From Streptomyces sp. (GTDB lineage Bacteria > Actinomycetota > Actinomycetes > Streptomycetales > Streptomycetaceae), in the NCBI RefSeq assembly GCF_031181705.1, contig NZ_JAPSKN010000006.1, positions 2,433 to 66,432 on the forward strand: a stretch of 64,000 bases of DNA. The letters run 5' to 3'. Positions 1 through 64,000 of the stretch are shown in pieces. How positions within the stretch are numbered: the first letter of the stretch is position 1; each line of letters opens with the position of its first letter. The position numbers and the translations under genes were made by a program. Under the pieces are notes generated by a model. The model did no database searches. It was given only the letters and a program-made list of their open reading frames with translations, and was not told the DNA's origin.

Positions 1-82
1 CTTTCTGCTTTTTTTTTGTTTTGGGGGGGGGGGGGTGGTGGGCCCCGGGGGGGGGGGGGGGGGGTTTTCCCCCCCCCCCCCC
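1..82. repeat. Homopolymer-rich window edge, probable assembly artefact
   Basis: The first 82 bases consist of a T-rich stretch followed by long runs of G and then C, broken by short TGG/GGCCCC and TTTT segments. Nothing else in the window resembles this. Runs of this kind are typical of low-quality contig ends rather than biology. Sequence and reading frames across it should not be trusted. Confidence 0.7.
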
Positions 83-151
83 ACGCCGGAGCGTGACACG
101 GGCACGCACGGGCACCCGCCCCCCCTGGCCGAGCACCGCCCCTGCACCGCA

Positions 152-613
152 CGCAACGAGACTCCGCTGCAACGCGCCGACCGCAACGCCGTCGAGCTGC
201 TCCAGGCACTCCGCGTCACCCGGACGGGCGTACAGATCCTCTTCGTGTTCCCGCTGTCGCTCGCCTTCACCTCGCGCGTCGAGGGCCTCGGCCCGTTCCC
301 GCGCGTCACCTACGTCATCACGCTGCTGATGGCGGTCCCGGCCGCGGCGCTGTTCACCGCGCCGGCTGCGCCGTGTGGATGTGACCACGGACCGGGCCGG
401 CGTGCAGGTCTCCTCGCGGCCGGCCAGCACGCAGGAACGTTTCCCGTCTGCTTCGGCCTGTGGGGGCTGCTCTCCCGGCTGGTGCGGCGCGCGGGACTGC
501 GTGAGGAGGAGAGGGGGACCTCGGCCTCCGAGAGCCCCGGGACGCCGTCCCGGGACGGTACGAGGGGCCCCGCACCACTGGGGCGCCGGGAGGCCTCGGC
601 ACGGCACCGGTGA
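152..613 (+). pseudogene. DUF6328 family membrane protein, damaged or 5'-disrupted
   Basis: The frame opens with a segment that reads NETPLQRADRNAVELLQALR and continues into two hydrophobic stretches. This matches the start of the small actinobacterial DUF6328 membrane proteins as I know them. No in-frame ATG or GTG with a ribosome binding site lies upstream, because the frame runs straight into the homopolymer edge. From about 363 the family's middle part is missing or unrecognisable, although a later hydrophobic piece (FPVCFGLWGLLSRLVRR) resembles the expected C-terminal membrane segment. It is either a decayed gene or one broken by sequencing error. Function of the family is unknown. Confidence 0.45.
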
Positions 614-619
614 GGGCGG

Positions 620-1078
620 CTACGGCTCCTGCTGGACGGCCGTGGGCACGGGCTGGGCGGGGGTGGCCCACGGCAGTTCGATCGAGATGGTCTTGCCGCC
701 CTCGCGCGTGGGGCGGATCCTGAACCGGCCGCCGCACTCGGCGGTCAGCCACCGGATGATGACCAGGCCGCGGCCGTTGTCCTGCTGGACGGCGGCGGGG
801 AGCCGTCTGGGGAAGCGCGGATGGCTGTCCGTGACGCGGATGCACAGCCGCTCGTCGCGGTCGAGGGCGAGGTCCACGGTGAAGGTGGGCGACTGCCCGA
901 AGGTGTGCTGGACGGCGTTGGTGGCGAGTTCGGAGATGATGAGCCGGACGGTGTCGGACACCTCCGTGCCCGCCGGCAGCCCCCACTCGGCGAGCGTGCC
1001 CACCACGTAGGCACGCGCTGCCGAGACCGAGGCCGGATCGCTCGGCAGAGTGACGGATGCTTCCAGGTGGTCTGCCAT
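620..1078 (-). CDS. Anti-sigma-like ATP-binding protein (HATPase_c, RsbW/SpoIIAB type)
   Basis: A 152-residue single-domain GHKL ATPase of the kind that acts as an anti-sigma factor kinase or regulatory partner in Streptomyces. The N-box is visible at residues 50-58 (E50, N54 within SELATNAVQ), D84 follows in RVTDS, and the glycine motif DNGRG lies at 100-104. The ATG at 1078 is chosen because a GGGA-rich stretch precedes it and the homology begins there; the frame stays open further upstream. It is divergent from an XRE-DUF5753 gene and a DUF397 gene, the familiar AbaA/WhiJ-type association. The partner sigma or anti-sigma factor cannot be read from the sequence. Confidence 0.85.
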   Translation of the reverse strand: MADHLEASVTLPSDPASVSAARAYVVGTLAEWGLPAGTEVSDTVRLIISELATNAVQHTFGQSPTFTVDLALDRDERLCIRVTDSHPRFPRRLPAAVQQDNGRGLVIIRWLTAECGGRFRIRPTREGGKTISIELPWATPAQPVPTAVQQEP

Positions 1079-1205
1079 GGCGACGTCGTCCCTTTCCCAC
1101 GGGACCGCGGTCCGACACGGAGCGGATGGTTCGAGTACGGTCCCGGACTGGTGCTTCGTCCGCCAGACTGCCACCGAATCACCCATGAAGGACGGCGATC
1201 CACCA

Positions 1206-1221
1206 AGATATGCATATATCT
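1206..1221. promoter_or_regulatory. AT-rich inverted repeat, candidate operator
   Basis: AGATAT-GCAT-ATATCT forms a 6+6 inverted repeat in an AT island between the divergent ATPase and XRE genes, 72 bases before the XRE start. In such a GC-rich genome a run like this usually marks a promoter or operator. Autoregulation by the XRE protein is an inference. Confidence 0.45.
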
Positions 1222-1292
1222 GTCGCTCGATGCGGTGAACTCTGCGACGCGAGACCGTATGTGGGTGGCACGGAAGGAGTAGGGAGAAGCCC

Positions 1293-2153
1293 ATGCAGCA
1301 CGGTCCCGCGGTGCGCCGCCGGAAGCTGGGCGCCGAACTGCGCGCGCTGCGCGCCGCGGCGGGTCTCACCAGCGGTGAGGCGGCCCGGCTGGTGGGCTGG
1401 CACCAGTCCAAGGTCAGCCGGATCGAGACGGGCACGAGCGGGGTGAAACCGGCCGACGTGCGGTTACTGCTCGACGCCTACGACGTGGCGGACACCCAAC
1501 TGCGCGAGCTGCTCACGATGTTGGCCGGCTCCGACGACAGCGGCGGGCGGCACCACTGGTGGCACGCCTACCGCGGGGTGCTGCCGCCGACCTACCGGGA
1601 CTTCATCAGCCTGGAGTCGCAGGCCGGCACGATGCGCACGCTGGAGACGACCGTCGTCCCGGGCCTGCTGCAGACTCCCGAGTACGCCCGCGCCGTGACG
1701 CGGGCGGCGGTGGAGGGGCTGCCGGAGGACCGGCTGGACACCCTGGTCGAGGTGCGGCTGGCCCGGCAGGACGTGCTGCGCGCGGATCCTCCCCTGGAAC
1801 TGAGCGCCGTCCTGGACGAGGCGGTGCTGCGGCGGGAGGTGGGCGGGCCCGGGGTCATGACCCGGCAGCTGGAACGGCTGGTCGAGGCGGCGCGCCTGCC
1901 CCAAGTGCGCTTGCAGGTGCTGCCGTTCGCCGCCGGGGCGCACATCGGCGTCACCGGCCCTTTCGTTATCTTCTCATTTTCGAGCACTTCTGATCTGGAT
2001 GTGGTTGTTCTCGACCACTTGACGAGTAGCCTCTACCTGGAACGGAAAGAAGACCTCCAGGCGTACACGGAGGCCTTCAACGCCCTTCAGATCCACGCCC
2101 TTTCGCCCGAGGACTCGTTGGATTTCATCGCCGGGACAGCCGCCGGCGCGTAA
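1293..2153 (+). CDS. XRE regulator with DUF5753 sensor domain (WhiJ/AbaA-orfA type), TTA codon
   Basis: A 286-residue DNA-binding protein. Residues about 12-65 form the helix-turn-helix (LTSGEAARLVGWHQSKVSRIE) and about 90-275 form the DUF5753 domain with the usual MRTLETTVVPGLLQTPEYAR block. Proteins of this family work with small DUF397 partners and influence antibiotic production and sporulation. The start has a strong AAGGAG-type site a few bases upstream. Codon 58 (1464-1466) is TTA, which in Streptomyces is read by the developmentally controlled bldA tRNA, so translation is probably delayed. The DUF397 gene follows after 9 nt, suggesting co-transcription. Confidence 0.93.
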   Translation: MQHGPAVRRRKLGAELRALRAAAGLTSGEAARLVGWHQSKVSRIETGTSGVKPADVRLLLDAYDVADTQLRELLTMLAGSDDSGGRHHWWHAYRGVLPPTYRDFISLESQAGTMRTLETTVVPGLLQTPEYARAVTRAAVEGLPEDRLDTLVEVRLARQDVLRADPPLELSAVLDEAVLRREVGGPGVMTRQLERLVEAARLPQVRLQVLPFAAGAHIGVTGPFVIFSFSSTSDLDVVVLDHLTSSLYLERKEDLQAYTEAFNALQIHALSPEDSLDFIAGTAAGA

Positions 2154-2162
2154 GGAGGCACC

Positions 2163-2393
2163 ATGCGTGCACTGCCTCGTCATGTCCCCTCAAGCAGCGA
2201 ACTGCACGGTGTGCGGTGGTTGCGCAGCAGCTACAGCACCGGCGCGAACAACTGCGTCGAGACCGCGTGTCCGGACACCCCGCCCTGGGCCGGACTGCTC
2301 GCCGTGCGCGACTCCAAGGCCCCGGACGGGCCCGCACTGCTCTTCTCCACGCGGAGTTGGGCCGACTTCACGTCCGGGGTCGACCGTATGTGA
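2163..2393 (+). CDS. DUF397 domain protein
   Basis: A 76-residue protein that is essentially one DUF397 domain: WLRSSYSTGANNCVE near residues 19-33, then VRDSK, and a closing W..F motif. DUF397 proteins are encoded beside XRE-DUF5753 regulators in Streptomyces, where they act as partners or antagonists of the regulator. An AAGGAGG ribosome binding site lies 5 nt before the ATG, and only 9 nt separate it from the regulator. The downstream gene (bioF) converges on it. Confidence 0.9.
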   Translation: MRALPRHVPSSSELHGVRWLRSSYSTGANNCVETACPDTPPWAGLLAVRDSKAPDGPALLFSTRSWADFTSGVDRM

Positions 2394-2446
2394 GCGCCTT
2401 TTTGATCCGTCCGTCATCGTGCGACGCACGGCCGTGTCACGCCGAC

Positions 2447-3574
2447 TCATGGCCGCGTCTCGCCGATCAGCCGTACAGCGCGTTCGATCTGCTGAGAGGT
2501 CAGGTCCGCGCGGGCGGTCAGCCTGAGCCGTGAGACGCCGTCCGGCACGGACGGCGGGCGGAAGCAGCCCACGGCCAGGCCCGCCGCGCGGCACTCGGCC
2601 GCCCAGCGCACGGCGTCCTCGGGAGAGGGCGCCCGCACCGAGACCACCGCGGCGTCCGGACGCACCGCTTCCAGGCCCGCGGTGGTCAGGCGTGCGTACA
2701 GCTCGTCGGCCACCGCGCGGGCCCGCTCCGCCCGTTCCGGCTCGCGACGCAGCAGCCGCAGGGCCGCCAGGGCGGCTCCCGCCGCGGCGGGGGCGAGGCC
2801 CGTGTCGAAGATGAACGTCCGTGCCGCGTTGACCAGGTGGTCGACGACCCGGGCCGGGCCGAGGACGGCTCCGCCCTGGCTGCCGAGCGACTTGGACAGC
2901 GTGACCGTCGCGACGACGTCGTCGGCGCCGGCGAGTCCCGCCGCGTGCGGGGCGCCGCGGCCACCGTCGCCGAGCACGCCCAGGCCGTGGGCGTCGTCCA
3001 CGACCAGTCCGGCGCCGTGCTCCCGGCAGGCCTCGGCGAGTGCGGCGAGCGGAGCCGCGTCGCCGTCGACGGAGAAGACGGTGTCGGACACGGCGATCCC
3101 CGTGCCCTCATGACCCGCCAGCGCCTTGCGCACGGCCTCCGGCTCGGCGTGCGCCACGACCTGCGTCGTGCCGCGGGCCAGCCGGCAGCCGTCGATGAGC
3201 GAGGCGTGGTTGCCCGCGTCGGAGACGATCAGCGAGCCGTGCGGCGCCAGCGCGGTGACCGCCGCCAGGTTGGCGGTGTAGCCGGAGGAGAAGACGAGGG
3301 CCGCCTCGAATCCGCAGAATGCGGCCAGTTCCCGTTCCAGCTCGGTGTGCAGTGCGGTGGTGCCGGTGACGAGCCGGGAGCCGGTCGAGCCGCCGCCCCA
3401 GGTCCTCGCCGCACGGGCCGCGCCCTCGGTGACCTCGGGGTGGTGGGCCAGCCCCAGATAGTCGTTGCCCGCCAGGTCGAGGAGCGGGGAACGCGCCGGA
3501 CGGGGACGCAGGGTCCGCACGAGTCCGGCGCGGCGGCGCAGCTCCGCCTGCTCGTCGATCCAGCCGAACGCCAT
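2447..3574 (-). CDS. bioF: 8-amino-7-oxononanoate synthase
   Basis: PLP-dependent alpha-oxoamine synthase that condenses pimeloyl-ACP (or CoA) with alanine in biotin synthesis. It has 375 residues, close to the usual length. The PLP lysine is K228 in [11 protein letters not shown], and the cofactor-binding DDAHG lies at 193-197. The glycine-rich [12 protein letters not shown] block near 60-71 is typical of the family. The ATG is preceded by GCGGAGGA. It is transcribed away from bioBAD, so the four biotin genes share one control region. Confidence 0.95.
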
Positions 3575-3638
3575 GGGTGGTCCTCCGCGGAATTTGTAGG
3601 CAGTGCACAGACCCTAGCGGGGCGACCAGCGGGTCACT

Positions 3639-3656
3639 GTGTGGCAATACCCACAC
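3639..3656. promoter_or_regulatory. Inverted repeat in the bioF/bioB divergent region
   Basis: GTGTGG-CAATAC-CCACAC is a perfect 6+6 inverted repeat with a 6-nt spacer in the 150-nt divergent region. It is well placed for a shared biotin repressor, but it does not match a repressor site I can name. Confidence 0.4.
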
Positions 3657-3724
3657 CTCGAAGGGACTCTGTTGTGCGAACTCTCCTTGGCCCGGACCGC
3701 CTCGGTAGGACAGGATCGGCTCTC

Positions 3725-4882
3725 ATGGACCTGCTGAACACGCTGGTGGACAAGGGGCTTCGGCGCGAACTGCCGACCCGGGACGAGGCACTGGCCGTCC
3801 TCGCGACGTCCGACGACGATCTGCTCGATGTGGTGGCCGCGGCCGGAAAGGTGCGCCGGCACTGGTTCGGCCGGCGGGTGAAACTCAACTATCTCGTCAA
3901 CCTGAAGTCCGGCCTGTGCCCCGAGGACTGCTCGTACTGTTCGCAGCGGCTCGGCTCCGAGGCCGGGATCCTGAAGTACACCTGGCTCAAGCCGGACCAG
4001 GCGTCCGACGCCGCGGCGGCCGGGGTGGCCGGGGGCGCCAAGCGGGTCTGCCTGGTGGCCAGCGGGCGTGGCCCCACCGACCGTGACGTGGACCGGGTCT
4101 CCGAGACGATCAGGGCGATCAAGGAGAACAACGAGGGCGTCGAGGTGTGCGCCTGCCTCGGCCTGCTCTCCGACGGCCAGGCGGAGCGGCTTCGCGAGGC
4201 CGGAGCCGACGCCTACAACCACAACCTCAACACGTCCGAGGCGACGTACGGGGACATCACCACCACCCACACGTACGCGGACCGGGTCGACACGGTCAAC
4301 AAGGCGCACGCGGCCGGTCTGTCCGCCTGCTCCGGGCTGATCGCCGGCATGGGCGAGAGCGACGAGGACCTGGTCGACGTCGTGTTCTCGCTGCGCGAGC
4401 TGGACCCCGACTCGGTTCCGGTCAACTTCCTGATCCCGTTCGAGGGCACCCCGCTCGGCAAGGAGTGGAACCTCACCCCGCAGCGGTGCCTGCGGATCCT
4501 GGCGATGACCCGGTTCGTCTGCCCGGATGTGGAGGTCCGCATCGCGGGCGGGCGCGAGGTCCATCTGCGCACGATGCAGCCACTCGCCCTGCACCTGGCC
4601 AACTCGATCTTCCTGGGCGACTACCTCACCAGTGAGGGCCAGGCGGGCAAGGCGGACCTGGAGATGATCGCGGACGCCGGGTTCGAGGTGGAGGGCACCG
4701 GTCAGGTGACGCTGCCCGAGCACCGGACCGCGAGCGGCTGCGGAAGCGGCGATGGCGGCTGCGGCTCCGAGAGCGGGAGCGTGTGCGGCTCCGTGCCGGC
4801 CGCGCAGCCCGCCGAGCCCCGGACCGACCTGGTCGCCGTGCGCCGCCGGGGCGCCGGGACGGACCTCGCGCCCAATGCCTGA
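3725..4882 (+). CDS. bioB: Biotin synthase (radical SAM)
   Basis: Converts dethiobiotin to biotin. The radical-SAM cluster motif CPEDCSYC places cysteines at 65, 69 and 72. The remainder follows the BioB pattern through [15 protein letters not shown]. The protein is 385 residues, longer than the roughly 350 of many BioB proteins because of a C-terminal tail rich in Gly, Ser and Cys ([18 protein letters not shown]) before a final [13 protein letters not shown]. The ATG at 3725 is where homology starts; the frame is open further upstream but over the promoter. It overlaps bioA by 8 nt. Confidence 0.95.
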
Positions 4883-6155
4883 GCGGCCGGTCGCCGAGCT
4901 GCTGGAGCTCGACCGGCGGCACGTGTGGCACCCGTACGGCCCGATGCCCGGACGGCAGGAACCGCTCCTCGTGGAGTCGGCGAGCGGGGTGCGCCTCAGA
5001 CTCGCGGACGGTTCGGGCGAGCTGGTCGACGGGATGTCGTCCTGGTGGTCGGCGATCCACGGCTACAACCACCCGGTGCTGAACGAGGCCGCGCGCGAGC
5101 AGCTCGGGCGGATGAGCCACGTGATGTTCGGCGGACTCACCCACGAGCCCGCCGTACGCCTGGCGAAGCTCCTTGTCGACATGTCGCCGGACGGGCTCGA
5201 GCACGTCTTCCTCGCCGACTCCGGGTCGGTGTCGGTCGAGGTGGCGGTCAAGATGTGCCTGCAGTACTGGCGTTCGCTGGGCCGCCCCGGCAAGCGGCGG
5301 CTGCTGACCTGGCGCGGCGGCTACCACGGCGACACCTGGCAGCCGATGTCGGTGTGCGACCCCGAGGGCGGGATGCACGAGCTGTGGAGCGGGGTGCTCC
5401 AGCGCCAGGTGTTCGCGGACCCGCCCCCGGCCGAGTACGACGAGGTCTACGCCGAGCACCTGCGGACGCTGATCGCGCGGCACGCCGACGAACTGGCCGC
5501 GGTGATCGTCGAGCCGGTGGTGCAGGGCGCGGGCGGGATGCGGTTCCACTCCCCCGCCTATCTGCGGGTACTGCGCGAGGCGTGCGACGCGCACGGTGTG
5601 CTGCTGGTGTTCGACGAGATCGCCACCGGCTTCGGCCGCACGGGCGCGCTGTTCGCGGCGGAGCACGCGGCGGTCGCACCGGACGTGATGTGCGTGGGCA
5701 AGGCGCTGACCGGCGGCTATCTGACGATGGCGGCGACCCTGTGCACCGCGCGGGTGGCCGACGGCATCTCCCGCGGCGAGGTGCCGGTCCTCGCGCACGG
5801 CCCGACGTTCATGGGCAACCCCCTGGCGGCGGCCGTGGCCTGCGCCTCGATCGAGCTGCTGCTCGGGCAGGACTGGCTCGCCGAGGTCAAGCGGATCGAG
5901 GCGGGCCTGCGCGAGGGACTCGCCGCGGCCGGGGACCTGCCGGGCGTGCGGGACGTACGGGTCCTCGGGGCCATCGGCGTCGTGCAACTGGACCACACCG
6001 TGGACATGAAGGCGGCGACGGGGGCGGCCGTGCGCGAGGGCGTGTGGCTGCGGCCGTTCCGCGATCTGATCTACACCATGCCGCCGTACGTCACGGGCGA
6101 CGCGGACCTGGCGCGCATCGCGCGAGCGGTGTGCGCGGCGGCGCGGGAGGGATGA
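4875..6155 (+). CDS. bioA: Adenosylmethionine-8-amino-7-oxononanoate aminotransferase
   Basis: PLP aminotransferase that makes 7,8-diaminononanoate using S-adenosylmethionine as amino donor. It has 426 residues. Recognisable blocks are [14 protein letters not shown] near residues 54-67, the [12 protein letters not shown] cofactor region and the PLP lysine K276 in [10 protein letters not shown]. The start ATG lies inside the last codons of bioB, so translation is probably coupled; bioD begins 1 nt after its stop. Together they form a bioBAD operon. Confidence 0.95.
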
Positions 6156-6156
6156 C

Positions 6157-6882
6157 ATGACGGTACTGGTGATCACGGGCACGGGCACGGAGGTCGGCAA
6201 GACGGTCGTGACCGCGGCCGTCGCCGCGGCGGCGCTGGCGGCAGGCCGTTCGGTGGCCGTGCTGAAGGCCGCGCAGACGGGCGTGCTCCCGGGCGAGGCG
6301 GGCGACGCGGCGGAGGTCGCGCGCCTCGCGGGCCAGGTGACGACGGCCGAACTCGCCCGCTACCCGGATCCGTTGGCCCCGGCCACGGCCGCGCGCCGGG
6401 CCGGCCGGGCCCCGGTGCACCCGCACGAGGTCGCGGAGGCCGCCGCCAAGCTGGCCACCGAGCACGACCTGGTGCTGGTGGAGGGAGCGGGCGGACTGCT
6501 CGTACGGTTCGACGCGGCCGGCGGCACCCTGGCGGACGCGGCCGGGCTGCTGTCGGCGCCCGTGCTGGTCGTGACCGCGGCCGGTCTGGGCACCCTCAAC
6601 GCGACGGAGCTGACCGCGCGTGAACTGCGGCACCGGGGGCTGGACCTGGCCGGGGTCGTGATCGGCAGCTGGCCCGCCGAGCCGGACCTGGCCGCGCGCT
6701 GCAATCTCGCCGATCTGCCGGACGTGACCCGGGCGCCGCTGCTGGGGGCCGTGCCCGCGGGGTCGGCGGCTCTCTCCCCCGCCGCCTTCCGGGCCTCGGC
6801 CCCGCGCTGGCTGGCACCCCGGCTGGACGGCACGTGGGACGCGGAGGCCTTCCGGAGGAGGCAGGCGCCTGCCGCGTCCTGA
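6157..6882 (+). CDS. bioD: Dethiobiotin synthetase
   Basis: ATP-dependent carboxylase that closes the ureido ring of dethiobiotin. The P-loop GTGTEVGKT occupies residues 8-16 and the conserved EGAGGLLV block is present near 109-116. At 241 residues it fits the family. The ATG follows the bioA stop by a single base, so the genes are co-transcribed. It completes the pathway from pimeloyl-thioester to biotin. Confidence 0.94.
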
Positions 6883-6965
6883 GTTTCCGGGGGCACGGGG
6901 TGAAACCGGCGGGGACGTCCCTCGCGTGTCGACCTTCGTACGCGACCACCGTCGAAGGGAACACC

Positions 6966-7865
6966 GTGCACTGCGAACAGCCACGCCCCTCCCGCCGTGC
7001 GGCACTCGTGCTGGGTGCGGCCGCCGCCCTCGCGCTGGGCGGCGGCACGGCCCACGCGTCACCGGCCACCGGCGGCGTCACCGCCCGGCTGCGGGAGCTG
7101 GAGCGGGAGCACACCGCCCGGCTGGGCGTCTACGCCCGCAACCTGCGCACGGGGCGGACGGTGGCCTACCGGTCCGACGAGCGCTTCCCGATGGCCTCGG
7201 TGTTCAAGACGCTCGCCGCGGCGGCCGTGCTGCGCGACCTCGACCGTGACGGCGAGTTCCTTTCCCGGCGGGTGCGCTACACCCAGGCCTACGTGACGAG
7301 GTCCGGGTACTCCCCGATCACCGAGCAGCACGTCGCGAACGGGATGACCGTCGGCGAGCTGTGCGACGCCACCATCCGCTTCAGCGACAACACCGCCGGC
7401 AACCTGCTGCTGAAGGAGCTCGGCGGGCCGACCGCGATCACCCGCTTCGCCCGCTCGGTCGGCGACGTCGTCACCCGGCTGGACCGCTGGGAGCCCGAGC
7501 TGAACAGCGCGGAACCGTGGCGCGTGACCGACACGACCACGCCGCGCGCCATCGGCCTGACCTACGCCCGGCTCGTGCTGGGCGACGCGCTGGCGCCGCG
7601 GGACCGGGCCCGGCTCACGGACTGGCTGCTGCGCAACACCACCAGCGCCGAGAAGTTCCGCAAGGCCCTGCCCGCCGACTGGCTGATCGCCGACAAGACC
7701 GGCGGCGGGCGCTACGGCGGCAACCACGACGTGGGCGTCACGTGGCCGCCGGACGGTCCGCCGATCGTGATGTCGGTGCTGACGACCCAGCCGGAGGAGG
7801 ACGCCCCGGCCGACAACCCGCTGGTGGCGAAGACGGCCGCGCTGCTGGCAGCGGAACTCGCCTAG
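6966..7865 (+). CDS. bla: Class A beta-lactamase, Tat-exported
   Basis: A 299-residue serine beta-lactamase. All catalytic motifs are intact: S78-V-F-K81, S140-D-N142, E176 in EPELN and K244-T-G246. The N-terminus carries RPSRRAALVLGAAAALALGG, a twin-arginine signal, followed by an AHA cleavage region near residue 31. The GTG at 6966 is chosen because GAAGGGA lies just upstream and the signal peptide starts there. There is no divergent BlaI/LysR regulator beside it, so expression is likely independent. Substrate spectrum cannot be predicted from sequence alone. Confidence 0.94.
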   Translation: MHCEQPRPSRRAALVLGAAAALALGGGTAHASPATGGVTARLRELEREHTARLGVYARNLRTGRTVAYRSDERFPMASVFKTLAAAAVLRDLDRDGEFLSRRVRYTQAYVTRSGYSPITEQHVANGMTVGELCDATIRFSDNTAGNLLLKELGGPTAITRFARSVGDVVTRLDRWEPELNSAEPWRVTDTTTPRAIGLTYARLVLGDALAPRDRARLTDWLLRNTTSAEKFRKALPADWLIADKTGGGRYGGNHDVGVTWPPDGPPIVMSVLTTQPEEDAPADNPLVAKTAALLAAELA

Positions 7866-8070
7866 GGGCCGGCCCGCGTGCTGGATGCGCTCGGGTCGGG
7901 GGCCGGTGCGGCGAGAGCGCGTGGGGTTCGCGTTCAGCTGGCCGTCCGCCCTGCCGGTGGCGCGCATCGACCAGGTGCCGGGCCGCGCCCGTCTGCCGTA
8001 GCCGGCAGGGGTGGGCCGGGCCTCTCCGGGGGAGAATCGCGGTGAGGCCGGCCTTGTCCAGGGAGGTCCC

Positions 8071-8736
8071 ATGCCGCTCCGCTCCGGCACGCTGCCGCGG
8101 GACGCCGTGCGCCATCCGCTGTTCGCCCGCTACTACGCCCGGATCAGCGTCACCGCGGAGACCCGGATGGGCATGGGCCGGGTGCGCGAGAGACTGCTCG
8201 GCGGGCTGTCCGGGCGGGTGATCGAGATCGGGGCGGGCAACGGCCTGAACTTCGCGCACTACCCGGGCACCGTCGCGGAGGTCGTGGCCATCGAACCGGA
8301 GCGGCGGCTGCGGCAACTGGCCGTTCAGGCCGCGCTGCGCGCCGAGGTGCCGGTGGACGTGGTGCCGGGTGCGGCCGAGGCGCTGCCGGTCAAGAGCGAG
8401 GGCTTCGACGCGGCGGTGGTGTCGCTGGTGCTGTGCAGCGTGCGGGACGTGCCCCGGGCGCTCGCGGAGCTGAAGCGGGTGCTGCGGCCGGGCGGTGAGG
8501 TGCGGTTCTTCGAGCACGGCCGGGGCGGCGGCAGGGCGATGGGCGCCACGCAGCACGCGCTGGACCGGACGGTGTGGCCGCTGCTGAACGGGGGCTGCCA
8601 TCTGTCCCGCGAGCCGGTGCGGGCGTTGCGGGAGGCCGGGTTCGAACTCGGCCCCTACCGCCGGGCGCTGATGCCGGAGCAGGGGCCGGTGCTGCCCACG
8701 TCGTACTGCGTGCTGGGCACGGCGTGGCGGCCCTGA
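8071..8736 (+). CDS. Class I SAM-dependent methyltransferase
   Basis: A 221-residue Rossmann methyltransferase of the Methyltransf_11/UbiE-like group. The AdoMet glycine motif IEIGAGNGLN lies at 51-60, an acidic IEPE at the end of strand 2 follows, and the LKRVLRPGGEVRFFEH segment is typical. The ATG at 8071 follows a GGGAGGT site. The substrate is unknown; similar genes are often annotated as phosphatidylethanolamine or small-molecule methyltransferases, which cannot be confirmed here. Confidence 0.85.
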   Translation: MPLRSGTLPRDAVRHPLFARYYARISVTAETRMGMGRVRERLLGGLSGRVIEIGAGNGLNFAHYPGTVAEVVAIEPERRLRQLAVQAALRAEVPVDVVPGAAEALPVKSEGFDAAVVSLVLCSVRDVPRALAELKRVLRPGGEVRFFEHGRGGGRAMGATQHALDRTVWPLLNGGCHLSREPVRALREAGFELGPYRRALMPEQGPVLPTSYCVLGTAWRP

Positions 8737-9120
8737 GCCACCCGGGCGCAGGCCCGGCTCGCCGGGTTCCTCACCGGCTCTCCACTGGAGCACTTCCCGC
8801 TCGATGTCGCGGACGGAGGCCTCACCGCTCCTGACGCGTCAGGTCGCGGACCGGCTCGGGTGAGGTGACGGCCCCGGCACCCGTCGGCGACGGGGCAGGC
8901 GTAGGCGGCAGCGGAGGCGAACAGGGCGTGGGAGCGCTCGGCGGTCCCGCGTCGACGCACGCGTCCGGCCGGGTCGTCGCCGTACCTGGGAAGCCGGCGC
9001 GCTCGTGCCGGCAGGAATCCGGTCCGGAGTCCGGCCCGCGGACGGTGCCGGGTGTGGGCCCGGTCACATTACCCTCGGGCAGAGCCGGGAGTCCCGGCAC
9101 CGACCCTCGAGGAGGCGGCC
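8737..9120. other. Noncoding gap between methyltransferase and ABC transporter
   Basis: No open frame here has family features or a convincing ribosome binding site. It contains a 14-nt palindrome (8830-8843) and a short CCCGTC-GGC-GACGGG hairpin (8880-8894), which may end the methyltransferase transcript. The promoter of the downstream transporter must lie in the last ~100 bases. Confidence 0.6.
8830..8843. promoter_or_regulatory. Perfect 14-nt palindrome
   Basis: CCTGACGCGTCAGG reads identically on both strands and sits in a noncoding gap about 280 bases before the ABC transporter. It could be a regulator site; no family can be named. Confidence 0.3.
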
Positions 9121-9930
9121 TTGTCCACACCTGCTGCGGAGCACGCACCCGGCCTCGCGCCGGCCGACGGGATCGCGGCCCGGGCCCGCGGTCTGACCAA
9201 GGCCTACGGGTCGGGCGAGACGGCCGTGCTCGCACTCGACGCGGTGGACGTGGACGTGGTCCGCGGCCGGTACACCGCGGTGATGGGGCCGTCCGGCTCC
9301 GGCAAGTCCACGCTGATGCACTGCCTGGCCGGGCTCGACACGGTCTCGGCCGGTCAGGTGTGGCTCGGCGACATCGAGATCACGGGCCTGAAGGAGCGCG
9401 AGCTGACGCGGCTGCGCCGGGACCGGATCGGCTTCATGTTCCAGTCCTTCAACCTGATCCCGACCCTGAACGCGCTGGAGAACATCACCCTGCCGATGGA
9501 CATCGCGGGCCGCAAGCCCGACCCGCAGTGGCTGGACCGGGTCATCGACACGCTGGGCCTGCGCGACCGGCTGAGGCACCGGCCGTCGCAGCTCTCCGGC
9601 GGCCAGCAGCAGCGCGTGGCCTGCGCGCGGGCCCTGGCCTCCCGGCCGGAGCTGATCTTCGCGGACGAGCCGACGGGCAACCTCGACTCGCGCGCCGGTG
9701 CGGAGGTGCTCGGCTTCCTGCGCGAGGCCGTGGACCGGCTGGGGCAGACCGTCGTCATGGTCACCCACGACCCGGGGGCCGCCGCCCACTCGGACCTGGT
9801 GCTGTTCCTCGGGGACGGCCGGATCGTCGACGAGATGCGGCAGCCGACCGCGGAGGCCGTACTGGAACGTATGAAGCGTTTCGACGTGATCCGCACCCGC
9901 TCCGAGGACACCCCGGCCGAGGAGAACTGA
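9121..9930 (+). CDS. ABC transporter ATPase (MacB/LolD type)
   Basis: A 269-residue ATPase. Walker A GPSGSGKST is at 56-64, the Q-loop lies in FMFQSFNLIPTLNALEN, the signature is LSGGQQQRV and Walker B ends in FADEPTGNLDS. These details match the MacB/LolD/FtsE group that partners FtsX-like permeases. The TTG at 9121 is preferred because GAGGAGG sits 5 nt before it. The permease gene starts 4 nt after its stop. The pair probably moves or releases lipids, lipoproteins or peptides across the membrane; the substrate is unknown. Confidence 0.9.
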   Translation: MSTPAAEHAPGLAPADGIAARARGLTKAYGSGETAVLALDAVDVDVVRGRYTAVMGPSGSGKSTLMHCLAGLDTVSAGQVWLGDIEITGLKERELTRLRRDRIGFMFQSFNLIPTLNALENITLPMDIAGRKPDPQWLDRVIDTLGLRDRLRHRPSQLSGGQQQRVACARALASRPELIFADEPTGNLDSRAGAEVLGFLREAVDRLGQTVVMVTHDPGAAAHSDLVLFLGDGRIVDEMRQPTAEAVLERMKRFDVIRTRSEDTPAEEN

Positions 9931-9934
9931 CCCG

Positions 9935-12502
9935 GTGCTCAAGGCGACCCTGAGGAGCTTCCTGGCACACAAGGGGCGGCTGCTGCTCTCGGCGCTCGCC
10001 GTCCTGCTGTCGGTCGCGTTCGTCACGGGGAGCCTGATCTTCTCCGACACGGTCGGCCGGACCTTCGACCGGCTGTTCGCCTCCACCGCGGCCGATGTCA
10101 CGGTCAGTCCGAAGGAGGACCTCGACGAGGCGGTGCCCTCCGGCCGGACGGCGACCCTGCCGGCGGCGCTCGCCGAACGGGTGCGCCGGGTCGAAGGGGT
10201 CGCGGCCGCGCGCGCCGAGGTGGAGGTGGCGGGCCTCACCGTCACGGACGGGAACAACGAGTCGGTGAGCCCCACCACCGGCGCGCCCACGCTCGGCAGC
10301 GCCTGGCTCCCGAGCCCGCGCAGCCCCGTCGAGCTGAGCTCGGGCCGCGCCCCGCGAGGACCCGCCGAGGCCCTGCTCGACTCGGAGACCGCCGGTCGCG
10401 AGGACGTGGACGTCGGAGACACGCTCACGGTGATCGCACCGCCCGGCTCGTTCCGGGTCCGGGTCGTCGGCCTCGTCACCTTCACGACCACCAACCCCGG
10501 CGCCGCCCGGATCTACTTCGACGCCCCCACCGCCCGGGCGAAGCTGCTCGGCGCCCCGGGCGCCGCCACCTCCCTCGCGGTCGACGCGGCGGACGGCGTG
10601 GACGACCAGCGGCTCAAGCGGCGCGTGGCCGCCGCGCTCGGCCCGCGCACCTACGACTTCCGGACGGCCGGCGAGCAGGCCGAGTCGGACGTCGAGCAGC
10701 TCGGCGGGTTCCTCGACGTCATCAAGTACGTGATGCTCGGCTTCGCCGGGGTCGCCGTGCTGGTCGGGGTGTTCCTGATCGTCAACACCTTCTCCATGCT
10801 CATCGCCCAGCGCACCCGTGAACTGGGTCTGCTGCGCGCGCTCGGGGCGGACCGGCGCCAGGTGCGCCGTTCCGTCCTCGCCGAGGCCTTCCTGCTCGGT
10901 CTGGTCGGCTCCACGCTGGGGCTCGCCGCCGGCATCGGGCTCGCGGCCGGGCTCATCGAGCTGATGGGCCTGCTCGGGACCAACATCGACGCCGACGAGA
11001 TGGTCATCGGCCGGGTGACTCCCGTGGCGGCTTACGCCGTCGGTCTCGGCGTCACCTTCGTCGCCGCGTACCTCCCGGCGCGGCGGGCGGCGGGCGTCTC
11101 GCCGATGGCGGCGCTGTCGGACGCCGAGGTGGCCGGGGTGGGCCGACCGCTGCGGGTGCGCGCGGTGGCGGGCGCGGTCGTCGGGGCGGCCGGTGCGGCG
11201 GCGCTCGCGGGGTGCGCGGCGTCCGGGCGGACGGCGTCGGCGGCGTCCCTGCTGGGTCTCGGGGTGGTGCTGACCCTGATCGCGGCCGTGCTCGCGGGGC
11301 CGCTGCTGGTGCGCCCGGTGATCCGGGTCCTCGGCGCGGCGTTCCCCACGCTGTTCGGGGCGGTCGGCCGGATGAGCCAGCGCAACGCGCTGCGCAACCC
11401 GCGCCGCACGGGGGCGACGGCGGCCGCGCTGATGGTGGGCATCGCACTGGTCGGCGGGCTGTCCGTGGCCAGCGAGTCGATGACCAAGTCGTTCGACCGG
11501 CAGATCGACCGGACGCTGGGGGCCGACTTCGTCGTCCAGAACACCGGTTTCCAGCCGTTCCCGCGGGAGGTCACCGACGCGGTGCGCGACACCGCGGGGG
11601 TGGGGCTGGTGGTGCGTGGGCGGTTCGCGCCGGTGGCGGTGCGGCTGCCGGACGGCGACCGTGTGGAGACGACCGCCGCGGGCTACGATCCGCGGCTCGA
11701 CGAGGTCGCCAACATCACCTACACGCACGGGGGCACCGCCGCCGCGCTCGCGCCGGGGCACCTGGCCATGGACCGGGACTTCGCACGCGACCACGGTGTG
11801 CGGGTGGGCAGCGCGCTCCCGGTGTGGTTCCAGGGCGGGCGAAGCGCCGAGCTGAGGGTCGGCGCGCTCACCGACCAGGACTCCGCCGAGGGCTTCGGCA
11901 CCCAGGGCGGGCTCTACTTCGGGCTGGCCACCCTGGAGCGGTACGCGCCGGGCGGGCAGGACTCCGCGCTGTACGTCAACGCCGCCCCCGGCACGGGCGA
12001 CGAGGCCCTGCGCGCCGGTCTGGAGGAGACCCTGGAACGGTACCCGCAGGTGCGGGTGCGGGACCTGGCCGACTACAAACAGCTGGTCCGCGACCAGATC
12101 TCGGTGCTGCTGTACCTGGTGTACGCGCTGCTCGGACTGGCGATCATCATCGCGGTGCTCGGCGTGGTCAACACGCTCGCCCTGTCGGTCGTCGAGCGCA
12201 CCCGGGAGATCGGGCTGCTGCGGGCCATCGGGCTGGCCCGCCGTCAGCTGCGGCGCATGATCCGGCTGGAGTCGGTGGTGATCGCGGTGTTCGGGGCGGT
12301 CCTGGGGCTCGTCCTGGGGCTGGTGTGGGGCGTGTGCATGCAGCAGGTGCTGGCGCTGCAGGGGATGACGGCCCTGGCGATCCCGTGGTTCACGATCGTG
12401 GCGGTGGTGGTGGGCTCGGCGGTGGTCGGGGTGGTGGCGGCGCTGCTGCCGGCGTTGCGCGCCTCGCGCATGAACGTGCTGGCGGCCATCGCACACGAGT
12501 GA
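9935..12502 (+). CDS. FtsX/MacB-like ABC permease with two permease domains
   Basis: An 855-residue permease starting at GTG 9935, just after the ATPase. A first membrane segment near residues 15-38 is followed by a large extracytoplasmic domain, a three-helix FtsX domain around 260-390, a further pair of helices near 410-465, a second extracytoplasmic region, and a second FtsX domain at the C-terminus with the typical ERTREIGLLRAIGLARRQ. This duplicated layout is common in actinobacterial transporters that export lipids or peptides. Confidence 0.9.
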   Translation: MLKATLRSFLAHKGRLLLSALAVLLSVAFVTGSLIFSDTVGRTFDRLFASTAADVTVSPKEDLDEAVPSGRTATLPAALAERVRRVEGVAAARAEVEVAGLTVTDGNNESVSPTTGAPTLGSAWLPSPRSPVELSSGRAPRGPAEALLDSETAGREDVDVGDTLTVIAPPGSFRVRVVGLVTFTTTNPGAARIYFDAPTARAKLLGAPGAATSLAVDAADGVDDQRLKRRVAAALGPRTYDFRTAGEQAESDVEQLGGFLDVIKYVMLGFAGVAVLVGVFLIVNTFSMLIAQRTRELGLLRALGADRRQVRRSVLAEAFLLGLVGSTLGLAAGIGLAAGLIELMGLLGTNIDADEMVIGRVTPVAAYAVGLGVTFVAAYLPARRAAGVSPMAALSDAEVAGVGRPLRVRAVAGAVVGAAGAAALAGCAASGRTASAASLLGLGVVLTLIAAVLAGPLLVRPVIRVLGAAFPTLFGAVGRMSQRNALRNPRRTGATAAALMVGIALVGGLSVASESMTKSFDRQIDRTLGADFVVQNTGFQPFPREVTDAVRDTAGVGLVVRGRFAPVAVRLPDGDRVETTAAGYDPRLDEVANITYTHGGTAAALAPGHLAMDRDFARDHGVRVGSALPVWFQGGRSAELRVGALTDQDSAEGFGTQGGLYFGLATLERYAPGGQDSALYVNAAPGTGDEALRAGLEETLERYPQVRVRDLADYKQLVRDQISVLLYLVYALLGLAIIIAVLGVVNTLALSVVERTREIGLLRAIGLARRQLRRMIRLESVVIAVFGAVLGLVLGLVWGVCMQQVLALQGMTALAIPWFTIVAVVVGSAVVGVVAALLPALRASRMNVLAAIAHE

Positions 12503-12648
12503 CGCGATCGCGGGCGGGCACTCACGTCGCATCGCGGTGAGGAGGGTTCATGAGGTGTTCGCGCCGGTCACGGAGCGGGTGCGCGGACCGTGATGTCCGC
12601 ATCCTGAAACGGCCTGCTCCCCCGAACGCCGCGTGGTGTGATCACCGC

Positions 12649-13074
12649 ATGAGCGAACTGCGCATCCGGGCCGCCACACCCGACGACCTCGACGCCGTGC
12701 TGGCCTTCTGGAAGGTGGCCGCCGAGGGCACGAGCATCAGTGACGACCGGGCCGGTGTGGAGCGCCTGGTGACGCGCGACCCCGAGGCGCTCGTCCTGGC
12801 CGAGCGGGACGGCGAGCTGGCCGGCACGGTCATCGCCGGGTTCGACGGCTGGCGCTGCCACCTCTACCGGCTGGCCGTACACCCGGGCCACCGCCGCCAG
12901 GGGATCGCCTCGGCGCTGCTCGCCGCCGCCGAGGAGCGGTTCGTGCGGCTCGGCGGGCGGCGCGCCGACGCGATGGTCCTCACCCGCAACGAGACGGCGC
13001 GCCACGCGTGGGGCGCCGCCGGGTACGCGGCCGAGGAGCAGTGGCGCCGCTGGGTGAAGCCGCTGGCCGGCTGA
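12649..13074 (+). CDS. GNAT family N-acetyltransferase
   Basis: A compact 141-residue acetyltransferase. The acetyl-CoA motif is LAVHPGHRRQGIASALL, with R/Q-x-x-G-x-A in HRRQGIA. It resembles YpeA/RimI-like small GNATs with the closing HAWGAAGYAAEEQWRRWVK. The ATG at 12649 is chosen at the start of homology, although the frame is open earlier. Substrate unknown. It stands alone between the ABC pair and the CNNM pair. Confidence 0.86.
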   Translation: MSELRIRAATPDDLDAVLAFWKVAAEGTSISDDRAGVERLVTRDPEALVLAERDGELAGTVIAGFDGWRCHLYRLAVHPGHRRQGIASALLAAAEERFVRLGGRRADAMVLTRNETARHAWGAAGYAAEEQWRRWVKPLAG

Positions 13075-13154
13075 AGGGCCGGCCGGGCACAGGGCCGTCG
13101 GACCCTCTCCGTCGTCGCCCGGAGGCGCCGGCCGATCACCCGACCGAAGGACTT

Positions 13155-13290
13155 TGCCCATCCTTTACTCTGGGATGGCCACTCGGTTCTTTATGAAAGG
13201 TTGTGAGCGTCCGCCCATGGGCGAGCCTCCCAGCGCGCCGCGTCGCGCGCCCCGCCCGGTCCTGGAGAACCATGGAACGGGGGTGAACCG
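13155..13290 (+). promoter_or_regulatory. Structured leader before the CNNM/CorC gene pair
   Basis: The stretch before the first membrane protein has a low-GC island around 13150-13200, a hairpin CCATCC-nine nt-GGATGG (13158-13178) and a perfect palindrome CGCCCATGGGCG (13212-13223). It likely contains the promoter. It does not match a riboswitch family I recognise. Confidence 0.35.
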
Positions 13291-14643
13291 ATGACCGAAG
13301 TGCTCCTCCTCCTGGCGGCGATCCTGCTCTCGCTGGCCTGCGGCGCCTTCGTGGCGGCCGAGTTCTCCCTCACCACGGTCGAGCGCGCGGAGCTGGAACG
13401 CGCGGCGGAGCGCGGCGAACGCGGCGCCCAGGGCGCCCTGAAGGCCGTACGGAACCTGACGTTCCAGCTCTCCGGGGCGCAGCTCGGCATCACCGTCACG
13501 AATTTGGTCGTCGGCATGCTGGCCGAGCCGTCCATCGCCGCGCTGATCGCCGGTCCGCTGGAGGACGCCGGCGTCTCGCGCTCCACCTCGCGCAGTCTCG
13601 CGCTGGTGGTCGGCACGGGCCTGTCGACGGTGTTCCTGATGGTCGTCGGCGAGCTGGTGCCCAAGAACTGGGCGATCTCCTCACCGCTGACCGTCGCCAA
13701 GAACGTGGGCAACGCGCAGCGCTGGTTCAGCGCCGCGTTCCGGCCGTTCATCACGCACCTGAACAACACGGCGAACCGGGTCGTGCGCCGGATCGGCGTC
13801 GAGCCCGCCGAGGAGCTGGCCTCGGCGCGCGGGCCGCAGGAGCTCGCGGCGCTCGCCCGGCACTCCGCCAGGGAGGGCGTCCTGGAGGCCGACACCGCCG
13901 AACTGTTCGTACGGACGCTGAACCTCGCCGACCTGACCGCGGAGAACGTGATGACGCCCCGGGTGCAGGTGGTCGCCCTGGAGGTGCAGGCGACCCTGGA
14001 GGACGTGGCGAACGCGACCCGGGCGACCGGTCTGTCCCGGTTCCCCGTCTACCGCGGCACGCTCGACTCGGTCGTCGGCACCGCGCACGTGAAGGACGTG
14101 CTGGCGGTCCCGGCCGAGCAGCGCACCCGGGTCCACGTCTCCGAGCTGATGCGCGAGCCGCTGCTGGTCCCCGAGTCGCTCACCGTCGACCGCCTCCTGG
14201 ACCGGCTCTCCGGCAAGCGCACCATGGCCGTCGTGATCGACGAGTACGGCGGCACCGCGGGCGTGGCCACCCTGGAGGACATCGTCGAGGAGGTCGTCGG
14301 CGAGGTGCGGGACGAGCACGACCCGCACGAGCTGCCGGACCTCGCGCCGGCCGGTACGGACGAGACCGGGCACGCCCTGTTCTCGGCCGACGGCTCCGCG
14401 CGCGTGGACCACCTGGAGCGCGTCGGCCTGCGCGCGCCGGAGGGGCCCTACGAGACGCTCGCCGGGCTGGTGGCGACGGAACTGGGACGCATACCGGCCG
14501 CGGGTGACACCCTCCAGGTCGCCGGCTGGCGGATGGAGGTCCTGGACGCCACCGGCCGGCGGGCCGCCCGCGTCCTGCTGCGCGCGCCCCTGGACGACGA
14601 GAAGCCGGACGCGAAGCGCGCCGAGAAGGGGGTGGAGCTGTGA
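13291..14643 (+). CDS. CNNM/CorC-like membrane protein (DUF21, tandem CBS, CorC_HlyC)
   Basis: A 450-residue member of the family once called hemolysin C. A DUF21 transmembrane domain covers about residues 1-195 with LLLLAAILLSLACGAFVAAEFSLTTVERAELE at its start, two CBS domains span about 205-335, and a CorC_HlyC domain forms the C-terminus. Family members act in magnesium or cobalt efflux and homeostasis. Its stop overlaps the GTG start of a second, related gene, so the two probably work together as partners. Confidence 0.9.
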   Translation: MTEVLLLLAAILLSLACGAFVAAEFSLTTVERAELERAAERGERGAQGALKAVRNLTFQLSGAQLGITVTNLVVGMLAEPSIAALIAGPLEDAGVSRSTSRSLALVVGTGLSTVFLMVVGELVPKNWAISSPLTVAKNVGNAQRWFSAAFRPFITHLNNTANRVVRRIGVEPAEELASARGPQELAALARHSAREGVLEADTAELFVRTLNLADLTAENVMTPRVQVVALEVQATLEDVANATRATGLSRFPVYRGTLDSVVGTAHVKDVLAVPAEQRTRVHVSELMREPLLVPESLTVDRLLDRLSGKRTMAVVIDEYGGTAGVATLEDIVEEVVGEVRDEHDPHELPDLAPAGTDETGHALFSADGSARVDHLERVGLRAPEGPYETLAGLVATELGRIPAAGDTLQVAGWRMEVLDATGRRAARVLLRAPLDDEKPDAKRAEKGVEL

Positions 14644-15653
14644 CCGCCGTCCAGCTGCTGATCGGCCTGGCGACGCTCGTCGTCAACGCCTTCTTCGTCG
14701 GCGCCGAGTTCGCGCTGATCTCGGTGCGCCGCAGCCAGATCGAGCCCCACGCCGACCAGGGCGACCGGCGCGCCAAGAGCGTGCTGTGGGGGCTGGAGCA
14801 CGTGTCCGCGCTGATGGCGGCCGCGCAGCTCGGCATCACGCTGTGCACGCTGGTGCTGGGCGTGGTCGCCGAGCCCGCGATCGCCCACCTGCTGGAGCCG
14901 GCGTTCCACGCCATGGGCGTGCCCGAGGGCGCCGGGCACGCGGTGTCCTTCGTGATCGCGCTCTCCCTGGCGACGTACCTGCACATGCTGCTCGGCGAGA
15001 TGGTGCCGAAGAACATCGCGCTGGCCGAGCCGGTGCGCAGCGCGCTGGCCCTCGGCCCGCCCCTGGTGGCGGTGTCCCGGGCGCTGCGGCCGGTGATCTT
15101 CACGGTGAACGCCTTCGCCAACGCGCTGCTGAAGCTGCTGCGCGTGGAGGCCCGGGAGGAGGTCGCCGCCTCCTACTCGGACGCCGAGATCGCGCAGATC
15201 GTGAAGGACTCCAGCGAGGCCGGCCTCATCGACGACCGCGCCCAGGAGCGGCTGCACGACGCGCTGGAACTGGGCCGCCGCCCGGTGCGCGACGTGGTGA
15301 TGCCCCTGGAGCGGGTGGTCTACGCGCGCGTGGGCATCACCCCGGAGCAGTTGGAGCGGCTGTCGGCGGAGTCCGGGTTCTCCCGGTTCCCGGTGGTGGA
15401 CGAGGGACGGCGGATCGTCGGCTACCTGCACGTGAAGGACGCCCTGGACGCCATCGGACGCGACGTGCCGTTCCGGCTGCGCGACATGCGCTCCATCGCG
15501 CGCGTGCGGGAGCACACGCCGCTGGACGACGTCCTCACGGCGATGCGGGGCAGCCGGACGCACCTGGCGGCCGTCCTCGGGTCGGACGGGCGGCTGGCCG
15601 GGCTGGTGACGATGGAGGACGTGCTGCGGGAGCTGTTCGGGCAGCGGGCGTGA
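14640..15653 (+). CDS. Second CNNM/CorC-like membrane protein (DUF21, CBS)
   Basis: A 337-residue paralogue of the preceding protein that lacks the C-terminal CorC_HlyC domain. It has a DUF21 membrane domain at about 1-190 and a pair of CBS domains after it, ending with LAGLVTMEDVLRELFGQRA. The GTG start overlaps the previous stop (GTGA), which implies translational coupling. Long-and-short DUF21 pairs are a recurrent arrangement in actinobacteria; a heteromeric ion transporter or sensor is an inference. Confidence 0.9.
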   Translation: MTAVQLLIGLATLVVNAFFVGAEFALISVRRSQIEPHADQGDRRAKSVLWGLEHVSALMAAAQLGITLCTLVLGVVAEPAIAHLLEPAFHAMGVPEGAGHAVSFVIALSLATYLHMLLGEMVPKNIALAEPVRSALALGPPLVAVSRALRPVIFTVNAFANALLKLLRVEAREEVAASYSDAEIAQIVKDSSEAGLIDDRAQERLHDALELGRRPVRDVVMPLERVVYARVGITPEQLERLSAESGFSRFPVVDEGRRIVGYLHVKDALDAIGRDVPFRLRDMRSIARVREHTPLDDVLTAMRGSRTHLAAVLGSDGRLAGLVTMEDVLRELFGQRA

Positions 15654-15723
15654 GGCACCGGTCGCCGGTGCGGGACGGGTGACCGACTGCTGGGTATGTG
15701 CACGGGATATCATTTCCGCCGCC

Positions 15724-16503
15724 ATGGACACGAACCCCACCCACAGCAGCCTGGTCGCCCTCGGCGACTCCTTCACCGAGGGCATGTCGGACCTGCTCCC
15801 CGACGGCACCTACCGGGGCTGGGCCGACCTGCTCGCCGCGCGGATGGCCGCCCGGACGCCCGGCTTCCGGTACGCCAACCTCGCGGTGCGCGGCAAGCTG
15901 ATCCGCCAGATCGTCGACGAGCAGGTGGATGTCGCGGCGGCCATGGGCGCCGACGTGATCACGCTGGTGGGCGGGCTCAACGACACCCTGCGGCCCAAGT
16001 GCGACATGGGCCGGGTGCGCGCTCTCCTGGAGGAGGCCGTCGGGAAGCTGGCCCCCGCCTGCCGGCAGCTCGTGCTGATGCGCAGCCCGGGCCGTCGGGG
16101 CCCGGTCCTCGAGCGGTTCCGGCCGCGCATGGAGGAGCTGTTCACCTGCGTCGACGAGCTGGCCGCGCGGCACGGCGCGCTCGTCGTCGACCTGTACGGC
16201 GCCCCCTCGCTCGCCGACCCGCGGCTGTGGGACGTGGACCGGCTGCACCTGACGGCGGAGGGCCACCGCCGGGTCGCCGAGGCGGTCTGGCAGGCCCTCG
16301 GCTACGAGCCGGAGGACCCGGAGTGGCACACACCGATGCCGGCGACGCTGCCCCCCGGCTGGGTCATGCGGCGCGCGGCGGACGTGCGGTTCGCCCGGCA
16401 GCACCTGCTGCCGTGGATAGGCCGCCGCCTGACGGGCCGCTCCTCGGGGGACGGCCTCCCGCCCAAGCGGCCGGAACTGCTGCCGTGGCAGGACCTGGCC
16501 TAG
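15724..16503 (+). CDS. SGNH/GDSL hydrolase
   Basis: A 259-residue esterase or lipase-like enzyme. The nucleophile S16 is in GDSFTEG, the block III asparagine lies in GGLNDT, and the catalytic Asp-His pair is in DRLHLTAEGHR. It has no signal peptide, so it is probably cytoplasmic. A TATCAT -10-like hexamer at 15708-15713 lies 10 nt before the ATG with no clear Shine-Dalgarno site, which suggests a leaderless mRNA. Substrate unknown. Confidence 0.88.
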   Translation: MDTNPTHSSLVALGDSFTEGMSDLLPDGTYRGWADLLAARMAARTPGFRYANLAVRGKLIRQIVDEQVDVAAAMGADVITLVGGLNDTLRPKCDMGRVRALLEEAVGKLAPACRQLVLMRSPGRRGPVLERFRPRMEELFTCVDELAARHGALVVDLYGAPSLADPRLWDVDRLHLTAEGHRRVAEAVWQALGYEPEDPEWHTPMPATLPPGWVMRRAADVRFARQHLLPWIGRRLTGRSSGDGLPPKRPELLPWQDLA

Positions 16504-16635
16504 CGGGTCGCCACCCGCGGCTGCGCCGTGTCCGGTGACCGCCGCGCCCGCTCCGCCCAGGCCCCCGCCGCACCCGGGACGCTCTCGTAGGTTCCGACGA
16601 ACCCACCCGTTGCGCTGGCCTGCACGAATCGCCAG

Positions 16636-16641
16636 TAGAAT
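16636..16641 (+). promoter_or_regulatory. -10 element of purB, leaderless arrangement
   Basis: TAGAAT ends 8 nt before the GTG start of purB. Transcription would begin at or next to the start codon, and there is no Shine-Dalgarno site. The -35 is less clear; a TTGCGC at 16610 is spaced 20 nt away. Confidence 0.5.
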
Positions 16642-16649
16642 CCGTCCAC

Positions 16650-18092
16650 GTGACTTCCGCTCCCGCCAAGCCCCGCATCCCGAACGTCCTCGCCGGACGC
16701 TACGCCTCCGCCGAGCTCGCCACGCTCTGGTCGCCCGAGCAGAAGGTGAGGCTGGAGCGGCAGCTCTGGCTCGCCGTGCTGCGCGCTCAGAAGGACCTCG
16801 GGATCGAGGTGCCGGACGCGGCGCTCGCCGACTACGAGCGGGTCCTCGACACCGTCGACCTGGCCTCCATCGCCGAGCGCGAGAAGGTCACGCGGCACGA
16901 CGTGAAGGCGCGGATCGAGGAGTTCAACGACCTCGCCGGGCACGAGCACGTGCACAAGGGCATGACCTCCCGCGACCTCACCGAGAACGTCGAGCAGCTG
17001 CAGATCCGGCTCTCGCTGGAGCTGATGCGCGACCGTACGGTCGCGGTCCTGGCGCGTCTCGGCAAGCTCGCCGGCGAGTACGGCGAGCTCGTCATGGCCG
17101 GCCGCTCCCACAACGTGGCCGCGCAGGCCACCACCCTCGGCAAGCGTTTCGCGACCGCCGCCGACGAGCTGCTGGTCGCCTACGGCCGCGTCGAGGAACT
17201 GCTGGGCCGGTACCCGCTGCGCGGCATCAAGGGCCCGGTCGGCACCGCGCAGGACATGCTCGACCTGCTGGGCGGGGACGCCGCGAAGCTCGCGGAACTG
17301 GAGCAGCGGATCGCCGCGCACCTGGGCTTCTCGCAGGCGTTCACCTCGGTCGGCCAGGTCTACCCGCGCTCCCTGGACTACGAGGTCGTCACCGCACTGG
17401 TGCAGCTGGCCGCGGCGCCCTCGTCGCTGGCGAAGACGATCCGGCTGATGGCCGGGCACGAGCTGGTCACCGAGGGCTTCAAGCCCGGCCAGGTCGGCTC
17501 CTCGGCGATGCCGCACAAGATGAACACCCGCTCCTGCGAGCGCGTCAACGGCCTGATGGTCATCCTGCGCGGCTACGCCTCGATGACCGGCGAGCTGGCG
17601 GGCGACCAGTGGAACGAGGGCGACGTGTCCTGCTCGGTGGTGCGCCGGGTCGCGCTGCCGGACGCGTTCTTCGCGCTGGACGGCCTGCTGGAGACGTTCC
17701 TGACGGTGCTCGACGAGTTCGGCGCGTTCCCGGCGGTCGTCGCACGCGAGCTCGACCGGTACCTGCCGTTCCTCGCCACCACCAAGGTGCTGATGGGCGC
17801 CGTGCGTGCGGGCGTCGGCCGGGAACTCGCGCACGAGGCGATCAAGGAGAACGCCGTGGCCTGCGCGCTCGCGATGCGCGAGCAGGGCGCCGAGCGCAAC
17901 GAACTGCTCGACAAGCTGGCCGCGGACGCGCGCATCCCGCTGGACCGTGCCCGGCTGGACGCGCTGATGGCCGACAAGCTGTCCTTCACGGGTGCCGCGG
18001 GCGACCAGGTCGCCACGGTCGTCGCCCGGGTCGAGGAGATCGTCAAGCAGCACCCCCGGGCCGCGGGCTACACCCCCGGCGCGATCCTCTGA
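16650..18092 (+). CDS. purB: Adenylosuccinate lyase
   Basis: Catalyses two steps of purine synthesis: release of fumarate from SAICAR and from adenylosuccinate. It has 480 residues. The fumarase/aspartase superfamily signature is GSSAMPHKMNTR, and the MTSRDLTENVEQ substrate-binding stretch lies near residue 105. The GTG at 16650 fits the start of homology and the leaderless -10 element. It is the only purine gene in this neighbourhood. Confidence 0.95.
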   Translation: MTSAPAKPRIPNVLAGRYASAELATLWSPEQKVRLERQLWLAVLRAQKDLGIEVPDAALADYERVLDTVDLASIAEREKVTRHDVKARIEEFNDLAGHEHVHKGMTSRDLTENVEQLQIRLSLELMRDRTVAVLARLGKLAGEYGELVMAGRSHNVAAQATTLGKRFATAADELLVAYGRVEELLGRYPLRGIKGPVGTAQDMLDLLGGDAAKLAELEQRIAAHLGFSQAFTSVGQVYPRSLDYEVVTALVQLAAAPSSLAKTIRLMAGHELVTEGFKPGQVGSSAMPHKMNTRSCERVNGLMVILRGYASMTGELAGDQWNEGDVSCSVVRRVALPDAFFALDGLLETFLTVLDEFGAFPAVVARELDRYLPFLATTKVLMGAVRAGVGRELAHEAIKENAVACALAMREQGAERNELLDKLAADARIPLDRARLDALMADKLSFTGAAGDQVATVVARVEEIVKQHPRAAGYTPGAIL

Positions 18093-18105
18093 CGCGCCGC
18101 ACGCC

Positions 18106-18651
18106 ATGCCCCGTTTCACCCCTGAGGAGCTGGAGGCCGCCCGCGACCGCGTCGTGTCCGACGTGGTCGCGGAGGACCTGCGCGTGCTGTTCTGCGGCAT
18201 CAACCCCGGGCTGATGACGGCCGCGACGGGCCACCACTTCGCCCGCCCGGGCAACCGCTTCTGGCCGGTGCTGCACCGGTCCGGGTTCACGCCGCGGCTG
18301 CTGAAGCCCGCCGAGCAGGAAGAGCTGCTGTCGTACGGGCTGGGCATCACCAACGTCGTGGCGCGGGCGAGCGCCCGGGCCGACGAGCTGAGCGCGGAGG
18401 AGTACCGGGAGGGCGGCCGCCTGCTCGCGCTGAAGGTGGAGCGGCTGCGCCCGCGCTGGCTTGCGGTGGTGGGAGTGACCGCCTACCGCGCCGCGTTCGA
18501 CGACCGCAAGGCCCGGGTCGGGCCGCAGGCGAGGACGATCGGCGACACGCGCGTGTGGGTGCTGCCCAATCCGAGCGGACTGAACGCGCACTGGACGGCC
18601 GAGACGATGGCCGAGGAGTTCGCCCGCCTGCGGGAAGCGGCCGAGGGCTGA
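18106..18651 (+). CDS. mug: G/U mismatch-specific DNA glycosylase (Mug/TDG family)
   Basis: A 181-residue uracil-DNA glycosylase superfamily protein that removes uracil or ethenocytosine opposite guanine. Motif 1 GINPGL (residues about 28-33) contains the asparagine used in family 2 enzymes, and motif 2 is NPSGLNAHW. The ATG at 18106 lies 13 nt after the purB stop, so the two may be co-transcribed. It acts in base excision repair of deaminated cytosine, useful in a very GC-rich genome. Confidence 0.9.
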   Translation: MPRFTPEELEAARDRVVSDVVAEDLRVLFCGINPGLMTAATGHHFARPGNRFWPVLHRSGFTPRLLKPAEQEELLSYGLGITNVVARASARADELSAEEYREGGRLLALKVERLRPRWLAVVGVTAYRAAFDDRKARVGPQARTIGDTRVWVLPNPSGLNAHWTAETMAEEFARLREAAEG

Positions 18652-18690
18652 GCGCCCACGACGAGTCGATCCCTGTCCGGGCGCTCCCCC

Positions 18691-19122
18691 TCAGGGCGGG
18701 GGGATCTCCGTCACCAGCGCCACCAGTTGAAGCCCTTGAGTCGCGTCGCGGTCGGTGACCGCCAGGGCGACCCAGCGGCCGGTGCCCTCCACTTCCCACA
18801 CGTGGGCCAGGCTCGCGCGCTCGCTCAACTCGGCCCAGGGCCCGGGTATCTCCTCGCGCTCGGTGCGCAGCAGGACCGTCTGCAGGCCGTACGGCGGCGT
18901 GTCGCCCCACCGGGAGGCCAGCAGCTCGCAGACGGCGTCCCGCTCCTTCTCCAACTGGTCCACCACCACCGCCCACCGCGCCGGGTCCTCGTCCGCCGCG
19001 GCGTCTAACACCGCGACGTGCCGGCCGGGCCCCGAGGCGCCGACGTCCGACGGGCCGTGCTCCGCCGGGAAGGGCCGGTAGCACAGCTCGTCGATGAGGG
19101 CGATGTGCTGTGCGATGTTCAT
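18691..19122 (-). CDS. Hypothetical protein with a TTA codon
   Basis: A 143-residue soluble protein of no family I can name. The ATG at 19122 has a TAGGAG site 2-3 nt upstream; the frame continues a little further without a better start. It begins MNIAQHIALIDELCYR and holds a central WAVVVDQLEKERDAVCELLASRW helix-rich segment and a beta-rich C-terminus ending in VALVTEIPPP. Codon 39 (19008-19006) is TTA, the bldA codon, so translation may be confined to late growth. It converges on mug and stands apart from the ABC genes upstream. Confidence 0.7.
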   Translation of the reverse strand: MNIAQHIALIDELCYRPFPAEHGPSDVGASGPGRHVAVLDAAADEDPARWAVVVDQLEKERDAVCELLASRWGDTPPYGLQTVLLRTEREEIPGPWAELSERASLAHVWEVEGTGRWVALAVTDRDATQGLQLVALVTEIPPP

Positions 19123-19180
19123 GGCTCCTAGTAAACCCGCCCCCACTGACACTTGGCGGGGCATCAGGCCGGCCCCCCTC

Positions 19181-19906
19181 TCAGGCGTCTCTGCACCGCA
19201 GGCTCCACCCCCCCACCAGCAGGGCGGCGCCCGTCCACAGCGCGGTCACCGCCAGCCCCGACCAGGGCCCGAGGGTTCCCTCGTACGTCGTGTGCAGGAC
19301 CTGCTGTCCCGCCTTGTCGGGGAGGAAGCCGGCGACCGTGCCCGTCGCGTCGCCGATCACGAAGGACACGACGAGGAGGAACGGGATCAGCAGGGACAGG
19401 GTGGCGACCCCGCTGCGCAGGAGCGCGGCGAGCCCGGCCGCGAGGAGGGCCATCAGCGTCAGGTAGAGGGCGCAGCCCACGACACCGCGCGCCTGCTGCG
19501 CGGCACCGAGCCCGTCGGCCGCCGCGCCGAGCCCCGCCCGCGCCACGAACAGGGCCGCCGAAGCCGTCAGCAGCCCGACCGGGAAGACCGCTGCGGCGAC
19601 GACGGCCGCCTTGGCCGCGAACCACCGGCCCCGCCGCGGCACCGCGGCCAGCGAGAGCCGCAGCGCACCCGGGTGGAACTCCGCCGACACGGCCATCGCC
19701 CCGAAGGAGACGGCCGCGATCTGTCCGGGTACGACACCGGACAGGGCCGTGAACAGCGGGTCGAAGTTGGGGGCGGACGTCTCGGAGACACCGGCGATCG
19801 CGGAGAACGCCGTGGTGGCGGCGAACAGGGCCAGGAGCGCTCCGGGGAGGGACCGCAGGGTGCGGATCTTCAGCCACTCGGAGCGGAGTACGGGTGTGTG
19901 GTCCAT
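19181..19906 (-). CDS. ABC-2 type exporter permease
   Basis: A 241-residue membrane protein with about six hydrophobic segments and the start VLRSEWLKIRTLRS, the usual beginning of actinobacterial ABC-2 permeases. It begins 2 nt after the stop of the ATPase gene, so they form one transporter. The pair lies divergent from a histidine kinase and response regulator, an arrangement often seen for envelope-stress or antibiotic-resistance exporters. Substrate unknown. Confidence 0.87.
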   Translation of the reverse strand: MDHTPVLRSEWLKIRTLRSLPGALLALFAATTAFSAIAGVSETSAPNFDPLFTALSGVVPGQIAAVSFGAMAVSAEFHPGALRLSLAAVPRRGRWFAAKAAVVAAAVFPVGLLTASAALFVARAGLGAAADGLGAAQQARGVVGCALYLTLMALLAAGLAALLRSGVATLSLLIPFLLVVSFVIGDATGTVAGFLPDKAGQQVLHTTYEGTLGPWSGLAVTALWTGAALLVGGWSLRCRDA

Positions 19907-19908
19907 GG

Positions 19909-20829
19909 TCAGGCCTCCTGCGGCTGTGCGGTGAACTCGGTCTCGGAGCCGGTGAGGTCGAAGTAGGCCTGCTCCAAGGTGGCCTCCTCGGCGGCGAGTT
20001 CCAGGACGGGCACGCCCGCCGCCGAGGCGATGCGGCCGATGTCGTCCACGCGCGCGTGGGGGACGGTCCAGTGCCCGTCCGGGTGTTCCACGGCGGCGTG
20101 GCCGTGCCGGGCGAGGGCGCTGCTCAGGGCGGCGGGGTCGGTGGTGCGGATCCGTACCCGGGGACGCACGCGCGCGTGGATGAAGTCCCGCATCGGGGTG
20201 TCGGCCAGCAGCCGGCCCCGGCCGAGGACGACGAGGTGGTCGGCGAAGGACGCGGTCTCGTTCATCAGATGGCTGGAGACCAGCACCGTGCGGCCCTCCG
20301 CCGCGAGCCGGCGCAGCAACTGCCGGATCCAGGCGATGCCCTCGGGATCGAGCCCGTTGGACGGCTCGTCCAGCATGACCACGCCGGGGTCGCCCAGCAG
20401 GGCGGCGGCGATGCCGAGCCGCTGCCGCATGCCCAGGGAGTACGTCCGCACGCGTCGGCGGGCCACGGAGGCCAGGCCGGTCTGCTCCAGCACCTCGTCG
20501 ACCCGCCGGTCCGGGATGCGGTTGCTCACGGCCAGGATCCGGAGGTGGTCACGGGCGGTGCGCGCGCCGTGCGCCGCCTGCGCGTCGAGCAGGGCGCCCA
20601 CGTGGCGCAGGGGTTCGCGCAGGGTGGCGTAGGCGTGTCCGCCGAGCGTGGCGGAACCGGCGGTGGGCCGGTCGAGGCCGAGCACCAGCCGCATGGTGGT
20701 GGACTTCCCCGCGCCGTTGGGGCCGAGGAAGCCGGTGACGCGGCCGGGCAGCACACGGAACGAGAGCCGGTCCACGGCCCGCCGGCCGCCGAACTCCTTG
20801 GTGAGGTCCTGGACGTCGATGCTGGTCAT
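19909..20829 (-). CDS. ABC exporter ATPase
   Basis: A 306-residue ATPase of the drug/bacitracin exporter type. Walker A is GPNGAGKST (residues about 35-43), the signature is a YSLGMRQRL variant, and Walker B reads VVMLDEPSNGLDPEG. The C-terminal ~90 residues form the extension typical of ABC-2 exporters. The ATG at 20829 begins MTSIDVQDLTKEFG. It is co-transcribed with the permease downstream and faces the two-component system across 109 nt. Confidence 0.9.
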   Translation of the reverse strand: MTSIDVQDLTKEFGGRRAVDRLSFRVLPGRVTGFLGPNGAGKSTTMRLVLGLDRPTAGSATLGGHAYATLREPLRHVGALLDAQAAHGARTARDHLRILAVSNRIPDRRVDEVLEQTGLASVARRRVRTYSLGMRQRLGIAAALLGDPGVVMLDEPSNGLDPEGIAWIRQLLRRLAAEGRTVLVSSHLMNETASFADHLVVLGRGRLLADTPMRDFIHARVRPRVRIRTTDPAALSSALARHGHAAVEHPDGHWTVPHARVDDIGRIASAAGVPVLELAAEEATLEQAYFDLTGSETEFTAQPQEA

Positions 20830-20860
20830 GGCGCCAAGCGTGGCCGTCGGCGCGGGGTCG

Positions 20861-20908
20861 GGGCCTCCCCCGGCGGCGGAGACCGGCTCCCCCGTGCGGG
20901 GGAGGCCC
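20861..20908. promoter_or_regulatory. Repeated CTCCCCC elements, candidate response-regulator operator
   Basis: Within the divergent ABC/kinase region, GGGCCTCCCCC (20861-20871) and GGGGGAGGCCC (20898-20908) form a perfect 11-bp inverted repeat. A third CTCCCCC copy (20887-20893) makes a direct repeat with 22-nt spacing and an inner hairpin with a GTGC loop. Binding by the adjacent response regulator is an inference from position. Confidence 0.45.
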
Positions 20909-20938
20909 GCTGTCGGTGGCGGCTGGCACGATGACGCC

Positions 20939-22108
20939 ATGGTCCGCATGCTGCGCCCGTTGACGCGGGCGGTGACGTACACACGATGGCTGCACCTGGC
21001 CATGGCCGTCGTGTGGCCGTCCCTGTGGCTGTTCATCGAGGAGACGTGGTGGACGCAGGCCACGGCGGCCGTGCTGCTCGGGCTCGCCGGTCTCGTGCCC
21101 GCGATGCGGCTCGTGGAGGGGCTGCAGGCCCGGTTGCTGCTGACCGGCCACCGGCACGACAGCGCGAGCGCGGAGATCGGGGCCGCCCCGTCGGCCACCT
21201 GGGCCGACCGTGGCCGCACCGTGGTGTGGCTGGAGGCCCGGCTCGTCCTCGGCTACACCGTGGCCATGCTCTCCATGCAGTTGCCGCTCCTGTCGATCGA
21301 CCTGGCGACGACGGCCCTGGGCGGGGAGCCGGAGGGCGGTGCGCTGCTGCCCCTCTCGGGTCAGCACTGGTGGTACGGCCTGCTCGCGCCCGTGCCCCTG
21401 CTGCTGTTGCCCGTGGTGGTCGTCTGGTCGGGCCACCTCGTCACCGCGCTGGCCGTGCGGCTGCTGGGCCCCTCCCCCACCGAGCGGGTCGCCGCCCTGG
21501 AGGAGCGCACCGAGCAACTGCTGGAACGCACCCGGATCGCCCGCGAGTTGCACGACTCCATCGGCCACGCGCTCACGGTCGCCGTCGTCCAGGCGGGGGC
21601 CGCGCGGGCCGCGGGTGATGCCGCGTTCACCGATCGGGCGCTGAGGGCCATCGAGGAGACCGGCCGCGCCGCCCTGGAGGACCTGGAGCGGGTGCTCGGC
21701 GTCCTGCGCGAGTCGGGCAAGCCCGTCGGCGGCAGACCGACCCTGGCGGACGCCGGCCGGCTGCTGGAGTCCGCGCGGTCCTCGGGCGCGAAGGTGGACG
21801 CCGAGGTGACCGGACCGGTGGAGGCGGTGCCCGGGCCGGTGTCCCGCGAGGGCTACCGGATCCTTCAGGAGGCGCTCACGAACGTACTGCGGCACGCGGG
21901 GGCGGTCCCGGTCCGGGTCCGGGTGCGGATCGCCGACGGCACCCTCGTCCTCGCGATACGCAACCCGCTGCCCGCCGGGGCACCGGGCCGAGGGAGCGGC
22001 AGCGGCCTGCGCGGTATCCGCGAGCGCGCCGCCCTGCTCGGCGGACGGGCCCGGACCGGTCCCGACGAGGGCGACTGGCAGGTCCACGCTGAACTGCCGC
22101 TGAGTTGA
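20939..22108 (+). CDS. Sensor histidine kinase (NarL/DesK type)
   Basis: A 389-residue kinase. Hydrophobic segments near residues 18-57, 103-125 and 145-175 place the sensor in the membrane. The phosphorylated histidine is H205 in ARELHDSIGHALTV (HisKA_3), and the C-terminal ATPase shows the N-box EALTNVLRHA and a GSGSGLRGIRERA glycine loop. The ATG at 20939 is chosen near the start of the first membrane segment; M4 is an alternative. The response regulator gene begins just after it. The sensed signal is unknown. Confidence 0.9.
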   Translation: MVRMLRPLTRAVTYTRWLHLAMAVVWPSLWLFIEETWWTQATAAVLLGLAGLVPAMRLVEGLQARLLLTGHRHDSASAEIGAAPSATWADRGRTVVWLEARLVLGYTVAMLSMQLPLLSIDLATTALGGEPEGGALLPLSGQHWWYGLLAPVPLLLLPVVVVWSGHLVTALAVRLLGPSPTERVAALEERTEQLLERTRIARELHDSIGHALTVAVVQAGAARAAGDAAFTDRALRAIEETGRAALEDLERVLGVLRESGKPVGGRPTLADAGRLLESARSSGAKVDAEVTGPVEAVPGPVSREGYRILQEALTNVLRHAGAVPVRVRVRIADGTLVLAIRNPLPAGAPGRGSGSGLRGIRERAALLGGRARTGPDEGDWQVHAELPLS

Positions 22109-22122
22109 TCTACGCTGGTCCG

Positions 22123-22785
22123 ATGCCGGTCACCGTTCTGCTCGTCGACGACGAACCCCTCGTGCGCGCGGGTCTGCGGGCCGTGCTGGAGGCGCAGCCC
22201 GACATCGAGGTCGTCGGGGAGGCGGCCGACGGGGCGGCGGTGATCCCGCTGGTGCGGCGACTGCGGCCGGACGTGGTGGCCATGGACGTGCGGATGCCGC
22301 TGCTGGACGGCATCGAGGCCACCCGGGCGCTGCTGCGGTCGGTCGACGAGCCGCCGCGCATCCTCGTGGTGACGACCTTCGAGAACGACGAGTACGTCTA
22401 CGAGGCGCTGCGCGCGGGCGCCGACGGGTTCCTGCTGAAGCGGGCCCGGCCCGCCGAGATCGTGCACGCGGTGCGGCTGATCGCCGAGGGCGAGTCGCTG
22501 CTGTTCCCGGCCTCGGTGCGGCAGTTGGCCGCCGAGTACGGCGACAGCGGCGGAAACCGGGCCGCGCGGGCCGCCATGGAGCGGGCGCGGCTGACCGAGC
22601 GCGAGGCGGAGGTACTGCGGCTGATGGCGCGGGGCCTGTCCAACGCGGAGATCTCGGACCGGCTGGTCGTCGGGACGGAGACCGTGAAGTCGCACGTCAG
22701 CTCGGTGCTGGCGAAGCTGGGGGCGCGGGACCGCACACAGGCGGTGATCGCGGCGTACGAATCGGGGTTCGTCGCACCGGGCTGA
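22123..22785 (+). CDS. Response regulator with LuxR-type HTH (NarL family)
   Basis: A 220-residue regulator. The receiver domain has the acidic pair D9-D10 (LLVDDEP), phosphoacceptor D55 in AMDVRMP, T near 84 and K near 107. The C-terminal LuxR helix-turn-helix starts at LTEREAEVLRLMARGLSNAEIS. A TACGCT -10-like element at 22111-22116 lies 6 nt before the ATG, so the gene may also be expressed from its own leaderless promoter inside the end of the kinase operon. It probably controls the divergent ABC exporter. Confidence 0.92.
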   Translation: MPVTVLLVDDEPLVRAGLRAVLEAQPDIEVVGEAADGAAVIPLVRRLRPDVVAMDVRMPLLDGIEATRALLRSVDEPPRILVVTTFENDEYVYEALRAGADGFLLKRARPAEIVHAVRLIAEGESLLFPASVRQLAAEYGDSGGNRAARAAMERARLTEREAEVLRLMARGLSNAEISDRLVVGTETVKSHVSSVLAKLGARDRTQAVIAAYESGFVAPG

Positions 22786-22874
22786 TCACCCGGGCGCGGT
22801 GCCCGCCCCTCGCCGGGGCGCGCCGTGCCGAAGTACGATCCGGCCAACACGCGCACGACCTGGGAGGACGGACG

Positions 22875-24053
22875 GTGGGGCGGCTGACCGGCGGGGATCC
22901 CTCGCTGCTGCGAAGGATCAACTCCGCGGTGGTGCTGCACGCGCTGCGTGCCACGGACTGCGCGACGCTGACCGAGATCACCCGGGTGACGGGCCTGTCG
23001 AGACCGACGGTCGAGGGCGTGGTGGAGGGGCTCATCGAGGCCGGCCTGGTCGTCGAGAAGGCGGCCGAGGAGGGAGCCGCCCGGCGGCAGGGGCGGCCGG
23101 CGAGGCGGTTCCGGTTCCGGGCGGAGGCCGGGCATCTGCTCGGCGTGGAGGTGGGCGCGCGCCGGGTCGCCGTGCTGCTCGCCGATCTGGACGGCCGGGT
23201 GATCGGCTCCCATGCCAAGGACGTGGCGGAGACGACCGAGGCCGACGAGCGGCTGGAGCGGCTGCGCGGGGCCGTGGCCGAGCTGCTGCGACGGGCCGGG
23301 GTCGCGCGGGGTTCGCTGCGGGCCGTGGGCGTGGCGACGCCCGGGATCGTCGAGGCGGACGGCACGGTACGGCTCGGGACCGCCCTGCCGGGGTGGACGG
23401 GGCTGCGGCTGGGCGAGCGGCTCAGCCGGTCGTTCAAGTGCCCGGTGCTGGTGGAGAACGACGCCAACGCGGCGGCCGTCGCCGAGCACTGGAAGGGCGC
23501 GGCCACCGAGACCGACGACGTGGTGTACGTACTGGCGGGGCTCAGCCCCGGCGCCGGTTCGCTGATCGGCGGGCGGCTGCACCGGGGTTACGGCGGCGCG
23601 GCCGGCGAGATCGGGGCGCTGCACCTGCTGGGCCGCGAGGTGACGCCCGAGACGCTGCTGTCGACCACGGACGAACCGCTGCACCCGCTCGACGAGCAGG
23701 CGGTCGCCGAGGTCTTCGCGCAGGCCCGTGAGGGCGACCAGCGGGCCCGGGCCGCCGTCGACCGCTTCATCCAGCGCCTGGTCCACGACGTGGCGGCCCT
23801 CGCTCTCGCCCTGGACCCGGAGCTCGTCGTCGTCGGCGGCTGGGCGGCGGGCCTGGACGGCGTCCTGGACCCCCTTCGCCGGGAACTCGCCCGGTACTGC
23901 CTGCGCCCCCCGCGGGTGACGCTGTCCCGTCTCGGCGACGCGGCCGTGGCGACGGGTGCCCTGCGCCTCGCCCTGGACCACGTCGAGGAACAGCTTTTCA
24001 CGGTGGAGGGAAGGGCGACGCCCTTCCCTCCGCGCGGACGCGACCGGTCGTGA
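22875..24053 (+). CDS. ROK family transcriptional regulator
   Basis: A 392-residue protein with an N-terminal winged helix-turn-helix (TLTEITRVTGLSRPTVEGVVEGLIEAGLV, about residues 35-65) and a ROK sugar-kinase-like domain (about 90-370; VGVATPGIVE, VLVENDANAAAVAEHWKG). The cysteine cluster and ExGH motif of zinc-containing ROK proteins are absent; the corresponding stretch reads GEIGALHLLG. It is therefore likely a pure sugar-responsive regulator. GTG 22875 follows GGGAGGACGGACG. Its last codons contain a 12-bp hairpin. The convergent neighbour is a GntR/UTRA regulator. Confidence 0.9.
   Translation: MGRLTGGDPSLLRRINSAVVLHALRATDCATLTEITRVTGLSRPTVEGVVEGLIEAGLVVEKAAEEGAARRQGRPARRFRFRAEAGHLLGVEVGARRVAVLLADLDGRVIGSHAKDVAETTEADERLERLRGAVAELLRRAGVARGSLRAVGVATPGIVEADGTVRLGTALPGWTGLRLGERLSRSFKCPVLVENDANAAAVAEHWKGAATETDDVVYVLAGLSPGAGSLIGGRLHRGYGGAAGEIGALHLLGREVTPETLLSTTDEPLHPLDEQAVAEVFAQAREGDQRARAAVDRFIQRLVHDVAALALALDPELVVVGGWAAGLDGVLDPLRRELARYCLRPPRVTLSRLGDAAVATGALRLALDHVEEQLFTVEGRATPFPPRGRDRS
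24005..24031 (+). terminator. 12-bp hairpin inside the ROK gene's 3' end
   Basis: GGAGGGAAGGGC-GAC-GCCCTTCCCTCC is a perfect 12-bp stem with a 3-nt loop, ending 22 nt before the ROK stop codon. There is no U-tract. It lies between convergent genes and could act as a bidirectional terminator or mRNA stabiliser. Confidence 0.55.
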
Positions 24054-24080
24054 CGCACCCTCACCCGCGGGCCGCGACGC

Positions 24081-24842
24081 TCAGGACGCCTTCCGTTCCG
24101 GCCCCGTGTGGATCTCCACGCCCCCCGCGTCACCGAAGGTCAGCCGGCAGGTGTCGGCGCGGTACGTCGCGACCGACAGCGCGGCCGTGCGCCCGGCCGC
24201 GACGAAGCGGGTCGTGACGACGAGGACGGGCGCCCCGGGCAGCCGGTCCAGTTCCTTCGCGTCGTCCGCCCCGGCGGAGCCGAGCTCCACCGCGTTCTCC
24301 TGCCGCTCCAGCTCCCGCCGCTGCAGCTCGCGCAGCACCGCACGCGCGCGAGCCGCCCCGGACGGCGCGTCGATGCCGGAGAGCTCCGGCACCGAGAAGT
24401 CGGGGACGTAGAGCAGTTCGGCGGCCACCGGCCGGCCGTGCGAGACGCGGGAGCGGCGCACGATGTGCACGGGCTCGTCACGGCCCGCCTCCAGGGCGTC
24501 GGCGACGGCCGCGGGCGGCACCGCCGCCGTGCAGTCGACCGGCTGCCAGGCGTCCGCGGGGCCGCCCGGCCAGGTGTGCGGGCCGGTGCCGAGGGAGACG
24601 CCCATGCGCGGCGGCGCGACGGTCGTGCCGACACCGCGGCGGCGCTGCAGCCTGCCTTCCAGTTCGAGTTGCTCCAGGGCCTGGCGGAGCGTGGCGCGGG
24701 CGACGCCGAAACGGGCCGCCAGATCACGCTCGTTGGGCAGGATCTCCCCCACGGAGAAGTCCGAGTCGAGCGCTTGGCTGAGCACGGTCTTGAGATGCCA
24801 GTACTTCGGTTCCGGCACCGATTCCAGCTGCGTGGTCCCCAC
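24081..24842 (-). CDS. GntR family regulator with UTRA domain (HutC/DasR type)
   Basis: A 253-residue regulator. Residues about 12-80 form the winged helix-turn-helix (LPNERDLAARFGVARATLRQ) and about 90-245 the UTRA ligand domain. The GTG at 24842 is chosen because GGAGGA lies 5 nt upstream and homology begins with GTTQLESVPEPKYWHLK; the frame remains open much further but without support. A well-formed promoter and a DasR-site-like palindrome lie upstream. The ligand is probably a phosphorylated sugar or related metabolite, by family analogy only. Confidence 0.88.
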   Translation of the reverse strand: MGTTQLESVPEPKYWHLKTVLSQALDSDFSVGEILPNERDLAARFGVARATLRQALEQLELEGRLQRRRGVGTTVAPPRMGVSLGTGPHTWPGGPADAWQPVDCTAAVPPAAVADALEAGRDEPVHIVRRSRVSHGRPVAAELLYVPDFSVPELSGIDAPSGAARARAVLRELQRRELERQENAVELGSAGADDAKELDRLPGAPVLVVTTRFVAAGRTAALSVATYRADTCRLTFGDAGGVEIHTGPERKAS

Positions 24843-24917
24843 CCTGTCCTCCGCAATAGCCGTGGCCGGCGGCGTTTTAGCGCCCTTGTTTATTAAAGGT
24901 TGTTGCACTTCTCTGCG

Positions 24918-24946
24918 ACCATAGGGCGGCCCTGATCCTTGGTCAA
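24918..24946 (-). promoter_or_regulatory. Sigma-70-type promoter of the GntR gene
   Basis: On the minus strand TTGACC (24946-24941) and TATGGT (24923-24918) are separated by exactly 17 nt, close to the vegetative consensus. About 75 nt of leader precede the GTG start. Confidence 0.65.
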
Positions 24947-24952
24947 GACCAA
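24939..24952. promoter_or_regulatory. DasR-site-like palindrome over the -35 element
   Basis: TTGGTC-AA-GACCAA is a 6+6 inverted repeat overlapping the -35 hexamer. Its core TGGTCAAGACCA differs by one base from TGGTCTAGACCA, the core of the published DasR responsive element. It could bind DasR or serve as autoregulatory site of this related GntR protein. Confidence 0.6.
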
Positions 24953-25009
24953 TGCCGGGAACGTTCACGGCACGGCAACACGGCCTTGGCGGTGCCGCGA
25001 CGGCCCCCG

Positions 25010-25891
25010 TCAGACGGCCAGCGACCGCAGCTTGTCGGGGTTGCGCACGACGTACACGGCCTGGATGCGCCCGTCGGCGACGTCGAGCTGGAAGACCGAG
25101 TCGGGCTTGTCGCCGGACAGGACCAGCACGGCCGGGCCGCCGTTGACCTCCAGGAACCGCACGGAGAAGTCGTGCAGGCCCTTGCGCGCGGCGCCCACGA
25201 GGAAGCGGCCCACCTTGTCCGCGCTCTCCAGCACCCGCAGCGGCGCCCGGGCCTTGCCGCCGCTGTCGCCGACCAGCCGGACGTCCGGGGCGAGCAGTGC
25301 CATCAGCCCTTCGAGGTCGCCCTCGGCGGCGGCGGCGAGGAACCGTTCGGTGAGGTCGCGGCGCTGGGCGGGGTCGACCTCGTAGCGCGGCCTGCCCTCC
25401 TCGACGTGTTTGCGGGCCCGCCCGGCGAGCTGACGCACCGCCGGTTCGCCGCGGTCGAGCATGGCGGCGATGTCGGCGTACGGGAAGCCGAAGGCCTCGC
25501 GCAGCACGAACACCGCCCGTTCCAGCGGTGACAGCGACTCCAGGACGACGAGGACGGCGAGCGAGACGGAGTCGGCGAGCACGGCCCGCTCGGCGGTGTC
25601 CGGCACGGTGGCGCCGAAGTCGGTGACGTACGGCTCCGGCAGCCAGGGGCCGACGTAGGTCTCGCCGCGGGACTTGATCTGGCGCAGCCGGTCGATGGCG
25701 AGGCGGGTGGTGATCCGGACGAGGTAGCCGCGCGGTTCGCGCACGTCCGCGTGGTCGGCGCCGGACCAGCGCAGCCAGGCGTCCTGGACGACGTCCTCCG
25801 CGTCGGCCACGCGGCCCAGCATGCGGTAGGCGACGCCCAGCAGGACGGGGCGGTGTGCTTCGAACACGTCGGTCGCGGTCTCGGTGGTCAC
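25010..25891 (-). CDS. ECF41/SigJ-like RNA polymerase sigma factor with SnoaL-like domain
   Basis: A 293-residue sigma factor. Sigma region 2 lies near residues 10-75 (LLGVAYRMLGRVADAEDVVQDAWLRW), region 4 near 110-165 (LSPLERAVFVLREAFGFPYADIAAML), and a C-terminal SnoaL_2-like domain of about 110 residues follows, the hallmark of ECF41. In that group the C-terminal domain modulates activity in place of a separate anti-sigma factor. GTG 25891 is preceded by GGATGGAG. No carboxymuconolactone decarboxylase-type partner gene, common for ECF41, is adjacent. Confidence 0.88.
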   Translation of the reverse strand: MTTETATDVFEAHRPVLLGVAYRMLGRVADAEDVVQDAWLRWSGADHADVREPRGYLVRITTRLAIDRLRQIKSRGETYVGPWLPEPYVTDFGATVPDTAERAVLADSVSLAVLVVLESLSPLERAVFVLREAFGFPYADIAAMLDRGEPAVRQLAGRARKHVEEGRPRYEVDPAQRRDLTERFLAAAAEGDLEGLMALLAPDVRLVGDSGGKARAPLRVLESADKVGRFLVGAARKGLHDFSVRFLEVNGGPAVLVLSGDKPDSVFQLDVADGRIQAVYVVRNPDKLRSLAV

Positions 25892-26074
25892 GGCTCCATC
25901 CCAGCCCACGGCCGCGGCCCTGTCCAGGCGGAACCGCCTGTTCCCAGGACAAGTCCGGGCACGTCGGCGCGCTGTGGCCCGGACACGCGGTGACATCCCG
26001 GCCCTACCCGTCGGTAGCAATTGCTGACAAGCTGTCTACGGCGTCCGTCAGCGAGTCCAGCCGAGGAGCACCGC

Positions 26075-26905
26075 ATGCCCACCACCGTCTCCTTCCCCGT
26101 CGCCACCGCGCGCGGCGCACAGCACGTGACCCTCGCCTACACCCGCAGGGGCAGCGGCGAGCCCCTCCTGCTGCTGCACGGCATCGGCCACCACCGGCAG
26201 GTCTGGGACCCGGTGCTCCCGGCGCTGGCCGCCGAGCGCGACGTGATCGCCGTGGACCTGCCCGGCTGCGGTGAGTCGCCGGCGCTCCCGGACGGCATGG
26301 CGCACGACCTGCCGACGATGAGCGCCGTGCTGGTGGCGCTGTGCGCGGCGCTGGAGATCGAACGGCCGCACGTGGCGGGCAACTCGCTGGGCGGCCTGCT
26401 GGCCCTGGACCTGGGCCGGGCGCGGCTGGTGCGGTCCGTCACGGCCCTGTCCCCCGCCGGGTTCTGGAACGACGCCGAACGGCGCTACGCCTTCACGGTG
26501 CTGAGCGCGATGCGGCGCATCGCCCGGCGGATCCCGCCGCCCGTGGTCGAGCGGCTGGCCCGCCCGGCGATCGGCCGGACCCTGCTGACGAGCACCATCT
26601 ACGCCCGGCCGGGACGCCGCTCCCCCGAGGCCGTGGTCGCCGAGACGCTCGCGCTGGCCCGGGCCCAGGGCTTCTCGGAGACACTCCGCTCGGGCCGGAC
26701 CGTGCAGTTCACCGACGACATCGTCGGCACGCCGGTCACCGTGGCGTGGGGCAACCGGGACCGGCTGCTCATCCCCCGCCAGGGCGTGCGCGCCAAGAGC
26801 GTCATCCCGAAGGCTCGCCTGGTGCGGCTGCCCGGCTGCGGCCACGTCCCCATGAACGACGACCCGGCGCTGGTGGCCCGGGTCGTCCTCGACGGCAGCC
26901 GCTGA
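26075..26905 (+). CDS. Alpha/beta fold hydrolase
   Basis: A 276-residue alpha/beta hydrolase. The oxyanion HG is in LLHGIGHHRQVWDPV, the nucleophile S104 in GNSLGG, and the Asp and His of the triad are visible in WGNRDRLL and GCGHVPM. ATG 26075 follows CGAGGAG. Reaction unknown; the family covers esterases, epoxide hydrolases and dienelactone-type enzymes. It is divergent from the sigma factor and precedes a MocR-type regulator. Confidence 0.86.
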   Translation: MPTTVSFPVATARGAQHVTLAYTRRGSGEPLLLLHGIGHHRQVWDPVLPALAAERDVIAVDLPGCGESPALPDGMAHDLPTMSAVLVALCAALEIERPHVAGNSLGGLLALDLGRARLVRSVTALSPAGFWNDAERRYAFTVLSAMRRIARRIPPPVVERLARPAIGRTLLTSTIYARPGRRSPEAVVAETLALARAQGFSETLRSGRTVQFTDDIVGTPVTVAWGNRDRLLIPRQGVRAKSVIPKARLVRLPGCGHVPMNDDPALVARVVLDGSR

Positions 26906-26940
26906 CCCCACGGTCGCGACCGCCCCGGCCCGGGAGCCTC

Positions 26941-26946
26941 TAAGGT
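26941..26946 (+). promoter_or_regulatory. -10 element of the MocR-type gene, leaderless arrangement
   Basis: TAAGGT ends 8 nt before the ATG at 26955 and no Shine-Dalgarno site intervenes. This fits transcription starting at the A of the start codon. Confidence 0.5.
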
Positions 26947-26954
26947 CTCCCCTC

Positions 26955-28397
26955 ATGAGGGCAACGCAGAGCGATGCGGGCGAAGATGCCGCGTCCGCGG
27001 CCTGGGAGCTGCTCCTCCCGGCCGCTTCGGCACCGGCACGCACGCGTGGCCGCTCCCTGCAGGCGGCGCTGCGCGAGGCGGTCCGCTCGGGCCGGCTGGC
27101 ACCGGGCACCCGGCTGCCGTCGAGCCGGGATCTCGCCGCCGACCTGGGGGTGTCACGGGGACTGGTCACGGAGGCGTACGAGCAGCTGACGGCGGAGGGT
27201 TACCTGCGCAGCGGCCGGGGTGCCGGGACCTGGGTGGGCGCGGCCGTACGGGCCGCGCCGCCGCGCGCGCACGACCTCGCCCCGCGCTCGCCCGGCACCC
27301 GCGCGGACTTCGTACCCGGGACACCGGACCTCGCGCTGTTCCCGCGCTCGGCGTGGGCGGCCGCCCAGCGCGGCGTGCTGGCCGAGCTGCCGCACCAGGA
27401 GCTGGGCTATCCGGATCCGCGCGGGCTGCCCCGGCTGCGGACGGCCCTGGCCGAACTGCTGGCCCGGCGGCGGGGCGTGGTGGCCGACCCGGAGCGGATC
27501 GTGGTGGTCTCCGGGGTCGCCCAGGCGACGACCCTGCTCGGTTTCGCGCTGCACGCGCGCGGGGTGCGTACGGTCGGGGTGGAGGACCCCGGCAGTCCCC
27601 AGCACGACACGCTGTACGCGGCGGCCGGGGTCCGGGCCGTACCCGTGCCCGTGGACGGTGAGGGGGTCGCCCTGGAGCCGCTGCGGGCGTCGGGCGTGCG
27701 GGCCGTGGTGACGACACCGGCCCACCAGTTCCCCACCGGCATCGCCTGCTCGGCCCGCCGCCGCGCCGGACTGCTGGACTGGGCGCGGTCCGTGGACGGC
27801 ATCGTCCTCGAGGACGACTACGACGGCGACTTCCGCTACGACCGCGCCCCCGTCGGCGCCCTCCAGGGGCTCGACCCGGACCACGTCGCCTACACGGGCT
27901 CGGTCAGCAAGTCGCTCGCCCCGGGCCTGCGGCTGGGCTGGCTGCTGGTGCCGGAGTCATGGACGGAGGACGTCGTCGAGCGCAAACGCACCATGGATCT
28001 CGGCCACCCCGCCCTCGACCAGGCCCTGTTCGCCCGTTTCCTGGAGCGCGGCGACTACGACCGCCAGCTCCGCCGCTGCCAGCGCGCCTACCGGGAGCGG
28101 CGCGACGCCCTGGTCGCCGCCCTGGAGGCGCACTTCCCCGGCTCCCGGGTGTCCGGGATCGCCGCGGGACTGCACGTCATCGCCACGCTGCCGGAGCGGT
28201 ACGGCCCCGAGGAGCGGTTCCTCGCGCGCGTGGCGGCGTCCGGGGTAGCGGTGCGCCCGCTGTCGGCCTACGCCCACGCTCCCGGCGGGCAGGGCGCCGA
28301 GGCGAAGGAGGTCCGGCTCGTGCTGGGCTACGCGCACGTGCCGCCCGCCCGGATCGCCGAGGGTGTGCGGCTGATGGCGCAGGCCGCCACCGGCTGA
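26955..28397 (+). CDS. MocR/PdxR-type regulator (GntR HTH fused to aminotransferase fold)
   Basis: A 480-residue fusion. Residues about 30-95 are a GntR-type winged helix (LPSSRDLAADLGVSRGLVTEAYEQL); the remainder is a class I aminotransferase domain with the PLP lysine K319 in TGSVSKSLAPGLRLGW and the DDYDGDFRYD stretch before it. Members sense PLP and control vitamin B6, GABA or related genes. No pdxST genes are next to it, so its target is not evident here. Confidence 0.9.
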   Translation: MRATQSDAGEDAASAAWELLLPAASAPARTRGRSLQAALREAVRSGRLAPGTRLPSSRDLAADLGVSRGLVTEAYEQLTAEGYLRSGRGAGTWVGAAVRAAPPRAHDLAPRSPGTRADFVPGTPDLALFPRSAWAAAQRGVLAELPHQELGYPDPRGLPRLRTALAELLARRRGVVADPERIVVVSGVAQATTLLGFALHARGVRTVGVEDPGSPQHDTLYAAAGVRAVPVPVDGEGVALEPLRASGVRAVVTTPAHQFPTGIACSARRRAGLLDWARSVDGIVLEDDYDGDFRYDRAPVGALQGLDPDHVAYTGSVSKSLAPGLRLGWLLVPESWTEDVVERKRTMDLGHPALDQALFARFLERGDYDRQLRRCQRAYRERRDALVAALEAHFPGSRVSGIAAGLHVIATLPERYGPEERFLARVAASGVAVRPLSAYAHAPGGQGAEAKEVRLVLGYAHVPPARIAEGVRLMAQAATG

Positions 28398-28437
28398 CAC
28401 CGTCCCCGGCCCGGGCTCCCTCACCCCGCGGTCGGTT

Positions 28438-28459
28438 GTTCACTTGGGGTTGGTGTGGG
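28438..28459 (+). promoter_or_regulatory. PHO box upstream of phoD
   Basis: Two adjacent 11-nt direct repeat units, GTTCACTTGGG and GTTGGTGTGGG, lie 65-87 nt before the phoD start. The first fits the Streptomyces PhoP unit consensus GKTCAYYYRSS at every position; the second matches at 8 of 11. PhoP control under phosphate starvation is likely. Confidence 0.7.
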
Positions 28460-28524
28460 CGCTGCGGCGTGCCAGTAGTTGTGGCTGTGCACACTGGCCG
28501 GATCCCGTCCCTGGAGGCGTATCC

Positions 28525-30087
28525 ATGTCCCACCGTCCGTTCCCCGGGCGCCGTAGCGTCCTGCGCGGCTCCCTCGCCGCGTCGGCGGCCCTGTCCCTGC
28601 CCACCGCGCTCGGCGCGGCGCCCGCCTTCGCGCGCTCGGGGCGTCCCGCCGCGGGCTGGGGTGTCCAGACCGGAGACGTGACCTGCGACTCCGGGCTGGT
28701 GTGGGTGCGCTCCGACCGGCCGGCCCGGATGATCGTCGAGACGTCGGCCACCGAGTCGTTCCGCAACCCGCGCAGATGGCACGGCCCGCTGCTGGGCTCC
28801 GGCACGGACTTCACCGGCACGACCCGGCTGCGCGGCCTGCCGCCCGGCGAGCAGATCCACTACCGGGTGCTGCTCGCCGACCCGGACGACCCGCGCCGCA
28901 CGGGCGAGCCGGTCACCGGCACCTTCCGTACGGCCTCCGTGAAGCGGCGCGACGGGGTGCGCTTCGTCTGGTCCGGCGACCTGGCCGGTCAGGGCTGGGG
29001 CATCAACCCGGAGTTCGGCGGTTACACGATCTACAACGCGATGGCCGCGCTGGACCCCGACTTCTTCCTGTGCAGCGGTGACAACATCTACGCCGACGGC
29101 CCGATCAGCGCGACCGTGGCCCTGCCGGACGGCCGCACCTGGCGGAACGTCACCACCGAGGAGAAGGCGAAGGTCGCCGAGACGCTCGGGGAGTTCCGCG
29201 GCAACTTCCGCTACAACCTGCTCGACGAGAACCTGCGGGCCTTCAACGCCCGGGTGCCGTCCATCATCCAGTGGGACGATCACGAGGTCACCAACAACTG
29301 GTACCCGGGCGAGATGCTCACCGACGCCCGGTACACCGAGAAGCGCGTCGACGTGCTCGCCGCCCGGGCCCGCCAGGCGTTCTCGGAGTACTTCCCGATC
29401 TCCACGCTGCGCCGCCCCGACGGCCGGGTCTACCGGGTGCAGCACCACGGCCCGCTGCTGGACGTCTTCGTCCTGGACATGCGCACCTACCGCAACGCCA
29501 ACTCCCCCGGTACCCAGCCCGCCGACGCGCAGGGCATCCTGGGGCGCGAGCAGCTGGAGTGGCTCAAGCGCGAGCTGTCCCGCTCCCGGGCGGTGTGGAA
29601 GGTGATCGCCTCCGACATGCCGCTCGGCCTGGTCGTGCCGGACGGCACGGACATCGAGGCCGTCGCCCAGGGCGACCCGGGCAAGCCGCTCGGCCGTGAG
29701 CTGCAGATCGCCGAGGTGCTGCGGCACATCAAGCACCGGCGGATCACCGGCACGGTGTGGCTGACCGCCGACGTGCACCACACCTCGGCCCAGCACTACC
29801 AGCCGTCGAAGGCCGCCTTCACCGACTTCGAGCCGTTCTGGGAGTTCGTCTCGGGCCCGCTGAACGCCGGTGCCTTCCCGGCGAGCGCGCTGGACGCGAC
29901 CTTCGGTCCTGAGCGGGTGTTCGTGAAGGCCCCCACCACCGCCAACGTCTCACCGGCCGGCGGTTACCAGTTCTTCGGCGAGGTCGACATCGACGGCGGC
30001 AGCGGCGAGCTGACGGTGCGTCTGCGCGAGCAGGACGGCACCGTGCTGTTCACCAAGGTCCTTCAGCCGGGACGGGTGGGCCAGTAG
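28525..30087 (+). CDS. phoD: Alkaline phosphatase/phosphodiesterase PhoD, Tat-exported
   Basis: A 520-residue secreted phosphatase of the PhoD family. The N-terminus RRSVLRGSLAASAALSLPTA is a twin-arginine signal. An N-terminal PhoD_N Ig-like domain is followed by the metallophosphatase core with SGDNIYADG, QWDDHEVTNN and TADVHHTS metal-binding motifs. It releases phosphate from extracellular esters such as teichoic acid or phospholipid. ATG 28525 follows CTGGAGG. The PHO box upstream indicates phosphate-starvation induction. Confidence 0.93.
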   Translation: MSHRPFPGRRSVLRGSLAASAALSLPTALGAAPAFARSGRPAAGWGVQTGDVTCDSGLVWVRSDRPARMIVETSATESFRNPRRWHGPLLGSGTDFTGTTRLRGLPPGEQIHYRVLLADPDDPRRTGEPVTGTFRTASVKRRDGVRFVWSGDLAGQGWGINPEFGGYTIYNAMAALDPDFFLCSGDNIYADGPISATVALPDGRTWRNVTTEEKAKVAETLGEFRGNFRYNLLDENLRAFNARVPSIIQWDDHEVTNNWYPGEMLTDARYTEKRVDVLAARARQAFSEYFPISTLRRPDGRVYRVQHHGPLLDVFVLDMRTYRNANSPGTQPADAQGILGREQLEWLKRELSRSRAVWKVIASDMPLGLVVPDGTDIEAVAQGDPGKPLGRELQIAEVLRHIKHRRITGTVWLTADVHHTSAQHYQPSKAAFTDFEPFWEFVSGPLNAGAFPASALDATFGPERVFVKAPTTANVSPAGGYQFFGEVDIDGGSGELTVRLREQDGTVLFTKVLQPGRVGQ

Positions 30088-30147
30088 GTACGGAACGCAA
30101 CGTTTGAAGCGTCGACAATGGGGGGAAACTGGCCCCTTTACCCTCTG

Positions 30148-30191
30148 GTCACAGTGCGTTCTCGATCGCGCAACACCGTTCCGTCACAGTG
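30148..30191 (+). repeat. Direct repeat GTCACAGTG in the ACT-GNAT upstream region
   Basis: GTCACAGTG occurs at 30148-30156 and 30183-30191, 35 nt apart, the second copy ending 5 nt before the start codon. It may be a regulator half-site pair; no family is suggested. Confidence 0.3.
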
Positions 30192-30196
30192 GGTGC

Positions 30197-31456
30197 ATGA
30201 CGCGAGAAGTGACCCAGGTGCCGCACCGGAACGACGACTGCCGACCCGCCACCCGGTGGCAGCGGTTCGCGGAGGCGTTCCGGTCCCGGCGAACACGACG
30301 CCACGAACACGCGCCGCCGACGAGTGATACCGAGTCCCCGGCACCGGAGCCGGTGCCGGGGGCGCACACCCTGTGGCGGATGCGGACCACGGTGAAGGAC
30401 GAACCGGGATCCCTGGCCGCCCTGTGCGTGGCCCTGGCCGGGCACCGGGTCGACATCCTCAGCCTCCAGACGCATCCGCTGGCCGAGGGCACGGTGGACG
30501 AGTTCCTGCTGCGGGCCCCCGGCGACCTGCCGGCCTCCGCGATCACCACGGCGGTCTCCTCGGCCGGCGGCAGCGACACCTGGATCGAGCGGGCCGACGC
30601 GCACGACCTGGTGGACGCGCCGACCCGGGTGCTCTCCCTCGCCGCCCGCACCGCCCTGGACGCGGCGGAACTGCCGCTGGCGCTGCGCCAGTTGCTGGGC
30701 CGGTGCACCATCCGCTCGCAACCCGCACCGGCCGGTGGCGACCGGATGGCGGGCGGCCTGCCCGTGGAGGGCGCCCTCGACGACACGGTGATGCGGCTGC
30801 GCGCCCCCGAGGGCGGAGTGATCACCGTGGAGCGGCCCTATCTGCCCTTCACCCCGACCGAGTTCGCCCGGGCCCGGGCCCTGGTCGAACTGGACACCCG
30901 GCTCGGGCCGCGCGTCCCGCGCGGCCGGGACGTGCTGACCCTCGCCGAGGGCAGCGACATCACCGTGCGGCGGGCCGACACCCGTGACCTGGGGGCGGCC
31001 AGGGCGATGCACGAACGGTGCTCGGCGCGCACGCTGAAGTTGCGCTACCACGGGCCGGTCGGCGATGCCGACCGGTATCTCAACCACCTGCTGAGCCCGC
31101 GCTTCGGCCGCACCCTCGCCGTGCAGACCGCCTCCGGGCGGATCGTCGGGCTCGGTCACCTCCTGTGGGACGGGGACGAGACGGAAGTCGCGCTGCTCGT
31201 CGAGGACGCCTGGCAGCGCCGGGGCGTGGGCGCGGAGCTGCTGGGACGGCTGGTCGCGTTGGCCCGCGAGGCCGGGTGCGCGAGTGTGTACGCCGTGACG
31301 CAGGCGTCCAACACGGGGATGGTCGCCGCGATGCGGGGGCTCGGGCTGCCGCTCGACTACCAGGTCGAGGAGGGGACGCTGGTCATCACGGCGCGGCTGG
31401 ATGAGTCCGTGGTGACGACCGGTGCGGAGGAACTGGGGAGCGCCTCCGCGCCGTAG
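30197..31456 (+). CDS. ACT domain-GNAT acetyltransferase fusion
   Basis: A 419-residue protein. Residues about 55-140 form an ACT-like amino-acid-binding domain (RTTVKDEPGSLAALCVALAG), a linker of about 110 residues follows, and about 255-405 form a GNAT domain with the acetyl-CoA motif in VEDAWQRRGVGAELL. ACT-GNAT fusions in actinobacteria are described as protein lysine acetyltransferases under amino-acid control; the ligand here cannot be read. ATG 30197 is chosen as start. It follows phoD but has its own upstream region. Confidence 0.82.
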   Translation: MTREVTQVPHRNDDCRPATRWQRFAEAFRSRRTRRHEHAPPTSDTESPAPEPVPGAHTLWRMRTTVKDEPGSLAALCVALAGHRVDILSLQTHPLAEGTVDEFLLRAPGDLPASAITTAVSSAGGSDTWIERADAHDLVDAPTRVLSLAARTALDAAELPLALRQLLGRCTIRSQPAPAGGDRMAGGLPVEGALDDTVMRLRAPEGGVITVERPYLPFTPTEFARARALVELDTRLGPRVPRGRDVLTLAEGSDITVRRADTRDLGAARAMHERCSARTLKLRYHGPVGDADRYLNHLLSPRFGRTLAVQTASGRIVGLGHLLWDGDETEVALLVEDAWQRRGVGAELLGRLVALAREAGCASVYAVTQASNTGMVAAMRGLGLPLDYQVEEGTLVITARLDESVVTTGAEELGSASAP

Positions 31457-31465
31457 GAGCGTGGG

Positions 31466-32683
31466 TCAGTGGGCGGGCGCGGGTACGTGGTGGCCGGTCG
31501 CGCCGCTCCCCGCGCCCCTTTCGGGGCGCTTCAGGGCCTGGTCGAGATCCGACCAGAGGTCCTCAAGGTCCTCCAGGCCCACGGACATGCGCAGCAGCCG
31601 GTCGCTCACCCCCGCGCCCCTGCGGTCCTCCGCGTCCACGATGCGGTGGCTGATGGACGCCGGGTGCTGGATGAGGGTGTCGACGCTGCCGAGGCTGACC
31701 GCCGGGGTGATGAGGCGCACCCCGGCGATGACCTCGTGCGGGTCGCCGTCGACCTCGAAGGCGACCATGGCGCCGCCGATCCGGGGGTAGTGGACCCGAG
31801 TCACGCGCGGGTCGGCGGCGAGGCGGCGGGCGAGTTCGGCCGCCGTGGCGGAGGCGGCCCGGACCCGGACCGGCAGGGTGGACAGGCCGCGCAGCAGCAG
31901 ATAGCCGGCCAGCGGGTGCAGGACGCCGCCGGTGGCGAAGCGCACCTGCCGCAGCCGGCCCGCGAACTCCTCGTCGCAGGCGACCACGCCCGCCAGCACG
32001 TCCCCGTGCCCGCCGAGGTACTTGGTGGCGCTGTGCAGCACCAGCCGCGCCCCCTGCCCGGCCGGACGCTGGAGGACCGGCGTGGCGAAGGTGTTGTCCA
32101 CCAGCAGCGGCACCGAGCCGCAGGCGTGCGCCACGGCCCGCAGGTCGACCTCGGCGAGGGTCGGGTTGGCCGGGGACTCCACCATGACCAGACCGGTGTC
32201 CGGGCGCAGCGCGTCGGCGACACCGGCCGGGTCGGTCCAGGTGACCTCCGTGCCGAGCAGCCCGGCGGTGAGCAGGTGGTCGCTGCAGCCGTACAGGGGG
32301 CGTACGGCGACGACGTGGCGCAGGCCCGTCGCGCCGCGCACCAGGAGGACGGCGCTCAGCGCGGCCATGCCGCTGGCGAAGGCGACCGCCGCCTCGGTGC
32401 CCTCCAGACGGGCCAGGGCGGTCTCGAAGCGGGCGACGGTCGGGTTGCCCAGCCGCCCGTACACGGGCGGGCCGTCCGGCTCGGCGCCGGTGGCGGCGAA
32501 GGCGTCGATCCGGGCCGCCTCGCCGCGGCTGTCGTACGAGGGGTAGGTGGTGGACAGGTCGATCGGCGGGGCGTGCAGTCCCTGCCGGGCGAGGTCGTCC
32601 CGGCCGGCGTGCACGGCCTCGGTGGCGAGTGCTCGCGGTGCGGTGCGTACGTCGTCGTAGGCGCCCATGCTCGCTGTGTCCAT
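31466..32683 (-). CDS. Methionine gamma-lyase-like trans-sulfuration enzyme
   Basis: A 405-residue PLP enzyme of the Cys/Met metabolism family. The PLP lysine is K221 in HSATKYLGGHGD. PLYGCSD at 129-135 carries a cysteine at the position characteristic of methionine gamma-lyases, which favours that activity over cystathionine synthase. The usual ~20-residue segment between VHYP and the GGxxxFE motif is absent: the text reads VHYPRIGGAMVAFEV. The last ~20 codons overlap a terminator-like repeat. It is divergent from an Lrp regulator that probably controls it. Confidence 0.82.
   Translation of the reverse strand: MDTASMGAYDDVRTAPRALATEAVHAGRDDLARQGLHAPPIDLSTTYPSYDSRGEAARIDAFAATGAEPDGPPVYGRLGNPTVARFETALARLEGTEAAVAFASGMAALSAVLLVRGATGLRHVVAVRPLYGCSDHLLTAGLLGTEVTWTDPAGVADALRPDTGLVMVESPANPTLAEVDLRAVAHACGSVPLLVDNTFATPVLQRPAGQGARLVLHSATKYLGGHGDVLAGVVACDEEFAGRLRQVRFATGGVLHPLAGYLLLRGLSTLPVRVRAASATAAELARRLAADPRVTRVHYPRIGGAMVAFEVDGDPHEVIAGVRLITPAVSLGSVDTLIQHPASISHRIVDAEDRRGAGVSDRLLRMSVGLEDLEDLWSDLDQALKRPERGAGSGATGHHVPAPAH
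31512..31529 (-). terminator. Hairpin of a dispersed Streptomyces terminator-like repeat
   Basis: On the minus strand GCGCCCC-GAAA-GGGGCGC forms a 7-bp stem with a stable GAAA tetraloop, followed by GGGGAGCGGCGCGACCGG. This resembles a repeat I know from many Streptomyces gene ends. It lies inside the last codons of the methionine gamma-lyase-like gene. Confidence 0.55.
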
Positions 32684-32730
32684 GACGGAAGGGTGAACAC
32701 CGGCCGGGCCGGCGGCGGCGAACCCCGTGC

Positions 32731-32736
32731 TACGTT
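32731..32736 (+). promoter_or_regulatory. -10 element of the Lrp gene, leaderless arrangement
   Basis: TACGTT ends 6 nt before the ATG at 32743 with no Shine-Dalgarno site between, indicating a leaderless transcript. Confidence 0.45.
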
Positions 32737-32742
32737 CGGCCG

Positions 32743-33234
32743 ATGGCCGAATCTGTCGTACTGGACCCGGTTGATCTTCACCTTCTGCGGCTGTTGCAGA
32801 ACGACGCCCGGGCGACGTACCGGGATCTCGCCGCGCAGGTCGGGGTGGCGCCGTCGACCTGTCTGGACCGGGTGGCCCGGCTGAGGCGCTCGGGGGTGAT
32901 CCTCGGGCACCGGCTGGAGCTGGATCCGGCCAAGCTGGGGCGCGGGTTGCAGGCGCTGCTGTCGGTGCAGGTCAGGCCGCACCGGCGGGAGCTGGTCGGG
33001 CCGTTCGTGGAGCGGATCCGGGCGTTGCCGGAGTCGCGGACGGTCTTCCATCTGACCGGTCCCGACGACTATCTGGTCCATGTCGCGGTCGCCGACATGG
33101 CCGATCTGCAGCGGCTCGTGCTGGACGAGTTCACGGCGCGGCGGGAGGTGGCCCGGGTGGAGACCCGGCTGATCTTCCAGCAGTGGGAGTGCGGGCCGCT
33201 GCTGCCGCCTTCGCCCACGGCTCAATCCGCGTGA
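32743..33234 (+). CDS. Lrp/AsnC family regulator
   Basis: A 163-residue regulator: helix-turn-helix near residues 8-55 (LLQNDARATYRDLAAQVGVAPSTCLDRV) and an RAM/ligand-binding alpha-beta domain in the remainder. It is divergent from the methionine gamma-lyase-like gene by 59 nt, the standard layout for an Lrp protein that senses the substrate amino acid. The DUF885 gene follows in the same direction. Confidence 0.92.
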   Translation: MAESVVLDPVDLHLLRLLQNDARATYRDLAAQVGVAPSTCLDRVARLRRSGVILGHRLELDPAKLGRGLQALLSVQVRPHRRELVGPFVERIRALPESRTVFHLTGPDDYLVHVAVADMADLQRLVLDEFTARREVARVETRLIFQQWECGPLLPPSPTAQSA

Positions 33235-33265
33235 CGTGCGCGGTGCGTCGTACGAGGATGGCCGC

Positions 33266-34957
33266 ATGTCAGAGATCAAGAGCCCGCTGCCCCGTGAGGT
33301 CGCCGACGCGTACGTCGACGAACTCGTCGCCCTCGACCCGATCACCGGCACGTTCCTCGGCGTCTCCGAGAGTTCCAGCAGGCTGCCCGACACCTCCCCC
33401 GCGGGCCAGGAGGCGCTCGCGGAGCTGGCGCGCCGGACGCTGGCCCTGCTGGACGAGGCCGAGCGGCGGCCCGGGGCGGACAGCGACATCGAGCGCCGCT
33501 GCGCCCGGCTGCTGCGCGAGCGGCTCACCGCCGAACTGGCCGTGCACGAGGCCGACGAGAGCCTGCGCTCCGTCAGCAACCTCAGCTCGATCGCGCACGC
33601 GGTGCGCCAGGTGTTCACCGTGACCCCGGCGCAGACCGAGCAGGACTGGGCGGCGATCACCGAGCGGCTGCGCGCGGTCCCGGCGGCGCTGGACGGCTAC
33701 CGCGAGTGCCTCGCCCTCGGCCTGGAGCGCAAGCTGTACGCCGGGCCCCGCGCCACGGCCACCTTCGTGGACCAGCTCGGCGAGTGGGCCGACGCGGACG
33801 GCCGGGGGCACGGCTGGTTCGAGCGGTACGCGGCCGCCGGCCCCGAGGCGCTGCGCACGGAGCTGGACCCGGCGGCCCGCGCGGCCACGGAAGCCGTGGT
33901 GGCGCTGCGCGACTGGATGCGGGACGTGTACGCGCCGGCGATCGAGGGCGCGCCGGACGTGGTGGGCCGGGAGCGGTACGCGCGCTGGGTCCGCTATTTC
34001 AACGGCACGGACCTCGACCTGGACGAGGCGTACGCCTACGGCTGGTCCGAGTACCACCGCCTCCTCGGCGAGATGAAGGCCGAGGCGGAGAGGATCCTGC
34101 CGGGCGCGGCCACACCGTGGGTGGCGCTGGCCCATCTCGACGAGCACGGCACGCACATCGAGGGCGTCGACGAGGTGCGCGACTGGCTGCAGGGCCTGAT
34201 GGACGAGGCGATGGAAGCGCTCGACGGCACCCACTTCGACCTGGCCGAGCGGGTGCGCCGGGTCGAGTCGCGCATCGCGCCCCCGGGCAGCGCCGCGGCC
34301 CCGTACTACACGCCGCCGTCGGACGACTTCTCCCGCCCGGGCTGCACGTGGCTGCCGACCATGGGCAAGGACCGCTTCCCGGTCTACGACCTGGTGTCGA
34401 CCTGGTACCACGAGGGCGTGCCCGGCCACCACCTCCAGCTCGCCCAGTGGAAGCACGTGGCCGCGGATCTCTCCCGCTACCAGGCGAGCGTCGGCATGGT
34501 CAGCGCCAACGCCGAGGGCTGGGCCCTGTACGCCGAGCGGCTGATGGACGAGCTGGGCTTCCTGACCGACGCGGAGCGCCGGCTCGGCTACCTCGACGCG
34601 CAGATGATGCGGGCCGTGCGGGTGATCATCGACATCGGCATGCACCTGGAGCTGACGATCCCGGACGACTCGCCCTTCCACCCCGGCGAGCGCTGGACGC
34701 CAGAGCTGGCGCAGGAGTTCTTCGGCGCGCACAGCAGCCGGCCCGCCGACTTCGTGGAGAGCGAGCTGACCCGCTACCTGTCCATGCCGGGCCAGGCCAT
34801 CGGCTACAAGCTCGGCGAGCGGGCCTGGCTCCTGGGCCGCGAGAACGCCCGCAGGCGCCACGGCGACGCCTTCGACCCGAAGGCCTGGCACATGGCGGCG
34901 CTGTCCCAGGGCTCACTGGGGCTGGACGACCTGGTGGACGAGCTGTCCGCCCTGTGA
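33266..34957 (+). CDS. DUF885 family metallopeptidase
   Basis: A 563-residue protein of the DUF885 family, thought to be zinc-dependent carboxypeptidases. The key motif HEGVPGHH is present in YHEGVPGHHLQLAQWK near residue 388, and a conserved NAEGWALYAE glutamate lies some 30 residues later. There is no signal peptide. ATG 33266 is chosen near a GAGGA site. Substrate unknown; a role in peptide recycling is plausible. Confidence 0.88.
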   Translation: MSEIKSPLPREVADAYVDELVALDPITGTFLGVSESSSRLPDTSPAGQEALAELARRTLALLDEAERRPGADSDIERRCARLLRERLTAELAVHEADESLRSVSNLSSIAHAVRQVFTVTPAQTEQDWAAITERLRAVPAALDGYRECLALGLERKLYAGPRATATFVDQLGEWADADGRGHGWFERYAAAGPEALRTELDPAARAATEAVVALRDWMRDVYAPAIEGAPDVVGRERYARWVRYFNGTDLDLDEAYAYGWSEYHRLLGEMKAEAERILPGAATPWVALAHLDEHGTHIEGVDEVRDWLQGLMDEAMEALDGTHFDLAERVRRVESRIAPPGSAAAPYYTPPSDDFSRPGCTWLPTMGKDRFPVYDLVSTWYHEGVPGHHLQLAQWKHVAADLSRYQASVGMVSANAEGWALYAERLMDELGFLTDAERRLGYLDAQMMRAVRVIIDIGMHLELTIPDDSPFHPGERWTPELAQEFFGAHSSRPADFVESELTRYLSMPGQAIGYKLGERAWLLGRENARRRHGDAFDPKAWHMAALSQGSLGLDDLVDELSAL

Positions 34958-35791
34958 TCAGCGTCGGAAGCCGCCCTCGGAGTTGATGACCTCGCCGGTG
35001 ATCCAGCCCGCCTCGTCGGTCGCGAGCCAGGCGATGAGGCGGGCCGGATCGTCGGGCATCCCCCACCGGCCGGAGGGGAAGCGAGCGGCGACGGCCTCGT
35101 AGTCCGCGCCGGTCAGGTAGTCCGTGTCGACCGGGCCGGGGTTGACGGTGTTGACCGTGATCCCCTGCCCGGCGAGCGCGGACGACAGGGAGCGGGTGAT
35201 GGAGGCCAGGGCGCCCTTCTGGAGGGCGTAGGCGATCTCGCCGTGCATGCCGCCCGCGATGTCCTGGCCCGAGGTCATCATCACCACGCGCCCTCCGGGG
35301 CCGGCGGGCCGCAGCCGGGCGTGGGCCTGGACCAGCAGCAGCACGGACCGGGTGTCGACCGCCCAGTGCCGGTCGAGCATCGCGGCGTCGACCTCGTCGA
35401 GAGTGCCGTCGAAGCCGCTCTGCGCGTGGTTGGCGACCAGGATGTCGAGGCGTCCGCCGAGCGCCTCGGCGGCACGGGCGACGAGTTCGGCGGGCGCGGC
35501 CGGGTCGGCCAGGTCACCCGGGCCCGCGAGGATCCGGGCGGCCGGGTCGCCGAGCGCCTCGCGCACCGAGGCGAGGACGTCCTCGGGACGGTCGGCGCCC
35601 CAGGGCTGGGCCACGTCGTGCGGCACGTGGTGGTGGAGGTAGACACTCGCCCCGTAGGCGGCGAGGCGGCGGGCGACGGCGTGCCCGATGCCGCCGCGGC
35701 GGCTGGCTCCGGTGACCAGCGCGGTCCGGCCGCGCAGGGGCAGGGGGTCGCGGCGCAGTTCGTCCGGGGTGGGGTGGGGAAGACGTGGCAT
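34958..35791 (-). CDS. Short-chain dehydrogenase/reductase
   Basis: A 277-residue SDR. The cofactor loop reads TGASRRGGIG near residue 27, the catalytic serine lies in MMTSGQ, and the Tyr-Lys pair in AYALQKGAL. NPGPVDTDY and a closing GEVINSEGGF are typical of classical SDRs. An unusually long insertion after the cofactor loop (residues about 50-80) recalls 3-oxoacyl-ACP reductase-like aminoglycoside-type SDRs. Substrate unknown. ATG 35791 is near the end of a short intergenic stretch. Confidence 0.88.
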   Translation of the reverse strand: MPRLPHPTPDELRRDPLPLRGRTALVTGASRRGGIGHAVARRLAAYGASVYLHHHVPHDVAQPWGADRPEDVLASVREALGDPAARILAGPGDLADPAAPAELVARAAEALGGRLDILVANHAQSGFDGTLDEVDAAMLDRHWAVDTRSVLLLVQAHARLRPAGPGGRVVMMTSGQDIAGGMHGEIAYALQKGALASITRSLSSALAGQGITVNTVNPGPVDTDYLTGADYEAVAARFPSGRWGMPDDPARLIAWLATDEAGWITGEVINSEGGFRR

Positions 35792-35889
35792 GGGTGATCC
35801 TCGAGAACTCGTGACGGCGGAGCTTCCGCGGCCGGTCGCGGCCACACGGCAGGGCCGCACACCGGTACGGCCCCGGTCCTGAGGGCCGG

Positions 35890-36408
35890 CTAGCGCGGCG
35901 CCAGCAGGCGGAGCTGGACCAGGTCCAGCCAGATCTCCGGACCGGGCTGGACCCGTGCCGCGCGGACGGCGTAGCGGCCGGGCTCCAAGGGGACGCGGAC
36001 CTGGTCGGCGCCTGTGGGGCCCGTGCCGGGCCAGGCCGCGTCGAACAGCAGGACGGAGCCGGGCACGCTCCAGAGCACCTCCGGCTCCCACTCCGCGGCG
36101 GCGATCGCCGACGGGACGCCGGCCAGCAGTTCCGCCTCGGAGTCGCCTGCCCGCCACCGGACGAAGGCGGCCTGCTCGGGCAGGTACGCGGTGGAGGCGG
36201 GCTCGTCGCCCAGGACGAGGGCGGTGCAGTCGCCCACCGGCAGCAGTCCGACGCTTCCGTCCACCTCGCAGGCCCGGTCGTAGTCGGAGGCCGTCTCCTC
36301 GCCGTCGGCGCCCGCCCAGAACGGCAGGACGGTCTCGGGCACCGCTATCAGCGGCCCGCCGCCCGACTCCACCCACTCCACGACGCCCGGTTCCGCGTAT
36401 CGCACCAT
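35890..36408 (-). CDS. Imm21-like immunity family protein
   Basis: A 172-residue protein whose N-terminal half (VVEWVESGGGPLIAVPETVL, then DYDRACEV and ALVLGDEPA) resembles the Imm21 family of polymorphic-toxin immunity proteins as I remember it. No toxin, Rhs or WXG gene lies beside it, so it would be an orphan. ATG 36408 is chosen; the ribosome binding site is weak. Neighbours are an SDR and a rhodanese on the same strand. Confidence 0.6.
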   Translation of the reverse strand: MVRYAEPGVVEWVESGGGPLIAVPETVLPFWAGADGEETASDYDRACEVDGSVGLLPVGDCTALVLGDEPASTAYLPEQAAFVRWRAGDSEAELLAGVPSAIAAAEWEPEVLWSVPGSVLLFDAAWPGTGPTGADQVRVPLEPGRYAVRAARVQPGPEIWLDLVQLRLLAPR

Positions 36409-36453
36409 GGCGCACGAACCTACAGGGTCAAGTCGCGGTGTGATCAAGGGGGT

Positions 36454-36927
36454 TCAGCAGCCGCACTCTCCGCCGTCCACGGGCGCCGTCAGCGGGTCGG
36501 CGTCCCGGCGCTCACCGCCCCGCCGGGTCTCGAACGCGAAGCCCTCACGCACCCAGTACTCGAAGCCGCCGAGCATCTCCTTGACCCGGTAGCCGAGTTC
36601 GGCGAGGGCCAGGGCCGCCCGCGCGGCCCCGTTGCAGCCGGGGCCCCAGCAGTACGTCACGACCGGCACCGCCGGGTCCAGGAGCTGTCCGGCCCGCTCG
36701 GCCACGAGCGCGGTCGGCAGGTGGAGGGCGCCGGGGAGGCGGCCCCGGTCCCAGGCCTCGGTCGAGCGGGAGTCGACGAGGACGAAGCCGGGATCGCCGC
36801 CGGACGCGAGCGCGGCGGCGACGTCGGACACGTCGGTGTGGAAGGCGAGGGAGGCGCGGAAGTGGGCTGCGGTCTCGGCCGGCGCGGCGGGGGCGACCCG
36901 CAGGACGGGGTTCACGGTGGTGGTCAT
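36454..36927 (-). CDS. Rhodanese-like sulfurtransferase
   Basis: A 157-residue single rhodanese domain. The active-site loop is C93-W-G-P-G-C98-N, preceded by VDSRSTEAWDRGRLPGALHLP. The two cysteines in the loop and a terminal GGECGC tail are notable. It is divergent from an Lrp regulator with 94 nt between them, which suggests that regulator acts on it, possibly in response to sulfur amino acids (inference). Confidence 0.88.
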   Translation of the reverse strand: MTTTVNPVLRVAPAAPAETAAHFRASLAFHTDVSDVAAALASGGDPGFVLVDSRSTEAWDRGRLPGALHLPTALVAERAGQLLDPAVPVVTYCWGPGCNGAARAALALAELGYRVKEMLGGFEYWVREGFAFETRRGGERRDADPLTAPVDGGECGC

Positions 36928-37021
36928 GACCAGAAAGCTACGGCCGCCGAACCGCTCCCTGAAGCGGCGATCCGTTGCGTTCGGCTTGATCCGCCGGGGA
37001 TTTCCCTGCTATCCCTCGGCC

Positions 37022-37468
37022 ATGACCGCGTATTCCCCGGACGCCACCGACTGGCGCATCCTCGACGTCCTCCAGCGCGAGGGCCGCGCCAGTTTCGCCG
37101 AACTGGCCCGTGCCGTCTCCATGTCCGCGAGCGCGGTCACCGAACGCGTGCGGCGCATGGAGGAGGCCGGGGTCATCCAGGGGTACGCGGCGGTGGTCGA
37201 CCCGGAGCGGCTCGGGCTGCCGATCCTGGCGTTCGTGCGGCTGCGCTATCCCAACGGCAACTACAAGCCCTTCCACGACCTCGTCGCCGTCACGCCGGAG
37301 ATCCTGGAGGCGCACCACGTCACCGGCGACGACTGCTTCGTCATCAAGGTGACGGCCCGCTCGATGCGCCACTTGGAGGAGGTGTCCGGGAAGATCGGCG
37401 CCCTGGGCTCGGTGACGACGAGCGTCGTGTACTCCTCGCCCCTCCCCCGGCGCCCCCTGGGCCGCTGA
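37022..37468 (+). CDS. Lrp/AsnC family regulator
   Basis: A 148-residue regulator with an N-terminal helix-turn-helix (VLQREGRASFAELARAVSMSASAVTERVRRM) and an RAM domain. A TATCCC -10-like sequence lies 6 nt before the ATG, fitting a leaderless transcript. It is divergent from the rhodanese gene and converges on sbcC with a 2-nt gap between stop codons. Confidence 0.9.
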   Translation: MTAYSPDATDWRILDVLQREGRASFAELARAVSMSASAVTERVRRMEEAGVIQGYAAVVDPERLGLPILAFVRLRYPNGNYKPFHDLVAVTPEILEAHHVTGDDCFVIKVTARSMRHLEEVSGKIGALGSVTTSVVYSSPLPRRPLGR

Positions 37469-37470
37469 GC

Positions 37471-40467
37471 TCAGCCCGTGCCGCGCTGCCGCAGCACCGA
37501 ACCGGAGCGGCCCTTGACGACCTCCAGCTGGGCGTGGATCCGGCGCCGCAGGTCGGGCACGTGGCTGACGATGCCGACGCTGCGGTCCCGTTCGCGCAGC
37601 GAGTCGAGGACGTCGAGGACCTCGTCGAGGGTCTGGTCGTCGAGACTGCCGAAGCCCTCGTCGATGAAGAGGGTGTCCAGCCGCACCCCGCCCGCCTCGT
37701 CCGTGACGACGTCGGCGAGGCCGAGGGCGAGCGCGAGGGAGGCGAAGAACGTCTCGCCGCCCGACAGCGTCGCCGTGTCGCGCTCGCGGCCCGTCCAGGC
37801 GTCGACGACGTGCAGTCCGAGCCCGCTGCGCCCGCGCCCGGTGCGGTCGTCGGAGTGGACGAGGGTGTAGCGGCCGGACGACATGCGCCGCAGCCGGACG
37901 GTCGCCGCGGCGGCGACCTGTTCCAGCCGGGCCGCGAGGACGTACGACTCCAGGCGCATCCGGCGTTCGTTGTCGGCGGAGGTGCCGGCGGTGAGCCCGG
38001 CCATGCGGGCGACCCGGTCGTGCTCCTCGCGCAGCGGCCCCAGCCGGCGCACGGCTTCGGCCGCCCGGGCGGAGAGCCGGTCGAGTTCGGCGCAGCGCCG
38101 GGACGCCGCGTCGTGCGCGGAGGCGGCATCGCGCACCCGCCGGGTGGCGAGGTCGGCGGCCCGTTGCGCCGACTCGACGTCGGCCCGGGGCTCCTGGGCC
38201 GCCGCGGCCGTGTCGGCCTCGGCGAGCACGGCCCGTACGGCGGCCTCCTCGGTCTGCCAGGCGTCGAGCCGGTGCTGCAGCTCCCGGTGGGCGGCGGGGT
38301 CGAGCAACGCGTCGGCCGCCGCCTGCGGGGTCTCGAAGCCGGCGCGGAAGGCGGCGTCGGCGAGCCGCGCGTCGGCGTCCTTGAGCCGCTGGGCGGTGTC
38401 CTCGGCGACCCGGGCGGCGTCGGCCGCGTCCGTGAGCAGCGCGGTACGCCGCTGCAGCTGCGCGGCCCGCGCCGCGACGCTGTCCAGGTCGCCCCGCGCC
38501 AGGTCCAGCTCCTGTTGCAGCGCGGCCCGTTCGCGGTCGAGCCGCTCCCGGTGACCGACCCGGGCCGCGGCCCGCACGGCGGCTTCCTGCCGGGCGGCGA
38601 CACGGCGTTCGTGCTCCTGACCGGCCTGCCGCAGCCGCTCCTGCGCGGAGTGCAGCTCGGCGGCGGCGCTCCGGGCGTGCGCGTACTCCCTCTCCAGCTC
38701 CTCCACCTCGGCGGCCAGGTGCGCGGTGGGCGTGTCACCGGCCTCGGCGGAGGCGGCGGCCAGCGCCTCGCGTACGGCGGCGAGGCGCTGTTCCTGCTCG
38801 GCGCGCTGCGCGTCGGCGCGCCGGTAGGTGGCGAGGGCCTGTTCCTCCGCCTCGCGGTCGACGTGCCCGGCGACCTTGCGGGCGGGGGCGGGGTGCTCGG
38901 TGGCACCGCAGACGGCGCAGGGCGCGCCGTCGGTGAGCTGCGCGGCCAGTTCCGCGGCGATGCCGGTGAGGCGCTGTTCCTTGAGTTCGAGCCAGTGCTG
39001 CTGGGCGCGCAGCGCCTCCTGCCGCGCGGAGCGGACCTGTTCGACGGCCCGGTCGGTGTCCTCGGCGAGCTGGTCGCGCAGCCGGGCCGCCGTCAGGCGC
39101 TGCCGGGCGGGTTCGCGCCGGACGGCGAGCTGTTCGGCGAGGGTTGCGGCCCGCTGCGCGGAGTCGACCCGGTCCTGCAGGGCGGCACGAGTCTCCTCCC
39201 AGCCGTCGAGCCAGGCCTCCGCCTCGTGCAGGAGGTCGGCGTCGGCGCGCTCCTGGCGGTCCAGGCCGGTGCGTTCGTCGAGGAGTTCGGCCAGGCGGTG
39301 CTCGGCGCGGCGGGCGGAGTCCAGTCCGCCCAGTTCCTCGGCGGCGCGGCGGGCGGCGGCGGCGAGCCCGGCCGCGCCCTCGCCGGCGAAACGCTCGGGC
39401 AGCAGCGCACGCGCGCGTGCCTCGGCGTCGGCCGCCCTGCGGTGTTCGGCCTCGGCGGACTCCCGCAGCTGAAGGGCGGGCGCGACCGCCTCGGCCTTGC
39501 GGGCCCGCTCCATCAGCGCCTGCGCCCGGCGGTACGCCTCGGCGCCCTGCTCCAGGAGCGCCGCCTTCTCCCGCGCGTCGGCGAACCGGCGCTGCAGCCG
39601 GGCGAGTTCGCGTACGTCGTCCAGGGCACGGCCGGTGGCGGCCTGCGCGGACTCGGCGGCGGCGAGCCGGCACGCGGCGACGGTGAGCTGCTCCCGGGCG
39701 GTGCTGCGGGCGACGGCGGCGGCGTTCAGCACGGCCTCGGCGAGTCCGGGTTCGCCGGGGGCCAGCTCCGGCAGCTCCATGGCGTCGCCGGCGGCCTGCT
39801 GCATGCGGTGGGCGTCGGCGAGCAGCGCGGCGTCGCCCTCCCGGACCCGGGACTCGGTGGCCCGGCGGCGTTCGGCGAGGCGCTTTTCCACGTCGGCGAA
39901 GCGGCGGGTGTCGAAGAGGCGGCCCAGGAGCTTGCCGCGGGCCTCGGCGTCCGCGCGCAGGAACCGCGCGAAGTCCCCCTGCGGCAACAGCACGACCTGG
40001 CAGAACTGCTCCCGGCTCATGCCGAGCAGCTGGGTGACCTCCTCGCCGATCTCCTGGTGGGAGCGGCTGAGGTCCTTCCACGCCCCGGCCGTGGCGTCGT
40101 ACTCGCGCAGCCACGTCTGGGCCTTGTCCACCGTCGTGCCCGTGCCGCGCTTCTTGGGGCGTTCCCAGGGCGGCTGGCGGGTGACCTCCAGGCGGCGTCC
40201 GGCGACGGTGAGTTCGAGCGTGACCTCGGTACGGGTGGCGGGGGCGGCGTGGTCGCTGCGCAGGGTGGTGCCCTGCCCGCCGCCCTGCCGGGCGCCCGGG
40301 ACCGAGCCGTAGAGGGCGTAGCACACCGCGTCCAGGACGGATGTCTTGCCCGCGCCGGTCGGTCCGTGCAGCAGGAACAGCCCGGCCGCCGACAGCTCGT
40401 CGAAGTCGACGGTCTGGGTACCTCCGAAGGGCCCGAAGGCGGTGAGTGTGAGCCGGTGGAGCCTCAC
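37471..40467 (-). CDS. sbcC: SbcC/Rad50-type exonuclease ATPase
   Basis: A 998-residue SMC-like protein. The N-terminal Walker A is GPTGAGKTS; long alanine- and arginine-rich coiled coils flank a central zinc hook CAVCGATEHP near residue 516; the C-terminus has the ABC signature LSGGETFFASLALALG and Walker B LFIDEGFGSLD. With SbcD it forms a nuclease that opens hairpins and processes DNA ends. GTG 40467 overlaps the sbcD stop by 4 nt. Confidence 0.94.
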   Translation of the reverse strand: MRLHRLTLTAFGPFGGTQTVDFDELSAAGLFLLHGPTGAGKTSVLDAVCYALYGSVPGARQGGGQGTTLRSDHAAPATRTEVTLELTVAGRRLEVTRQPPWERPKKRGTGTTVDKAQTWLREYDATAGAWKDLSRSHQEIGEEVTQLLGMSREQFCQVVLLPQGDFARFLRADAEARGKLLGRLFDTRRFADVEKRLAERRRATESRVREGDAALLADAHRMQQAAGDAMELPELAPGEPGLAEAVLNAAAVARSTAREQLTVAACRLAAAESAQAATGRALDDVRELARLQRRFADAREKAALLEQGAEAYRRAQALMERARKAEAVAPALQLRESAEAEHRRAADAEARARALLPERFAGEGAAGLAAAARRAAEELGGLDSARRAEHRLAELLDERTGLDRQERADADLLHEAEAWLDGWEETRAALQDRVDSAQRAATLAEQLAVRREPARQRLTAARLRDQLAEDTDRAVEQVRSARQEALRAQQHWLELKEQRLTGIAAELAAQLTDGAPCAVCGATEHPAPARKVAGHVDREAEEQALATYRRADAQRAEQEQRLAAVREALAAASAEAGDTPTAHLAAEVEELEREYAHARSAAAELHSAQERLRQAGQEHERRVAARQEAAVRAAARVGHRERLDRERAALQQELDLARGDLDSVAARAAQLQRRTALLTDAADAARVAEDTAQRLKDADARLADAAFRAGFETPQAAADALLDPAAHRELQHRLDAWQTEEAAVRAVLAEADTAAAAQEPRADVESAQRAADLATRRVRDAASAHDAASRRCAELDRLSARAAEAVRRLGPLREEHDRVARMAGLTAGTSADNERRMRLESYVLAARLEQVAAAATVRLRRMSSGRYTLVHSDDRTGRGRSGLGLHVVDAWTGRERDTATLSGGETFFASLALALGLADVVTDEAGGVRLDTLFIDEGFGSLDDQTLDEVLDVLDSLRERDRSVGIVSHVPDLRRRIHAQLEVVKGRSGSVLRQRGTG

Positions 40468-41627
40468 CGGGCCACCTCCCGTACGGCCTCGTCGGCGCGC
40501 ACCGCGTCGAAGGCGTCGCGCAGCACGCCCTGCTCGTGGGCGTCGGGTCCGGCGCCGCGCACGTGGGCGACGAAGTCCTCGGCGATCTGCTGGTCGCTGC
40601 GGCCGGCCAGGCGGCGGACGTAGGACACCTCCGGGTCGTCCTCGGCCCGGTCGGGTTCGAAGACGAGGCTGAGGGTGTGCGGGAAGCGCGCGGTCAGCCG
40701 GGCCATCGGGTCCGCCGGGCGGACCGGGTCGGTGAGCGTCGCCTCGACCCAGGCCTCCTCGTGCCGGGCCAGCTCCGGGTCGGCGAGCAGCTCCTCCAGG
40801 GGACCCCGGAGGCGGGCCAGGGGGCGCGGCACCGGGCAGTCGACGCGTTCGGCGCTGACGGAGCCGTCGGCGGCGAGGTCGACGAGCCACATGCTCTTGC
40901 GGTGGGCCGCCTCCGAGAAGGAGTAGGGCAGCGGGGAGCCGGAGTAGCGGACGCGGTCGGTGAGGGTCTGGCAGCCGTGCAGGTGCCCGAGCGCCACGTA
41001 GTCGACGCCGTCGAACACGCCGGCGGGCACCGCTGCGACGCCGCCGACGGTGATGTCCCGCTCGCTGTCACTGGGCTCGCCGCCGGTGACGAAGGCGTGC
41101 GCGAGGACGACGGAGCGCGTGCCGGGCGCACGGCCGGCGAGGTCGGCGCGGACCCGGTCCATGGCGGCGGCGAGCACGGCCTCGTGGCCGGCCTTCTCCA
41201 CTCCGAACTCGTCCTTCACCAGGGCCGGTTCGAGGTAGGGCAGTCCGTAGAAGGCGACGTCGCCGTGGGCGTCGGACAGCACCACCGGGGTGCCGGCCGC
41301 CGACGGCTCGGTCCGCAGATGGATGCCGGCCCGCCCGATCAGGCCCGCGCCGACGCCCAGCCGGCGGGCCGAGTCGTGGTTCCCGGAGATCATCACCGTG
41401 GGCACGCCGAGGTCCGCGAGACGGTGCAGGGCGTCGTCGAACAGCTCGACCGCGGCGAGCGGCGGCACCGCCCGGTCGTACACGTCTCCCGACACCAGCA
41501 CCGCGTCCACGGCCCGCTCCCGCACGGTCGTGACGAGGTGGGCGATGAACTCGGCCTGGGCCCCGAGCATGTTGACCCGGTGGAACGCCCGGCCGAGGTG
41601 CCAGTCGGAAGTGTGCAGCAGTCTCAT
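40464..41627 (-). CDS. sbcD: SbcD/Mre11-type nuclease subunit
   Basis: A 387-residue metallophosphatase-fold nuclease. Phosphoesterase motifs are visible as HTSDWHLG (residues 5-12), VSGDVYDR, ISGNHDS and GHLHGCQ. It provides the exonuclease and endonuclease activity of the SbcCD complex. It is first in a two-gene operon with translational overlap into sbcC. A weak AT-containing stretch upstream (41628-41735) must carry its promoter. Confidence 0.95.
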   Translation of the reverse strand: MRLLHTSDWHLGRAFHRVNMLGAQAEFIAHLVTTVRERAVDAVLVSGDVYDRAVPPLAAVELFDDALHRLADLGVPTVMISGNHDSARRLGVGAGLIGRAGIHLRTEPSAAGTPVVLSDAHGDVAFYGLPYLEPALVKDEFGVEKAGHEAVLAAAMDRVRADLAGRAPGTRSVVLAHAFVTGGEPSDSERDITVGGVAAVPAGVFDGVDYVALGHLHGCQTLTDRVRYSGSPLPYSFSEAAHRKSMWLVDLAADGSVSAERVDCPVPRPLARLRGPLEELLADPELARHEEAWVEATLTDPVRPADPMARLTARFPHTLSLVFEPDRAEDDPEVSYVRRLAGRSDQQIAEDFVAHVRGAGPDAHEQGVLRDAFDAVRADEAVREVAR

Positions 41628-41735
41628 GATCCCCCGAGACTAACCGCCGGGTCTGACAGCACGGGCGGTTACTCCCGTATCGACCGTCATCTCCCGCCAC
41701 GGATGCGACCGTTATGACCGCTTCGATCCGTAACG

Positions 41736-42362
41736 TCAGGCGTCCCCGTACGCCTCGCCGCCCGCCTCGAAGCCGGCCGTGCCGGAGGTCACGTCGGCGA
41801 GCCAGGCCCGGAAGGGCGCGACGTCCGCGTCCGGGAGGGCGATCTCGATGGTGACCGCCTCGCCGTAGCTCACGTCCCGGACCTCGCGTCCGGTGGCGCG
41901 CAGGTCGTTCTCCAGCTTCCCGGCCCGCTGGTGGTCGACGGTGACCGTGGCGAGGCGGAACCTGCGGCGGGTGCGCGTGCCGAGGGCGTCCAGGGCCTCG
42001 CCGACCGCCCCGCCGTAGGCCCGGATGAGTCCGCCCGCGCCGAGCTTGACCCCGCCGTAGTAGCGGGTGACGACGGCGACGACGTACCGCATGTCGCGGC
42101 GCAGCAGCATCTGGAGCATGGGGACGCCGGCGGTGCCGCCGGGTTCGCCGTCGTCGCTCGCCTTCTGCACGGAGGCGTCGGCGCCGATGACGTAGGCCCA
42201 GCAGTTGTGGGTGGCGTCGGCGTGCTCCTTGCGGACCGCGGCGATGAACGCCTGGGCCTCCCGCTCGGTGGCCGCCGGTGCGAGGGCGCACAGGAAGCGG
42301 GAGCGGTTGACCTCGGTCTCGTGCACGCCCGCGCGGGCGACCGTGCGGTATTCGTCCTGCAT
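41736..42362 (-). CDS. YigZ/IMPACT family protein
   Basis: A 208-residue UPF0029 protein. The N-terminal IMPACT domain has HNCWAYVIG, SDDGEPGGTAG and VVTRYYGGVKLGAGGL; the C-terminal DUF1949 domain follows. The family's role is uncertain, with links to proline dipeptidase genes and translation control. It is alone between sbcD and the phosphatase gene. Confidence 0.9.
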   Translation of the reverse strand: MQDEYRTVARAGVHETEVNRSRFLCALAPAATEREAQAFIAAVRKEHADATHNCWAYVIGADASVQKASDDGEPGGTAGVPMLQMLLRRDMRYVVAVVTRYYGGVKLGAGGLIRAYGGAVGEALDALGTRTRRRFRLATVTVDHQRAGKLENDLRATGREVRDVSYGEAVTIEIALPDADVAPFRAWLADVTSGTAGFEAGGEAYGDA

Positions 42363-42389
42363 CGGGCCAGCCTATGCGCGGGCCCGGGC

Positions 42390-42932
42390 CTACTTCCTCG
42401 CGCCCCGGGGCACGGTCAGGGACGTCAGCAGCGCCGTGCCGGGGCCGAGGTCCCGCCAGGTCGTTCCGCGCCAGGACAGGACGGCGATCGCCGAGGTGGG
42501 GAACTTGGTGCGGACCCGTTCCAGGGTGTCGTCGAGGCCGTCGCGCGCCAGGGCGAGGACCAGTTCCTCGAGGCCCGGGTTGTGGCCGATCAACAGCAGC
42601 GTCTCCACCTCGGCGGGCACCTCCCGCACGACGGTCAGCAGACCGGCGGGCCCGGCGGCGTACAGGCGCCGGTCGTGGCGGACCGGCGGGGGCGTGCCCC
42701 ATTCGGCGGCGGCCAGCTCCCAGGTGCGGCGGGCGCGTACGGCGGTGGAGCACAGGGCGAGGTCGGGCAGGCAGTCGGCCTCGGCCAGGGCCCGCCCGGC
42801 GGCGGGGGCGTCGCGGCGGCCGCGGGGGGCCAGCGGGCGTTCGTGGTCGGCGACGTCCACGGGCCAGGCGGACTTGGCGTGCCGCAGCACGACCAGGCGG
42901 CGCAGCGGACCGGTCCCGGCACGTTCGATCAT
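42390..42932 (-). CDS. SixA-type histidine phosphatase
   Basis: A 180-residue phosphoglycerate mutase-fold protein. The nucleophile is in VLRHAKSAW (RHxK rather than RHGE, as in SixA), and the second histidine lies in LLIGHNPGLEEL. SixA enzymes dephosphorylate histidine on phosphorelay proteins. The ATG overlaps the stop of the preceding gene (ATGA), so it is translationally coupled to the CysRS-like protein. Confidence 0.88.
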   Translation of the reverse strand: MIERAGTGPLRRLVVLRHAKSAWPVDVADHERPLAPRGRRDAPAAGRALAEADCLPDLALCSTAVRARRTWELAAAEWGTPPPVRHDRRLYAAGPAGLLTVVREVPAEVETLLLIGHNPGLEELVLALARDGLDDTLERVRTKFPTSAIAVLSWRGTTWRDLGPGTALLTSLTVPRGARK

Positions 42933-43738
42933 GAGGAGGTTCCCAGGTCGCGGGTGAGGTCGAGGGCGAGGAGGCGGTCGGCGTGGGCGTAGGTCTCGAA
43001 GCGGGCGCCGTCCGGCAGTTCCGGGTCGCCCTCCACCCGGCGCAGGACCTCCAGCACCCCGGGCACGTCGAGGTCGTCCTCCCAGGCGTCGCGCAGCCGC
43101 GCCCGCACGTCGTCGGGGACGGGCCGCGACGGTCGGCGGGCCCACCGGGCGACCGCCGTGCGCCAGCGGGCGAGGGTGGTGCGGGCCTCCTCCAGGGCGG
43201 CCTCGTCCAGCCGGACGCCGGCGCTGTGGTGCCGGGCGAACAGTGCGAGACGCAGGACGGCGGGGTCGGCGGGGTCGGCCGGGTCGGCGGCGCCGGGAGG
43301 GCCGGAGGGTCCGGGAGGGCCGGAGGGACGGGGCGGGTCCGGCCGTACCGGCGCGACGGCGATCCGGAGCCCGTCCGGTGCCGTGCCGCCCTCCGCCGCG
43401 ACGTGGACGACCTGGGCCTCGCCCAGGCCCGCGCCGACGTCGTGGCTGTCCTCGAAGGGGCGGATGCCGAGGGCCGTGGCCCGGGCCCGCAGCTCGGCCT
43501 GGCGGTGGCCGCCGGTCAGCAGGGCCCACACGGGTGTGCCGCCGATCTCCAGGGCCCGCACGAGCAGGTCCGCGACGAGCAGCACCCGCAGGTCCGTCGG
43601 TTCGCAGCCGGGCGCGTGTGCCTGGACTCGCGTCAGGCCACGGCGGGCCGGGGCGGCGGCGGCCGGCTCGCCGGTACGGGCGTCGATGATGCGCAGCACG
43701 AGGCGAGCGTAGGCGGGCGGGCCCGGACGCGCAGTCAT
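42929..43738 (-). CDS. CysRS/MshC-like protein without the HIGH motif
   Basis: A 269-residue protein (256 if GTG 43699 is used). The start LRIIDARTGEPAA resembles the beginning of MshC and cysteinyl-tRNA synthetase, and the C-terminal helical part (RLALFARHH, TLARWRTAV, DDLDVPGVLEVLRRVE) resembles their helical bundle. The cysteine/HIGH region that should activate cysteine is replaced by CEPTDLRVLLVADLLVRALE. It is probably non-catalytic. A GGAAAG site precedes the ATG at 43738. A proline/glycine-rich linker lies in the middle. Confidence 0.6.
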   Translation of the reverse strand: MTARPGPPAYARLVLRIIDARTGEPAAAAPARRGLTRVQAHAPGCEPTDLRVLLVADLLVRALEIGGTPVWALLTGGHRQAELRARATALGIRPFEDSHDVGAGLGEAQVVHVAAEGGTAPDGLRIAVAPVRPDPPRPSGPPGPSGPPGAADPADPADPAVLRLALFARHHSAGVRLDEAALEEARTTLARWRTAVARWARRPSRPVPDDVRARLRDAWEDDLDVPGVLEVLRRVEGDPELPDGARFETYAHADRLLALDLTRDLGTSS

Positions 43739-43754
43739 GCGCGCCGCTTTCCGG

Positions 43755-44855
43755 TCACCGGGGCGGATCCGCCCCGGCCGTCGCCCGGTCCAGCGTGCCC
43801 AGGAACCGCACGTGGGGGCGCCCGTCGGGGCCGTCCGGGTGAACGGCGGCCCGCACCCCGTACACCTCGGCGATCAGCTCCTCGGTGAGGACGTCGGCCG
43901 GCGTCCCGCCCGCGACGACCCGGCCCGCGCACAGCACGACGACCCGGTCGCAGTACATCGCCGCGAGGTTGAGGTCGTGCAGGGCGACGACGGTGGTGAC
44001 CGGCAACCGCGCGACCAGGGCGAGCAGGCCGAGCTGGTGGTGGATGTCGAGGTGGTTGGTGGGCTCGTCCAGGAGGAGTTCGCGGGGTTCCTGGGCGAGC
44101 GCGCGGGCGATCTGGACACGCTGGCGCTCGCCGCCCGAGAGGGTGTGCCAGCGCCGGTCGGCGCGGTCGGCGAGGCCGGTGCGCTCGAGGGCGGCCCGCA
44201 CGGCGCGCTCGTCGTCCGCCGAGGCGGGTGTCCAGGCCCGCCGGTGCGGAATGCGGCCCAGGCGTACGACGTCCTCGACCGTCAGCTCGACCTGGGTGTC
44301 CGACTGCTGTTCGACGACGGCGAGGCGGCGGGCGACGGTACGGCGGGGCAGGTCGCCCAGCGGCGTGCCGTCGAGGGTGACGATCCCCGCGGTCGGGGTG
44401 AGCAGCCCGGCCAGCAGCCGCAGGAGCGTGGACTTGCCGGAGCCGTTGGGGCCGAGGACGCCGACGGTGGAGCCGGGCTCCGGCGCGAGGACGACGCCGT
44501 CGAGGATGAGACGTCCGTCGGTCCGACGCCCGACCCGGTCGGCCCGCAGCCCGTCGCCGCGGCACCCGCCCCACTCTGCTCGCACGTCGCCGGCCGGTCG
44601 CCCGTCCCGCCCGGGCCCCTCGGCCCCCTCATCTCGCGCCTCGCCGGCACGGCGGCCGTCCCGCCCGGGCCCCAAGTCCCGCCCGGCCCGCGCCTCACCG
44701 GCACAGCGACCGGCCTGCTCAGCACCCTCGGCCGACACCTCGCCGGCACGAAGCCCAGCCCGCTCAGCCCCTTCGGCCGGCACCTCGCCGGCACGGCGGC
44801 CGTCCCGCCCGGCCCGGCGGCCGGTGCTGTCCGCCGACGGCTCCGCCCCGGTCAC
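43755..44855 (-). CDS. btuD: Corrinoid ABC importer ATPase (BtuD-like) with repeat-rich N-terminal extension
   Basis: A 366-residue ATPase. Walker A GPNGSGKST starts at residue 135, the signature is LSGGERQRVQIA, and Walker B LLLDEPTNHLD. The ABC domain starts only near residue 102: before it lies a low-complexity extension (about residues 14-93) built of degenerate AGEV-AEGAE-AG units. Most homologues lack this. GTG 44855 overlaps the permease stop, so it belongs to the same operon. Substrate assignment to corrinoids rests on the B12 riboswitch upstream of the operon. Confidence 0.85.
   Translation of the reverse strand: MTGAEPSADSTGRRAGRDGRRAGEVPAEGAERAGLRAGEVSAEGAEQAGRCAGEARAGRDLGPGRDGRRAGEARDEGAEGPGRDGRPAGDVRAEWGGCRGDGLRADRVGRRTDGRLILDGVVLAPEPGSTVGVLGPNGSGKSTLLRLLAGLLTPTAGIVTLDGTPLGDLPRRTVARRLAVVEQQSDTQVELTVEDVVRLGRIPHRRAWTPASADDERAVRAALERTGLADRADRRWHTLSGGERQRVQIARALAQEPRELLLDEPTNHLDIHHQLGLLALVARLPVTTVVALHDLNLAAMYCDRVVVLCAGRVVAGGTPADVLTEELIAEVYGVRAAVHPDGPDGRPHVRFLGTLDRATAGADPPR
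44583..44826. repeat. Degenerate in-frame tandem repeat in the ATPase gene
   Basis: Units beginning CRCSTCRCCGGC start at 44583, 44637, 44691, 44736 and 44781 on the plus strand. Spacings are 54, 54, 45 and 45 nt, all multiples of nine, so the frame is preserved. Translated on the minus strand they give repeats of 18 and 15 residues such as RAGEVPAEGAERAGL. Confidence 0.75.
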
Positions 44856-45904
44856 CGTGCCCTCCGTGTCCGGTACAGCACGGCCACGAATGCCGGGACC
44901 CCGATCAGGGAGGTCACGACGCCCACCGGCACCTCCCGGGGATCCAGGACGGTCCGGGCCAGCGTGTCCACCCACACCAGGAACACCGCACCGGCCAGCG
45001 CCGTGACCGGCAGCAGCCGGGCGTGCCCGGGCCCGGCCAGCGCCCGGGCGGCGTGCGGCAGGACCAGCCCGACGAAGCCGATCGCCCCGGCCGAGCTGAC
45101 CAGCGCCGCTGTGAGCAGGGCCGTGACGCACAGCAGCACCAGCCGGGTACGGGCCACGGACACCCCGAGCGCGGCCGCCGCGTCCTGCCCGAAGGCGAAG
45201 GCGTCGAGGGTACGGGCGTACGCGAGGCACACCACCAGGGCCACGGCCAGCACGGCCAGGCACAGCCACACGTCGGTCCAGCCGACCCCGCCGAGGGAGC
45301 CGAGGAGCCAGAACAGCACGCCCCGGGTCGTCTCGGCGTCGGCGGAGGTCATCACCACGAAGGACGTGAGCGCCGAGAACAGCTGCATGGCGGCGACCCC
45401 GGCGAGGACCACCCGGTCGGTGGTGCCGCCCAGGGTGTGGCTGAGCAGCAGCACCAGCGCGAAGGAGACCAGGGCCCCGAGGAACGCGCCGGCGGAGACG
45501 GAGACGGCACCGCCGCCCGCGCCCAGCACGACCACGAGCACCGCGCCGGTGGAGGCGCCCGAGGAGACCCCGAGCACGAACGGATCGGCGAGCGGGTTGC
45601 GCAGCAGCGACTGCATCACCGCCCCGCACACGGCGAGTCCGGCCCCGCACACGGCCGCGAGCAGGGTGCGGGGCAGCCGCAGCTGCCAGACGATGCCGTC
45701 CCGGATCGGCGTCAGGTCCGAGCTGCCGAGGCCGAGGTGGGAGGCCACCGCGGACCACACCTCACCGACCCGGATGTCGGCGGGGCCGATGGTGAGGGCC
45801 ACGGCCAGGGAGGCGACGAGTGCGAGGGACCCGGCGGCACCCAGCGCGAGCCCGGTCCGGCGGCGGGGCCGGGCCCCGGCGTCCGCGAGACCCTTGGCGG
45901 TCAC
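44852..45904 (-). CDS. btuC: Corrinoid ABC importer permease (BtuC/FecCD family)
   Basis: A 350-residue permease with about ten membrane helices. Family landmarks are QLRLPRTLLAAVCGAGLAVCGAVMQSLLRNPLADP and GAIGFVGLVLPHAARALAGPGH. GTG 45904 overlaps the stop of the binding-protein gene by 4 nt, and its own stop overlaps the ATPase start. FecCD permeases serve siderophores, heme or B12; the riboswitch favours B12. Confidence 0.9.
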   Translation of the reverse strand: MTAKGLADAGARPRRRTGLALGAAGSLALVASLAVALTIGPADIRVGEVWSAVASHLGLGSSDLTPIRDGIVWQLRLPRTLLAAVCGAGLAVCGAVMQSLLRNPLADPFVLGVSSGASTGAVLVVVLGAGGGAVSVSAGAFLGALVSFALVLLLSHTLGGTTDRVVLAGVAAMQLFSALTSFVVMTSADAETTRGVLFWLLGSLGGVGWTDVWLCLAVLAVALVVCLAYARTLDAFAFGQDAAAALGVSVARTRLVLLCVTALLTAALVSSAGAIGFVGLVLPHAARALAGPGHARLLPVTALAGAVFLVWVDTLARTVLDPREVPVGVVTSLIGVPAFVAVLYRTRRAR

Positions 45905-46917
45905 TTCACCAGCCCGAACCGGCGCAGCCCCGCGGCCACGCGTTCCACGCCCTCGACCGTGCGGATGGTCGGGTTCATGGCCTGCCCGCTGAGCAGCACG
46001 TACCGCTTGTGCCGGACGGCGTCCATGTTCTTCGTGGCAGGGTTGGACTCCAGGAAGGCGATCTTCTTCGCGGCCGATTCGGCGGTCTGCGACTTGCGGG
46101 TCAGATCGCCGATGACGAGGACGTCCGGGTCGCGGTCGGCGACCGTCTCCCAGTTGATCTGCGGCCACTCCTCGTGCGTGTCGTCGAAGACGTTCTTCGC
46201 GCCGAGGGAGCGGGTGATGATGCCGGGCGCACCGCAGCAGCCCGCCATGTAGGGCGACTCGGAGTTGGCGAACCAGTACAGGAGGGTGACGTCGGAGGCG
46301 TCGACGCCCGCGGTGGCCTTGGACATGCGCTGCCGGAGGGAGGCCACGAGGGCGTCGCCGCGCTCTTTCACCCCGAAGACGGTCGCGAGGTCCCGCACTT
46401 CGCGGTAGACGGTGTCCATGCCGAGCGCCTTGGTGCGAGCGCCGTCGCCGCCGCCGGAGTTGTCCTTCCCGGCGCAGTCGGACGGGGAGACGTAGGTGGG
46501 CACGCCGAGCTTCTCGAACTGCTCGCGGGTGGCGACTCCGCCCTGGCCGAGGGTGGAGACGAAGGAGGCGGTGACGAAGTCCGGGTCCGCGTCCAGGACG
46601 CGTTCGAAGGAGGGGGTGCCGTCGGCGATGCGCGGCACCGTCGCCTCGGCCTTCTCCAGCCCCTTCATCACGGGGTCGGTCCAGGTGGCGGTGCCCGCGA
46701 GGCGGTCGGCGAGGCCGAGGGAGAGCAGGATCTCGGTGGTGCCCTGGTTGAGGGAGACGGCGTGCCGGGGCGGGGCCTCGACGCGGACCGCGTGGCCGCA
46801 GTTGACGAGGGTGGCGGCGGCCTTCCCGGTGGCGGGCTTCGCGTCGCCACAGCCGGTCAGGAGCAGGGAGCCGGCCGCGAGCAGCACGGCGGCACGGGCG
46901 GGTGGGGCGAGGGGCAC
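45901..46917 (-). CDS. btuF: Corrinoid-binding lipoprotein (BtuF-like)
   Basis: A 338-residue periplasmic-binding-protein homologue. The lipobox LLTGC places the lipidated cysteine at residue 23. The mature part has the class III binding-protein form with LNQGTTEILLSLGLADRLAGTA and a long interdomain helix. Cysteines in CCGAPG and SPSDCAG are notable. GTG 46917 is preceded by GAGGA and lies 85 nt after the B12 box. It leads the three-gene operon. Confidence 0.85.
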   Translation of the reverse strand: MPLAPPARAAVLLAAGSLLLTGCGDAKPATGKAAATLVNCGHAVRVEAPPRHAVSLNQGTTEILLSLGLADRLAGTATWTDPVMKGLEKAEATVPRIADGTPSFERVLDADPDFVTASFVSTLGQGGVATREQFEKLGVPTYVSPSDCAGKDNSGGGDGARTKALGMDTVYREVRDLATVFGVKERGDALVASLRQRMSKATAGVDASDVTLLYWFANSESPYMAGCCGAPGIITRSLGAKNVFDDTHEEWPQINWETVADRDPDVLVIGDLTRKSQTAESAAKKIAFLESNPATKNMDAVRHKRYVLLSGQAMNPTIRTVEGVERVAAGLRRFGLVK

Positions 46918-46973
46918 GGGAACCAGTCCTCAGTCGTCGAGGGCCCGATCGCGGAGCCCGGTCGTACGGTGCT

Positions 46974-46999
46974 CCCCCGCCGCGCACCGGCCGCGGGGG
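46974..46999 (-). promoter_or_regulatory. GC hairpin after the riboswitch, probable expression platform
   Basis: CCCCCGC and GCGGGGG pair across a 12-nt loop between the B12 box and the btuF start. It has no U-tract, so a role in antitermination is unclear; sequestering the leader or ribosome site is possible. Confidence 0.45.
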
Positions 47000-47165
47000 C
47001 CGCCAGCAGGTCTTCGGACTCGGGTTCACCCGGATCGGAGCGCCTTCCCGGACGTCCGTGCAGGAGTCCAGTGGCCGAGGCCCCGCCCGTCCCCCTCACC
47101 GCTGCGCGTCAGTTCCGGATTTCCACCGGATTCCCTGACCCACGTACATGGGTTCGACTGGCCTC
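47000..47165 (-). ncRNA. Cobalamin riboswitch (B12 element)
   Basis: Read on the minus strand, the leader contains GGGAATCCGGTGGAAATCCG followed by an ACTGACGCGCAGC stretch, then GGCCACTGG, and finally the B12 box AGTCCGAAGACCTGCTGGC (47020-47002). A closing stem pairs GCCAG (47162-47158) with CTGGC (47007-47003). These are the conserved landmarks of the cobalamin riboswitch in the expected order. It should repress the downstream transporter genes when adenosylcobalamin is abundant. Confidence 0.88.
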
Positions 47166-47259
47166 GGCAAGCTATCACGGCGGCTTCCGGGGAATCACCG
47201 CGCGCCCCGTTGCGTTGCCCGGACAGCAGTTCAGCCACGACGTTCCGAGGAGGCCGCCG

Positions 47260-47670
47260 GTGTACGGCGACGAGGCAACGGTCCGCAAAATCCTCAACGA
47301 GCTCGGCGACACCTGGGCCGTGGTGGGCCTGTCGTCGAACCGGCAGCGCGCGGCGTACGGCGTCGCGGCCGTGCTCCGGCGCTTCGGCAAGCGTGTCGTG
47401 CCGGTGCACCCGAAGGCCGAGACGGTGCACGGCGAGCAGGGGTACGCGAGCCTGGCGGACATCCCCTTCGACGTGGACGTCGTGGACGTCTTCGTCAACA
47501 GCGAGCTGGCCGGAGCCGTCGCGGACGAAGCGGTCGCCAAGGGCGCGAAGGGTGTCTGGTTCCAGCTGGGCGTCGTCGACGAGGCGGCGTACGAGCGGAC
47601 CCGCGCCGCGGGCCTGGAGATGGTGATGGACCGCTGCCCGGCGATCGAGATCCCACGACTCGGGAGATGA
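47260..47670 (+). CDS. CoA-binding domain protein (YccU/DUF-type)
   Basis: A 136-residue single CoA-binding Rossmann domain: VVGLSSNRQRAAYGVAAVLRRFGKRVVPVHP then DVVDVFVNSELAG and GVWFQLGVVDEAAYERTRAAGLEMVMDRCPAIE. GTG 47260 follows GAGGAGG. The family is widespread, without a defined reaction. Its promoter must share the region with the divergent riboswitch transcript. Confidence 0.9.
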   Translation: MYGDEATVRKILNELGDTWAVVGLSSNRQRAAYGVAAVLRRFGKRVVPVHPKAETVHGEQGYASLADIPFDVDVVDVFVNSELAGAVADEAVAKGAKGVWFQLGVVDEAAYERTRAAGLEMVMDRCPAIEIPRLGR

Positions 47671-47802
47671 CCCCACCCGGGCGATCACCGCAACCCGGGC
47701 CGGTGACCGTCGCGGCCCCCCGTCGCCGGGAGGGGAAGCGGTCCCCCCGTCCGGCCGTCGCGCGGGTGCCCGCGCGCTGACACCGGCTCCATAATGAGCG
47801 GC

Positions 47803-49026
47803 ATGGCCTACCCCCCGGCGCCCGTCAACTCCGGCGCCCCGCAACGCTTCCCGGTCGTCGTCCTGGGCGCCGGACCCGCCGGTCTGACCGTCGGCAACAT
47901 CCTGCGCGCCGCCGGGGTGGACTGCCTGGTGCTGGAGACCGAGACCCGGGAGTTCATCGAGCAGCGGCCCCGGGCCGGGGTCATCGAGGAATGGGCCGTA
48001 CGGGGCCTGGAGAAGCGCGGCCTCGCCCGCAACCTGCTGGACCGGGCGGAGCTGCACACCGCCTGCGAGTTCCGCTTCGACGGGGAGCGCTACCGCTTCT
48101 CCTACGGCGAGCTGACGGGCAGCCATCACTTCGTCTACCCGCAGCCCTTGCTGGTGACGGACCTGGTCCGCGAGTACGCCGACGTACGCGGCGGCCGGAT
48201 CCGCTTCGGCGTCCGGGACGTACGGCTCCACGACCTCGACTCCGACCGGCCCTCGGTGTCCTACGTCTGCCCCGACACGGGTGAACGGCAGGTCGTGCGG
48301 ACCGAGTTCGTCGCCGGGTGCGACGGGGCGCGCGGAGTGAGCAGGGCGTCGCTGCCGCCGGAGCGGGTGCGCATCGCCCGGCACGACTACGGCATCGGCT
48401 GGCTGGCGCTGCTCGCCGAGGCTCCGCCGTCCGCGGACTGCGTGCTGTTCGGCTGTCACGCCCGGGGGTTCGCGGGCCAGATGCCGCGCAGTCCGGAGGT
48501 GACCCGCTACTACCTGCAGTGCCCGCCGGGCGACGACCCGGAGAACTGGCCGCACGAGCGGGTCTGGGCGGAGCTGCGGGAGCGGCTCGGGGCGTCCGGT
48601 GCGCCGCCGCTGACGGAGGGGCGGCTGATCGAGAAGCGGGTGCTGGACATGCACGACTACGTGGTCGAGCCGATGGTGCACGGCCGGCTCTTCCTCGCCG
48701 GTGACGCGGCCCACCTGGTCGCCCCCATCGCCGCCAAGGGCATGAACCTCGCCCTGCACGACGCCTTCCTGCTGGGTGACGCCCTCGTGGACCGGCTGGC
48801 CCGCGGCGAGGACGGCGGTCTGGCCGGCTATGCCCAGGCGTGTCTGCGGCGCGTGTGGGACTACCAGGAGTTCTCGCAGTGGCTTTCCGAGGTGTACCAC
48901 GGCACGGCGGCGGGCGATCCGTTCCGCGCGGGCACCACGCTGGCCCGCTTGCGCCGCCTGTTCACCTCGCCCGCGGCGGCGGCCGCCTTCGCCGAGCAGT
49001 ACCTGGGGACGGCCGCGCGGTACTGA
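47803..49026 (+). CDS. pobA: 4-hydroxybenzoate 3-monooxygenase-like FAD hydroxylase
   Basis: A 407-residue flavoprotein. The FAD-binding GAGPAGLTVGNIL (near residue 24), the DG motif in AGCDGARGVSR and the GDAAHLVAPIAAKGMNLALHD segment match p-hydroxybenzoate hydroxylase, which makes protocatechuate. The ATG at 47803 is preferred over 47794 because a CATAAT -10-like element at 47790-47795 overlaps the earlier ATG. No pca ring-cleavage genes or PobR are nearby. Confidence in the exact substrate is moderate. Confidence 0.82.
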   Translation: MAYPPAPVNSGAPQRFPVVVLGAGPAGLTVGNILRAAGVDCLVLETETREFIEQRPRAGVIEEWAVRGLEKRGLARNLLDRAELHTACEFRFDGERYRFSYGELTGSHHFVYPQPLLVTDLVREYADVRGGRIRFGVRDVRLHDLDSDRPSVSYVCPDTGERQVVRTEFVAGCDGARGVSRASLPPERVRIARHDYGIGWLALLAEAPPSADCVLFGCHARGFAGQMPRSPEVTRYYLQCPPGDDPENWPHERVWAELRERLGASGAPPLTEGRLIEKRVLDMHDYVVEPMVHGRLFLAGDAAHLVAPIAAKGMNLALHDAFLLGDALVDRLARGEDGGLAGYAQACLRRVWDYQEFSQWLSEVYHGTAAGDPFRAGTTLARLRRLFTSPAAAAAFAEQYLGTAARY

Positions 49027-49027
49027 C

Positions 49028-49387
49028 TCAGTCGTGCGGGGGGTGGTCGCCGATCCGGTGGTCGGCCACGTTCAGCGCCTCGTCCACGAGCCGGCGCAGA
49101 GGGGCGTCGCGGAGTGAGTAGACGACCCGTCGGCCTTCCTTCCGGGTGTCCACCACGCCGGCGAGGCGCAGTCGGGCCAGGTGCTGGCTGACGGCGGGGC
49201 GAGCCGCCCCGCAGGCCTGGGTGAGGGTCGTGACGTCGGCCTCTCCCCCGGTCAGAGCGTGCAGCAGGGCGAGCCGGGTCCGGTCCCCGAGCAGCGCGAG
49301 GAGTTCGGCGGCGAGCGCGAACTGCTCCTCGCCGGGACTGCGCGGATGCGCATCGTGCGCAGGTGACAGGTGCATGCGTGCGCTCAT
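49028..49387 (-). CDS. ArsR/SmtB family metal-responsive repressor
   Basis: A 119-residue winged-helix repressor (TLTQACGAARPAVSQHLARLRLAGVVDTRKEGRRVVYSL). The alpha-3 cysteine metal site of ArsR is absent, but the C-terminal helix DEALNVADHRIGDHPPHD carries Asp and His residues as in zinc/nickel sensors of the alpha-5 type. It is divergent from a CDF metal exporter, so it most likely represses that gene until zinc or a similar ion accumulates. Confidence 0.88.
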   Translation of the reverse strand: MSARMHLSPAHDAHPRSPGEEQFALAAELLALLGDRTRLALLHALTGGEADVTTLTQACGAARPAVSQHLARLRLAGVVDTRKEGRRVVYSLRDAPLRRLVDEALNVADHRIGDHPPHD

Positions 49388-49393
49388 ACGCAC
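49378..49393. promoter_or_regulatory. Inverted repeat over the ArsR start, candidate operator
   Basis: GTGCG-CTCATA-CGCAC is a 5+5 inverted repeat that spans the ArsR start codon and reaches into the 61-nt divergent region. Binding by the ArsR protein is an inference. Confidence 0.4.
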
Positions 49394-49448
49394 ATAATGG
49401 CGCCAGGGACGCACGCGCGTCCACCCGCCCGCACCGGAAGGGACCCCC

Positions 49449-50513
49449 GTGAGCGACCGGCACGAGCACTCCCACCCCCACGGCCACGACCACGACCACG
49501 GCCACGGTCGTGCGCAAGACCGTCGGCACGGCCTGCGCCACCGTCTGGCGCACCTGCTCACCCCGCACTCCCACGAGACGGCCGACAAGGTCGACCCCGT
49601 CCTGGAGTCCTCGGCGCGCGGGATGCGGGCGCTGTGGGTCTCGCTCGCGGTGCTCGGCGCGACGGCGCTGGCCCAGGCGTTCGTGGTGGCCGCCTCCGGT
49701 TCGGTGGCGCTGCTCGGGGACACGGTGCACAACACCGCGGACGCGCTGACCGCCGTGCCGCTCGGCATCGCCTTCGTGCTGGGGCGGCGGGCGGCCACAC
49801 GCCGTTTCACCTACGGCTACGGCCGGGCCGAGGACCTCGCGGGCCTGGTGATCGTGCTGACGATCGCCGCGTCGGCGGTCTTCGCCGGCTGGACGGCGGT
49901 CGAGCGTCTCCTCGACCCGCGCCCGGTGGAGCACGTCCCGGCGGTCGCGGTGGCCGCGCTGGCGGGCTTCGCGGGCAACGAGTGGGTGGCCCGGTACCGC
50001 ATCCGCGTGGGCCGCGCGATCGGTTCGGCGGCGCTGGTCGCCGACGGACTGCACGCCCGCACGGACGGGTTCACGTCCCTGGCCGTGCTGCTGGGCGCCG
50101 GCGGCTCGGCCCTGGGCCTGCACCTGGCCGATCCGGTCGTCGGTCTGGCCATCACGGCGGCGATCGCCCTGGTCCTGCGGGACGCGGCCCGGGAGGTGTT
50201 CCGGCGGGTGCTGGACGCCGTCGACCCGGCCCTGGTCGACCGGGCCGAGCGGGCACTGGCCGAGGTCCCCGGCGTGCTCGGGGTGGGTGAGCTGCGGCTG
50301 CGCTGGATCGGCCACCGGCTGCGCGCGGAGGTGGCGGTCGTGGTGGACGGGGACGTGACGGTGCGCGAGGCTCACCAAGTCACCGTCGACGCCGAGCACG
50401 CGCTGCTGCACGCGGTGCCCCGCCTCACCGCGGCCCTGGTGCACGCGGACCCGGAACCGGCCCCCGGCGAGAGCGACCCCCATCTGCCGCTGGCGCACCA
50501 CACGGCGGCGTAG
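49449..50513 (+). CDS. Cation diffusion facilitator (CDF) metal exporter
   Basis: A 354-residue CDF transporter. A His-rich N-terminus (HEHSHPHGHDHDHGHG) precedes about six membrane helices; SVALLGDTVHNTADAL holds the intramembrane metal site in helix 2 and ADGLHARTDGFTS the partner site in helix 5, where H and D are retained. A cytoplasmic C-terminal domain ends with further histidines. GTG start follows GGAAGGGA. The substrate is probably zinc, with cobalt or nickel possible. Confidence 0.93.
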   Translation: MSDRHEHSHPHGHDHDHGHGRAQDRRHGLRHRLAHLLTPHSHETADKVDPVLESSARGMRALWVSLAVLGATALAQAFVVAASGSVALLGDTVHNTADALTAVPLGIAFVLGRRAATRRFTYGYGRAEDLAGLVIVLTIAASAVFAGWTAVERLLDPRPVEHVPAVAVAALAGFAGNEWVARYRIRVGRAIGSAALVADGLHARTDGFTSLAVLLGAGGSALGLHLADPVVGLAITAAIALVLRDAAREVFRRVLDAVDPALVDRAERALAEVPGVLGVGELRLRWIGHRLRAEVAVVVDGDVTVREAHQVTVDAEHALLHAVPRLTAALVHADPEPAPGESDPHLPLAHHTAA

Positions 50514-50514
50514 G

Positions 50515-51072
50515 TCAGGACACCCCGAGCCCCTCCACGACCACGGCGCCCGGCAGTTCCGCGAACGCCTTGCCCGGCACCAGGAGCTTGCCCCGCCGCC
50601 GGCCGCTGCCGACCAGCACATACGGCAGGTCGACCACGGCGGCGTCCACCAGCACGGGCCAGTCCTGCGGCAGACCGAGCGGGGTGATGCCGCCGTACTC
50701 CATGCCGGTCTCGCCCGTCGCCGTGTCCATCGGGGCGAAGGAAACCTTGCGGGCGCCGAGCCGCCGGCGCACGACGTTGTTCACGTCGACCCGGGTGGTG
50801 GACAGCACGACACACGCGGCGAGCGTGGCCTCGCCGCCGCGCTTGCCTGTGACCACCACGCAGTTCGCCGACTGCTCCAGCAGTTCCTGGCCATAGTGCT
50901 CCACGAAGGTGGCCGTGTCGGCCCATTCGGGCTCGGTGTCCACGTAGAGGATCCGCTCGGCCGGGACGCCGCCCCGCCAGTGACGTACGGCGTCGGCGAC
51001 GGGGCCGGTGAGTTCGTCGAGGCAGCCGGGGGCGGGCCGGGCGTCGTCGAAGTGTCCGATGGGTGCGCGCAT
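50515..51072 (-). CDS. YbaK/EbsC family aminoacyl-tRNA deacylase
   Basis: A 185-residue editing-domain protein related to the ProRS insertion domain. VVVTGKRGGEATLAACVVLSTTRVDVNNVVRRRLGARKVSF contains the lysine and surrounding pattern expected of YbaK-type deacylases, and GGITPLGLP follows. It hydrolyses mischarged tRNA. It converges on the CDF gene with 1 nt between the stop codons. Confidence 0.88.
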   Translation of the reverse strand: MRAPIGHFDDARPAPGCLDELTGPVADAVRHWRGGVPAERILYVDTEPEWADTATFVEHYGQELLEQSANCVVVTGKRGGEATLAACVVLSTTRVDVNNVVRRRLGARKVSFAPMDTATGETGMEYGGITPLGLPQDWPVLVDAAVVDLPYVLVGSGRRRGKLLVPGKAFAELPGAVVVEGLGVS

Positions 51073-51115
51073 GGCCGCACGCTAACAACTCCCGGCCGCC
51101 TTCGGGCCGGGTGTC

Positions 51116-51709
51116 TCAGGGCACGGGCGGCACCGAAACGGCCATGACCATCTCCATCGGCACCTCGCCGGTGTTGCCGTACGTGTGCGGGACGTTGGCC
51201 TCGAAGTGAACGGTCGCGCCCGCGGGGACGCGGTGCTCGACGCCGTCGACGGTGAGCGTCAGCTCGCCCGCCGTGACGTGGAGCAGTTCGGTCGTGCCGG
51301 CCGGGTGCGGGTCGGAGGGGCTGGACTCGCCGGGCATGAGCCGCCAGTCCCACATCTCCAGCGGGCCGGGTGCCTCGGTGCCCGCGAGCAGCCGGTTGTA
51401 GCTGCCCGCGTCGGTGTGCCACAACCGCACGGCCTGGTCGGCGGGGACGATGCGGACGTTCGGGCCCTGCTCGTGTTCCAGCAGGGTGGTGACGCTGACG
51501 CCGAGGGCGTCGCCGATCTTGACGACGGTGCCGAGGCTGGGGTTGGTGCGGGCCTGCTCGATCTGGATGAGCATGCCGCGGCTGACGCCTGCCCGGGCGG
51601 CGAGCACGTCCAGGGTGAAGCCGCGCACCGCGCGCCAGTGCTTGACGCTGCGCGCCAGGGACTGGGTCAGCAGGTCGAGGTCCGACACATTCCGTCCAAT
51701 ATTCTGCAT
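51116..51709 (-). CDS. XRE regulator with cupin sensor domain
   Basis: A 197-residue regulator. Residues about 12-68 hold the helix-turn-helix (FTLDVLAARAGVSRGMLIQIEQ), and the C-terminal half a cupin_2 domain (HPAGTTELLHVTAGELTLTVDGVEHRVPAGATVHFEANVPHTY). ATG 51709 is used; there is no Shine-Dalgarno site, so the message may be leaderless. It is divergent from an EamA transporter. Such XRE-cupin/EamA pairs suggest ligand-controlled export of an amino acid or similar metabolite. Confidence 0.9.
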   Translation of the reverse strand: MQNIGRNVSDLDLLTQSLARSVKHWRAVRGFTLDVLAARAGVSRGMLIQIEQARTNPSLGTVVKIGDALGVSVTTLLEHEQGPNVRIVPADQAVRLWHTDAGSYNRLLAGTEAPGPLEMWDWRLMPGESSPSDPHPAGTTELLHVTAGELTLTVDGVEHRVPAGATVHFEANVPHTYGNTGEVPMEMVMAVSVPPVP

Positions 51710-51714
51710 GACAC

Positions 51715-51732
51715 AGTGCAACAGAATGCACT
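51715..51732. promoter_or_regulatory. Inverted repeat AGTGCA-N6-TGCACT, candidate operator
   Basis: The perfect 6+6 inverted repeat lies 6 nt upstream of the XRE-cupin start in the divergent region. A further TGCACT half-site occurs at 51759-51764, near the EamA promoter (TTGACC at 51742-51747). Autoregulation and control of EamA are inferred. Confidence 0.55.
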
Positions 51733-51785
51733 ATGGTGTGGTTGACCTGATCGTTCACTGCACTGTACTGCGAGGCCCGAGTCCC

Positions 51786-52646
51786 ATGACAGCGCTCTTC
51801 GCCCTGGCCACCAGCGTGCTGTGGGGCCTGGCCGACTTCGGCGGCGGACTGCTGACCCGGCGCGTCCCCGCGCTCACCGTGGTCGTCGTCTCCCAGTCGA
51901 TCGCGGTGGCCGTCCTGGGCGCGCTCGTCGTGGCGACCGGCGGCTGGAGCGAGGCGGGCCCGCAGCTGTGGTTCGCCGTCGCGGCCGGTCTCGTCGGGCC
52001 GGTGGCGATGCTGGCGTTCTACAAGGCGCTCGCGCTGGGCCCCATGGGCGTGGTCTCACCGCTCGGGTCGATCGGCGTGGCCGTGCCGGTAGGGGTGGGT
52101 CTGCTGCTGGGCGAACGTCCCGGACTGCTGCAGCTCGTCGGCATCCTGGTCGCCGTCGCCGGGGTGTGTCTCGCGGGCGGTCCCCAGTTCCGGGGCGCCC
52201 CGGTGCAACGGCAGGCCATCGCGCTGACCCTGCTCGCGGCGTTCGGCTTCGGCGCGGTGATGGCCCTGATCGCGGAGGCGTCGACGACGCTCACGGGGCT
52301 GTTCCTCGCCCTGTTCGTGCAGCGGGTGACGAACGTCGCCGCCGGCGGGCTGGCGCTGTACGTCTCCGTGCGCCGCGGCACTCCCGCCCTCCCGGCGGAG
52401 GGGGGCTTCCCGTGGCGCGCCCTGCCGGCCCTCGCCTTCGTCGGTCTCGCGGACGTGGCCGCCAACGGCACGTACTCGATCGCCGCGCAGCAGGGCCCGG
52501 TCACCGTGGCGGCCGTCCTCGCCTCGCTCTACCCGGTGGTGACGGCGGTGGCCGCGCGCGGGTTCCTGCGCGAACGGCTGCGGGCGATCCAGGCAGCGGG
52601 CGCGGGACTGGCCCTGGTCGGGACGGTCCTGCTGGCGTCGGGCTGA
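51786..52646 (+). CDS. EamA/DMT family transporter
   Basis: A 286-residue protein with ten predicted helices in two EamA repeats, the second beginning near residue 145 (ALTLLAAFGFGAVMALIAEA). It starts MTALFALATSVLWGLADFGGG. It belongs to the drug/metabolite exporter superfamily. A TTGACC -35-like element lies 39 nt before the ATG. The divergent XRE-cupin gene probably regulates it. Substrate unknown. Confidence 0.9.
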   Translation: MTALFALATSVLWGLADFGGGLLTRRVPALTVVVVSQSIAVAVLGALVVATGGWSEAGPQLWFAVAAGLVGPVAMLAFYKALALGPMGVVSPLGSIGVAVPVGVGLLLGERPGLLQLVGILVAVAGVCLAGGPQFRGAPVQRQAIALTLLAAFGFGAVMALIAEASTTLTGLFLALFVQRVTNVAAGGLALYVSVRRGTPALPAEGGFPWRALPALAFVGLADVAANGTYSIAAQQGPVTVAAVLASLYPVVTAVAARGFLRERLRAIQAAGAGLALVGTVLLASG

Positions 52647-52656
52647 ACCCGCCGGT

Positions 52657-53454
52657 TCAGGAACCGGGTTCCAGCTCGGCCAGACCGGCCGCCGCCTCCT
52701 CGTCCAGCTCGGCCAGGCGTGCCGCCGTCTCGTCGTCCAGCTCCGACAGCGCCCGCAGTTGCTCGGGGGTGACGCCCTCCGGTATCGGCACCGGCGCCGG
52801 GGTGCGCAGCGGCGGCTGCCAGCCGTCGGCCGGGGTCCAGCGCCGTACGACGCGGGCCGGAGCGCCCGCCACCACCGCGTGGTCCGGCACCGCACCCCGC
52901 ACCACCGCGCCCGCGGCCACCACCACGTTCCGCCCGATCCGGGCCCCGGGCAGGATCACCGCTCCGGTGCCGATCCAGCAGCCGGTGCCGATCTCCACCG
53001 GTTCCATCCGCGGCCACTGCCTGCCGATCGGCTGGTGCGGGTCGTCGTAGGAGTGGTTCGTGGACGTGACGTACACGTACGGGCCGAAGTAGCAGTCGCT
53101 GCCGATGGTGACCGTGGTGTCCGCGATGACATGGCTGCCGCGGCCCAGGACGACCCCGTCGCCGATGCGCAGGATGGGGTCCGGGCCGAGGTCGAGGTCG
53201 GGCATCAGACCGGCGGTCAGGGTGACCTGTTCACCGATGATGCAGTGGGAGCCGAGCTGGATCCAGGGCTCGCCGAAGACCGTGCCGAGCGGGAAGGCGA
53301 GCCTGGTACCTGTTCCCATCGCGCCGAAGCGGTAGCGCCCCGGGTGCTCGGCGGTCACGGAGGCCGTGCGCTGCAGCCAGGCCCAGCCCGCGTGGACGGC
53401 GCGCTGTGTGAGGCCCCGCCGCCAGGATGAGAACGTGTTCTTGCGCTTCGGCAC
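52657..53454 (-). CDS. Hexapeptide-repeat acyltransferase (LbH family)
   Basis: A 265-residue protein with a left-handed beta-helix core of hexapeptide repeats (IGDGVVLGRGSHVIADTTVTIGSDC and IGTGCWIGTGAVILPGARIGRNVVVAAGAVV). The motif STNHSYDDPHQPIGRQ is typical of sugar O-acetyltransferases with a catalytic His. A 50-residue C-terminal tail is rich in Glu, Leu and Ala. GTG 53454 is used; an upstream in-frame ATG at 53571 is possible but overlaps the divergent gene. Confidence 0.85.
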   Translation of the reverse strand: MPKRKNTFSSWRRGLTQRAVHAGWAWLQRTASVTAEHPGRYRFGAMGTGTRLAFPLGTVFGEPWIQLGSHCIIGEQVTLTAGLMPDLDLGPDPILRIGDGVVLGRGSHVIADTTVTIGSDCYFGPYVYVTSTNHSYDDPHQPIGRQWPRMEPVEIGTGCWIGTGAVILPGARIGRNVVVAAGAVVRGAVPDHAVVAGAPARVVRRWTPADGWQPPLRTPAPVPIPEGVTPEQLRALSELDDETAARLAELDEEAAAGLAELEPGS

Positions 53455-53564
53455 GAGCTCACCGTACTCAGCGGAGCGAGCCCGCAGCGGGCCGAGGGCC
53501 TGTGATCTTCGCCCTACCCGGTGGCGTACGGTGCGGGGTGTCCACGACATCTCTGGAGGCGGGC

Positions 53565-54125
53565 ATGGCACAGCGGGCGATGATCACCGGGATCGGCGGC
53601 AGGGAGCCGGAGATCGACGACACGGCGTTCCTGGCGCCGACGGCGTCGGTGATCGGGGGCGTGACGCTGGGCGTCGGCGCGAGCGTCTGGTACGGGGCCG
53701 TGCTGCGCGGGGACGTCGAGTCGATCTCCGTGGGGGCGAGCAGCAACGTGCAGGACAACTGCACGCTCCACGCCGACCCGGGGTTTCCCGTCACGGTGGG
53801 CGAGCGGGTCTCCATCGGGCACAACGCGGTGGTGCACGGGGCGACGGTCGAGGACGACTGCCTCATCGGCATGGGGGCGACCGTGCTCAACGGCGCGGTG
53901 ATCGGCGCCGGGTCCCTGGTCGCCGCGCAGGCGCTGGTGCCGCAGGGGATGGTCGTGCCGCCCGGGTCGCTGGTCGCCGGGGTGCCCGCGAAGGTCCGGC
54001 GGGAGCTGTCGGAGGAGGAGCGGCAGGGCGTCACCCTCAACGGCACGATGTACGCCGAGCTGGCGAAGGCACACCGGGACGTGCACGCCCAGCCGGGACC
54101 GCGGCCCGGCCCCTTGGGGGGCTGA
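53565..54125 (+). CDS. Gamma-carbonic anhydrase family protein
   Basis: A 186-residue left-handed beta-helix protein. The zinc-binding histidines are H69 (NCTLHAD), H86 and H91 (GHNAVVH), in the spacing of CamH-type gamma-carbonic anhydrases. ATG 53565 follows CTGGAGGCGGGC. It is divergent from another beta-helix protein. Carbonic anhydrase activity is likely but not certain, as several family members have other roles. Confidence 0.88.
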   Translation: MAQRAMITGIGGREPEIDDTAFLAPTASVIGGVTLGVGASVWYGAVLRGDVESISVGASSNVQDNCTLHADPGFPVTVGERVSIGHNAVVHGATVEDDCLIGMGATVLNGAVIGAGSLVAAQALVPQGMVVPPGSLVAGVPAKVRRELSEEERQGVTLNGTMYAELAKAHRDVHAQPGPRPGPLGG

Positions 54126-54133
54126 CCGCGCCG

Positions 54134-54772
54134 CTAGGAGGTTCGCGCCCCGGTCGCTTCCAGGGTCTGGTTCGCCTTCTTCGCCTTGCGCTTGAGCACC
54201 AGCATGGACGTCAGGCCCACCAGGACCGCCGCCACCAGGCCCAGCCACGAGAAGCGCTTCAGCCAGGACTCCGCGACGACGCCGACGTAGTAGATGACCG
54301 CCGTGGTGCCGCCGGCCCAGAGGATGCCGCCGAGGACGTTGGCGATGGCGAACTTCCAGTACGGCATGCGCAGCACGCCCGCGAGGGGGCCAGCGAAGAT
54401 GCGCAGCAGGGCGACGAAGCGGCCGAAGAAGACGGCCCACATGCCCCACTTCTCGAAGGAGCGCTCGGCGGTGGCGATGTGGCCCTCGCTGAAGTGCTTG
54501 GGGAACTTCCTGCCCAGCCAGGCCAGCAGGGGCCGCCCGCCCTTGCGGCCGATGGCGTAGCCGATCGAGTCGCCGATGATCGCGCCGGCCGTGGCGCTGG
54601 CGCCGAGGACGACGGGGTCGATGTCCCCGTGCTGGGAGGCGAGCAGCGCGGACGAGACCAGGATGATCTCGCCCGGCAGCGGGATGCCCAGGCTCTCCAG
54701 GCCGATGACCACGCCCACCAGCGCGTAGACGGCGACCGCGGGTACGGTTTCGAGCCACTCCTGGACGTGCAA
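54134..54772 (-). CDS. DedA family membrane protein
   Basis: A 212-residue membrane protein of the DedA/SNARE-associated family. Landmarks are LESLGIPLPGEIILVSSALLA, GDSIGYAIGRKGG and FFGRFVALLRIFAGPLAGVLRMPYWKF. Members act as lipid carriers or scramblases at the cytoplasmic membrane. The start codon is TTG at 54772, supported by a GGAGAGGAA site 6 nt upstream. Confidence 0.9.
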   Translation of the reverse strand: MHVQEWLETVPAVAVYALVGVVIGLESLGIPLPGEIILVSSALLASQHGDIDPVVLGASATAGAIIGDSIGYAIGRKGGRPLLAWLGRKFPKHFSEGHIATAERSFEKWGMWAVFFGRFVALLRIFAGPLAGVLRMPYWKFAIANVLGGILWAGGTTAVIYYVGVVAESWLKRFSWLGLVAAVLVGLTSMLVLKRKAKKANQTLEATGARTS

Positions 54773-54844
54773 CGCCGGTTCCTCTCCCTGTGCTTCCCTG
54801 CGAGCCCCGGGAAGCCTACCGGCTGATGGGACGTCCCTCGCGAC

Positions 54845-57229
54845 TCACGCGTTCCAGCTCCACTCGGCGACCTCCGGCAGGTCGGTGCCGTGCTCGCGGA
54901 TCCAGGCGTGGTGGCGGGTGCGGGCGTCGGCCATCCGCTGGCGCACGGCCGTGGCCCGCACCGCGAGGCCCGGGACGCGGTCGACGACGTCCATGACCAG
55001 GCGGTAGCGGTCGAGGTCGTTGCGCACGACCATGTCGAAGGGCGTGGTCGTCGTGCCGGCCTCCTTGTAGCCACGCACGTGCAGATGCCGGTGGCCCGTG
55101 CGGCGGTAGGCCAGGCGGTGGATCAGCCAGGGGTAGCCGTGGTAGGCGAAGATCACCGGCTTGTCCACGGTGAACAGGCCGTCGTACTCGAAGTCGCTCA
55201 TCCCGTGCGGGTGCTCCTCCTCGGGCAGCAGCCGGGCCAGGTCGACGACGTTCACCACCCGGACGGACAGCTCGGGCAGGTACCTGCGGAGCAGGTGCGC
55301 GGCGGCCAGGGTCTCCTGCGTGGGGACGTCGCCGGCGCAGGCCAGGACGACGTCGGGCTCACCGCCGTCCTCGCTGCCCGCCCACTCCCAGACGCCGGCG
55401 CCGCGGGCGCAGTGCACCCGGGCCTCGTCCATGGTCAGCCAGTCGAAGCAGGGCTGCTTGCCGGCCACGATCACGTTGACGTAGTCGCGGCTGCGCAGGG
55501 CGTGGTCGGCGACGGACAGCAGGGTGTTGGCGTCCGGCGGCAGGTAGACCCGCACGACCTCGGGGCTCTTGTTGAGGACGTGGTCGACGAAGCCGGGGTC
55601 CTGGTGGGAGAAGCCGTTGTGGTCCTGCCGCCACACGTGCGAGGTCAGCAGGTAGTTGAGGGAGGGGATGGGGGCGCGCCAGGGCAGCCGGCGGGAGGTG
55701 CGCAGCCACTTGATGTGCTGGTTGACCATGGAGTCGACGATGTGCACGAACGCCTCGTAGCAGGAGAACAGCCCGTGCCGGCCGGTGAGGAGGTAGCCCT
55801 CCAGCCAGCCCTGGCAGAGGTGTTCGGAGAGGACCTCCATGACACGGCCGTGCGGGTCCAGGTGCTCGTCGACGTCGAGGGTGTCGGCCTGCCAGGCCTT
55901 GCCGCTGGCGTCGATGACGGCCTGGAGCCGGTTGGAGGCGGTCTCGTCCGGACCGACCAGGCGGAAGTTCCGGCGGTCGGCGGTGTCCCGCATGACCCGG
56001 GCGAGGAGGTCGCCGAGGACCCGGGTGGGCTCGTGCATCGTCGTGCCCGGCTTGTCGACGGGGACGGCGAAGTCGTCGAGGGGCGGGACCGGCAGGTCAC
56101 GGACGAGCAGTCCGCCGTTGGCGTGCGGGGTGGCGCCGAGCCTGCGGCTGCCCTCGGGGATGGGCGCCAGGACGTCCGCCACGGGGCGGCCCTCGGCGTC
56201 GAACAGTTCCTCGGGGCGGTAGGAGCGCAGCCACGCCTCCAGCTGCCGCAGGTGGTCCGGGTTGTCGCGGACTCCGGCCAGCGGCACCTGGTGGGCCCGC
56301 CAGGTGTTCTCCACCGGTTGGCCGTCGACCTCGGCGGGGCCCGTCCAGCCCTTCGGGGTGCGCAGGACGATCACGGGCCAGTGCGGGCGCTCGGTCGCGC
56401 CGAACTCGCGGGCGGCGCGCTGGGCCTCGCCGATGCGGTCGAGCGCGGTGTCCATCGCCCGGGCCATGAGCCGGTGCACCTGAGCGGGGTCGTCGCCGCA
56501 GACGTGGATCGGCTCGTGGCCGTACCCGCGCAGCAGCGCGTCGAGTTCCGCCTCGGGCAGCCGGGACAGCACCGTCGGGTTGGCGATCTTGTAGCCGTTC
56601 AGGTGGAGGATCGGGAGCACGGCTCCGTCGTGCACCGGGTCGAGGAACTTGTTGGCGTGCCAGGACCCGGCCAGCGGGCCGGTCTCCGCCTCGCCGTCGC
56701 CGATCACACAGGCGACCAGCAGGTCCGGGTTGTCCAGGGCGGCGCCGTAGGCGTGGGCGAGGGAGTAGCCGAGTTCGCCGCCCTCGTGGATCGAGCCGGG
56801 CACCTCCGGGGCGACGTGGCTGGGCACGCCGCCCGGGAACGAGAACTGCCGCATCAGCAGCTCCATGCCCCGCGCGTCCCGCGACACGTCCGGGTACTTC
56901 TCGCTGTAGCTGCCCTCCAGCCAGGAGTTGGCCAGAACCGACGGCCCGCCGTGGCCCGGGCCCCAGACGCACAGGGCGTCCAGACCGCGCCGGGCGATCA
57001 CCCGGTTGAGGTGGGTGTAGACGAGGTTCAGCCCGGGTGAGGTGCCCCAGTGCCCCAGCAGCCGGGGCTTGATGTGCTCGGGCCGCAGCGGCTCGGTCAG
57101 CAGCGGGTTGGCGAGCAGGTAGATCTGACCGGCCGCCAGGTAGTTGGCGGCCCGCCAGTGGGCGTCCAGGGTGCGCAGTTCCTCGTCGGTCGGTGCGGTC
57201 GTGCTCTCCGGGCGCGGGGCCTCGGGCAT
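54845..57229 (-). CDS. xfp: Phosphoketolase (xylulose-5-P/fructose-6-P)
   Basis: A 794-residue thiamine-diphosphate enzyme that cleaves xylulose-5-phosphate or fructose-6-phosphate to acetyl phosphate. Conserved blocks are GHWGTSPG at 59-66, the TPP motif [10 protein letters not shown] at 177-186 and the C-terminal [16 protein letters not shown] with [15 protein letters not shown]. Full length and intact. GGGAGT precedes the ATG. No acetate kinase gene is adjacent, so it appears to stand alone. Confidence 0.95.
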
Positions 57230-57336
57230 GGGTGACTCCCTGGGTCTGCGACGGCTCCTGGAGGAGTACCAGTGTGGTCCGGTTCGATGCCGGTCGCCTC
57301 CCGGCCGTGCGTCCGCCGGGGCGGTTCCGTTCGTTC

Positions 57337-59823
57337 TCAGCCGCCCACGCGGGCGCGCGTGCGCAGCCGCAGATCCAAGGACGACGCCCCGATCCACAGG
57401 GTGCGCGGCCCGGTGCCGAGCACCCAGTCGTGTTGCTTCGGGTCCCAGGAGGACAGGGTGCGCCGCTCGACCCGTACGCTGACGCGCCGTTCCTCCCCCG
57501 CCCGCAGCGCGAGCCGCCGGTATCCGGCCAGCACGCGCACCGGCTGGACGAGCGGGAGGTCCGGGGAGGGGCCGGCGTAGACCTGCGGCACGTCCACGCC
57601 CTCGCGCGGACCGGTGTTGCGGACGGTGAAGGCGACGTCCAGGCCGTCACCCGTCCAGCGCGCGTCCGGGTCCCGGTAGGCGAAGGAGGTGTACGACAGG
57701 CCGTGGCCGAACGGGAACAGCGGCCGTACGTCCTCGGCGTCGTACCAGCGGTGGCCGATGTGGACGCCCTCGGTGTAGTGCTCGGTGCCGTCGACGCCGG
57801 GGTAGCGGCGCGGGTCGCCGGCGACGGGGTGGTGGTCGTCGTCGGCCGGGAAGGTCTGGGTGAGGCGTCCGCCGGGGTCGCGGTCGCCGTACAGGACGGC
57901 GGCGGTGGCGGCGGCCCCCTCCTGCCCCGGGTAGTACATCTGGAGCACGGCACCGGTGCGTTCCAGCCACGGCATGGACGTGGCGGACGAGGTGTTGAGG
58001 ACGACGGTGGTGCGCGGGTTGGCCGCGGCCACGGCCTCGATCAGCCGCTCCTGGTTGCCGGGGAGGGCGACGGTCGTACGGTCCTGCCCCTCGATGGCGT
58101 CCTCGTAGGCGAAGAGGACGACGTCCCGGGCGGCGCGGGCGGCCCGCACGGCTTCTGCCACGTCCTGGGCTCGGGTCCCTTCCGTGATGCGGCGCAGCCG
58201 GAACAGCCCGCCGGTGTCTCCGCCCCGCGCCGTGACGGACAGCCGGTGGCTGCCCCGGGTGAGCGTCAGGGTGCGGCGGCGCACGGAAAGGCCGTCGTCC
58301 GCGTGGGTGAGCAGGCCGCCGGTGAAGTACTCGTCCCAGCCGGGCTTCAGGGGGAACAGTTCCTCGCTGTCGAGGAGGATTCGCGGGCGGAGCGGTGGCG
58401 TGCCGGAGTAGTGCAGCACGAGGGTCCAGGTCTCCGTCGCGTCGACGGTGAGCGTGCCGTCGTACCGCCACGTCCGGCCGGGCTCGACGTGCTGCGCCTC
58501 GGTGGCGAGGGCGGGATCGAGCGCGTCCGCCGGGAGGGGTTTGCCGAAGACGTCCTCGCCGAGCGCGTGGATCACCCGTGCGGCGCGCGGCCGGATGGCG
58601 TCCAGAGGGCTGTCGGCGTGGTCGGGCACGACATGGGCACTGCCGCCGCCGCTGACCAGGGGGCGGGCGCCGGTCGGCCCGATCACGGCGACGCTGCCGC
58701 CGGCGGTCAGGGGCAGGGTGCCGTCCGTGTTGCGCAGCAGGGTGGCGCCCGCCTCGGCGACCTCACGGGCGACGGCCGCCCCGGCGGCGGCGTCCCGGCC
58801 GGGGCGGCGCGGCACGGTGCCGTCGAGCAGCCCGAAGCGGTCCATGACGGCCAGGACGCGCCGGACGGCCCGGTCCACGTGGGCCTCCGACACGCCCCCG
58901 TCCCGCACGGCCGAGGCGAGGGGCGCGCCGAAGTGGGTGCCGTCGGGCATCTCCAGGTCGCACCCCGCCAGGAGGGCCTCGCGGGTGCTGTGCGCGGCGG
59001 ACCAGTCCGTCATCACGAACCCGGTGAACCCCCAGCGCTCGCGCAGCACGCCGGTGAGCAGGGCCTCGTTCTCGCAGGCGAAGGTGCCGTTGACCTTGTT
59101 GTAGGCGCCCATCACCGCCCCGGCCCCGGCGGCGACGGCCGCTTCGAAGCCGCGCAGCTCCGTCTCGTGCAGGGTGCGCTCGTCCACGCGCACGTCGACC
59201 GACATGCGGTCGCGCTCCTGGTTGTTCAGCGCGAAGTGCTTGACCGTCGCGATGAGCCCCTCACTCTGGATGCCCTCGATCTCGGCGGCGACCAGGTGGG
59301 CGGTGAGCAGCGGATCCTCGCTGAAGGTCTCGAAGTTGCGGCCGGCGTAGGGGGTGCGGATGAGGTTGACCATCGGGGACAGCAGCACGTCCTGGCCGAG
59401 GGCGCGGCCCTCCCGTCCGATGACCCGGCCGTAGCGGCGGGCCAGGTCCGGGTCGAAGGCGGAGGCCAGCATCACGGGGGCGGGCAGGGCCGTGGCGTGC
59501 CGGGTGACCCGGACACCGGCCGGGCCGTCGGCGAGCCGCAGGGGCGGGATGCCGAGCCGCTCGACCCCGGGCACGTAGCCGGCCTGGCCGAGCGGTCGCG
59601 GGTCGGTGGTGCCGTGCAGCAGGGAGATCTTCTCGTCCAGGGTGAGGCGGGCGAGCAGCCCTTCGACCCGGGCGCTGCGTCCCGGGGCTCGGCCTTCCCG
59701 CGCGGGGACGGCGTGTCCCTCCCGCGCGTGGGCGCGCAATGGTGCCGCCGCGGTGAGGGCGATCGCGCCGCCGAGCAGGCACAGGGCGGAGCGCCGGGGG
59801 TGACGGGGGGCGGTGTCGGTCAT
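57337..59823 (-). CDS. GH3 beta-glucosidase-like enzyme with PA14 domain, Tat-exported
   Basis: An 828-residue glycoside hydrolase family 3 protein. [20 protein letters not shown] is a twin-arginine signal. The catalytic nucleophile is D273 in VMTDWSAAH, preceded by KHFALNNQE with the conserved Lys-His. A PA14-like insertion (about residues 400-540) sits in the second domain, and a fibronectin III-like domain closes the protein. The exact glycoside is unknown. No sugar transporter or regulator lies beside it. Confidence 0.92.
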
Positions 59824-59984
59824 GCACCGCACTATGGGCCAGGCGGGGCGCGCCGCCCCGCCGGACACCACGGGCGGGCGGGTGACCCGACGTCCCGCGG
59901 GTGGACGTCACCGTATGCCGCCACGACCCCACCGCCGAAGCGCGCGAACCCCTCGCCACGGCGGAGAGGAAGTCCCGCACACCG

Positions 59985-61841
59985 CTACGGCAGTACCGCC
60001 GATTCGAGTGACGTCACGGCGTCGGCCACCGTGGCGGTCACCGGGGCGAGGACGTCCGTGCCGGGCGGTGGTGCGGCCTCGCCGACGGGTGTACCGGGCT
60101 CGGCCTGCGCACAGCAGTCCACCTGTGCGACCCGCGTCTCGTACCGCTCCCCCGGCTCCTGCGGCGTCTCGGGGGCGCCGGGGCGCGCCGGCTCGGACCG
60201 TCGGCCCGGCCCGGTGCTGTCGTAGGGGTGCCGCTCCTGCCGCCGGGGGCTCTGCGCCGGGGCGTCCCCGGCCCGCCGGTCCGCGGGCGGCCCGGGGGTG
60301 GCCGCCCGTTCCAGCGTCCAGCGCTGCACCCGGGATCCGTCGCGGCCGGTGACGATCACGTCCCGGCCCTTTCCGGGCGCGACGGCCCGCCCCGTGCCGC
60401 CCCGGGGCAGGAGTTCACCGCGCACGGTCAGGTCGTAGCGCACGACCCCGGCGGGCACGAGGCACCCCGCCAGGGCCACCGCGCCCGTGCCGGTGTCCGA
60501 CCGGAGGCAGAGCGTGGGGTCCGTGGCACTGCGCAGCAGGCCGTCGTCCTGGTAGGACCACTGCGGGGACCCGGCGGAGCAGGCGGTCAGCACGATCCGG
60601 GCGCCGGTGCGGATGCGGCCGTCCCGGACATCCAGACACAGCTCCTCGTCCTGGTTGCGCAGCCGCCCCCGGGCCACTTCGGCCACGTGCCCGGCGGAGG
60701 CGGCGGACGGGGAGCCCACCGGCGACGAGCCCCGGGCGTCGGGCCCGGCCGGGTCCGGTGCCCCGGGCGAGGTTCCCGCCGCCTCCGGGCCGGACAAGTG
60801 GCCACCGGCCACGCCCCAGGTGGCCCGCGGGTCGGCCGCGCCGCCCTCCTCCGTCCAGCCGCGGGTGGCGAGCAGGGTCGCGAGCAGCACGAGCGCGGTC
60901 ACCCCGACCGCGGCGGCCAGCGCCTTCGGGTGCCGCCTCGGCGGAGTCGAGCGGCCGGGGGTTCGCGGCACGCGGGGACGGAGCCGGTGGCGGCCGCCGG
61001 CAGGCGGACCGTTGTGCTCCGGGGCACGGCCCGGCCGGGATTCGAGGTAACGGCGCGCGCCCCAGCCGAGCACCGTCTCGACGAGCAGGTCCTCCAGACC
61101 GCCCTCGAAATGGCTGAGTTGTTCGGCGGCGTGACGGCAGTAGCGGCACGCCATCAGATGCCGTTGCACATCCGGCAGCAGGGCCCCGCCCCGGCGCATC
61201 GGAACGTCGAGCAGACGGTTGTAGTAGCGGCATTCCGGCGTCGGTGCGAGTTCCCGGTGGGCGCGTACGCACCCGGTCCTGAATTGTTCGCGCGCCTGCT
61301 GCAGGGCGGCCTTTGCCGTTCCCGGATCGACCCCCAGCAGAACGGCCGGTGCGCAAAGGGGTTCGGCCTCGACCTCCGTGTGCCACAGGAGGCACTGGGA
61401 GGCTGCCGGAAGGGCGCGGAATGCGCGCTCGGCGAGGCGCCGCCTTTCCGGTGTCGCGGAACGTGCGGCACGCAGACCGCGGGCGCCGACGGTTTTGCGC
61501 AGCTCCGGCAGGATTCCGGAAATCTCCTCGTCGCAGGCCCACTCGCCGACCGTGTCCCGCACGGCCGCGAGCAGGCGCGGGCGCAGGGCGCCGCCGCCGG
61601 GCCTCGCGAGTTCACGGCGGAACGCGGCGGCCGCCGCCATGGACGCCGAATCCCCCGACGAGGCCAGACAGATCACGGCGTACGCGTGGACGGGCCGCCA
61701 GTGCCGGGCGAGCAACAGCGCGACGGCGCGGGGGCTTTCGCGGGCCTCGCCGACCTGGGCGAGCAGATTGCGGTCGGACTCCGCGGGCCGCGCTCCGGGG
61801 CGCGGCGGATACGGCGGTCGTGGGGGGTTCGGGGAGTGCAC
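59985..61841 (-). CDS. Sigma-like/zinc-finger membrane protein with ricin-type lectin domain
   Basis: A 618-residue mosaic. Residues about 20-195 resemble a diverged sigma-70 factor. H228-x3-C232-x2-C235 is a ZAS-like anti-sigma zinc motif. A membrane helix lies at about 307-326. Beyond it a ricin-type beta-trefoil (about 395-525; DEELCLDVRDGRIRTGARIVL, ATDPTLCLRSDTGTG) is outside the cell, followed by a disordered tail. GTG 61841 follows GGAAGGAAATG. The order sigma-like, zinc finger, helix, lectin suggests a signalling protein reporting on external glycans (inference). Confidence 0.78.
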   Translation of the reverse strand: MHSPNPPRPPYPPRPGARPAESDRNLLAQVGEARESPRAVALLLARHWRPVHAYAVICLASSGDSASMAAAAAFRRELARPGGGALRPRLLAAVRDTVGEWACDEEISGILPELRKTVGARGLRAARSATPERRRLAERAFRALPAASQCLLWHTEVEAEPLCAPAVLLGVDPGTAKAALQQAREQFRTGCVRAHRELAPTPECRYYNRLLDVPMRRGGALLPDVQRHLMACRYCRHAAEQLSHFEGGLEDLLVETVLGWGARRYLESRPGRAPEHNGPPAGGRHRLRPRVPRTPGRSTPPRRHPKALAAAVGVTALVLLATLLATRGWTEEGGAADPRATWGVAGGHLSGPEAAGTSPGAPDPAGPDARGSSPVGSPSAASAGHVAEVARGRLRNQDEELCLDVRDGRIRTGARIVLTACSAGSPQWSYQDDGLLRSATDPTLCLRSDTGTGAVALAGCLVPAGVVRYDLTVRGELLPRGGTGRAVAPGKGRDVIVTGRDGSRVQRWTLERAATPGPPADRRAGDAPAQSPRRQERHPYDSTGPGRRSEPARPGAPETPQEPGERYETRVAQVDCCAQAEPGTPVGEAAPPPGTDVLAPVTATVADAVTSLESAVLP

Positions 61842-61998
61842 GGAACCATTTCCTTCCAGCCGCAGGACGGCAGGCGACTTGCGCGTCCGTACGAAAGCAG
61901 GCGGGTGATTGGTGCATACCTGTGCCGCGTCAGCTGCGGACCCGGCTGTGAGGCGGCTCACCTTCGCACATACGACTGACAGGCAACAAGGAGTTCGC
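61842..61998. other. Intergenic leader between the sigma-like gene and a small open frame
   Basis: No coding sequence with family features. It holds a GTGAG-GCGG-CTCAC inverted repeat (61948-61961) and CATACG, a -10-like hexamer, near 61969. Promoters for both flanking directions probably lie here. Confidence 0.4.
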
Positions 61999-62187
61999 AT
62001 GCCCCACGTTCAAAACGAGGGATATTCAGATATGTTACCGACGGTATTCGCACCGGCTTTCGAAAATCCCACTGCCCAGAACCTCAAGTTGTGTACGCGG
62101 AAAGGCGGTTGGTCCACGAAATCTCCCCCCTTACAGGGCGGGGTGGCGCGACCCACCGCGCACCGGGACGCCCGGCCTGACATGCGT
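61999..62187 (+). other. Candidate small open frame, AT-rich, TTA codons, strong ribosome binding site
   Basis: An ATG with AAGGAG 5 nt upstream opens a frame beginning MPHVQNEGYSDMLPTVFAPA. Third-position GC is far lower than elsewhere, and TTA codons occur at codon 13 (62035-62037) and at 62131-62133. The frame has no stop before the hairpin at 62188-62212 and continues antisense into the next gene, so it is not a normal gene as read. A one-base backward shift at the C6 run (62125-62130) would reach TGA at 62178, giving about 60 residues. Function unknown; it may be a real small protein or a leader. Confidence 0.4.
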
Positions 62188-62212
62188 GAGCCCCGGCACC
62201 AGGCCGGGGCTC
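62188..62212 (-). terminator. Hairpin terminator between convergent units
   Basis: GAGCCCCGG and CCGGGGCTC form a 9-bp stem with a 7-nt loop. It lies 21 nt past the thioesterase stop and would also end a plus-strand transcript from the small open frame. Confidence 0.65.
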
Positions 62213-62232
62213 TCCTGTCCGGGACGGCCCGG

Positions 62233-62685
62233 TCAGCCGTTGGGGCGCAGGGTCCACACCACCGTCATCTCGCCTGTCACCGCGCCGTCGGCGCGCTGGA
62301 TGGCGACCGCCACCGGGAACTCGGGCCGCTCGCCGGCGTCCAGTTCCGCGACGACCTCGGCGGCCGGCCGGCCCAGGGTGGCCGTGGCGGTCACGGCCCC
62401 CATCGCCAGCTTCCTGTAGGCGATCTCGGCGCTGACGGCCAGCGGCACGGCGCGCGAGAGCTGGTCCCCGAACGCGGCGAGCACGATCGCGCCGCTCGCG
62501 GACTCGCCGAGCGTGAACATCGCACCGGCGTGCGGCCCGCCCACGTGGTTGTGGTACTCGCTCTGGTCCGGCAGGGACACCACCGCACGCTCCGGCGTGG
62601 TCTCCAGGAACTCGAGGTTCAGGGTCCGGGCCATGGGCACCGTGGCGGCGAGCATCTCGCCGATGGACATCTGGTCTGCGCTCAT
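62233..62685 (-). CDS. Hotdog-fold thioesterase (DUF4442/PaaI-like)
   Basis: A 150-residue hotdog protein. EYHNHVGGPHAGAMFTLGESASGAI carries the HAGA core and the acidic residue in the following helix. Family members hydrolyse acyl-CoA. ATG 62685 begins MSADQMSIGEM. It stands alone, with a terminator hairpin downstream. The acyl substrate is unknown. Confidence 0.87.
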   Translation of the reverse strand: MSADQMSIGEMLAATVPMARTLNLEFLETTPERAVVSLPDQSEYHNHVGGPHAGAMFTLGESASGAIVLAAFGDQLSRAVPLAVSAEIAYRKLAMGAVTATATLGRPAAEVVAELDAGERPEFPVAVAIQRADGAVTGEMTVVWTLRPNG

Positions 62686-62833
62686 GACCGCATGTTACTC
62701 ACGAGTAGATGCGCTGACCAGGCCGGTGTGACCACCGCCGCACCGCCACCCACACGCTCGTCCGCGCCGTCCCGTCCGCGGGTTGCTACGCCTCCGTCCA
62801 CGGGCGGTGACCGAATCGTGTCCTGGGCGCGGC

Positions 62834-62839
62834 TAGGGT
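62834..62839 (+). promoter_or_regulatory. -10 element, leaderless arrangement
   Basis: TAGGGT ends 8 nt before the ATG at 62848, with no Shine-Dalgarno site between. A leaderless transcript is likely. Confidence 0.5.
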
Positions 62840-62847
62840 TGCTGCCC

Positions 62848-63858
62848 ATGTGGCCAGGACAGCAGCCGCCCGGGGGCGAGCAGAACCCGCAGACGAACAA
62901 CCCCTACCAGCAGCCGGGGTACCAGCAGCCGAATCCGTACCAGCAGCCGGGCTACCAGCAGCCCGGCCCCTATGGGCAGCAGCCGCAGTGGGGCACTCCC
63001 GCGACGGCCGGCACGCCGCAGCCCCCGCAGGGCGGCGGTGGCGGCAACCGGACGAAGCTGGTCGCGATCATCGCGGCCACGGCGGTGGTCGTGGCGGCCG
63101 GAGTCACCGGCTTCCTCGTGCTGGGCGGCGACTCGGACGACACGGCGGACGGGAGCAACGACAAGAAGCCGGCCCCGACCGCCACGAAGGAGTCCGAGTC
63201 GGAGCCGAGCGCCTCGGCCTCCGGCGACAACCCGCGCGGCGGACCGGGCGAGAAGGCGACCGTTCCGGGCTGGAAGGTCGTCGTCAACACCCGTTTCGGC
63301 ACCAAGTTCGACGTGCCGGCGGACTGGGAGATCGACACCCAGGACACCAGCGTGGGCTTCGAGTGGGAGAAGAAGGACGGTGAGCTGGACCGCACCACCG
63401 TCACGGCCCCGGCCTATCTGAAGTCCAAGTGGTGCACGAGCGACGACAACAAGGACGGCCGCGAGGAGGACACCGCACTCGCCACCGCCGGTACCCGCGG
63501 CGAGAACGGCGCGAAGAACTCGGACATGGCGGCCGAGACGCGCGTGCCGTGGTGGATCTTCGGCGGCTACACCCAGCCCGACAAGAAGAGCGTCAAGTTC
63601 ACCAAGCCCAAGCCCTACACCACCAAGTCGGGCGTCAAGGGCAGTGTCGCCACGGCGCACTCGGAGAACACGCCCCAGAAGGGCAAGTGCGACAGCGAGG
63701 GCAAGGCGATCACCTTCGCCTTCAAGAACGGCGCGGGCGACTTCGTCACCTGGAACCTCTACGGCGCCAAGGGCGTCAAGGACGAGCTGCCCGAGGCGAC
63801 CGTCCGGAAGATCCTCAGCACCGTGCGCCTCACCGAGGAGCCGCCCACCGAGTCGTGA
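62848..63858 (+). CDS. Membrane-anchored protein with YQQP-repeat N-terminus
   Basis: A 336-residue protein with no named domain. A cytoplasmic N-terminus rich in Pro, Gln and Tyr has the repeated unit NPYQQPGYQQP (about residues 18-45). One membrane helix lies at 70-93, followed by an acidic, Ser/Thr-rich linker and an extracytoplasmic domain of about 200 residues with two cysteines (SKWCTSDD and KGKCDSEG) that could pair. Similar Streptomyces membrane proteins are of unknown function. It is upstream of an MFS gene. Confidence 0.8.
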   Translation: MWPGQQPPGGEQNPQTNNPYQQPGYQQPNPYQQPGYQQPGPYGQQPQWGTPATAGTPQPPQGGGGGNRTKLVAIIAATAVVVAAGVTGFLVLGGDSDDTADGSNDKKPAPTATKESESEPSASASGDNPRGGPGEKATVPGWKVVVNTRFGTKFDVPADWEIDTQDTSVGFEWEKKDGELDRTTVTAPAYLKSKWCTSDDNKDGREEDTALATAGTRGENGAKNSDMAAETRVPWWIFGGYTQPDKKSVKFTKPKPYTTKSGVKGSVATAHSENTPQKGKCDSEGKAITFAFKNGAGDFVTWNLYGAKGVKDELPEATVRKILSTVRLTEEPPTES

Positions 63859-63919
63859 CCGGCGCGGACCGCCCACGCGGGGTTTGGCAAGTCGGCCCCG
63901 CCGAGGCGATAGTCACGGG

Positions 63920-64000
63920 GTGCCGATCACGACCTCCCGCAGACCCGCCTGGGCGGGCCGCAACTACTCCCTGCTGACCGCCGCCGCGGTCGTCACCAAC
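63920..64000 (+). CDS. MFS transporter, N-terminus only (runs off the window)
   Basis: The last 81 bases encode 27 residues, MPITTSRRPAWAGRNYSLLT and then AAAVVTN, from a GTG. RPAWAGRNYSLLTAAAVVTN is the characteristic start of a group of actinobacterial MFS exporters. A TAGTCA element ends 4 nt before the GTG and may be a leaderless -10. The rest lies beyond the window. Confidence 0.6.
   Translation, partial: MPITTSRRPAWAGRNYSLLTAAAVVTN

What the first reader, a model, noticed from the sequence alone, without database searches (positions are those of the whole stretch)
61970..62212. AT-rich small open frame with TTA codons divergent from the sigma-like/ricin gene
A strong AAGGAG-ATG opens a frame with two TTA codons and low GC at third positions, ended by a transcription hairpin but not by a stop codon. 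A -1 shift at a C6 run would give a ~60-residue product. It could be a small signalling peptide, a programmed frameshift or a regulatory leader for the membrane sigma-like protein.
Basis: partly seen in the sequence, partly recalled or inferred. Interest (0 to 1): 0.6.

Follow-up and report, generated by a model that had tools for sequence, protein, structure and literature searches.

The report
Conserved switch region mistaken for gene
The supposed small gene is most likely a conserved stretch of Streptomyces control DNA in front of a lectin-like gene, left behind after a neighbouring sugar-metabolism gene was lost, and it only looks like a short reading frame.

Summary
The sequence facts are right: AAGGAG-ATG at 61999, TTA codons at 62035 and 62131, a C6 run at 62125-62130, a hairpin at 62188-62212, no in-frame stop before it. 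The gene reading is not supported. In relatives the same DNA lies between the divergent ricin-domain gene and a galU paralogue; this genome has lost that galU (about 1 kb missing after 62126). Across 79 distinct loci the constraint is on nucleotides, not codons: changes fall evenly on codon positions (120/110/128), in-frame dN/dS is 1.09, and the frame is broken in 14 of 79. The first TTA lies inside a near-palindrome, GTTACCGNCGGTATC, which also lies just upstream of a penicillin-acylase-like gene (23 of 32 motif loci inspected). Two blocks recur upstream of ricin-gene paralogues that have no galU. Best reading: a multi-site cis-regulatory region of the ricin-domain gene, shared with galU where galU survives. 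A start-like NTG is present in 71 of 79 loci, so a TTA-dependent leader peptide is not excluded, but it is unlikely. The regulator is unknown; nothing was tested experimentally.

The parts
59985..61841 (-).
   Evidence: Pfam Ricin_B_lectin 1.9e-10, residues 391-508, the only Pfam hit; relatives of its N-terminal 271 residues in 183 of 392 genus genomes, often 2-3 matches
61892..61921 (.). Block P, CGAAAGCAGGCGGGTGATTGGTGCATACCT, nearest to the divergent gene
   Evidence: Conserved in the 79-locus alignment; a degenerate form flagged in 6 of 16 paralogue-type regions, its core visible in some others
61955..61970 (.). Block 1, GGCTCACCTTCGCACA
   Evidence: common paralogue form TTCACCCTTGCACA
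61976..62003 (.). Block 2, CTGACAGGCAACAAGGAGTTCGCATGCC: holds the apparent ribosome site and ATG
   Evidence: the fourth base of AAGNAG varies and many loci have AAGAAG, so the ribosome site itself is not conserved
61999..62180 (+). The claimed small frame (ATG, with a -1 shift to the TGA at 62178-62180): judged not a gene
62034..62048 (.). Block 3: near-palindrome GTTACCGACGGTATT (consensus GTTACCGNCGGTATC), a probable operator containing the first TTA codon
62085..62126 (.). Block 4, CAAGTTGTGTACGCGGAAAGGCGGTTGGTCCACGAAATCTC: last conserved stretch before the deletion
   Evidence: homology to the galU-bearing locus L010 ends here
62126..62155 (.). Junction where the galU paralogue of relatives is missing
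   Evidence: blastn of the window against L010: alignment ends at 62126 and resumes at 62156 (a short piece from 62145); about 1 kb more lies between the pieces in L010; no galU core remains
62188..62212 (.). Hairpin next to the 3' end of the leftward DUF4442 gene; probably that gene's terminator (inference)
   Evidence: z -3.05; a similar hairpin sequence follows galU in L010
62233..62685 (-). DUF4442 gene on the other side
   Evidence: Pfam DUF4442 2.5e-22

Best explanation
The stretch 61892-62126 is a multi-site cis-regulatory intergenic region, not a gene. It belongs to the divergent ricin-domain gene; in relatives it also lies in front of a galU paralogue that points the other way, and this genome has lost that paralogue. 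Shown: DNA-level conservation, lack of a coding signature, sharing of blocks 1 and 2 with ricin-gene paralogues without galU, recurrence of the block-3 near-palindrome upstream of an acylase gene, and absence of galU from the window. Inferred: a dimeric transcription factor binds GTTACCGNCGGTATC (with other factors on the remaining blocks) and controls the ricin-domain gene, galU where present, and the acylase gene. The apparent ATG, TTA codons and low-GC third positions are side effects of AT-rich sites in a GC-rich genome.
For: 79 distinct loci. Parsimony changes by codon position among the 71 with NTG in phase: 120/110/128 (codons 2-12), 67/60/76 (codons 13-22). dN/dS 1.09 in frame, 0.73 and 1.00 in the other frames. 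GTTACC has no change in those 71, while the centre base of the palindrome changes 26 times over the 79, the reverse of what a codon NCG would do. The motif persists where the frame is broken: 9 of 14 exact, against 47 of 65 with the frame intact. A matrix of blocks 1+2 beats each region's own 60 shuffles in 15 of 15 paralogue-type regions; no GalU was found in those fetched stretches of about 2-3 kb. Exact motif: 66 matches in 121 genomes, 1 for the reversed-pattern control (counts include orthologous copies); with one mismatch in five genomes, 15 against 3. Of 32 motif loci inspected, 23 lie upstream (mostly about 30 bp) of one acylase family and 3 beside a ricin-domain gene, one of these (L283) with no GalU hit. 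galU is missing or damaged in 18 of 77 assessable loci, with the blocks kept. Window RNA folds no better than shuffles (z +0.89, +0.77); no Rfam family reaches its threshold.
Against: An NTG sits exactly 36 nt before the TTA in 71 of 79 loci (GTG 51, ATG 12, TTG 7, CTG 1). In-frame stops are the rarest of the three frames (7 of 1420 codons, 11 and 21 of 1349). Broken frames are somewhat commoner where galU is lost (6 of 18 against 8 of 59, Fisher p 0.08), as a galU-linked leader peptide might predict. RNAalifold is better than 20 column shuffles (-28.1 against -19.3, sd 3.0); the reverse strand reaches -29.4, but without shuffles of its own. Block 3 is not seen in the 16 paralogue-type regions, so its tie to the ricin-domain gene rests on orthologues. 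Block P is clear in only some paralogues. No binding or transcription data.
Confidence: 0.78

Rival explanations
1. A translated leader peptide. An NTG-started frame with a conserved TTA at codon 13 makes downstream galU expression depend on the bldA leucyl-tRNA; in the window it is a relic without its galU.
For: NTG exactly 36 nt before the TTA in 71 of 79 loci; TTA conserved; fewest in-frame stops; frame breakage somewhat commoner after galU loss (p 0.08). In L013 the frame, read by eye, ends in an ATGA overlap near galU.
Against: No codon-position signal, in-frame dN/dS 1.09. 8 of 79 loci lack an NTG in phase with the TTA and 6 more have a stop before it. All three phases occur relative to galU (17, 9 and 7 of 33 loci). 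The TTA is part of a motif found upstream of an acylase family. The start-base variants reduce to 9 parsimony changes, and all 7 TTG cases share the form ATTGAC or TTTGAC.
Confidence: 0.08
2. A structured 5' leader RNA (riboswitch- or attenuator-like) or small RNA transcribed rightward.
For: Long fixed-spacing conserved blocks; RNAalifold energy about 2.9 sd below 20 column shuffles; one co-varying pair at 61943/61955 (93% standard pairs) just before block 1.
Against: The reverse strand reaches a similar energy; single-sequence folds are no better than shuffles; nothing in Rfam above threshold; the two strongest column associations are not base pairs.
Confidence: 0.1
3. Pure relic: decaying remains of the galU upstream region with no present role in this genome (can be true here even if the best explanation holds for relatives).
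For: galU is missing here; block 3 deviates from consensus in one base (GTATT); by eye the downstream phase differs by one base from L010.
Against: Blocks 1 and 2 are shared with paralogues without galU, so they have a role independent of galU. Blocks 1-4 persist in other loci without galU such as L253 and L254; matrix and motif scores of galU-less loci are lower but not significantly (p 0.07 and 0.12).
Confidence: 0.12

Closest known systems
BldD box, TNAC(N)5GTNA (Streptomyces, c-di-GMP-responsive repressor BldD)
   Same: Near-palindrome with 5-bp spacing: TTAC-CGNCG-GTAT matches 5 of the 6 specified bases
   Different: The last A is T in 93% of the 71 loci, and bases within the 5-bp spacer are conserved too. 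Consensus read in passages of PMC4151990.
BldM / BldM-WhiI sites (TCACcCgnncGgGTGA; TGnnCCGnnCGGGTGA)
   Same: Block 1 contains TCACC or TCACT in orthologues and TCACCC in many paralogues, like the BldM half-site
   Different: The second half-site is absent. Consensus read in passages of PMC4125116.
GalU, UTP-glucose-1-phosphate uridylyltransferase (TIGR01099)
   Same: The gene next to this region in L010 is a galU paralogue (331.6 bits, cut-off 326.8)
   Different: It is absent from the window; the genome keeps another GalU-type protein on contig C65, 73% identical to the paralogue
bldA/TTA-codon-dependent control in Streptomyces (recalled)
   Same: A TTA triplet near the start of a frame
   Different: The TTA here is part of an operator-like motif, and the frame is not maintained

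Membership tests
Protein-coding small gene | Purifying selection on codons (third positions most variable, dN/dS below 1) | tested here: not met
   Changes 120/110/128 by codon position; dN/dS 1.09 in frame
Protein-coding small gene | Start codon and frame conserved in relatives | tested here: inconclusive
   NTG at the fixed place in 71 of 79; frame broken in 14 of 79
Protein-coding small gene | Product or translation observed | not testable with these tools
   No ribosome profiling or proteomics
Programmed -1 frameshift | Slippery site conserved with both frames maintained | tested here: not met
   The C6 run is at the junction; in the stretches printed I saw no other C6 there (L043 has C5); downstream phase varies
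BldD box | TNAC(N)5GTNA | tested here: not met
   5 of 6 specified bases; GTAT in place of GTNA (consensus)
BldM group I/II site | Full 16-bp site | tested here: not met
   Half-site resemblance only, by eye (consensus; loci)
Described RNA family (Rfam 15) | Score above the gathering threshold | tested here: not met
   the nearest, Guanidine-II at 62191-62231, scores 21.6 against 32 and lies on the hairpin
cis-regulatory operator | Symmetric motif recurring at separate intergenic sites above a control | tested here: met
   66 exact matches in 121 genomes against 1 for the reversed pattern; two recurrent contexts
cis-regulatory operator | Bound by a protein and affecting transcription | not testable with these tools
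   No binding data

The most novel reading that the evidence does not exclude
The TTA triplet serves twice: as part of an operator and as a bldA-dependent codon in a translated leader, so that transcription of the ricin-domain gene and translation of galU read the same bases.
Probability: 0.05. Interest if true: 0.65.

Novelty: new member of a known kind. Interest (0 to 1): 0.3.

Why it matters
It removes a doubtful small gene and explains its odd codons. It also points to an operator-like motif, GTTACCGNCGGTATC, recurring at two loci in Streptomyces (ricin-domain gene plus galU, and a penicillin-acylase-like gene). One search of open-access papers for fragments of the motif gave 14 papers, 13 listed, none about Streptomyces by title; one for a related regulon listed 10 of 318 papers, none naming the acylase. 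A regulator for it could be sought directly.

Tried and rejected
Considered and rejected: (1) an N-terminal extension of GalU: in L010 the frame is fused to GalU, but over the 33 loci examined all three phases occur. (2) An RNA element: Rfam and single folds give no support; alifold does, but the reverse strand reaches a similar energy. (3) A sigma-70 promoter or T-tailed terminator: none found in 61800-62300; Streptomyces promoters often depart from that pattern (recalled). (4) BldD or BldM sites: consensus not met. (5) Start-base composition (G 51, A 12, T 7, C 1) as proof of a start codon: it reduces to 9 parsimony changes. Column covariation looked dominated by shared ancestry.

Rows dropped: one search took 87 sequences (window; L039-L085 except L042; L151-L190); 3 had no leader (L068, L082, L084) and 5 were duplicates, leaving 79. 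Two (L066, L169) are cut by contig ends and left out of the galU count. dN/dS and the codon-position changes used the 71 with NTG 36 nt before the TTA, so start conservation is not independent there; only pairs up to 30% different entered dN/dS. The phase count covers 33 of 79. Loci were found by similarity to this region or to galU, so diverged copies are missed. The tree was built from the leader alignment including the galU side, so galU-less loci may cluster; its 9 loss steps are rough. In one search three regions (L253, L254, L256) were scanned inside the gene by mistake and rescanned without shuffles (61.1, -8.6, 3.2); L253 and L254 proved leader-type, L256 paralogue-type. The motif loci are mostly one per genome as the tool chose them, not all 66 matches.

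Full report
Observation. The stated features are present: AAGGAG-ATG at 61988-62001, TTA at codons 13 and 45, C6 at 62125-62130, a hairpin at 62188-62212 and no in-frame stop before it. The hairpin folds well (z -3.05) but has no T run, and the terminator scan found nothing. The region is locally AT-rich (57% GC in 61900-62099). The frame's product matches no Pfam family.

What it is in relatives. Parts of 61900-62126 match 5 of the 60 other genomes at E<=1.5e-13; the rest of that list is at or near chance level, apart from a second piece in G009 beyond galU. With the copy from relative G009 (L010) as query, 71 of 392 genus genomes, the own one included, match at E<=1e-8. In L010 the stretch lies between the divergent ricin-domain gene and a galU paralogue (TIGR01099 331.6 bits), and a galU core follows in many other loci. 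In the window galU is missing: homology to L010 ends at 62126 and resumes beyond galU, and no galU core remains. Another GalU-type protein, 73% identical to the paralogue, is elsewhere in the genome. Loss is recurrent: 59 of 77 assessable loci keep at least 250 of 285 core residues and 18 do not. Named carriers include S. prunicolor (L069) and S. fulvoviolaceus (L072) (names, leaders).

Is it coding? From 87 sequences taken, 79 distinct loci remained. An NTG lies exactly 36 nt before the TTA in 71 (GTG 51, ATG 12, TTG 7, CTG 1); 4 have it one base out of phase; 4 have none. Six more have a stop before the TTA, so 14 of 79 are broken. Among the 71, in-frame dN/dS is 1.09 (0.73 and 1.00 in the other frames) and mean identity at codon positions 1, 2, 3 is 0.77, 0.75, 0.72 for codons 2-12. 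Parsimony changes are 120/110/128 and 67/60/76. Against this reading: stops are fewest in frame (7 of 1420 against 11 and 21 of 1349), the NTG is widespread, and broken frames are somewhat commoner without galU (6 of 18 against 8 of 59, p 0.08). The phase relative to galU is 17, 9 and 7 of the 33 loci for which it was computed.

What the conservation is. The constrained columns form blocks: P (GGAAAGCAGGTGC.TGATTGGTGC.TACCT), 1 (GCTCAC.TTCGCACA), 2 (AACAAG.AGTTCGA.TGACC), 3 (GTTACCG.CGGTATC) and 4 (a TTGTG...CAC pair). Block 3 is a near-palindrome around a free centre base. GTTACC does not change in the 71 loci, while the centre changes 26 times over the 79. Nine of 14 frame-broken loci and 47 of 65 intact ones match it exactly. 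Exact GTTACCGNCGGTATC occurs 66 times in 121 genus genomes (45 of them have it) against 1 for the reversed pattern; with up to one mismatch in five genomes it is 15 against 3. These counts include orthologous copies. Of 32 loci inspected (L193-L196, L200, L273-L299), 23 lie upstream, mostly by about 30 bp, of one penicillin-acylase-like family; 3 are ricin-domain loci, one of them (L283) without a GalU hit; 6 gave no hit to the three query proteins, and one of those six (L273) shows the leader blocks by eye. The window copy deviates in one base (GTATT).

Link to the divergent gene. Relatives of the ricin-domain protein's N-terminal part occur in 183 of 392 genomes, often 2-3 matches. Of 19 upstream regions fetched besides the window's own, 3 are leader-type (L253, L254, L270) and 16 paralogue-type; none showed GalU in the stretch fetched. 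Blocks 1 and 2 are visible in the 16; a matrix of blocks 1+2 scores above the region's own 60 shuffles in 15 of the 15 scanned with shuffles. Block P is flagged in 6 of the 16. So blocks 1 and 2 do not depend on galU. At the place of the NTG, paralogues have none in 15 of 16 (one GTG, L271); four bases earlier 12 of 16 have a TTG or GTG, within another conserved word.

Mechanism. Inferred: a regulatory region with several protein sites controls the ricin-domain gene and, where present, galU; block 3 is bound by an unidentified dimeric regulator that also acts at the acylase gene. BldD and BldM consensus sites are resembled but not met (passages read). RNA readings are weak.

Verdict. The small gene is most likely not real. 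The DNA under it is conserved and regulatory in character. Literature: searches (listings seen, plus passages of PMC4125116 and PMC4151990) showed me no report of this motif or region; most subscription journals are not in that library.

Noticed in passing
L193-L196 around position 1500; own genome G000 contig C18:1844-1858: GTTACCGNCGGTATC sits about 30 bp upstream of a penicillin-acylase-like gene (weak NCBIfam match to PvdQ-type acylase, 22.1 bits against a cut-off of 950) in many genomes of the genus.
   Followed up: partly
G000 contig C179:3318-3332 (L200); L275, L285, L295, L299: Further exact copies of the motif with no hit to the acylase, ricin-domain or GalU queries nearby; possible other targets or chance.
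   Followed up: no
L270, about position 123 in the oriented locus: Block P appears twice in tandem as GATAGGTACGTACCT, containing the perfect 12-bp palindrome AGGTACGTACCT, in a leader-type locus with no galU in the fetched stretch and no NTG.
   Followed up: no
L043, L064, L177, L184, L188: galU paralogue reduced to fragments beside a leader that keeps its blocks: repeated decay of this galU in the genus.
   Followed up: partly
window 61909-63858: A single open frame of 649 aa runs from the leader, antisense through the DUF4442 gene, into the next rightward gene: a GC-rich artefact that could mislead gene callers.
   Followed up: yes
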